A stretch of 24,484 nt of DNA from a virus, in the IMG/VR virus record IMGVR_UViG_3300034280_001138, positions 1 through 24,484 of that record; one strand, written 5' to 3'. Shown here piece by piece: positions 1 to 24,484 of this stretch; position 1 is the stretch's first letter, and each line of letters begins with the position of its first letter. Both the position numbers and the translations under genes were made by a program. The notes under the pieces are model-generated. The model saw nothing but the letters and a program-made list of their open reading frames with translations. It had not been told where the DNA came from and searched no databases.

Positions 1-423
1 GGTTTAAATGTGCAAGAGTCGTGGAAAGGCACGACCTACTTATTTCCGCCAACGTACGGCCGTTGTACGTACAGCAAGGCTAGAGGAAGCTGGCGTTGGA
101 GCATGCGTGCTGGGCTTAACTCTAAAGCGCCTGCTACGGCTTGGTTTGAGCGCTTGTATAAGGAGTGGAAACTAAGAAACATCCCTGAAGCGCTGTTCTA
201 CACCACGTACCCCGAAATGTTACGGACATGTCAAGATGTGTGGGATTTGCCGATGTGCATTCCTAAAGAACGCGCCAACCTAATCCAAGGAGGAACCTTT
301 TACAGGCTACAAGTTCCTATTTATTGGGGCTATTTTGTCTACTTACCTCCGCCTTCGCTTGGAAATGAAGCGATTAATCGCTTCAATGATATCTTCTCAC
401 ACGTAGGGAAAGTAGTTATTTAG
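1..423 (+). CDS. Phage Dam-like DNA adenine methyltransferase, C-terminal part (5' partial)
   Basis: The frame is open to the left edge, so the N-terminus is missing; a GTG at position 10 would also be in frame. The visible start, GLNVQESWKGTTYLFPPTYGR, resembles the segment of phage N6-adenine methyltransferases (PF05869-like) in which a GL..W.G stretch leads into the catalytic [DN]PPY motif. The following order also fits: a WFERLYKEW helix, an EALFYTTYP strand, a WDLPMCIPKER segment and a VYLPPP strand before a terminal helix. The catalytic motif is abnormal, reading FPPTY, so activity is doubtful. In phages such enzymes methylate GATC or similar sites, often as protection from host restriction. 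It converges on and overlaps the next minus-strand gene by 8 bp. Family assignment is by pattern memory and is moderate. Confidence 0.55.
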   Translation, partial: GLNVQESWKGTTYLFPPTYGRCTYSKARGSWRWSMRAGLNSKAPATAWFERLYKEWKLRNIPEALFYTTYPEMLRTCQDVWDLPMCIPKERANLIQGGTFYRLQVPIYWGYFVYLPPPSLGNEAINRFNDIFSHVGKVVI

Positions 424-643
424 CTCTAAAATCGTTTCTAAAGCTATACTTACTGTCTCCTGGCCCACTTACAATAAAGCGATCCTCGGAGGCCAATTCT
501 GCACCTTGATTCGGAGATCCAGCGACGCGCATCAGGTCCAGATAGCCACGTAAAAACCGGTCGGCTGCTGTGTTGTCTACGGCACCTCTGCCACCTTTGT
601 ATCTGGCATCGACCTTGTAGTCTTGGCTAAGCTGTGGATTCAT
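416..643 (-). CDS. Hypothetical protein, 75 aa
   Basis: A short, charged, soluble protein with no membrane segment and no motif I recognise. The central part (DNTAADRFLRGYLDLMRVAG) looks like an amphipathic helix; the ends are polar. It starts with ATG and faces away from the plus-strand gene at 669, leaving only 25 bp between the two starts, so any promoters must overlap the coding ends. Its 3' end overlaps the methyltransferase-like gene by 8 bp. It is kept as a gene because it fills the space between two better supported genes. No function is proposed. Confidence 0.5.
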   Translation of the reverse strand: MNPQLSQDYKVDARYKGGRGAVDNTAADRFLRGYLDLMRVAGSPNQGAELASEDRFIVSGPGDSKYSFRNDFRAK

Positions 644-668
644 ACTACTATTGTGACAGAGCCTAACA

Positions 669-956
669 ATGACGCAGCATCTCGATACACAGCTACATAT
701 CTCTATGATTTGTGATCAAATCAAAGATCTTCTACTAGAAAAGAACCACAAATATGGCGACTCTGCTCTTAATCCAGCCCGTATTTTTAGCAAGGCGGAT
801 TCTACTGAGCAGATCTTAGTTCGAATTGATGACAAACTAAATCGCATTCAAAAAGGCGCCGGTTTGCTGGCTAATGATGAAGATGTCATTAACGATTTAA
901 TTGGCTACTTGGTACTACTGAAAATTTCACTGTGCCGTAATTTTCAACAAAAATGA
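669..956 (+). CDS. DUF1599 / MazG-like nucleotide-modification-associated protein, 95 aa
   Basis: The pattern is that of the DUF1599 (Nmad1-like) family: an N-terminal helix with ICDQIKDLLLEKNHKYGDSAL (residues about 14-34), then ARIFSKADSTEQILVRIDDKLNRI and DEDVINDLIGYLVLL. The E/D-rich helices (KN..YG, R.DDKL.RI, DED...DL.GYL) resemble MazG-type all-alpha NTP pyrophosphohydrolases and may bind metal and a nucleotide. Phages use such proteins in nucleotide pool management or base-modification pathways; the substrate here is unknown. The stop overlaps the start of the next small gene (ATGA at 953-956), implying translational coupling. The first ATG is used; a second ATG at 705 would remove the first 12 residues but keep the domain. 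Confidence 0.75.
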   Translation: MTQHLDTQLHISMICDQIKDLLLEKNHKYGDSALNPARIFSKADSTEQILVRIDDKLNRIQKGAGLLANDEDVINDLIGYLVLLKISLCRNFQQK

Positions 957-1132
957 AATACGAAGATTTTTTGAAGAATTACTCACCAGAGCTTCAATTG
1001 TTAGATGCTCTCGATTTGCTCAGTCAATATTCAGAGGACGCGGCCGCGAGCCTAGACCAGCTGGTTTCTGACCCCAAAGACGGTAAAAATGTCGCAGACT
1101 CCGACCATCTGGATCCCACTCAAGAATCTTAG
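953..1132 (+). CDS. Small acidic hypothetical protein, 59 aa
   Basis: The start overlaps the previous stop as ATGA, a typical coupled arrangement, and the frame stays open for 59 codons to a TAG. The protein is acidic, with an N-terminal helix (MKYEDFLKNYSPELQLLDAL), a short second helix and a polar Asp-rich tail ending DPTQES. Its last 113 bp are antisense to the 3' end of the lysozyme-like gene at 1020-1796, so the two genes converge with an overlap. I do not recognise a family. The coupling is the main reason to believe in it. Confidence 0.5.
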   Translation: MKYEDFLKNYSPELQLLDALDLLSQYSEDAAASLDQLVSDPKDGKNVADSDHLDPTQES

Positions 1133-1796
1133 ATTCCAGGTATTCAATGGCTTTAATTTGATTTGAAGCGCCGTTATAGGTTTCCGCCAGGTTAAGAAGA
1201 CAGCATTCAACGTTGCAGTTATGGTTTAACTGTGTTGGTATTTCTTTATCTGCTGCGTAGAACATATTTAGCTCAGTTCTACGTCTATCGACTGTTCTGT
1301 TCCCACCTGAGAACCAAATCTGGTTGATATAAGGGCTCCATTCACTGATAATTTCTGCTTTTGAAGCTAACCGATTAATCAGTTTTAATAGCCGGCACTC
1401 TTTGAATGATGCTAATCCTAAATCGTGCGCAAAACTAAGCAAAGCAGCTTTTTTGCTGTCATTTAACGGCACATAAATATAATCACGCAATGCGTTCGAA
1501 AACACTTTCAAATCTTCAATTAGCTGTCGATCTATTTCTTCTTGTGTAGCGATTTCTGTTCTACTTACGGTGTGTTTACCTAGCGTTTTACTCCCGTAGC
1601 CGATGCGCCAAGTGCTTTCACCATAGTCTTTATACGAACCGTACCGCCCAGGAGTGAGACACACCCTAGGCGGAAAATACCACTTGATGAGATCAATACC
1701 CTTTTGAGTAAGGAGTGGGTAGTCACTCCAGTCTTCAACTTGTTTTTTACGGGACGTCAACCGAACCGGTGTAGCTGACCTCAGAGTACCCGTCAA
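1020..1796 (-). CDS. GH24 lysozyme-like protein lacking the catalytic residues, up to 258 aa
   Basis: Residues about 30-180 follow the T4/P22-type phage lysozyme fold: KGIDLIKWYF, then WRIGYGSK (the usual WTIGYGH), an EEIDRQLIEDL helix, the LNDSKKAALLSFAHDLG segment (usually L...Q.DAL.SF.FN.G) and the C-terminal RRRTELNMF signature. The E-x8-D/C-x5-T catalytic pattern is not met: the Glu after LIK is absent (YFPP replaces FEG) and the Thr is Arg64. A further 75 or so residues form an extra C-terminal region rich in Cys and aromatics. It is therefore probably a non-catalytic or altered glycan-binding virion protein rather than the endolysin. The start is uncertain: TTG at 1796 overlaps the upstream gene by 50 bp, while TTG at 1760 overlaps it by 14 bp; neither has a clear ribosome site. 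Confidence 0.7.
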   Translation of the reverse strand: MTGTLRSATPVRLTSRKKQVEDWSDYPLLTQKGIDLIKWYFPPRVCLTPGRYGSYKDYGESTWRIGYGSKTLGKHTVSRTEIATQEEIDRQLIEDLKVFSNALRDYIYVPLNDSKKAALLSFAHDLGLASFKECRLLKLINRLASKAEIISEWSPYINQIWFSGGNRTVDRRRTELNMFYAADKEIPTQLNHNCNVECCLLNLAETYNGASNQIKAIEYLESKILEWDPDGRSLRHFYRLWGQKPAGLGSRPRPLNID

Positions 1797-2133
1797 TGGC
1801 TAGAAGCACAACATAGTTCTTAGCCGCATTGGTGACCGTCACGGCGACAGCACCTTTATTCTTGCCGTCTTTAGCGATATTCGAGAACTTTTTGTAGCCG
1901 GTAGGAGCTGAACCCGCTGAGTAGTCGTCTTCTTGGAAAATCTGGACTGTGTTAATTCCGCTGCTACTGGCAATTTTTACAATAATGTCGCCAGTACTGG
2001 CTGGATTGACGCGGAAACCACGAATATTGGTACCACCAGTATTACTAGCTGTGGTGTTACCAAGATAAGTAATTTCAGAGCCAGCGTCAACCTGGAAGGT
2101 GTCAAGGGTGCCCTTAATTGTGCGGATTGCCAT
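1747..2133 (-). CDS. Probable virion beta-sandwich protein, 128 aa
   Basis: The sequence alternates polar and hydrophobic residues like an all-beta domain: TGDIIVKIASSSGINTVQIF in the middle and AVAVTVTNAAKNYVVLLAID near the end. This resembles the bacterial pre-peptidase C-terminal (PPC) beta-sandwich pattern, though I cannot confirm the family. A Gly/Thr/Asn-rich N-terminal third is also typical of phage decoration or fibre-associated proteins. It starts with ATG just downstream of the NblA gene and overlaps the lysozyme-like gene start, so the two were probably translated from one message. No enzymatic motif is seen. Confidence 0.55.
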   Translation of the reverse strand: MAIRTIKGTLDTFQVDAGSEITYLGNTTASNTGGTNIRGFRVNPASTGDIIVKIASSSGINTVQIFQEDDYSAGSAPTGYKKFSNIAKDGKNKGAVAVTVTNAAKNYVVLLAIDGYSEVSYTGSVDVP

Positions 2134-2138
2134 GGCGG

Positions 2139-2354
2139 TTACGAGATCTGTCCGAGCGTTGAGTAGTTAAAATTGATATCGGCGTCGATACCGTGGTCTT
2201 TTAGGATTCCCAGGAACATTTGGCGATCCTGGGCTTTTTGGTGAAGCACCTCAATGAATGCTTCTTCCAGTTCGTCGCGGTCAAAACCTTGAATGGCAAA
2301 GGCGGCGGCGTGAATGGAGAACTCCACGTCCATTGGAAGATCTACTGCATCCAT
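2139..2354 (-). CDS. nblA: NblA-like phycobilisome degradation adaptor, 71 aa
   Basis: NblA proteins are about 60-aa helical adaptors that bind phycobilisomes and direct them to Clp proteolysis. This protein keeps the family layout: a short N-terminal LP..VEFSI helix, then the signature RDELEEAFIEVLHQKAQDRQ (from about residue 26), followed by MFLGILKD. From memory, Synechococcus NblA reads REDLEDLFIEVVRQK and then an F.G(M/I)(I/L)(R/K) ending, which matches position for position. A 15-residue tail (DADINFNYSTLGQIS) extends past the usual end. NblA is known from Microcystis phage Ma-LMM01, so a viral copy has precedent. The gene sits 5 bp upstream of the virion protein at 1747 in a late-gene cluster. 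By inference it dismantles host antennae during infection, releasing amino acids or limiting excess excitation. Confidence 0.85.
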   Translation of the reverse strand: MDAVDLPMDVEFSIHAAAFAIQGFDRDELEEAFIEVLHQKAQDRQMFLGILKDHGIDADINFNYSTLGQIS

Positions 2355-2374
2355 GGTTGATCCAAACCTTACAC

Positions 2375-2560
2375 CTATCCTAACAGCGCTGAATTGTTCG
2401 GCAACGCCTTCGTGTATGGAGGCTGCACCAGTGGGATGGCCCGCTGATCCACGGTGAAAGCCGGCTCATCTGGGACACCTTCAAAATTTCCAGGTGCTAG
2501 GAGGTACGGGCGTTCCTTTTGGAAATCTCTTAAGAACTCGCTTGCTGTCGGTGGATGCAT
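2375..2560 (-). CDS. Hypothetical protein, 61 aa
   Basis: A small proline-rich soluble protein beginning MHPPTASEFLRDFQKERP; the centre is acidic and proline-rich (PGNFEGVPDEP). No family is recognised. It starts with ATG and ends 20 bp before the nblA start. Its first 80 bp overlap, in another frame, the end of a 54-codon frame encoding a membrane segment (2481-2645). Either or both could be genes. It is kept because it is adjacent to and co-directional with nblA and has balanced amino-acid composition. Confidence 0.5.
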   Translation of the reverse strand: MHPPTASEFLRDFQKERPYLLAPGNFEGVPDEPAFTVDQRAIPLVQPPYTKALPNNSALLG

Positions 2561-2645
2561 GGCTTAAATTGTGACCTAAAAAGGCTGTACTTAGTCCGTA
2601 AATGCAGCCAAATACAGTACTAAATGTTAAAACCAGGAGCACCAT
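2481..2645 (-). CDS. Possible small membrane protein, 54 aa
   Basis: A frame from ATG at 2645 to TGA at 2481 encodes a protein with a hydrophobic N-terminal segment (residues about 2-24, MVLLVLTFSTVFGCIYGLST) followed by a basic tail (SKRVLKRFPKG) and a Pro-rich end. The topology would be one transmembrane helix with a short tail. It fills the otherwise empty 134 bp between the genes at 2375-2560 and 2695-2967, and overlaps the former by 80 bp in another frame. A hydrophobic helix followed by a charged tail is not what random sequence usually gives, but no ribosome site is clear. The VFGC stretch is a poor lipobox. Function unknown. Confidence 0.3.
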   Translation of the reverse strand: MVLLVLTFSTVFGCIYGLSTAFLGHNLSHASTDSKRVLKRFPKGTPVPPSTWKF

Positions 2646-2694
2646 TGGCTCTATTTTGGTACTCTTATCATCTTAATGTAGTCGACTTTTGATT

Positions 2695-2967
2695 TCACCA
2701 AAGTCGGCTACACGCCCAATAACGGGGTGTGTTTTTATCCATGGCTTCGTCACAATTCATTCGTGAGCGGAAATTTTTTCTTCGCTCAGGATCTTTGTGC
2801 TGTGTATAGTCTTGGTAATCACGATGACCATATCTTACAATTTTTTCTTCGCCTTCGTGACAAGATTTGACGACAAATTTATGTGTATCGCCAGCAGGTG
2901 CTCTCTGCGGCTTATTACACTTCATGTGTTCTTTTGCTAATCGCTTGGCTTTTGCTCTGTCAGCCAT
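2695..2967 (-). CDS. Conserved phage hypothetical protein, 90 aa, basic
   Basis: A strongly basic protein. The N-terminus is Lys/Arg-rich (MADRAKAKRLAKEHMKCNKP), then FVVKSC..GEEKIVRYGHRDYQDY and a C-terminal block DPERRKNFRSRMNCDEAMDK ending RYWACSRLW. I have seen this C-terminal KNFR.R..CD.A.DK..PRYWAC.LW pattern in many T4-like and cyanophage hypothetical proteins, but I know no assigned function. The spaced Cys and His residues could bind metal. The start codon overlaps the upstream stop (TAATG at 2965-2969), indicating translational coupling with the 61-aa gene before it. Confidence 0.75.
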   Translation of the reverse strand: MADRAKAKRLAKEHMKCNKPQRAPAGDTHKFVVKSCHEGEEKIVRYGHRDYQDYTQHKDPERRKNFRSRMNCDEAMDKNTPRYWACSRLW

Positions 2968-3152
2968 TAGATCACAATATTCTGAGAACGGACATCCTGG
3001 GGCACCTGACCAGCAGCAACCTCTTGATAAAGAGTAGGCATTCTATTCCGCTGTAAACGGGCAATCATGTCCTCTGTCAGGTCATACTGCCTCAGTTTGC
3101 TCTGAAGAAACTCTTCTGCACTAGGTCGCGACCCATCCGATGTAGAAATCAT
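2967..3152 (-). CDS. Hypothetical protein, 61 aa
   Basis: A small helical protein with the sequence ..PSAEEFLQSKLRQYDLTEDM and a polar C-terminus ending VPQDVRSQNIVI. No family is recognised. It overlaps the HNH gene upstream by 32 bp and the downstream 90-aa gene by one base (TAATG), so the three form a tightly packed minus-strand unit. Its motif ..SAEEFL resembles the ..TASEFLRDF start of the 61-aa protein at 2375-2560, which may mean the two small proteins are distant paralogues. Confidence 0.55.
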   Translation of the reverse strand: MISTSDGSRPSAEEFLQSKLRQYDLTEDMIARLQRNRMPTLYQEVAAGQVPQDVRSQNIVI

Positions 3153-3531
3153 TTGCTAAATACGGTACAGCGTGGCCCGCAGATGGTAACTTTATTGATT
3201 GTGGTTTCTGTTCTAACCACCTTCTTAGTTTATCAAGTCTCTCCTCGCAGAAAAATGTTTGCTGCGGGATAAACCAATCACTTAAAGATTGACTGGCTTT
3301 ATTTCGATTACAAGGACCACACGCACACGCTAAATTTGACCTTACATTTTGACCGCCTTTATGTTTAGGCACGATGTGATCAATCGTTGCTGTGTGTGCT
3401 GTTAACTGTTTACTACAGTAAGCACATTTCCAATCCCAGGCTTCAAAAATGTGTTCACGAAACTTACGTCGAGCAAGTTTTGGGGTGAGTACAACAAGGT
3501 TAACAAGGAGGTCGTTTTCGCAGTGGAACAT
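3121..3531 (-). CDS. HNH endonuclease, 136 aa
   Basis: The HNH (beta-beta-alpha metal) nuclease core is clear: C36-A-Y-C39 zinc ribbon, the T-I-D51-H52-I-V-P catalytic segment, KGG, SNL with Asn66, then C71-G-P-C74-NRNK. The order C..C, DHIVP, N, C..C-N matches HNH proteins of the McrA/IscB-like type (PF01844/PF14279). The nuclease would nick or cut DNA using a divalent metal. Free-standing HNH genes in cyanophages act as homing enzymes or in packaging; position next to small genes and tRNAs, away from terminase, favours a mobile gene. An inverted repeat at 3537-3552 lies just before its ATG. Confidence 0.9.
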   Translation of the reverse strand: MFHCENDLLVNLVVLTPKLARRKFREHIFEAWDWKCAYCSKQLTAHTATIDHIVPKHKGGQNVRSNLACACGPCNRNKASQSLSDWFIPQQTFFCEERLDKLRRWLEQKPQSIKLPSAGHAVPYLANDFYIGWVAT

Positions 3532-3536
3532 GGTTG

Positions 3537-3552
3537 GTCATGTGCCCATGAC
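3537..3552. promoter_or_regulatory. 6-bp inverted repeat upstream of the HNH gene
   Basis: GTCATG and CATGAC flank a 4-base loop, five bases upstream of the ATG at 3531 (minus). In RNA this hairpin would sit where the ribosome binds, so it may dampen translation; as DNA it could be a small operator. There is no T-tract after it on the minus strand. Evidence is only the symmetry and its position. Confidence 0.3.
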
Positions 3553-3600
3553 AAAAATGTATGGTGCACACACCTGTATTTCTGCTACTGTAGGACGGAT

Positions 3601-3683
3601 GGGGGCGTGGCGGAATCGGCATGCGCAACGGATTTAAAATCCGTCGGTCTTTGACCTTGTGGGTTCAAGTCCCACCGTCCCTA
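3601..3683 (+). tRNA. trnL: tRNA-Leu (anticodon TAA)
   Basis: A complete cloverleaf with a long variable arm can be folded. The acceptor GGGGGCG pairs with CGTCCCT using two G-T wobbles; the D arm is GCG/CGC with the GAATCGGCATG loop; the anticodon stem is ACGGA/TCCGT around loop TTTAAAA, giving anticodon TAA. The variable arm CGGTCTTTGACC is typical of class II Leu tRNA, and the T arm is GTGGG-TTCAAGT-CCCAC. Discriminator A is at 3683 and no CCA is encoded. A UUA-decoding tRNA would help an AT-richer phage use codons that are rare in its host. Confidence 0.93.
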
Positions 3684-3685
3684 TT

Positions 3686-3757
3686 GCGGATGTAGCTCAG
3701 TGGTAGAGCTCCTGCCTTCCAAGCAGACTGTCGTCGGTTCGACCCCGATCATCCGCT
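3686..3757 (+). tRNA. trnG: tRNA-Gly (anticodon TCC)
   Basis: The cloverleaf is complete: acceptor GCGGATG/CATCCGC, D arm GCTC/GAGC, anticodon stem CCTGC/GCAGA around CTTCCAA (anticodon TCC), and T arm GTCGG-TTCGACC-CCGAT with one G-T wobble. The outermost anticodon-stem pair (C-A) is mismatched. The discriminator is T and no CCA is encoded. It lies 2 bp after tRNA-Leu, so both are probably cut from one transcript. It decodes GGA/GGG. Confidence 0.92.
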
Positions 3758-3779
3758 TTATAAATTCAGTTGCAGTACA

Positions 3780-4088
3780 TTGCCCGCAAGCTTATTTTCT
3801 TGTTGGGTGTACTCTGAGGCTGCTAAGCAATCCAATAAAAAGTCACGAGAGTCTCGGCGCCAATGGTACCTTAACCTGCTTAGCGGAAGGAGCTGTGAGA
3901 ACTGTGGTGAGAGCGATCCAATCACTCTTGATTGGCATCACAAGGATCCCACCGAGAAAAAACATAATGTCTCTAATATGTACAAGTCCTGCGGGAAGCA
4001 GGCTATACTGAACGAGATCGCCAAGTGCCAGTGCCTGTGCGCTAACTGCCACAGAAAAGTGCACCGTGATCTGCGCAACGGAGCGTAG
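3780..4088 (+). CDS. HNH endonuclease-like protein, about 93-102 aa
   Basis: The zinc-finger/HNH layout is C39-E-N-C42 followed by LDWHH (H53-H54), then a helix (KQAILNEIAKC), and LC87-A-N-C90-H91-R-K-V-H95. This C-x2-C, WHH.D, LCANCHR..H arrangement is common in short cyanophage and cyanobacterial HNH proteins. The start is uncertain: TTG at 3780 gives 102 aa, GTG at 3807 gives 93 aa and a more natural N-terminus (V/M-YSEAAKQSNKK). It directly follows the tRNA pair on the same strand, with no clear promoter of its own. HNH genes next to phage tRNAs are usually homing elements; that role is inferred. Confidence 0.8.
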   Translation: MPASLFSCWVYSEAAKQSNKKSRESRRQWYLNLLSGRSCENCGESDPITLDWHHKDPTEKKHNVSNMYKSCGKQAILNEIAKCQCLCANCHRKVHRDLRNGA

Positions 4089-4103
4089 TAGAAAAGTATC
4101 ACA

Positions 4104-4120
4104 CTGCTTTTGGGAAGCAG
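4104..4120 (-). terminator. Weak terminator-like hairpin after the 4150-4585 genes
   Basis: On the minus strand CTGCTT and AAGCAG form a six-pair stem around CCCAA, followed after a gap by TACTTTT. It lies 30 bp after the stop of the gene at 4150. The T-run is interrupted, so this is a weak candidate and may only be a chance hairpin. Confidence 0.25.
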
Positions 4121-4149
4121 AGGAGAAGTGGCAGTACCTTCCGCTCCGA

Positions 4150-4401
4150 TTAATCGGTCAATCCGAGAGCATCGTCCTCGCTTGGATCGTATTCCACTTC
4201 CTCAAGGAGTTTCAAAATGTAGTGGTGAAGACGATCAGTTACCCAGCGTAGATCCTCGTCGCTCACATCACAGACAATAGCATTTAAGCGAAGCTCTCGA
4301 GAAGGTTCACGAATAAAGTCCGCAATCAACTCAAGAGCTCGGTAGCGTTTAGGTGTAAGTTCGCTTAGCACGTCACTCCAGAGCAACCAGAGTTGCCGCA
4401 T
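4150..4401 (-). CDS. Hypothetical protein, 83 aa
   Basis: An acidic helical protein with a Trp/Leu-rich start (MRQLWLLWSDVLSELTPKRY) and a strongly acidic tail (LLEEVEYDPSEDDALGLTD). No motif is recognised. It overlaps the upstream coiled-coil gene by 29 bp in a different frame, consistent with translational coupling. It sits downstream of the endolysin and holin genes on the same strand, so a lysis-related or late accessory role is possible but not shown by the sequence. Confidence 0.55.
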   Translation of the reverse strand: MRQLWLLWSDVLSELTPKRYRALELIADFIREPSRELRLNAIVCDVSDEDLRWVTDRLHHYILKLLEEVEYDPSEDDALGLTD

Positions 4402-4585
4402 CTACTTCGTTCTCAGTTGCGGAATTCTGTTTGATGATTGCAATCATCTCTAAGGCGCCTTGAACTTTTAGATAACCTTCTTTCAAAGACATAAGAGCTG
4501 CCTCCGAGGAGCGGATATCCTTGGCAAGGGCCTCAAGCTGTGTCTTGAGACCCGTCTCGAGTTCGAGGATAGACTCCAGTGTCAT
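4373..4585 (-). CDS. Small coiled-coil protein, 70 aa
   Basis: Residues about 3-52 show a heptad-like spacing of Leu/Ile/Ala (ESILELETGLKTQLEALAKD and on through LKEGYLKVQGALEMIAIIK), so the protein is probably a single long helix or coiled coil with a polar tail. It begins 30 bp after the stop of the GH24-C39 endolysin gene and runs into the 83-aa gene. Coiled-coil proteins near phage lysis genes can be antiholins, spanin-like or tail-assembly proteins, but there is no membrane helix here. Family unknown. Confidence 0.55.
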   Translation of the reverse strand: MTLESILELETGLKTQLEALAKDIRSSEAALMSLKEGYLKVQGALEMIAIIKQNSATENEVDAATLVALE

Positions 4586-4615
4586 GGCTAAACTTTTTAC
4601 ACGAATTATAAGCCA

Positions 4616-5869
4616 TCAATTCGCTTTGATCCTAAAATTCAGCCAACACCATCCATCTGCGCCACCACTAACAAAAAGGCGCGGATTCAAGTTCTTAAAA
4701 CTGTATTTTTGATCTTTACCAGCGGTCTGTCCTTGACGTGTCCAACCGCCGTTGACAAGGTCAATTTCTCCGTATGGGTCCTGAACTAGCCAATAATCTT
4801 TGCTATATCCAGTAATAACAATGTAGTGGCCACCGCCAGAAGGACGAGAGACAGCTCCATGATGAAGAACGCCGGCAACAACAGGGAGTCCTTTGTCGAT
4901 TTGCTGTTTGATGTCATCTGCATTTGCTGATTTTGTAAATTTAGCGTAAACACCTAGCTCTTCGAGAGAATCGATATGAGTCTGCTGGTAGATTGTATCG
5001 CCGTGTTTGCTGACAATCTTCAAGTAATCCAGATCATCTTCGATTCCAGGCACATCGATGTATTTTAAACACATGGCGATGGCACTGGTTTGACACTGGC
5101 GCCAGCCTTCGGGACCATTATCACGCTGGTAAAAATAAGGAAAGTTCCTCAAATACCGTAAATCGCCGTCAGTAGCATATACTTTTACGCTTGTGTCTGT
5201 TTTCAAGCCGCTCCAGTGATCATCAAATAACCACCATGTTCCCATTCCATAACCAAGCTCTACAAGTGTATGTTTATCTTTACGCTCTAAAATCCGACAT
5301 TGGGGGATACGCCGATTAGCATTGATCTTAGCTTTTTCATCAGCCAAAAGTTCAGCCGAAGGTTTTATCAACTTCTTGACAAAAGTCAATTGTTTCGAGG
5401 TAAGGTCAACAGCACCCGTCTTCAATTCAGGTGCTGGCGCTGTAAATAGATCAACTTCAGCATTGCGACGACGCTTTAAACCTTCTAGTACACGGCCATC
5501 TCCCTTATCCCAGCGTGGTAGTTCTTCTTTTGCAACAGTATTTGGATTTTCTTTACTATTAAGCCTCTTTAATAATGTCGATTTTTTAAAAGCATCACCA
5601 CCGACGTTAAAAACAAAGCTAACTAAAGCATCAAATTGATTCTGGTTCAGTTCAACTTTAACGTTGTCTTCTACAATTTTTTCAAAACATGTTAGATCCT
5701 TTTTTAGTATTGCCTGAGCTTCGGCTTCTGTAATACGCATTCCATTTTTTACTTCAGGTCCGGTATGCCCATAACCAATAGTCCAAACATTCGCTGGACA
5801 TAAATAGCTATTTGCACTGAAACCTTCAAATGTTTTAATCAGGTTTATGCCAGGATCAGTTGTTTTCAC
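4616..5869 (-). CDS. Modular endolysin: GH24 lysozyme plus C39-like cysteine peptidase, 417 aa
   Basis: Residues 5-145 are a GH24 lysozyme with an intact catalytic pattern: E15 (LIKTFEGF), C24 in the Asp/Cys position and T30 (WTIGYGH), which fits E-x8-D/C-x5-T. The later signatures Q.QFDALVSFVFNVG and LKRRRNAEVDLF are also present. Residues 150-235 are a linker with an SH3-like beta segment (ECRI..TLVELGYGMGTWWLF region). Residues 240-417 look like a C39-family papain-fold peptidase: C259 in RQCQTSAIAMCLKY, H348 in GGHYIVITGY, and D364 in VQDPYG. The first module would cut the MurNAc-GlcNAc glycan; the second probably cuts peptide bonds. The start is GTG. The holin-like gene lies 38 bp upstream, so this is the likely lysis enzyme. 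It has no signal peptide and therefore needs the holin. Confidence 0.88.
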   Translation of the reverse strand: MKTTDPGINLIKTFEGFSANSYLCPANVWTIGYGHTGPEVKNGMRITEAEAQAILKKDLTCFEKIVEDNVKVELNQNQFDALVSFVFNVGGDAFKKSTLLKRLNSKENPNTVAKEELPRWDKGDGRVLEGLKRRRNAEVDLFTAPAPELKTGAVDLTSKQLTFVKKLIKPSAELLADEKAKINANRRIPQCRILERKDKHTLVELGYGMGTWWLFDDHWSGLKTDTSVKVYATDGDLRYLRNFPYFYQRDNGPEGWRQCQTSAIAMCLKYIDVPGIEDDLDYLKIVSKHGDTIYQQTHIDSLEELGVYAKFTKSANADDIKQQIDKGLPVVAGVLHHGAVSRPSGGGHYIVITGYSKDYWLVQDPYGEIDLVNGGWTRQGQTAGKDQKYSFKNLNPRLFVSGGADGWCWLNFRIKAN

Positions 5870-5907
5870 GTCTGTGTTTAAAACTCTGTGTATTGTACAT
5901 AAAAGAA

Positions 5908-6162
5908 CTACTCCGCGTTACGAGAAAGACTGATTAACGTTGTTAATACACCCATCATCACAGTAATAGTCCGCGCATCTACATCCGCGCACCCCATTGG
6001 AGCAGGATCGATTTTTCCTCCTTCTGGCGTGCCGACATATTTAGCATACCAAGGCCATATAGTTGGTAATACATAAAAACGGCAAGCCCCCCATTGTACC
6101 GCCGAAACCAATAAAATGGCCGCAGCAGTACCCACAATAGATCGCCACAGCCAATTTGTCAT
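5908..6162 (-). CDS. Probable holin, 84 aa, two membrane helices
   Basis: Two hydrophobic stretches are visible: residues 8-31 (SIVGTAAAILLVSAVQWGA..) and 66-80 (ITVMMGVLTTLISLS). They are separated by a Pro/Gly-rich loop containing KIDPAPMGCADVD. A short N-terminus and a charged end (RNAE) match small phage holins with two helices. It sits directly upstream of the GH24-C39 endolysin on the same strand, the standard holin-endolysin order. The assignment is from size, topology and position rather than sequence similarity. Confidence 0.65.
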   Translation of the reverse strand: MTNWLWRSIVGTAAAILLVSAVQWGACRFYVLPTIWPWYAKYVGTPEGGKIDPAPMGCADVDARTITVMMGVLTTLISLSRNAE

Positions 6163-6207
6163 AGTTAATTAATGGACGATAGTTGCCAGCCTTAGTAGAG
6201 AGTAGGC

Positions 6208-7833
6208 CTACACGCCCTCAAGGGCTGCAACTTTGGCCTCAAGGGTTTCGATGCGTCCCTTAGCTTCCTGAAGCGACTTAATTAACACTGGAACAAGATC
6301 AGCGTACTGCACAGACAAATACTCATTCTCGTCGTCTTCACTCCTGCGGGAAGCGTTTAATGCCTCGTCAAACTTTCCTTCTAAATCTTGAGCAATAACA
6401 CCGAGACGTTTTTTGGAATCTGCATCGTCTATATTCCTGAGCCTATAGGTTACGCATCGAATCCCGGAAAGTTGCTCAAGGCATCCATTTAGCTCAACAA
6501 TATCTTCTTTTAGGCGTTCGTCAGAATAAGTGCCCCAAGAAGTGCCACCGGCTGCAAGATTAACTCCTGTTGTGAGCCAGTTAGCGCCAGATCCGATACG
6601 GAGGGCTCTAAGGTCGCTATTTTGGCCGATGGTATAAGCAGTGTTATCTAGTTCATGGCGGCCAGAATAGCCACCCGAATTACTTAAAACCAGAAAACTC
6701 CCACCACCAGGACCATTAATTGTGACTGTGCCACTCTGACCTATCCTCATCCGCTCCGTCGGGCTGCTCGCTCCGTCGGCGGTAGTGGAGAACACTAATC
6801 TCGTCGGCTTTGATGATGCGCTCCAAGTGCCTCCGTCTCTATCTGCTGAAATAAAAGCACAGTTCGTATGCTCAGAATCACTAAACAGCACAAGACCAAG
6901 GTTGTCTCCGCTAGCAGGTGAGTTTGACCCCCTTGCAAGTCGAAGATGCGCAGGGCCCGTTGCCACTCCGCCATAGCCTTGAAGCAGCGCTGTTGTATTA
7001 CTAAGAGTCGAAGACGTGCCAACTAAGAGCCTGCCGGAGCTGTCGATGCGGGCGTACTCAGTAGCACCATTAGTGTAAACATATTGAGAAGCATCAAATA
7101 ACAAAGCATCCCGCGAGCCACCGCTAGTCAATGAACGAAGGATATTTCCGGTGCCACCAACTGGATCAAATTGGAATGTTGTCGATCCATCTGAAATAAC
7201 TAGCTTTCCACCAGGAGAAGCGGTGCCAACGCCAACGTTACCTGTAGAACCAACAAATAACCGCCCAGTGCCATTAGTCGAGATGGCTACTTGGTCTGCG
7301 CCGGGGGAGTAGATGCCAGTGTTGGGGTCACTAATAAAACTAACTGCCGGAGCTGATGCCGAACCCAAACCACCCGATAATTGACCAGAAGAATTAATAA
7401 CGACTCGTTGAACACCTGCAGTAGTAAAACCAATATGATTTCCGGCAGGATTATAAATACCTGTATCTAAATCACTGTCAAATGTAATGCTAGGAGCTAA
7501 ATTGGTTCCACTTGGGAAGTTAGCTCCGACATTAATATAATCCGCTCCGGCCAGGATAACGCCAAAAAAATCAACACCACTGGCAGGTGCGGCAGCAAAA
7601 ATAATATTTCCACCGTTCAAACGGAAGCCTTCGGTTCCCGAATCGTCAGGACGTTGTACGACACCGTTAACAGAAATTAAACACTGCTGTGAATTTACAG
7701 GTGCAGGGATAGGAGCGACACCAGCTACAGCTAACGGAAAACTAGTTGTGACCCCGTTAAAGCTGCCAGAAATATCGTCAATATTCCGATAAGTTGGAAA
7801 TGCAACCTGGAGGTCGTTGCCTAAATAAGCCAC
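6208..7833 (-). CDS. Tail fibre/spike with C-terminal S74 intramolecular chaperone, 541 aa
   Basis: Residues 1-105 match the virion-anchoring start of many cyanophage fibres (YLGNDLQVAFPTYRNIDDIS, then CLISVNGVVQRP and FFGVILAGADYINVG). Residues 115-430 form a Gly/Ser/Asn-rich beta shaft with repeated D.NTGIYSP-type modules at about 118-150 and 165-200. Residues about 433-541 form the S74 peptidase-chaperone: the Ser-Lys dyad S437/K442 in TYSDERLKEDI, then RLGVIAQDLEG, a YADLVPVLIKSL strand-helix, and a final coiled coil (KGRIETLEAKVAALEGV). In this family the chaperone trimerises the fibre and cuts itself off just before the Ser, here after Y436. The mature shaft would bind the host surface. 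The start is GTG. Confidence 0.9.
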   Translation of the reverse strand: MAYLGNDLQVAFPTYRNIDDISGSFNGVTTSFPLAVAGVAPIPAPVNSQQCLISVNGVVQRPDDSGTEGFRLNGGNIIFAAAPASGVDFFGVILAGADYINVGANFPSGTNLAPSITFDSDLDTGIYNPAGNHIGFTTAGVQRVVINSSGQLSGGLGSASAPAVSFISDPNTGIYSPGADQVAISTNGTGRLFVGSTGNVGVGTASPGGKLVISDGSTTFQFDPVGGTGNILRSLTSGGSRDALLFDASQYVYTNGATEYARIDSSGRLLVGTSSTLSNTTALLQGYGGVATGPAHLRLARGSNSPASGDNLGLVLFSDSEHTNCAFISADRDGGTWSASSKPTRLVFSTTADGASSPTERMRIGQSGTVTINGPGGGSFLVLSNSGGYSGRHELDNTAYTIGQNSDLRALRIGSGANWLTTGVNLAAGGTSWGTYSDERLKEDIVELNGCLEQLSGIRCVTYRLRNIDDADSKKRLGVIAQDLEGKFDEALNASRRSEDDENEYLSVQYADLVPVLIKSLQEAKGRIETLEAKVAALEGV

Positions 7834-7855
7834 AGCAATTTACTTCTACTACAAG

Positions 7856-8191
7856 TTATTCTACTGGAGTTGTATTAGGTCCAGCAATTGGTGGTTGTTG
7901 CGGCCAAACAATCTTATTTACATTGCTAGGGCCGTAAGTCTGCGGCAAATCACGAAGAATTTGTCGATAAGCAGACCAAGAGCGCTGATCAACTGTGACA
8001 CCTGGAATCATGGTCCAGTCACTTTCTTTTAAAAGCTTATTGCGTTTGGTCCGAACATCTTCCCAAGTCGGTTGTTCAGGCTCTTCTGGTTCTTTTTTGA
8101 ATACTTCGGCTTGCAGAGATTCTACCTGCTCTTTTAAAGCAGAAATCTCTGCCAGAAGTGTGACAATATCGTTATTCTTTGTAAGGCCCAT
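7856..8191 (-). CDS. Tail fibre assembly chaperone (Phage_tail_APC-like), 111 aa
   Basis: After an N-terminal coiled coil (VTLLAEISALKEQVESLQAE) comes the assembly-chaperone signature: TWEDVRTKRNKLLKESDWTM, then QRSWSAYRQILRDLPQTYG and a VWP ending. The R..RN.LL..SDW...W..YRQ.LRDLP pattern is the family hallmark (PF16778). Such proteins help fold or attach tail fibres and are often encoded beside the fibre gene, as here. ATG at 8191 is chosen over the TTG two codons earlier, because the upstream gene stops at 8194-8196. A Pro-rich tail (QQPPIAGPNTTPVE) follows the domain. Confidence 0.8.
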   Translation of the reverse strand: MGLTKNNDIVTLLAEISALKEQVESLQAEVFKKEPEEPEQPTWEDVRTKRNKLLKESDWTMIPGVTVDQRSWSAYRQILRDLPQTYGPSNVNKIVWPQQPPIAGPNTTPVE

Positions 8192-8193
8192 AA

Positions 8194-8538
8194 TCAAGGT
8201 GTCTGCTCAAGGTAACTAACTGTTACATCTAACGCAGTTGCAGTGTCTGAGCGAGCTTGTAGTTTATCACTAGGGGCCAAAATAATCTTATTGCCGTTAA
8301 TTAACTCCAAGGTAGATCCTGCTGGCACTGGGGCGTTACGAATTAAATAAACATCATCCCCAGTATTACGGTCTAAATAAACATCTACATTGGCACTTGT
8401 TGATGTCTTATTAGAAGCCATGACACTCAACACAATTAGCGTTGCGGTGCTACCAGCCGTTACAACTGTCGCAGTCGGATCAGTGATGACTGCCGTCACC
8501 AAGCTTGACTTAGTGTCGTTTTTAAAAGTATTTGCCAT
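8194..8538 (-). CDS. Small virion structural protein, beta-rich, 114 aa
   Basis: The protein is built of beta strands: ATLIVLSVMASNKTSTSANV, DVYLDRNTGDDVYLIRNAPV and a C-terminal DVTVSYLEQT. The segment ..VYLIRNAPVPAGSTLELI followed by a ..DKLQ.RSDTA..LDVTVSYLE ending recurs, in my memory, in virion proteins of marine T4-like cyanophages, where it is annotated only as structural. It lies two bases upstream of the fibre chaperone and one base downstream of the next fibre gene, so it is part of one transcription unit. Confidence 0.7.
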   Translation of the reverse strand: MANTFKNDTKSSLVTAVITDPTATVVTAGSTATLIVLSVMASNKTSTSANVDVYLDRNTGDDVYLIRNAPVPAGSTLELINGNKIILAPSDKLQARSDTATALDVTVSYLEQTP

Positions 8539-8539
8539 A

Positions 8540-8944
8540 TCAGCCTAGAGCAACGATAAGGGAGAGGTTGGCAGTAGAATCCAAGTTACCATTAACTGTT
8601 AGGCTGCCATTGACAACCATGTTATTGGCAAAGGTTGCGTTACCTGATGAGTCTATTGTAACCCTGGCAACGCCACCAGTCACGATTGCGATCTGATCAG
8701 GACCTGTAGAAATTAGTCCTGTGTTTGGATCCGTAGCAAACTTCAGAGCACAGCTAGATAAACTACCTGGTGATAGGCCCATGTTAACGCCGTCTTGGCG
8801 CAATAACGGAAATCCGCCAGCAGTTGTACCATCGTGTACAACACAAACGTTTTTACTAGTGTCGACAGTGACTTCGCCACCGACTCCGGTAAAAATTGCT
8901 GTTTCACCGGACGTCCCGCGTCTAAATTGTACTTGTGTTGCCAT
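8540..8944 (-). CDS. Short tail fibre/collar protein, 134 aa
   Basis: The N-terminal VQFRRGTSGETAIFTGVGGE resembles the hyaluronate lyase/major tropism determinant N-terminus seen in phage fibres (QFRRGT.A..A.FTG..GE...D..K...V.HDG.TAGG.PL). The middle ATDPNTGLISTGPDQIAIVT repeats the module of the large fibre at 6208. The C-terminus carries NGSLTVNGNLDSTANLS. It is probably a trimeric minor fibre or adhesin that sits in the same appendage as the neighbouring fibre genes. Confidence 0.78.
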   Translation of the reverse strand: MATQVQFRRGTSGETAIFTGVGGEVTVDTSKNVCVVHDGTTAGGFPLLRQDGVNMGLSPGSLSSCALKFATDPNTGLISTGPDQIAIVTGGVARVTIDSSGNATFANNMVVNGSLTVNGNLDSTANLSLIVALG

Positions 8945-8948
8945 GTTC

Positions 8949-10157
8949 CTATCCTAAAGCAATTGCAATTGCAGTGGCAAACTCACGTGTTGACGCGATG
9001 CCGCTTTCGTCTGGAAGCGTAAATGTCCTATCACCAGTGGGATCCTGAACAGTTAATAAAATCTCGTTTGCATCTGCTGTGGAACCTTCAAACGCAATAC
9101 CACTTGTATTTAATGTAATTCCATTAGCACTTCCAGCAGCTGTAATATGAATAGTATCAGACGTCAGAGACAAAAGACCTGCAATTGTAGTAGCGGTACT
9201 ACCAAGTGCAATAGATGTCGAACCTAATGTAAAACTAGAGTTCTGTAGCTGACTATTTGGAATAGCGTTAGTTCCGAATTCTCCTGTAGTGCTGTTGTAA
9301 GTCAGTCCTGACCCTACAGCAACACTGAAATGTGCTCGAACCTCACTAGCCGCAGGTCCAACATACGTAATTACACCAGTGGAGTTGTTGTAGCTCAGCG
9401 AGCCGTCGCCGCCACTATCCGTAACAGAAATAGTGCCTCGAATATTAGCATCTGTTACAACACTATAAGTAAAAGTTCCTGTGCTGTTGTTGTAACTTAA
9501 ACTGCCATAACCAGTGCCAGAATTAGCGGCGTTAAGGGTGGAAAGCAGTGCAACGGTTCCCGAAGAATCTGGAAGTGTAATCAGGCGCGTTGCTGTAGCA
9601 TCAGCAGACGTTAACGTTGTTTTGTTAACATCTGCAGTTGAACCTTCAAAAATAATTCCGGTGGAACCAAGCTGAATACTATTTGCAGCCCCTGCAGCGC
9701 CAACGTTTAGTGTTGTACTCGCAACTAAAGTCGTCGAGGTTAGACTAGTAAGCCCTGAAATTGTAGTCGCTGTGGCACCAAGCGAGATGCTTGTACTACC
9801 TACGGTTAGAGAACTGTTAGCTAATTGTGCATTTGGAATTGCACTGGTGCCAAATTGGCCTGTAACACTGTTGTAAGTTAAACCTGATCCAGAGGCAACA
9901 CTAAAGTGTGTGCGTACTTCACTGGCGGAAGGACCTGTATAGGTAAAAACACCTGTCGAATTATTGTAAGTTAGGGATCCATCGCCACCACTATCTATTA
10001 CAGAAACTGAAAGCCTGGCTCGCGCATCTGTATAGTAAAGGTTTGTTCCCTCCAACAAGTTACTAGTTGAGTTACCAGCAAGGTCAAGTCCATCAGTAGG
10101 TGTGTTGACCTGCTGAAAAAGACCATTGACAAGTGCTATCGCTTTACGTGTAGTCAT
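8949..10157 (-). CDS. Repetitive tail fibre protein, 402 aa
   Basis: The protein begins with an attachment-like region (residues 1-48, including the LEGTNLYYTDARARLS motif common in cyanophage fibres), then two tandem copies of a module of about 150 residues (49-202 and 242-389) joined by a partial copy at about 216-232. Each full copy carries DSGGDGSL.YNNSTGV, SEVR.HFSVA.GSGLTYN, IPN.QL.NSS and IFEGSTAD..LT, ending in TLPD.SG. The Gly/Ser/Thr/Asn-rich beta composition is typical of trimeric fibre shafts. The end (AIAIALG) resembles that of the 134-aa neighbour (SLIVALG). No chaperone domain is present. Confidence 0.85.
   Translation of the reverse strand: MTTRKAIALVNGLFQQVNTPTDGLDLAGNSTSNLLEGTNLYYTDARARLSVSVIDSGGDGSLTYNNSTGVFTYTGPSASEVRTHFSVASGSGLTYNSVTGQFGTSAIPNAQLANSSLTVGSTSISLGATATTISGLTSLTSTTLVASTTLNVGAAGAANSIQLGSTGIIFEGSTADVNKTTLTSADATATRLITLPDSSGTVALLSTLNAANSGTGYGSLSYNNSTGTFTYSVVTDANIRGTISVTDSGGDGSLSYNNSTGVITYVGPAASEVRAHFSVAVGSGLTYNSTTGEFGTNAIPNSQLQNSSFTLGSTSIALGSTATTIAGLLSLTSDTIHITAAGSANGITLNTSGIAFEGSTADANEILLTVQDPTGDRTFTLPDESGIASTREFATAIAIALG
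8991..10013 (-). repeat. Two tandem copies of a fibre module of about 450 bp
   Basis: Copy 1 spans roughly 9552-10013 and copy 2 roughly 8991-9434 within the 402-aa fibre gene. The encoded modules share DSGGDGSL, YNNSTGV, SEVR, HFSVA, GSGLTYN and FEGSTAD. DNA identity is visibly lower than protein similarity (synonymous differences are common), so the duplication is not recent. Confidence 0.8.
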
Positions 10158-10158
10158 C

Positions 10159-10686
10159 TCAACTCAGTAAAATAGGTGGTTCCAGTTGGATTGCAAGCTC
10201 ACTACCAGAAACTGCTTCTCCAACACGAACAACGTAATGACCCGGTGTAGTTGGTGGTGCAGTCGTAATGGCTCCAGCGCCAGCAGCTGATAAAAAGTAG
10301 TGATCAGCAGCGTCAAGACCAGATAAAGCTTCAATGCCTGTTACAAGTACTCTTACGGTTTCTCCAGTAGCTTTTGTTGTGTCTGCAAAACCAACAACGT
10401 AAGCCTCATCGACAGTCCCACTTGCAATCGCTCTGCCAACTAGTCCATCACTACTACGCAGATATAATGCGTCACCCTGTGAAACATTTTCGAATGTTAC
10501 TGCATTGAAACCAACCCTAAATGGGATGAGAGTAGGAAAACTCTCTTTAAGATCAATTAGCGCGTCAACAAGGCCACGGTAATTTGGCGCGTAGGGTGAT
10601 CTAGTCATAACAAAACCATTACCCTGCATTAAATCAACAAGAACGGTCAGGGCGCCTTCTATGTTAGGGTCGTATCCTAAGGCCAC
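10159..10686 (-). CDS. Virion structural protein, 175 aa
   Basis: The N-terminal third is helical (EGALTVLVDLMQGNGFVMTR and the ALIDLKESFPTLIPFRVGFN part), and the rest is a beta-rich domain (EAYVVGFADTTKATGETVRVL..., then HYFLSAAGAGAITTAPP and GHYVVRVGEAVSGSELAIQL). The beta part resembles the DUF2190-type fold found in phage head or fibre decoration proteins (GDALYLRSSDG.V..A....EAYVVGFA). It starts with GTG one base upstream of the repetitive fibre. A 9-bp inverted repeat lies in the gap before it. Confidence 0.65.
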   Translation of the reverse strand: MALGYDPNIEGALTVLVDLMQGNGFVMTRSPYAPNYRGLVDALIDLKESFPTLIPFRVGFNAVTFENVSQGDALYLRSSDGLVGRAIASGTVDEAYVVGFADTTKATGETVRVLVTGIEALSGLDAADHYFLSAAGAGAITTAPPTTPGHYVVRVGEAVSGSELAIQLEPPILLS

Positions 10687-10709
10687 GAACTTGCTATTAT
10701 CCTTAAGCT

Positions 10710-10738
10710 TATTCTAAGTCGTTGAATACCTTAGAATA
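10710..10738. promoter_or_regulatory. 9-bp inverted repeat in a divergent intergenic region
   Basis: TATTCTAAG and CTTAGAATA are perfect inverted arms with an 11-base spacer. The dyad lies between the starts of the minus-strand gene at 10686 and the plus-strand gene at 10758, the only such divergent pair in this block. The symmetry and placement suggest a protein-binding operator or paired promoter elements: each arm carries TTAGAAT/TAGAAT, close to a sigma-70 -10 box, pointing each way. Confidence 0.5.
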
Positions 10739-10751
10739 GAAAAAATACAAT
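10723..10751 (+). promoter_or_regulatory. Candidate sigma-70 promoter for the plus-strand gene at 10758
   Basis: TTGAAT is followed after about 18 bases by TACAAT at 10746-10751, a reasonable -35/-10 pair for the host polymerase. The -10 box ends only six bases before the GTG start, so the message would be nearly leaderless unless a later start is used. It overlaps the inverted repeat at 10710-10738, which could therefore control it. Confidence 0.4.
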
Positions 10752-10757
10752 TTTACA

Positions 10758-11006
10758 GTGACGCCAGAATTGATTGTGGCAGTCTTATCTGGTAGTGCGG
10801 GCGCGTTTGCCGGCTTGTCGAGAGCGCTGTCTAACTTTAATAAGAAGATAGAGTCACGTTTTGGTGAACTAGAAAGAGAAATCGACAGTCTACAAGAGCG
10901 TGTAATCCAGAATTACGTGCTAAAAGAAGACTTTTTGCGCGAAGTTCAAGCTGTGCACGTCAAGTTGGATAGGATCTTGGATCACATCTTAAATCATAGT
11001 CGTTAA
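10758..11006 (+). CDS. Small membrane-anchored coiled-coil protein, 82 aa
   Basis: The N-terminus carries a weakly hydrophobic helix (residues 4-24, ELIVAVLSGSAGAFAGLSRA), followed by a long charged coiled coil (residues 30-78, including FGELEREIDSLQERVIQ and EVQAVHVKLDRILDHI). This is the topology of small phage holin-associated or XhlA-like proteins, but in reverse order. I do not recognise a family. It is the only plus-strand gene between 6.2 and 18.9 kb, in the middle of a minus-strand structural operon, and converges with the gene at 11007 with no gap. The start is GTG. It may be an early-expressed gene under its own promoter. Confidence 0.65.
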   Translation: MTPELIVAVLSGSAGAFAGLSRALSNFNKKIESRFGELEREIDSLQERVIQNYVLKEDFLREVQAVHVKLDRILDHILNHSR

Positions 11007-11432
11007 TCAGATAGCAATCCAATTGGCTGTGCCAGAGTCATACATAAACAATCCAGGCACAAGCTTATCGTAGTGAAGTTGACCATCTGTCGGATTGATT
11101 GGCTTTCCGTTGCTGTTAGAAACTACGGCTTTTGGAGTTTGCCACGCACTGCCATCATAAAGTTTAAAGATACGGGTACTGGAAGTGTCTAGCCAAGATT
11201 CACCTTTACTCAGCGATGCAAACCCTGCAGAAGGTGTATTTGGTGCTGTAGATCCAATAAAGGTTGGACCGACCTTAATCAGGTTTGTAGAGGGCGCTGC
11301 GGTGTTATCAGCAAAATACAGCCCCGGATCTGTAGAATCAAAATTAATAGCCAGCTCACCCGTGCCTAATTTGACAGGAAATGGTCTGTCAAAAGCAACA
11401 GAAGCACGCCTGGAAAGAATTTGAACTGCCAT
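11007..11432 (-). CDS. Tail fibre/virion-associated protein, 141 aa
   Basis: The N-terminal VQILSRRASVAFDRPFPVKL with GTGELAINFDSTDPGLYFAD is the fibre N-terminal adaptor pattern (RR......RP.P..L..GELA.N.....PGLYF.D), often found at the start of cyanophage fibres. Residues 60-141 contain short beta repeats (STAPNTPSAGFASLSKGESW, then LYDGSAWQTPK, LHYDKLVPGLFMYDSG). It probably attaches a fibre to the tail. It lies two bases downstream of the 765-aa tail protein. Confidence 0.7.
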   Translation of the reverse strand: MAVQILSRRASVAFDRPFPVKLGTGELAINFDSTDPGLYFADNTAAPSTNLIKVGPTFIGSTAPNTPSAGFASLSKGESWLDTSSTRIFKLYDGSAWQTPKAVVSNSNGKPINPTDGQLHYDKLVPGLFMYDSGTANWIAI

Positions 11433-11434
11433 AT

Positions 11435-13732
11435 TTAGCTATTGATGTAAAGACCGGCATCCAATATTGTATCTAAGGCTGTCACAGGACTGTACGTTTC
11501 AGCATCAATTTGGACAAGTGTATCTACGTTTTCGAGTGGGGTGCCGTTTCGGTAATCACCGCCGTCAACAAATCCAAACTCAAATTCATTAGTATATTCA
11601 CTAAGAGGCTTATCAATAATTCCAAATTTAGCGTCTTGAAGGATCCTCGGATCTAAGTTAAATAACTTATTTACTAATCCAGCAAAACGGTTTGTACTAT
11701 TTGCTACAAGCCCTGTTCGACTTAAATTACCTTTCCCATCACGACGAATATTATCGTTTAGCGCCATTGTTGTTAGCGTCGGATTAAAATTAGCCGCTTG
11801 CTCTGGATTATTGCCCGCTCCAATAATTGTCTGGTTTCCTGACCAGCCAAGATTTTGCGAATCAAAAATATAACGCTCCGTGACTTCTTTTAAACGTTGA
11901 CTTTCTTTGTCAAAGTTCTTATAAAAGGTTTCTAATCCAGTCCCTACAGGTTGGTCACTCGGTTCTAGCAGCCAAGTGTTTACGTATTCGTGCGGTTTTA
12001 AATTAGACACCGTGCAGTACCCTGCTGTTGTATCCGCAAATGGATAAACAATCGTAAAGGTATCTTTAGAAGGCACACTCGTTATTGTGTACTCCCCTTC
12101 AATCGCGTTACCGCTTGTAAAATCAAGCTGAATACGTTTATTAGCCAATAGTCCGTGATTAGGCGCAGTAACCGTAATATTTGGCCCAGACTGTTCGTAG
12201 CGTGCATTAATTGAGATGGCACCACCACCTTCGTCGTGGATCAATGCCCACATTGAAGCGTAAATGTGTTTACACCACCGCATCTGGTAATAAAGTAAGT
12301 TTTGAAATGAAAATCGCTCAATATCTTCATATTCAGGCAACTGGTAAAAGTTATTTATTGTCGTATAACCAATATCTTGGAAAACGCCGGGAGAATCACG
12401 AGTCTCTGTAAAAGTACCGTCAGGATTTAAGATAAGACCTGGTTTTAAATTTGCTAGTTGTGTTTGAGGAAACCTACGCTGCCTAAGTTGACTATATAAG
12501 TTGTAATTATCGCGCTTACTAAAGTCTTCGCAAGAACACTGCCAACGTAATTCAGTTGTTAGATAGCGTCCAATTTGAAAACCTCTGTGTGCAGGTACAA
12601 CTGTTGCTGTAGCACCGTTTGTAGTCTGTGCTGCGTAGCTATCTTCTTTTTGGAAGATTAATTCATTCGTAGTAGCGTCAGATCCAGTAACCGTATAGCC
12701 AACATAATCTAAATAATTGAACCCACGGAGAAGACGGTTGACTGTAGCGTCCCCTGAGGTCACGCCACTTGTAATTGTTGTAATCTCAAGTACGGTCGCA
12801 CTGGTAACAGTGACTTCGTAGCGGCCAGAGGACACAAGTCCTGTCCCAATGTCTAAATAAACCGTATTGCCAGTAGAAAGGCCGTGATTTTCGGTGCAAG
12901 TGAGGGTTACGGTCGATCCTGTGCGGCTGTAAGTAGCAGTAATGCCAGGATCGCGTTCAATTACACGATCAGTCATTCGCTCACCTGGCAATAACGCTGT
13001 TTCAGTGGGCAAAAATCTTAATGCAACTCGAATAAAGCGCCAGCGTGTGTCTGTAAATACTGTTGAAACGGCGTAAGCAACGTTTCCACTTGTTGTCAAC
13101 GGAGCTACAGCAGTAACTGTAAAAGTATTTTGTGTTTTTTCGGTAATTGTAAGCGTATTGTTTACGGCAGTGCCTGATAAAAATGCTAAATAGACGCTGT
13201 CTCCTGGAAATAGACCGTGATCAGCTCTAGTAACAGTGATTGTAGTACCGCTTTGAACATATACTGCTTCTACTGAGTCACCTAAATAACGTACACCAAG
13301 AATTGGAAGTCCGTAATCATAGAAAGTGAACGAATTGGTATCGCGCATACCAACAAGTTGCTCTCCAATGTCTTGATTTGTTGACGGATACGTGAATAGA
13401 CGTGCCGGAACAAAAACTCCTGGATACTGCTGAAAAGAAAAATAAAGCCGATAGTCGCCTCTAACAGGTCGCTCAACATCATTCGAGCCTAAAGCACTTT
13501 GCGTGATTGAATAAAGTTCGTAACCACGGCGCCAGCGAGCCCACAGTGAATCGTGGTTGTAAAACCGAACTTCACTCTCAATTTCTGGAGAAAGCGACGG
13601 GTCAAACGGATTTTTAATTTCTGCTCTTTTATCTGTTCCGTTGAACTTTGTGAGACTAGAAAATTTCTTATCGAGCTTCCCGGTAAAAGGACTGCCCTTT
13701 GATCTAGAGAATCCGCCTACACCAAAAGGCAT
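11435..13732 (-). CDS. Large tail structural protein with HGL repeats and a SWIM-like Cys/His motif, 765 aa
   Basis: The largest gene in the window. The start (MPFGVGGFSRSKGSPF) and aromatic-rich body (YELYSITQSALGS, DYRLYFSFQQYPGVFVPARL) mark a virion protein. Three beta-sandwich-like repeats occur at about residues 160-218, 271-331 and 514-575, each built as I/V-T-V-T...HGL..G..VYL/IQL.F.SG, then YT/YE, then TFT/LEI.....T..G. Between the second and third lies C399-x-C401-EDF, and C487-K-H489-IYA follows 86 residues later; this CxC...CxH set with the F and HI.A context matches the SWIM zinc-binding pattern. A C-terminal part has helices (NFDKESQRLKEVTERYIFD) and ends TILDAGLYINS. It is a tail tube/baseplate-type or neck protein; the exact role is unknown. 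Confidence 0.75.
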   Translation of the reverse strand: MPFGVGGFSRSKGSPFTGKLDKKFSSLTKFNGTDKRAEIKNPFDPSLSPEIESEVRFYNHDSLWARWRRGYELYSITQSALGSNDVERPVRGDYRLYFSFQQYPGVFVPARLFTYPSTNQDIGEQLVGMRDTNSFTFYDYGLPILGVRYLGDSVEAVYVQSGTTITVTRADHGLFPGDSVYLAFLSGTAVNNTLTITEKTQNTFTVTAVAPLTTSGNVAYAVSTVFTDTRWRFIRVALRFLPTETALLPGERMTDRVIERDPGITATYSRTGSTVTLTCTENHGLSTGNTVYLDIGTGLVSSGRYEVTVTSATVLEITTITSGVTSGDATVNRLLRGFNYLDYVGYTVTGSDATTNELIFQKEDSYAAQTTNGATATVVPAHRGFQIGRYLTTELRWQCSCEDFSKRDNYNLYSQLRQRRFPQTQLANLKPGLILNPDGTFTETRDSPGVFQDIGYTTINNFYQLPEYEDIERFSFQNLLYYQMRWCKHIYASMWALIHDEGGGAISINARYEQSGPNITVTAPNHGLLANKRIQLDFTSGNAIEGEYTITSVPSKDTFTIVYPFADTTAGYCTVSNLKPHEYVNTWLLEPSDQPVGTGLETFYKNFDKESQRLKEVTERYIFDSQNLGWSGNQTIIGAGNNPEQAANFNPTLTTMALNDNIRRDGKGNLSRTGLVANSTNRFAGLVNKLFNLDPRILQDAKFGIIDKPLSEYTNEFEFGFVDGGDYRNGTPLENVDTLVQIDAETYSPVTALDTILDAGLYINS
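11999..13258 (-). repeat. Three copies of an HGL beta-repeat in the 765-aa tail protein
   Basis: Copies lie at residues about 160-218, 271-331 and 514-575; a fourth, diverged copy is in the neighbouring 262-aa protein. The shared pattern is T.VTVT...HGL..G..VYL.F.SG, then a YT/LT-type strand, then TFT or similar, then T..G. The repeats are spaced, not tandem, and DNA identity between copies is low. Confidence 0.65.
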
Positions 13733-13741
13733 TTTTAACGA

Positions 13742-14530
13742 TTAATAGTAGCCGCCTTGCGCAGTGACATAAAATCCATTGGTAAGAGCAGTCGTTCCAC
13801 TATAAGAAGCGTATAAAGCTTGCCCACGCTTCAGCATCATGCCACGAATTTTAGGTGAAGTTGCGCTGTTGGCTGTGTAGAAATTTGAACCCGCTTGTAC
13901 AGTTGGGTGATTGATCAAAGGAAGAACATTATATTCAGTAAGACTGTAATACTGATGGTCGTAAGTAGCTGGAATACTGACAGTAAACAGGGGAAAAAAT
14001 TGGTTAGTGTTTGTAACTGATCCGGTTTCAACCAGGTAAATACAAAAATCCAAAGGCAGCCGGCACTCAACGTTACCTGTAATCGGTCCAGAGATGCTCG
14101 GAATAGTGCCAGTGAACGTGGTTGGTGTTACTGCAGTGACGTCGACCGCCTGGTCAATTGGAGTGGTTCCACTGCTATACGAAGTAAAGTTTAAGTAGAC
14201 CTTCTGTCCAACCTGAACATTGTGACCGCCGCTAATAGTGACTACAACATTGGTGCTGTTAGCTGAGTAAGTACCAGTAACAGCAGAAGTCGCATCAATA
14301 AATTCGGTAGTACGTTTTGAATACTGGAACCAAATCTCATCAATATAAGCACCACTAATCGACGTGTCTGTCTGTGCAGAATCCACGTCAAAAATTTTGG
14401 TCGCATTTCCAACCGCAGTTGGCACCAAGCTGGTTGAAAACGCCTGACCTGAAGCCACAGTAACTAGGCTAGAAGTAGTCGCCGGACGATCAACGAGAAG
14501 CGGTTGCTTGTTTGAGCTAGACGATGACAA
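13742..14530 (-). CDS. Virion structural protein with one HGL-like repeat, 262 aa
   Basis: A Ser/Thr-rich, beta-type protein. Residues about 86-156 carry one copy of the same repeat that occurs three times in the adjacent 765-aa protein: TNVVVTISGGHNVQVGQKVY, then LNFTS, then VDVTAVTPTTFTGTI. The C-terminal part (ATYDHQYYSLTEYNVLPLIN and KIRGMMLKRGQALYASYSG) looks like a receptor-fold or connector domain. The start is TTG with an AGGGAG Shine-Dalgarno sequence ending 12 bases upstream; no ATG fits better. It probably assembles next to the 765-aa protein, from which it is separated by only 9 bp. Confidence 0.65.
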   Translation of the reverse strand: MSSSSSNKQPLLVDRPATTSSLVTVASGQAFSTSLVPTAVGNATKIFDVDSAQTDTSISGAYIDEIWFQYSKRTTEFIDATSAVTGTYSANSTNVVVTISGGHNVQVGQKVYLNFTSYSSGTTPIDQAVDVTAVTPTTFTGTIPSISGPITGNVECRLPLDFCIYLVETGSVTNTNQFFPLFTVSIPATYDHQYYSLTEYNVLPLINHPTVQAGSNFYTANSATSPKIRGMMLKRGQALYASYSGTTALTNGFYVTAQGGYY

Positions 14531-14570
14531 TTGACGCTACTCTCCCTGTACGATGCGTTTTGTTGGGTAA

Positions 14571-14577
14571 ATTCTAA
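14571..14577 (-). promoter_or_regulatory. Candidate -10-like motif TTAGAAT upstream of the gene at 13742-14530
   Basis: Minus-strand TTAGAAT lies 41 bases before the TTG start at 14530. The same heptamer occurs before the starts at 14769 and 10686, each time in a short gap with more A+T than the flanks. No convincing -35 box is visible. Support is only recurrence at gene starts. Confidence 0.3.
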
Positions 14578-14592
14578 TGCAGACAACCTAAA

Positions 14593-14769
14593 TCAGGATG
14601 CCTTCTTTTTCTCCATGCGCATCCGCGCTTTTTTTACAGCTTCTTTACGACGCTCCTTGTCGGTAGGTTCTTTATCAGATTCTTTATCAGAAACCTTTTC
14701 AGACTCCTGGCCGCCTTTCTTCTTAAAATGGGCCAGCAGCTCGGGAGGCATCTTACCTTTAGCAGGCAT
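14593..14769 (-). CDS. Small highly charged protein, 58 aa
   Basis: Starting at the ATG at 14769, the protein reads MPAKGKMPPELLAHFKKKGG, followed by repeated Ser-Asp-Lys-Glu (SDKESDKEPTDKERRK) and a basic end (ARMRMEKKKAS). The MPAKGKMPPELL.HFK start recurs in cyanophage small proteins as far as I remember. A longer frame from 14790 adds seven residues. The protein is probably disordered, possibly DNA- or capsid-associated. No enzymatic function is indicated. The inverted repeat at 14788-14813 lies just upstream. Confidence 0.6.
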   Translation of the reverse strand: MPAKGKMPPELLAHFKKKGGQESEKVSDKESDKEPTDKERRKEAVKKARMRMEKKKAS

Positions 14770-14787
14770 CGTATTGAGTACTGAAAA

Positions 14788-14813
14788 CACGTATGAGTAT
14801 ATTCTAATACGTG
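14788..14813. promoter_or_regulatory. 7-bp inverted repeat enclosing a TTAGAAT box
   Basis: CACGTAT and ATACGTG are perfect arms around a 12-base spacer containing TATTCTAA. It lies in the gap between the stop at 14824 and the start at 14769. The embedded TTAGAAT on the minus strand may be a promoter -10 element, with the dyad as an operator; no T-tract supports a terminator. Confidence 0.4.
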
Positions 14814-14823
14814 CCTAAGCTAT

Positions 14824-15114
14824 CTAATACAAGCTTTCTTCAAGATCGCTTACCTCACCACCAGCTGCATAAGGATCGTTAAGAACTGGTGTCTCAGCAA
14901 GGTTGTTTAAATCCACATTAAATGCTTCTCCAGCGAGACGGGAACGCCCTGAATTTTTACGCGGTGCGCGACCACCTACTGCGTAGTAACCACCTTCGGT
15001 GGCAAGCATTGCCTGAAAGTCTTCAGCATTAGTCCGAAGAGGAAACTCATACGGCTCTTTTCTGGCGGTAATACCAATGGTATATCCCATTTTCTCCCCA
15101 GCGCGTCTAGCCAT
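14824..15114 (-). CDS. Hypothetical protein, 96 aa
   Basis: A basic N-terminal part (MARRAGEKMGYTIGITARKE) is followed by an FQAMLATEGGYYAVGGRAPR segment and an acidic Gly/Asp-rich tail (DPYAAGGEVSDLEESLY). No motif is recognised. It overlaps the upstream gene by 8 bp, suggesting coupled translation, and belongs to the run of small head/neck genes between 14.6 and 16.6 kb. Composition fits a soluble virion-associated or assembly protein. Confidence 0.55.
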   Translation of the reverse strand: MARRAGEKMGYTIGITARKEPYEFPLRTNAEDFQAMLATEGGYYAVGGRAPRKNSGRSRLAGEAFNVDLNNLAETPVLNDPYAAGGEVSDLEESLY

Positions 15115-15322
15115 TGGTCTTCCTCCTCGAAGCTAATTCGACAGCACGACGAGCTTTGCTTGCACGTTCTGTATTCGGGACAAACTGACGACCTGTTCGA
15201 GAGGCACGCTGCTTCTTTTCATCTGTACGCTTACGTTCTTCAGGACTCAGCCTGGCCCAAGCTTCTCTTGGCAAATAGCGTTCGGTACTCTTCTGTCCGG
15301 GCTCGATTGCTTTGTCGTTCAT
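15107..15322 (-). CDS. Small basic hypothetical protein, about 71 aa
   Basis: Starting at ATG 15322 the protein reads MNDKAIEPGQKSTERYLPRE, then AWARLSPEERKRTDEKKQRA and a basic helical end (RASKARRAVELASRRKTNG). The YLPR.AW..LSP.ERK.TD.KK....GRQ.VPNT pattern recurs in cyanophage small proteins, to my memory, but its function is unknown. Starts at 15358 or 15379 would also be in frame, but they overlap the upstream Cys-rich gene by 32 or 53 bp; 15322 leaves a 4-bp gap. Its strong positive charge suggests nucleic-acid contact. Confidence 0.6.
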   Translation of the reverse strand: MNDKAIEPGQKSTERYLPREAWARLSPEERKRTDEKKQRASRTGRQFVPNTERASKARRAVELASRRKTNG

Positions 15323-15326
15323 CGGA

Positions 15327-15746
15327 CTACTGAATCGGCCCACCATGTAGCCAAGCATCACAGGTGCGGGAGCCTGCACACTTGAATTTAAATAGCTGAC
15401 AATAGCCTAAATCAGCTCGGCATTGTACATCATAAGGATCTGCCGCGCCTTGCTCATTGATACCTTCAATAATGCAAGATAAAATTTTATCTGATTGATC
15501 AAAAGCTGCACAGTTACGACAAAGAGCTGTTTGTACAGTATCAAGATCACTATTCCAAAGTTCAGCCTTTTTCTCCCAAAAACCTGGATCTGGCGCATCA
15601 GGATTTAACGGTCCATAGGCAAAGTTCTTAATAGTCCAATTGCGATTTTTGATATTTTCTTTAATATCAGTTGTAGCACGTGGGCAAGAATCTCCGACTT
15701 CTGCTACTTTCTTATTAAGAAGAATAGTGACTTTGGGATTCATCAT
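15327..15746 (-). CDS. Cys-rich conserved phage protein, 139 aa
   Basis: After a polar N-terminal half with PRATTDIKENIKNRNWTIKN and PDPGFWEKKAELWNSDLDTV, the protein has seven Cys: CRNCAAFD, SCIIEG, DVQCRADLGYCQLFKFKCAG and TC in SRTCDAW. The layout C..C..F...C......GYC.LFKFKCAG.RTCDAW recurs in marine phage proteins of unknown function, in my memory. Four or more Cys in this arrangement could bind zinc or an iron-sulfur cluster. In cyanophages it is often found near head genes, which fits the position here. Confidence 0.7.
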   Translation of the reverse strand: MMNPKVTILLNKKVAEVGDSCPRATTDIKENIKNRNWTIKNFAYGPLNPDAPDPGFWEKKAELWNSDLDTVQTALCRNCAAFDQSDKILSCIIEGINEQGAADPYDVQCRADLGYCQLFKFKCAGSRTCDAWLHGGPIQ

Positions 15747-16087
15747 GCTGCAGCCACATTAAAAGTAACTGAAGCGGCGGTACCACCTGATTCGCTAACA
15801 AATACAGGGCGGATCCATTTGACCGGGCGTCCACTCACACTATATACAAATGTTCCGTTACTAGAAACCGTTTGCGGTGCGACAATCTCAGCAAAATTTG
15901 TGCCATCAATACTTCCATCTAAGCGCACCACGACATTTGTATTGATATTTGACACCGTAACAATCAATGTATAATCGCGTGTACGAAACAAGTCATTTAC
16001 AGCTACTTGAAGCAGGTTACCATTACCAGGCGAGGACAACGTCGGACTGATATCGAAAATTGTATCCTGCACGTAAGTTAATGCCAC
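15743..16087 (-). CDS. Virion beta-sandwich protein, 114 aa
   Basis: A pure beta pattern is seen: LLQVAVNDLFRTRDYTLIVT, SNINTNVVVRLDGSIDGTNF, then TFVYSVSGRPVKWIRPVFVS ending VTFNVAAA. The VRLDGS.DGTNF..I segment resembles a small fibronectin/Ig-like jelly-roll decoration domain of phage heads (DUF6385-like). It starts with GTG and overlaps the downstream Cys-rich gene by 4 bp. It probably coats the capsid or caps the neck. Confidence 0.6.
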   Translation of the reverse strand: MALTYVQDTIFDISPTLSSPGNGNLLQVAVNDLFRTRDYTLIVTVSNINTNVVVRLDGSIDGTNFAEIVAPQTVSSNGTFVYSVSGRPVKWIRPVFVSESGGTAASVTFNVAAA

Positions 16088-16112
16088 AGTGTTACCTAGC
16101 TATAAAAATAGT

Positions 16113-16346
16113 CTAACCTTTACCCTTCTCGTATTCTTTACGAGTCATCCACTTCTGTTCACCCCAGCGATCTAAAGATTTTTGTGATTCCGTCTTGCCA
16201 CCTGAATAACCACCGCCTCTATTTTTGTAAGCTTGTGCTAAAAGCTGGGCTTTACGCCCGGACCACTGACCAGGCTTACCACCTTTGGAGCCAGCCATAA
16301 TCCTGTCTTTAAGATTTTCGCGTAATTCTGGTTTGGTGTAGCTCAT
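16113..16346 (-). CDS. DUF5872-like basic protein, 77 aa
   Basis: The sequence closely follows the DUF5872 consensus as I remember it: KPELRENLKDRIMAGSKGGK, then PGQWSGRKAQLLAQAYKNRG, GGYSGGKTESQKSLDRWGEQ and KW at the end. The PGQWSARKAQLLA..Y...GGGY.G.KT..Q.SL..W..E.W core is present almost complete. The function of the family is not known; its positive charge suggests nucleic-acid binding. Its ATG overlaps the stop of the 92-aa gene (TAATG at 16344-16348), so it is translationally coupled. Confidence 0.8.
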   Translation of the reverse strand: MSYTKPELRENLKDRIMAGSKGGKPGQWSGRKAQLLAQAYKNRGGGYSGGKTESQKSLDRWGEQKWMTRKEYEKGKG

Positions 16347-16624
16347 TAGAAACCTTGCGAAGGCTGCTTATTCAAAATGACAGGCGGAATGTTATCTGTC
16401 CTGCTACGCATCACTTCGCGCATGTACGCAGGATTGTTCAACTGGAACCTGGGGTCATCTTCTCCATTATACGCGACAACAAAACCACACTTGCTGTGTT
16501 GCTCCTTACGTTTGCTATTGAAGGGGTCGCTAAAACTTGAAGTCGTTAAACTGTAATCCTGGTACATGTTCTCGTACGTAACGGGAAAAGAGGGTGAATA
16601 ACCAGGGACAGCAGCAAAGCGCAT
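16346..16624 (-). CDS. Hypothetical protein, 92 aa
   Basis: A soluble protein with many aromatic residues (AAVPGYSPSFPVTYENMYQD), a basic stretch (NSKRKEQHSKC) and a polar helix (NPAYMREVMRSRTDN). No family recognised. It shares one base with each neighbour's start or stop (TAATG on both sides), which places it firmly in a coupled chain from the M23-like gene to the DUF5872 gene. Confidence 0.6.
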   Translation of the reverse strand: MRFAAVPGYSPSFPVTYENMYQDYSLTTSSFSDPFNSKRKEQHSKCGFVVAYNGEDDPRFQLNNPAYMREVMRSRTDNIPPVILNKQPSQGF

Positions 16625-17304
16625 TACGCTAAATAGTTCGGAGTCTGGTTAAATGCGCCCATTAAAAGCTGCAATGGGTTAATTGAAGATTTGATTTGCG
16701 GTGTTTCTGCAGACATTAACTGTTGCGCGTACGCAGTTAGAAAATCATTGGTACCTTGTTTTTGAGTTTCTCCTATGCCAGGTAGGATAATATAAGTGTC
16801 TCCCTGTTTGGTTTGCTGTGGTGTGGAAGGTTGAATAGGCTGTTGCTGCATTGCAGTCTGTTCCCCTTGCTTCCCACCAACAGTGTGAAGAAGGCGGATT
16901 TCATATGGAGTACCTTGAGCATCAGTTGTTTTGATGCTGCCGTAGCCACGCCCAGGAGTGAATGTGCCGGGGCCTTCCCAGGCTAAGGGCACTCCTGCGC
17001 CAATGCCGTAATCCTGCCCAAGGTGAAACGTCGACGCACCTTTGGTGGGTGCGACACGTTTACCGTAACCAGAAGTAATTGGATAAGCAGGATTCCATTG
17101 TTCGCCTTGTTGTTGCCACAAAGCTTTACGGTCTTTATCTACCTTTAGGCGAGTTAGCAGCGAACGAATTGTACCTGGGTCAATATATTGTCCATCTTTC
17201 AGAACCCGCACATCTAAGTGCGCTCCTGTAGTCGGATAAATATCTTCCGCAGTCGTAGCAATACGACCAACATCTAAGTAGTCTTGTGCTGCTGTTCTCG
17301 CCAT
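16624..17304 (-). CDS. M23/LytM-like virion protein with motifs in permuted order, 226 aa
   Basis: The N-terminus (residues 24-46) reads PTTGAHLDVRVLKDGQYIDP, which is what normally ends an M23 endopeptidase domain (STGPHLHFEV..NG..VDP). The part that normally begins the domain follows at residues 76-122: ITSGYGKR..P, HLGQDYG with H94 and D98 in HxxxD, a G.P strand and a GYG turn, then YEIRLLHT with H140. The metal ligands would be H94, D98 and either H29 or H140. The second His of the usual H-x-H is Asp31 in the N-terminal copy and Thr in LLHT, so activity is uncertain. Residues 148-200 are a Gln/Thr-rich linker, and the end has SSINPLQLLMGAFNQTPNYLA, similar in position to the SLT-like gene's tail. 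Probably a virion-associated peptidoglycan-processing protein. Confidence 0.65.
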   Translation of the reverse strand: MARTAAQDYLDVGRIATTAEDIYPTTGAHLDVRVLKDGQYIDPGTIRSLLTRLKVDKDRKALWQQQGEQWNPAYPITSGYGKRVAPTKGASTFHLGQDYGIGAGVPLAWEGPGTFTPGRGYGSIKTTDAQGTPYEIRLLHTVGGKQGEQTAMQQQPIQPSTPQQTKQGDTYIILPGIGETQKQGTNDFLTAYAQQLMSAETPQIKSSINPLQLLMGAFNQTPNYLA

Positions 17305-17313
17305 GGTCCGTAG

Positions 17314-17910
17314 TTAATATTGTGGCGTTTGGTTTAAACCAAGGGCAGAGCTTAGGAGAGCAAAAGAATTAAAACCTATATCTATTTTTGGAGTATTTGA
17401 ATCAAAAATAGTCTTCAAGATAAACCGATCTAAATTTTCTTTAGGGTCTACCTGTGGCTGCATACCTCCAAACAGAATGAAGGTGCGCCCACCTGGGGCG
17501 GCCGCTACCTCCTGCGGCTGTTGCTGTGGTTGCTGTGGCGTAGCTTGTGCAGTCTGCGCGGCTTGCTGTGCTTGGGGTAGAAATTCTTTGTACTTACCAC
17601 TTTTGTAAACTGACCAAGCGCCAAGACCTTGACTACCTAAAATTTGTTTAGCAGCCTTGGCGTTAGTTGCTGGATCAAATAACTGGCTTTCTTTTTGAAG
17701 GCCAAACTGCTTCATCCGTGCAGGTCCAAGTCCACCATGCATGTTGACTTGAAACAATCCATAAGATTTGTCAAGTCCTTCGGGATTGAACGCCTGCGTG
17801 CGCCCTCCTGATTCTGCCATCGCAATGGCAGTCATCGTTGGTATCTTGTCCTGCGGGAATCCTTGTTGTTTTAACAGGTCCGCAATTTGCTGTGGGTTTA
17901 GCTGTGACAT
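17314..17910 (-). CDS. SLT-type lytic transglycosylase-like virion protein, 198 aa
   Basis: From ATG 17910 the protein begins MSQLNPQQIADLLKQQGFP and continues into an SLT/goose-lysozyme-like core: TMTAIAMAESGG with the catalytic Glu (residue 33 of this start), KSYGLFQVNM, then a GL..RMKQFGL segment, DPATNAKAAKQIL and GAWSVYKSGKY. This is the VirB1/Slt70 order E-S-GG, GL.Q, N....A. The domain would cleave MurNAc-GlcNAc bonds with anhydro ends, making an opening for DNA entry. A Gln-rich linker (QQAAQTAQATPQQPQQQPQE) follows, and the end, NSFALLSSALGLNQTPQY, resembles the tail of the M23-like protein. The in-frame ATG at 18069 would add a signal-like 53 residues overlapping the upstream gene by 137 bp; ATG 17910 avoids this. 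Confidence 0.75.
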   Translation of the reverse strand: MSQLNPQQIADLLKQQGFPQDKIPTMTAIAMAESGGRTQAFNPEGLDKSYGLFQVNMHGGLGPARMKQFGLQKESQLFDPATNAKAAKQILGSQGLGAWSVYKSGKYKEFLPQAQQAAQTAQATPQQPQQQPQEVAAAPGGRTFILFGGMQPQVDPKENLDRFILKTIFDSNTPKIDIGFNSFALLSSALGLNQTPQY

Positions 17911-17932
17911 GACGGAACTAGACTGCTTGGCG

Positions 17933-18412
17933 TTAGCGGAAATCGGTTGAGAGCATAAGGCGAGTGCCAACAGCGACGTCGGCAGGGCCTGGAAGGGCTT
18001 GAATAAATTCAGCACCTTCGCGATTAAACCGATACCGGGCTTGCTCGGGGTTTCGGTAATTCGGAACATACAAATGTAGGGCTAATCGATCCGTCTCGTA
18101 TATGTAAATTGCCGTCCAGGTTTTCAGCGTGTCTCTAAAATCAGAGGTTGCAATCGTACGATCGACGTCACCGGCAATGCTTTCGATACGACTCCTGGGA
18201 ACAGTATTGTTGTTCACACTTCCAGTCATGTCAGTGCGCTTTTCAGCTTCGTCGCACCGACTGACTTGTTCGACAATTTTCGAATACCAGAACGAATCCG
18301 GGATGTTGTTGACAGCTTCTTCAAGACGCGCTAAATCACCTGCCGGAATAGACGTGGTGTTATAACCAAGGTGCCAGCGAACTTTAGACTTGAGGAAGTT
18401 ATCGAGTTGCAT
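17933..18412 (-). CDS. Head-tail connector-like structural protein, 159 aa
   Basis: The protein is mostly helical: MQLDNFLKSKVRWHLGYN, DLARLEEAVNNIPDSFWYSK and a RCDEAEKRTDM segment. A RNPEQARYRFNREGAEFIQA helix near the C-terminus is followed by PGPADVAVGTRL. The pattern IP.GD.ARLEEA...IPD...Y..I..Q..RCD and VPNYR.PE..RYR..REG is shared, as I remember, by cyanophage head-completion or tail-adaptor proteins. The order head gene, then HhH protein, then this gene supports a connector role. Only moderate confidence in the function. Confidence 0.6.
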   Translation of the reverse strand: MQLDNFLKSKVRWHLGYNTTSIPAGDLARLEEAVNNIPDSFWYSKIVEQVSRCDEAEKRTDMTGSVNNNTVPRSRIESIAGDVDRTIATSDFRDTLKTWTAIYIYETDRLALHLYVPNYRNPEQARYRFNREGAEFIQALPGPADVAVGTRLMLSTDFR

Positions 18413-18428
18413 TACTCAAAAGAAATGC

Positions 18429-18464
18429 GTTATTGGATACGACTCTCTAGTTATACCCAATAAC
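18429..18464. repeat. 8-bp inverted repeat between the HhH and connector genes
   Basis: GTTATTGG and CCAATAAC are perfect arms with a 20-base spacer that adds partial pairing (ATAC/GTAT). It fills the 72-bp gap between the stop at 18485 and the start at 18412. On the minus strand it is followed by a broken T-rich stretch, so a weak terminator or leader hairpin is possible. No other feature is seen in the gap. Confidence 0.35.
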
Positions 18465-18484
18465 ACACTAGCACGCGCAAATTA

Positions 18485-18925
18485 TCACTCAACGCGGACA
18501 AGGTTATCTTTGAACATTTCGTCCCAATCAATTCGCTTGATCGACTTCAACTGCTCCAGCCGAGTGAATTTTTCACCAGGGAGTGAAAGCTGTAGATCTT
18601 TGATATCACGCGCTGTTTTAAGTCCAATACCGGGAAGAGAGTCAGCAATCTGTCGAGCGCTCGCAGTATTGATATTGATACGCGTATCTAGAGGGAACGT
18701 TTCCCGTTGAGTGGGTTTCGGCGGCTTAACTCCTTCCGATTCAAGTTGAACGGTCAGGCGCTCCTCGGTGCGAATCTTTTCATTAGTAGCCTCCAGATGT
18801 GGTGTCAAATCGGCTTCGTTGACGTATAGAACCTCATCTTGTGAGTCGATGCACATCACAATGTCGTCACCATGTTTGGAGATCATTTCTACAAGACCCC
18901 CAGTCAGGCGGTATTGATACAGCAT
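18485..18925 (-). CDS. Helix-hairpin-helix protein (ComEA-like HhH), 146 aa
   Basis: Residues about 83-137 have an HhH DNA-binding domain: ININTASARQIADSLPGIGL, then KTARDIKDLQLS, then FTRLEQLKSIKRIDWDEMF. The INTAS...I..LPGIG..TA..I signature is that of ComEA and of UvrC-type HhH pairs. The N-terminal 45 residues (QYRLTGGLVEMISKHGDDIV) look like a small beta domain. The HhH would contact DNA without sequence preference. Sitting between the capsid genes and a connector-like gene, it may bind the packaged DNA end at the portal or neck, or help close the head. That role is inferred. Confidence 0.75.
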   Translation of the reverse strand: MLYQYRLTGGLVEMISKHGDDIVMCIDSQDEVLYVNEADLTPHLEATNEKIRTEERLTVQLESEGVKPPKPTQRETFPLDTRININTASARQIADSLPGIGLKTARDIKDLQLSLPGEKFTRLEQLKSIKRIDWDEMFKDNLVRVE

Positions 18926-18982
18926 TTTTGTTAGTTGAACCTTCGCTTAGCTTATCAAAATAAATCCCAGACGCCTAGACAC

Positions 18983-19007
18983 AAAAAACGGACCCCGAAA
19001 GGTCCGT
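18983..19007 (-). terminator. Intrinsic terminator after the capsid genes
   Basis: On the minus strand ACGGACC pairs perfectly with GGTCCGT around TTTCGG, and six T follow. It lies about 20 bp after the stop of the 272-aa gene (19030). A strong GC stem with a T-tract is the classic rho-independent form, so transcription from the capsid unit would drop here, giving the capsid genes higher expression than the downstream genes. Confidence 0.85.
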
Positions 19008-19029
19008 TCGTTGCGTCTTGGAGTTACGA

Positions 19030-19848
19030 TCAGATGTCGTCTCCGCCCACCTGAGAGACGAAGTCGATGTACTCGTTGATGGACTCCCAATTGGCCGCAG
19101 CGGCAGGACGGAGGTAGTTCACGCGACACACAAGATAGCCTGCCTTACCAGCAGTGCTGTCGGTGGAGCTAATGAACACACCGTCGCCATCCACGGTGGT
19201 GGAGGTCACACCGTTCACGTTGAACACCTTGAAGGTGGTGTCCGCAGTAACACGGTAGAACATCGAGTTGGCGAAGTCGGCCGCCACAATACCAGCAGTG
19301 GTTACACCACTGGTGAAGGGCAGGTCGGCAACAGCAGTATCACTCAGACCCTGAGCAAACAGGGAGCTGGTTGCAGAAATAATGGAGCTAGCAGCAGCCA
19401 GGCCATTAGCCTGCGACGAAGGCACGCCAAACGGAGCGCCACCGTTGTTAGGACCAAGCAGGAGACCCTCAGTGCTAGTACCACCGATATCAGCGGTGAC
19501 AGGGGAGGCAGGGAAGCCAGCCAGGCCACCAGCAGGAAGGTCCTGTGCCACGGCGATAGAAGCACCGTAGATATAAGCAGGACGCTCGGAGCTAGCTTGC
19601 ACCACGAGGGAGGTGCGGTTGTCACGCACGCGATCATCAGGACGACGATCAGGCGAGGGAACAATAATATCGAAGCTCTTGAAAGAGGCTTTATCGGCAG
19701 CAAGATTAGTAATCTTGACGTAGCCGATCAGCTCATAAGCTTCCACGCCAGGCCAAGCATAAACACCTTCGGTGTTATAGGAGGACAGACGGTTGATTTG
19801 GTTACCGGGTTGCAGGATTGCACCGGCTTCTTCTTTGTAGGCAGCCAT
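19030..19848 (-). CDS. Virion structural protein, probable capsid decoration or neck protein, 272 aa
   Basis: The protein has a beta-rich N-terminal part (GVYAWPGVEAYELIGYVKIT) and a Ser/Gly/Thr-rich body (PAGGLAGFPASPVTADIGGT), with a later SMFYRVTADTTFKVFNVNG strand pair. It resembles phage decoration or minor capsid proteins by composition; no family is certain. It follows the major capsid gene by 19 bp with a strong ribosome site (AGGAGG ten bases before ATG), and a terminator follows. High-expression signals and position suggest an abundant structural protein, possibly covering the capsid. Synonymous codon choice is more GC-rich than in the lysis genes, as is the capsid gene. Confidence 0.65.
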   Translation of the reverse strand: MAAYKEEAGAILQPGNQINRLSSYNTEGVYAWPGVEAYELIGYVKITNLAADKASFKSFDIIVPSPDRRPDDRVRDNRTSLVVQASSERPAYIYGASIAVAQDLPAGGLAGFPASPVTADIGGTSTEGLLLGPNNGGAPFGVPSSQANGLAAASSIISATSSLFAQGLSDTAVADLPFTSGVTTAGIVAADFANSMFYRVTADTTFKVFNVNGVTSTTVDGDGVFISSTDSTAGKAGYLVCRVNYLRPAAAANWESINEYIDFVSQVGGDDI

Positions 19849-19867
19849 TAGTTAAGTACCTCCTTTA
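19849..19867 (-). promoter_or_regulatory. Strong Shine-Dalgarno sequence before the 272-aa gene
   Basis: The minus strand reads AAAGGAGG ten bases before the ATG at 19848. Most genes in the window have only weak or no such site, so this one marks unusually strong translation. Confidence 0.7.
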
Positions 19868-21010
19868 TCACTCAACGATGGTGAAAGCAGTGGTAATGAA
19901 GTCCTTATTCAGGTTGGCGAAACCAGCGTACAGCTGCCAAATCAGGATGATAAAGCGGCTGAAGTCATCATTGTTATTGATGAGGACCTGAGCATTGGGA
20001 CCACCAATACCTACACCGACAGCCTGAGGACCGAAGAACAGACCAGCCGGAGTGGTGCGGGTTGCAGCACCGCCGCCACTGCCGATGTCGACGGAGATAC
20101 TCTTGTCGGGGAAGTTGGTGGATTCGAAGAAACGCACACCTTCAAACACGAAGCCAGAAGGCATGACAGGTTCGCCGGCCACAAACTGAGCTTGGCCGAA
20201 CTGACCACCACCATACAGGGCAGCATTGGGGGCCATCATTCCCATCAGGGGATTAGGAACGCCAGTGCCAGGATAGCGGGCCACTTCGCGGAAGCCCTGG
20301 TCAGCACGCAGATCCTTCATGAAAGAGGGATCAGCGATACAACGGTAGTAACCGTCAGCAAACACGGGGGTGTTACGCTTACGCAGCTGCTTTACAACCT
20401 CAAGAAGGTCAGTCTTGACGTTGAACTTGAACCGCTCAGAAGCGTACTCGGTAGCGGTATAGTTGTTGAGGGCAGTTGCGGAAGATTTGGTCTTACCGTT
20501 GGGGTAGTAGTAACCACCCTGGCTATCAGAAGCAGCGCCACGAGACTCAGCTTTGAACAGCTCGTCCAGGAACACACGGTCGCGCCAGCGGCGATAGTCG
20601 TCCAGTAGGGTCAGCGAACCGATGGACTGGTGGAACATATTAAGGTTCCCGGTGTCCAGCAGCAGACGCTGAGCGGTCATCAGAGTCTCACGAGCAATCT
20701 TAAAGGTGCTCGGGAGGTTGGTGTTGTTCGGGTCAGCGGGACCGGTGTACTCACGCAGAGACACCAGCACCTTGTCCTTTACGATAGACCGGCTATTAGC
20801 AGTACCGATGGTTTGATCCTGGGTACGCTCACGGCTAGTCTTCGTTCCAGGGCTACCCCAGAAACGATAACGGTCAAGTTGAACGGTTTGACCCGGCTGT
20901 TTGGTGAAGTCGTGGACGACTACTGGCTCGCAAGCCATCTCCACGATATAAGCTGGATGGGGGCGGTACAGCTCCGCACCCAACAGCTTGGGAAAGTCGT
21001 TCTCCTGATC
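19868..21010 (-). CDS. Major capsid protein, 3' exon (N4 gp56/DUF4043-like), start missing
   Basis: The frame carries the phage capsid signature as I know it: GAELYRPHPAYIVEMACEPV, HDFTKQPGQTVQLDRYRFWG, ERTQDQTIGTANSRSIVKDK, REYTGPADP, then RLLLDTGNLNMFHQSIGSLT and LLDDYRRWRDRVFLDELFKA, with DGYYRCIADPSFMKDLR later. This family (N4 gp56, HK97-fold) forms icosahedral heads. The reading frame has no ATG: it continues upstream to about 21010 (DQENDFPKLLG precedes GAELY) and then meets a group I intron, with a TGA in frame just inside it. Only a TTG at 20983 would be available without splicing, and it lacks a ribosome site. The 5' exon must lie upstream of the intron. Coordinates of the exon start are approximate. 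Confidence 0.85.
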   Translation of the reverse strand, partial: DQENDFPKLLGAELYRPHPAYIVEMACEPVVVHDFTKQPGQTVQLDRYRFWGSPGTKTSRERTQDQTIGTANSRSIVKDKVLVSLREYTGPADPNNTNLPSTFKIARETLMTAQRLLLDTGNLNMFHQSIGSLTLLDDYRRWRDRVFLDELFKAESRGAASDSQGGYYYPNGKTKSSATALNNYTATEYASERFKFNVKTDLLEVVKQLRKRNTPVFADGYYRCIADPSFMKDLRADQGFREVARYPGTGVPNPLMGMMAPNAALYGGGQFGQAQFVAGEPVMPSGFVFEGVRFFESTNFPDKSISVDIGSGGGAATRTTPAGLFFGPQAVGVGIGGPNAQVLINNNDDFSRFIILIWQLYAGFANLNKDFITTAFTIVE

Positions 21011-21250
21011 TCCAATTTCTTGAAGGGGTGGACTATCTCTTCACCCTGTAAGGGTGCCGGGCGCTAATGGCGTGTTACGAATGAAGCGTCATTCACCGCC
21101 TAGTCTCTGCACCTTCCAACTACGAACTTAGTTGGCTTGGCTCAGGATTACCCTCGTCTTTACGTTAGGGCTTCCCTGAATTCACCCGGTTTTCACTGAT
21201 CAGTTGCCTAATCAGGCGACAACGTTGAGTACTCAGGTTAAGTGCTACAG
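21011..21250 (-). ncRNA. Group I intron catalytic core (IC3-like) in the capsid gene
   Basis: Read on the minus strand, the conserved elements come in the right order. P (AATTCAGGGAAGCC, 21169-21182) pairs with Q (AATCCTGAGCCAAGCC, 21134-21149). R (GTGCAGAGACTA, 21101-21112) and S (AAGAGATAGTCC, 21030-21041) form P7 through GACTA/TAGTC. A P8-like hairpin (CACCCTTACAGGGTG) lies just before S, and ACCG upstream of P can pair with CGGT after R as P3. The wording of Q and R is nearly that of cyanobacterial tRNA-Leu introns, hence IC3. CCTGAT at 21211-21216 can pair with ATCAGG at the exon start (P10). The full intron probably extends upstream across the antisense endonuclease gene. Exact splice sites are unresolved. 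Confidence 0.85.
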
Positions 21251-21267
21251 TATCGGAACAGCTGTTT

Positions 21268-21807
21268 ATGAACAACGTGAAGCCGAAACTGGTTCCTGGA
21301 TTTGAAAACCTTTGCCTAGATGAGCTTGGGCAACCGTACCAAAAAGAAGGTGATTGCTTTGTGAAACTCACCATCAGCTCAACAAGTACTTATGATCGCG
21401 TCTCTGTATCCGTTGATGGGAAAAAGATTCGCTACCACGTGCATGTTTTGATGGCTATAACATTCCTCGATCTAGATTTAACTCTGCATGGAATTAAATC
21501 TGATTCGCTTCAGGTAGATCACAAAGATGGCAATAAAAGAAATAATTCTCTTAGCAATCTTGAGGTCGTTACCAAAAAGGAGAACTATGACAGAGCCTTA
21601 AAGGCCGGTCGGTACTCAAGAAACGGTTATGCCAGCAAAGGCTCGGCAAAAAAATCTCTTAGGAGGTTTTCCGAAGAAGATGTGGCTTTAATCAAACAAC
21701 TTAGGTCTGCTGGTCTTTCGTATAGAAAAATAGCAGAGAAGTTTGGTTGCAACCATTTAGCCGTTTATCAAATCATAAAAGGGAGCACCTATCAGGATCT
21801 GAGTTAG
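21268..21807 (+). CDS. HNH homing endonuclease with C-terminal HTH, 179 aa, antisense to its intron
   Basis: The N-terminal half contains IRYHVHVLMAITFL and then the HNH_3 core: QVDHKDGNKRNNSLSNLEVV with D84-H85, N89 and N97, followed by TKKENYDRALKAG. Intron-encoded nucleases of phages and cyanobacteria show this same H-K/D-DGN..NN...NLE.VT..EN pattern. Residues about 134-172 form a helix-turn-helix (RFSEEDVALIKQLRSAGLSY, then RKIAEKFGCNHLAVYQII), likely contacting the target site. It is encoded on the plus strand, opposite to the capsid gene, so late capsid transcription reads it antisense. It would cut intron-less capsid alleles and drive spread of the element. No clear ribosome site precedes ATG. 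Confidence 0.88.
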   Translation: MNNVKPKLVPGFENLCLDELGQPYQKEGDCFVKLTISSTSTYDRVSVSVDGKKIRYHVHVLMAITFLDLDLTLHGIKSDSLQVDHKDGNKRNNSLSNLEVVTKKENYDRALKAGRYSRNGYASKGSAKKSLRRFSEEDVALIKQLRSAGLSYRKIAEKFGCNHLAVYQIIKGSTYQDLS

Positions 21808-21967
21808 CTATCGATGAACATGTTGGTAATTCAGCGGGGTATGTGGCTGAAACCAGGATCTGGAAGATCCCTGGAGCAGAAGCCAACGAAAAAATTCGGT
21901 GCTACTGCGGGCCTGGAACTTCCGTCCCATTGATAAAATTATACCCTGTGTTTATCAATCCGGATTA
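21808..21967 (-). other. Structured leader/5' intron region with unresolved capsid 5' exon
   Basis: These 160 bp lie between the endonuclease stop and the 87-aa gene and must hold the start of the capsid reading frame. On the minus strand I see a TATAAT (21938-21943) inside an 8-bp inverted repeat (21930-21958), then two further hairpins (21876-21908 and 21853-21874). Start candidates are ATG 21930 (then GRKFQARSSTEFF), ATG at about 21821 (then FIDS), and TTG codons. None has a Shine-Dalgarno sequence. The second would join in frame with the 3' exon as FID-QENDF if spliced at GAT, but this is only a guess. Confidence 0.4.
21938..21943 (-). promoter_or_regulatory. Candidate -10 box for the capsid transcript
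   Basis: Minus-strand TATAAT matches the sigma-70 consensus exactly and lies just after the 87-aa gene. There is no good -35 box 17 bases upstream (only TTGATA at a 9-base distance). A separate strong promoter here would fit a high capsid expression level, together with the terminator at 18983. Confidence 0.35.
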
Positions 21968-22231
21968 TTAAGCTTCCGGATTCACCATCTGACCAAAGTT
22001 GTAGCCGCTGACCATGTTGCCAGGGGAATAAGCCATTGGCGCCATGTAACCAAGTGCACGATATGGATTAACGTAGCCATCTGCTGGCTGCATATCCACT
22101 CGTTCTGCTTGGATTTCAGGATCAATTAGTTGTGCTTGCGCCAGCTGAAGAGCAGCCTCAAGCTCAAGAGTGCGTGCCCCAGCCTGCTGTTTACGCACCT
22201 TAGCTTTCTTAACGGCTTTTTCTTTTTTCAT
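21968..22231 (-). CDS. Hypothetical protein, 87 aa
   Basis: A Lys/Arg-rich N-terminus (MKKEKAVKKAKVRKQQ) leads to an amphipathic helix (LELEAALQLAQAQLIDPEIQ) and then a Gly/Met/Tyr-rich tail (YRALGYMAPMAYSPGNMVSG). No family recognised. The position between the scaffold-like gene and the capsid gene and the basic helix suggest a role in head assembly or DNA contact, but this is inference. A double stop (TAATAA) ends it. It lies 5 bp after the 143-aa gene. Confidence 0.6.
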   Translation of the reverse strand: MKKEKAVKKAKVRKQQAGARTLELEAALQLAQAQLIDPEIQAERVDMQPADGYVNPYRALGYMAPMAYSPGNMVSGYNFGQMVNPEA

Positions 22232-22236
22232 TACTT

Positions 22237-22668
22237 TTAACCTTTTTTAGAGTTGTTGGCGGCTAACAAACCCATAGATAACATTCCAAGCGCTGGCATT
22301 CCCTGCAAACGTGCATATTGCTCATTTGTGAGGATATTATTCTGCGTCACTTCAGCAGCACTTTGATTTTGAGCCGAAAGCAACGCATTGCCCGGTAACG
22401 GAGATCCTGGAAGATTTAACTTCAAGTAAGCACTATCGAGGTCTCGCGGCATCGCAGGTGCGGGTGCATTTGTCGTGCCAATCACACGACCGGCAGTAGC
22501 GTCACGCATTGCTGCATACTGGTCAACTCTGCCAGCCTGCACTTGAGAGGCTAAGTTAGCAGCGCCAAAAGTATACAGAGCTGCTGATCCGACCGGCCCA
22601 CCTGCGGTTCCTACATTAATCAGAAATTGCTCAGCTCGTGCTCTAGCACTACTCTTTTGGGCTGCCAT
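22237..22668 (-). CDS. Hypothetical head-region protein, 143 aa
   Basis: An Ala/Gly-rich protein: the N-terminal part (KSSARARAEQFLINVGTAGG and GSAALYTFGAANLASQVQAG) has two weakly hydrophobic helices, and the rest is polar (LPGSPLPGNALLSAQNQSAA, then QYARLQGMPALGMLSMGLLA). The composition recalls small internal or ejection proteins of phage heads, but I cannot name a family. It begins after an intergenic gap containing two inverted repeats and ends 5 bp before the 87-aa gene. Confidence 0.6.
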   Translation of the reverse strand: MAAQKSSARARAEQFLINVGTAGGPVGSAALYTFGAANLASQVQAGRVDQYAAMRDATAGRVIGTTNAPAPAMPRDLDSAYLKLNLPGSPLPGNALLSAQNQSAAEVTQNNILTNEQYARLQGMPALGMLSMGLLAANNSKKG

Positions 22669-22691
22669 AATAAAATCCGCTAAATAAAAGA

Positions 22692-22706
22692 GGCAGCATT
22701 GCTACC
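22692..22706 (-). terminator. Terminator-like hairpin before the 143-aa gene
   Basis: On the minus strand GGTAGC and GCTGCC (one T-G pair) form a stem around AAT, followed by TCTTTTATTT. The stem is short and the T-run broken, so termination would be partial. It lies 24 bp upstream of the ATG at 22668, between the scaffold-like gene and the next one. Confidence 0.4.
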
Positions 22707-22730
22707 CCTTATTTTACAATTACTCATTTT

Positions 22731-22753
22731 CCTAATAAACGACGTTTATTAGG
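22731..22753. promoter_or_regulatory. Perfect 11-bp palindrome after the scaffold-like gene
   Basis: CCTAATAAACG and CGTTTATTAGG are exact inverted copies around one central base. Perfect symmetry of this length is rare by chance. No T-tract follows on either strand, so an operator or an RNA-processing hairpin is more likely than a terminator. It lies 10 bp after the stop at 22764. Confidence 0.5.
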
Positions 22754-22763
22754 ATTACGAGTA

Positions 22764-23762
22764 TCACTCCATCACCAGCATTTTCTGGCGGAACACGTCA
22801 GGGTTCTGTTGTGCAGAGTTCAGATAACGCCAGGCGTTGGCGGGATCACGCTCAGCCAGGGCTCCAAAATTGTTCCAGAAGGCGGCGGGGTTGCCTTGCA
22901 TCTGGGGTTGAGGAGGAACAGGCATCTGAGGACGCTCAGGAGCAGTGGGGCGCTGATACTGAGTACCAATTGCCTGCCCCTGGGGACGGCCGTAACCAAT
23001 TTCCGAATCGGGGATTGGATAAGGACCGTTCTCGCCAAAGAATTCGCAGGTGTAATCGGCCAGGATATCTGGATCCGTCAGGATAGCCTCATAAGCGCGG
23101 TGCTCATGAGAAAGCTCCTGAAGCAGACCGATGGCCTCTTGAAGCTGCGCATTGGTAGCGAGCAGCGTGTCTTCTACAGAACAAGCGTACTGGTTCAGAA
23201 GGGCTGGAGCATCAGCACCGAAGTGGTTGATGACATCAAGACTTTGCTCGCTTACCCCGTTGTCCAGCAGCATTTCCTCCGTTATTACCGGAGAAGTTTG
23301 GGAATAGTCGTTGTAATACGCCTGGTTGCTGTTGTTCGAAGGCGTATAGGTCTCCGTCGCCAAATTGTTGTACTGGAGACCCTGTTGGGAAGCGTAATTG
23401 GCCTGGTCGTAGGCTTGGTTCTGACTGTACTGTTGACCCTGGAACGGGAATTGGACGGGCGAACTCAGGAGCCCCACTACCTTGTTGAACGCCTCCTTGT
23501 AAGGGTTCTCCGCTTGTGGGGCTGCCTGGTACGCTTGGGGGTATGACGCTGTAGGGGTTGACAGGTACGGATTGACCCCCATCTGGGCCTGCATTTGCGG
23601 GGCTGGGGCCACCGCTTGCTGGTAGGGCGCCACCCATTGGGACGTCGTTGAAACCGTTGGCGCTTGTGCCGCCGTCTGCGCCACCGGAGCCCCGTAGCTG
23701 CTCGGCTGGATCGGGGATGCTTGGGGTGCCGATTGGGTCGGCATTGCGGTATCGGCCTGCAT
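22764..23762 (-). CDS. Probable scaffold/capsid assembly protein, 332 aa
   Basis: The N-terminal 95 residues are Pro/Gln/Ala-rich (SAPQASPIQPSSYGAPVAQT and later QQAVAPAPQMQAQMGVNPYL), typical of disordered scaffolds. Then comes NPYKEAFNKVVGLLSS, a Gln/Tyr/Asn-rich part, and a helical region: VITEEMLLDNGVSEQSLDVI, NQYACSVEDTLLATNAQLQE and LSHEHRAYEAILTDPDILAD. The C-terminus has WNNFGALAERDPANAWRYLN and ends KMLVME. A scaffold or head-protease-like gene is expected between portal and capsid, and size and composition fit a scaffold. ATG has an AGAGG ribosome site 7 bases upstream. The first 527 bp overlap the portal C-terminal frame in another frame. Confidence 0.65.
   Translation of the reverse strand: MQADTAMPTQSAPQASPIQPSSYGAPVAQTAAQAPTVSTTSQWVAPYQQAVAPAPQMQAQMGVNPYLSTPTASYPQAYQAAPQAENPYKEAFNKVVGLLSSPVQFPFQGQQYSQNQAYDQANYASQQGLQYNNLATETYTPSNNSNQAYYNDYSQTSPVITEEMLLDNGVSEQSLDVINHFGADAPALLNQYACSVEDTLLATNAQLQEAIGLLQELSHEHRAYEAILTDPDILADYTCEFFGENGPYPIPDSEIGYGRPQGQAIGTQYQRPTAPERPQMPVPPQPQMQGNPAAFWNNFGALAERDPANAWRYLNSAQQNPDVFRQKMLVME
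23236..23762 (-). other. 527-bp dual-coding overlap of portal tail and scaffold N-terminus
   Basis: Both frames on the minus strand are open throughout. One encodes the disordered Gly/Pro-rich end of the portal, the other the Pro/Gln-rich start of the scaffold-like protein and its first helices. Both have the low-complexity composition tolerant of overprinting. The overlap exceeds the short stop-start overlaps seen elsewhere in the window by more than tenfold. Confidence 0.75.
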
Positions 23763-24484
23763 AAGTTACCTCTTTTTGTAGGCTTTCGAGTGTTCGGTAA
23801 AGGAAGGGAGTGAGATCTAATCTCGGATCCGCAGCCATCGGTAAATTCGGTTGCTGTGGATGTGGTGTTCGCATTTCTTGATTGATTAGATCAATAAATG
23901 CTGAGTAGGCCCTCTGTACTTCCCCTACCATTCGGAATGGGAAACCGGAGAGCATCCCCGCGATTTCATCATCCGTTTTAGAAGGGAATAAATACTTCAG
24001 TGCTTCAATGCTATCAACCCCTAATTCCTGTAGGTTCCTCGTGAAGATAGATTGGTTAAGTTTATCTTGTGCCGTATCTTCGTATACAGGTCCCATCCAG
24101 CGCCACATAACAGCACGATCACCGTCTGGGGCAAGACCTAAAACGCCACTGGGAATCTCGCGGTTCTCGATAACAGCATCTAGAGCTTTTTGAAGTTTCT
24201 TCTCATAAGTTACCAACTGTTTTTCGTACTTAGTTACAGCAGCCTCGTCCTCTGTATCTTCGGGAGGAATTGGATACTTAATACCCAGTGAGTATGCCAA
24301 TGATTTACGGAAGATTTGCTCTTCCTGGAAGATCATTAATTCGAAGCAACGGCAAATGCCGTATGTATAGAGCATCAAGCATTTCTTCTTGGCTGTAGCA
24401 CTGACACGTCCATAAGCCGATTTGATCTCGGTTGCAGTTACGTTGGTGATGCTTAAATCATCAATGCCACCAAGTGCTAAGCGA
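23236..24484 (-). CDS. Portal protein, C-terminal part (5' partial)
   Basis: The frame is open to the right edge, so the N-terminus lies outside. It begins ALGGIDDLSITNVTATEIKS, then AYGRVSATAKKKCLMLYTYG, a helical region with QEEQIFRKSLAYSLG and later VTKYEKQLVTYEKKLQKALD. A segment reading DSIEALKYLFPSKTDDEIAG, LSGFPFRMVGEVQRAYSAFI follows. The A.GGIDDLS.TN.TATEI...Y... pattern is that of phage portal proteins, which form the ring through which DNA enters the head. From about 23770 onward the tail is Gly/Pro/Ser-rich and disordered (GGADGGTSANGFNDVPMGGA and later LFPNFSGNNGGNAAGQRGKR). This tail shares 527 bp with the scaffold-like gene in a different frame. Confidence 0.8.
   Translation of the reverse strand, partial: RLALGGIDDLSITNVTATEIKSAYGRVSATAKKKCLMLYTYGICRCFELMIFQEEQIFRKSLAYSLGIKYPIPPEDTEDEAAVTKYEKQLVTYEKKLQKALDAVIENREIPSGVLGLAPDGDRAVMWRWMGPVYEDTAQDKLNQSIFTRNLQELGVDSIEALKYLFPSKTDDEIAGMLSGFPFRMVGEVQRAYSAFIDLINQEMRTPHPQQPNLPMAADPRLDLTPFLYRTLESLQKEVTYAGRYRNADPIGTPSIPDPAEQLRGSGGADGGTSANGFNDVPMGGALPASGGPSPANAGPDGGQSVPVNPYSVIPPSVPGSPTSGEPLQGGVQQGSGAPEFARPIPVPGSTVQSEPSLRPGQLRFPTGSPVQQFGDGDLYAFEQQQPGVLQRLFPNFSGNNGGNAAGQRGKRAKS

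Follow-up and report, generated by a model that had tools for sequence, protein, structure and literature searches.

A SWIM-like CxC...CxH motif split by a conserved insert in a probable tail or connector protein of phages related to S-EIV1

Results

The gene and its surroundings

The stretch of DNA analysed here, referred to as the window, comprises 24,484 nucleotides of viral sequence (IMG/VR record IMGVR_UViG_3300034280_001138, positions 1 to 24,484). An open reading frame on its minus strand (11435..13732) encodes a probable tail or connector protein of 765 residues, which has relatives in IMG/VR and a homologue, AHV82237, in the Synechococcus phage S-EIV1. The adjoining upstream gene (13742..14530, minus strand, 262 residues) has a homologous counterpart in S-EIV1, immediately upstream of the gene of AHV82237, with 28% identity and an E-value of 5e-11 in a single comparison. 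The major capsid protein gene (19868..20983, also on the minus strand) matches phrog_1357, and its product is 73% identical to the S-EIV1 capsid protein. The gene order runs from the capsid gene to the 765-residue gene and then to tail-fibre-like and endolysin genes, and the gene next to that of the 765-residue protein has a minor-tail match. From this position after the capsid gene and before the tail-fibre-like and endolysin genes, and from the match of its neighbour, the 765-residue product is likely to belong to the tail or the connector; its own PHROG tail matches are due to the beta domains.

Three such domains interrupt the chain. The first (residues 156–221; 13070..13267, minus strand) matches phrog_32294 and is modelled as strands with high pLDDT. 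The second (residues 274–320; 12773..12913, minus strand) also shows strands and matches E1_FCCH below the cut-off, and the third (residues 510–585; 11978..12205, minus strand) matches phrog_4636 and, over residues 519–564, End_beta_barrel at 34.5 bits against a cut-off of 35. The original prediction had spoken of a beta-repeat protein; this describes the window protein, with its three matches, but not the family as a whole, as the S-EIV1-type relatives that bear the motif are without beta domains. The E1_FCCH/End_beta_barrel-like domain occurs once more in the upstream gene (13997–14317); the S-EIV1 clade is without it. The third copy is matched at 41.6% by minor tail proteins of three Prochlorococcus phages (MED4-184, P-HS2 and MED4-117), a sequence likeness which suggests that the domain moves between tail genes.

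The S-EIV1 homologue is a hypothetical protein of 527 residues (KJ410740, 67456–69039). It was first found by a weak match over residues 343–496 (25% identity, E = 3e-7), shares 26% identity with the window protein and is without the three beta domains. The capsid identity, the homologous upstream gene and this tail-protein homologue together place the window, on the grounds of sequence, in a phage related to S-EIV1. Divergence within this one block of genes is uneven: set against the corresponding figure for the capsid protein, the identity of the tail protein points to much greater divergence in the tail gene.

The motif and its insert

The motif sits between beta domains 2 and 3, in the part of the protein common to the S-EIV1 homologue. 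Its first half is C399-S-C401-E-D-F404 (12521..12538, minus strand) and its second C487-K-H489-I-Y-A492 (12257..12274, minus strand). Both were read in the open reading frame at the residues originally predicted, and the 85 residues between C401 and C487 (402–486; 12275..12529, minus strand) were likewise as predicted. There are five cysteines in the protein (279, 399, 401, 487 and 573), three of them within the motif; C279 and C573 fall in stretches absent from the S-EIV1 clade. The candidate ligand set is three cysteines and one histidine, with no fourth cysteine common to both clades. When the residues of the protein were shuffled 20,000 times, a CxC with a CxH further along the chain arose in 0.04% of cases. 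AHV82237 keeps both halves, CSCQDF at 266 and CKHIYA at 418, and 149 residues separate its ligand pairs.

The length of the insert is characteristic of the clade. It is 85 residues in all 101 window-clade proteins listed and, at the loci fetched through the capsid protein (see below), 85 residues in 30 of 31 and 86 in the other; in the S-EIV1 clade it is 142–173 residues (159 of 159 proteins listed). The insert of the window protein holds KPG and PGVF, which are shared with S-EIV1, and in the alignment the inserts of the two clades are related, with P422, G432, G449, D470 and their neighbours common to both. These common residues indicate that the insert is, in its sequence, a conserved segment with a clade-specific extra part and no random loop.

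Conservation of the four ligands

Several scans, the first of which gave 48 loci in IMG/VR, yielded 267 distinct relatives from 384 loci. The longer lists, that of the capsid search described below included, hold the best 80 of 256, 552, 209, 215 and 598, two of these totals being lower bounds, and distant relatives are therefore sampled less well than close ones. Of the 267 distinct proteins listed, 264 have both ligand patterns, and the other three (L017, L047 and L050) are incomplete at sequence ends. Conservation among relatives, on which the original prediction had been made to depend, was thus checked and held. Some of the search patterns included CKH; a motif-free pattern also found 253 of the proteins with two halves and the three that are cut off, but not the other 11.

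Loci were also fetched by way of the capsid protein (the best 80 of 598, with L203 left out), in order to escape the bias of the motif-bearing search patterns; the contigs overlap in part with the earlier ones. Among these 79 loci, 32 reach the gene: 31 have both halves and one stops at the contig end before the second half. The remaining 47 gave no match; in these, less than 9.6 kb of sequence follows the capsid gene. A scan of cellular genomes found four loci, all of them in metagenome bins, which are labelled Bacteroidetes, bacterium and Aliivibrio. We take these loci for phage contigs and do not adopt the bins as hosts.

In the 40 distinct rows of the first scan (window included), C399 and C401 are present in all 39 rows that cover them, and C487 and H489 in all 37. 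A492 is also found in 37 of 37 covering rows; across both clades it is kept in at least 90%, and some members of the S-EIV1 clade have C or S instead. Conservation within the window clade is extensive, with 126 of 765 positions invariant in these 40 rows (positions covered by at least 20 rows). A more telling comparison is the alignment of 116 proteins from both clades, between which identity is about 24–30%: only 21 columns are invariant, and all four ligands are among them, together with D403 in the first half and K488 and Y491 in the second. All four ligands are kept by the 61 distinct S-EIV1-clade members among those listed, and the basic residues beside the ligands, R396, R407, R485 and K488, are also kept. 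Elsewhere in the protein there is a tryptophan- and arginine-rich stretch, WARWRRGYELY (residues 64–74, approximately 13511–13543), of which W64, R66, W67, R68, R69 and G70 are invariant in 31 proteins of the two clades.

Comparison with the SWIM profile

The published SWIM signature is CXC...Xn...CXHXXA (PMC6316741), and the window protein agrees with it in its extended form, as CKHIYA ends in A492. The Pfam profile for SWIM is PF04434, with a curated cut-off of 19.6 bits. Searched with PF04434, neither the window record nor S-EIV1 gave a match. Scored uncut, the window protein reaches 11.1 bits, with the match covering the CxC half (396–406), and the S-EIV1 homologue 6.9 bits, with the match covering the CKH half (417–426); both are below the cut-off. 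Matches at E up to 1 were found for 33 of 37 uncut relatives, with a best E of 0.026, which is unconvincing. The uncut proteins fall under the cut-off because their halves are split by 85–86 or 142–173 residues.

When the two halves were joined into one peptide with the insert left out, the window peptide scored 22.1 bits, above the cut-off. The two S-EIV1-clade peptides with a bit score shown, that of S-EIV1 itself (16.5) and one other (17.7), are both under it. At E up to 10, all 20 joined window-clade peptides (best E = 2.6e-5) and all 20 from the S-EIV1 clade (best E = 1.9e-6) match SWIM. None of 20 shuffles of the joined halves that kept the ligands in place matched, and nor did any of five control peptides consisting of single halves or of one half with another cysteine stretch. 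The joined halves match and the ligand-keeping shuffles fail, so the context of the motif, judged by profile, is SWIM-like beyond the ligands alone. The resemblance to SWIM put forward in the original prediction is thus borne out, in the conserved ligands and in their surroundings. No iron–sulfur family is among the families listed for the 40 joined peptides.

Predicted structure and co-variation

The SWIM fold has the order strand–strand–helix. The model of the window protein has a mean pLDDT of 53.5, with values under 50 at the motif. A better model was obtained for L053, an S-EIV1-clade relative without the beta domains (116 aligned sequences; mean pLDDT 77.4, pTM 0.75), whose C266, C268, C418 and H420 align with C399, C401, C487 and H489 of the window protein. 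In this model strands 257–260 and 263–266 lead into C266-S-C268, and a helix (419–427) begins at C418-K-H420. The pLDDT at the motif is moderate, 79 in the block 261–270 and 71 in the block 411–420, and the predicted order of secondary structure agrees with that of SWIM.

Fold searches with the L053 model gave no match at E up to 0.001 in the PDB or BFVD. The weaker matches, among them HerA, F1-ATPase, a ribosomal protein and the JBD30 baseplate, are to a small barrel at residues 115–262 (best Z 6.4), which may be a common arrangement and does not include the motif. The JBD30 baseplate chain matches weakly (Z 5.5, rmsd 3.0, 78 residues) and only over this barrel before the motif. SWIM structures are absent from the L053 fold matches, but as these barely covered the motif region, their absence carries no weight. 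Against the sequences of solved structures, the family profile gave one weak match (4g7w_A, E = 0.073) and the joined halves none.

Co-variation between the two halves is not enriched, with 0 top-L pairs against 1.9 expected in one analysis and 1 against 2.8 in another. With 34 and 37 effective sequences, respectively, these alignments are too small for the null result to count against contact of the halves.

Discussion

We consider it reasonably probable that the two halves form a SWIM-type metal site which is split by an insert and acts as a structural staple in the tail or connector protein. The chain would run through two strands to CxC, leave for 85–86 residues (142–173 in the S-EIV1 clade) and return to a helix starting at CxH. 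The ligands of a single metal ion, most likely zinc, would then be three cysteines and one histidine. Such a site, if part of the virion as we suppose, would fasten the insert at its base to the conserved core, so that lineages could differ in the length of the insert and still keep the core unchanged. By analogy, a structural role is plausible, as metal sites are known at the tail tip: in JBD30 gp50, Cys147 and Cys156 and, a long way further along the chain, Cys238 and Cys245 surround a putative metal, which may lend stability to the baseplate (PMC11445458). The original prediction had suggested a structural metal site that may lock the tail, or else a captured domain. Recent capture is unsupported, as two clades that have diverged as far as these have both carry the motif; an ancient capture may have taken place.

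The tail-tip sites also provide the basis for a different reading, that the metal centre bound by the four residues is of a different kind, such as an iron–sulfur cluster or iron as in lambda gpL and its relatives, and that the likeness to SWIM is convergent. Metal–sulfur sites of this general kind include, besides that of JBD30 gp50, the iron–sulfur clusters of lambda gpL and of a gene transfer agent, both cited in PMC11445458 (see also PMC11945409). We think this unlikely, as the tail-tip sites are described with cysteines, whereas here a histidine is the fourth ligand, and as the SWIM profile recognises the context in all 40 joined peptides, for which the families listed include none of the iron–sulfur type.

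It appears similarly improbable to us that a SWIM finger is present but serves mainly to bind DNA or a partner protein, such as the end of the genome within the tail channel or an adjacent protein of the tail, rather than as a staple. Cellular SWIM domains are described as binding DNA or protein (PMC4381286), and the conserved basic residues beside the ligands would suit such a role. The fold searches with L053, on the other hand, were without significant match in either database and there is no sign of a channel or a DNA-binding place, while the conserved insert between the halves suits a structural site equally well. That the four residues are conserved for some other cause, such as a disulfide or packing, with no metal bound, is very improbable: the extensive invariance within the window clade and the lack of support from co-variation for contact of the halves would agree with it, but so few columns are invariant across both clades, all four ligands included, and the SWIM context is so specific that we give it little weight.

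Returning to the split SWIM-type site, a more far-reaching version, which we put forward tentatively and think rather less than an even prospect, is that the finger is a fixed part of the virion in phages related to S-EIV1, a clasp whose two halves hold the clade-specific insert. Such a clasp could serve as a metal-dependent latch, opening in the course of assembly or ejection. As far as open-licence papers show, no SWIM site would have been described in a virion protein before; in these papers we found no report of a SWIM zinc finger in a phage or virion, and a passage of PMC5512222 on SWIM concerns SWI2/SNF2 ATPases.

If the preferred reading is correct, the site would be a metal staple of a new type beside the known tail-tip metal–sulfur sites. 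SWIM is known from cell proteins, and its strict conservation in a probable phage tail protein would give a handle on the ‘hypothetical’ protein of S-EIV1. The split between the ligands carries a more general warning, that SWIM fingers with long inserts escape profile searches.

The sites of JBD30 gp50 and lambda gpL resemble that of the window protein in being conserved cysteine sites in a tail protein, and in JBD30 the pairs are also far apart. The JBD30 site differs in having four cysteines, whereas a histidine joins three cysteines in the SWIM context of the window protein, and the searches run found no sequence relation to these tail-tip sites. AHV82237 of S-EIV1 is a homologue, with the same place after a homologous gene, the same four ligands and common invariant columns, but it is shorter, has no beta domains and has a longer stretch between the pairs. 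With the SWIM zinc finger itself (PF04434; Shu2/SWS1 and E. coli GluRS), the window protein shares CxC...CxHxxA, a context recognised by the profile once the halves are joined and, in the model of a relative, the order strand–strand–helix. It differs from the known SWIM fingers in lying in a probable virion protein and in being split by an insert longer, in both clades, than the 24 residues of the zinc site of E. coli GluRS, CxCx24CxH (PMC4381286).
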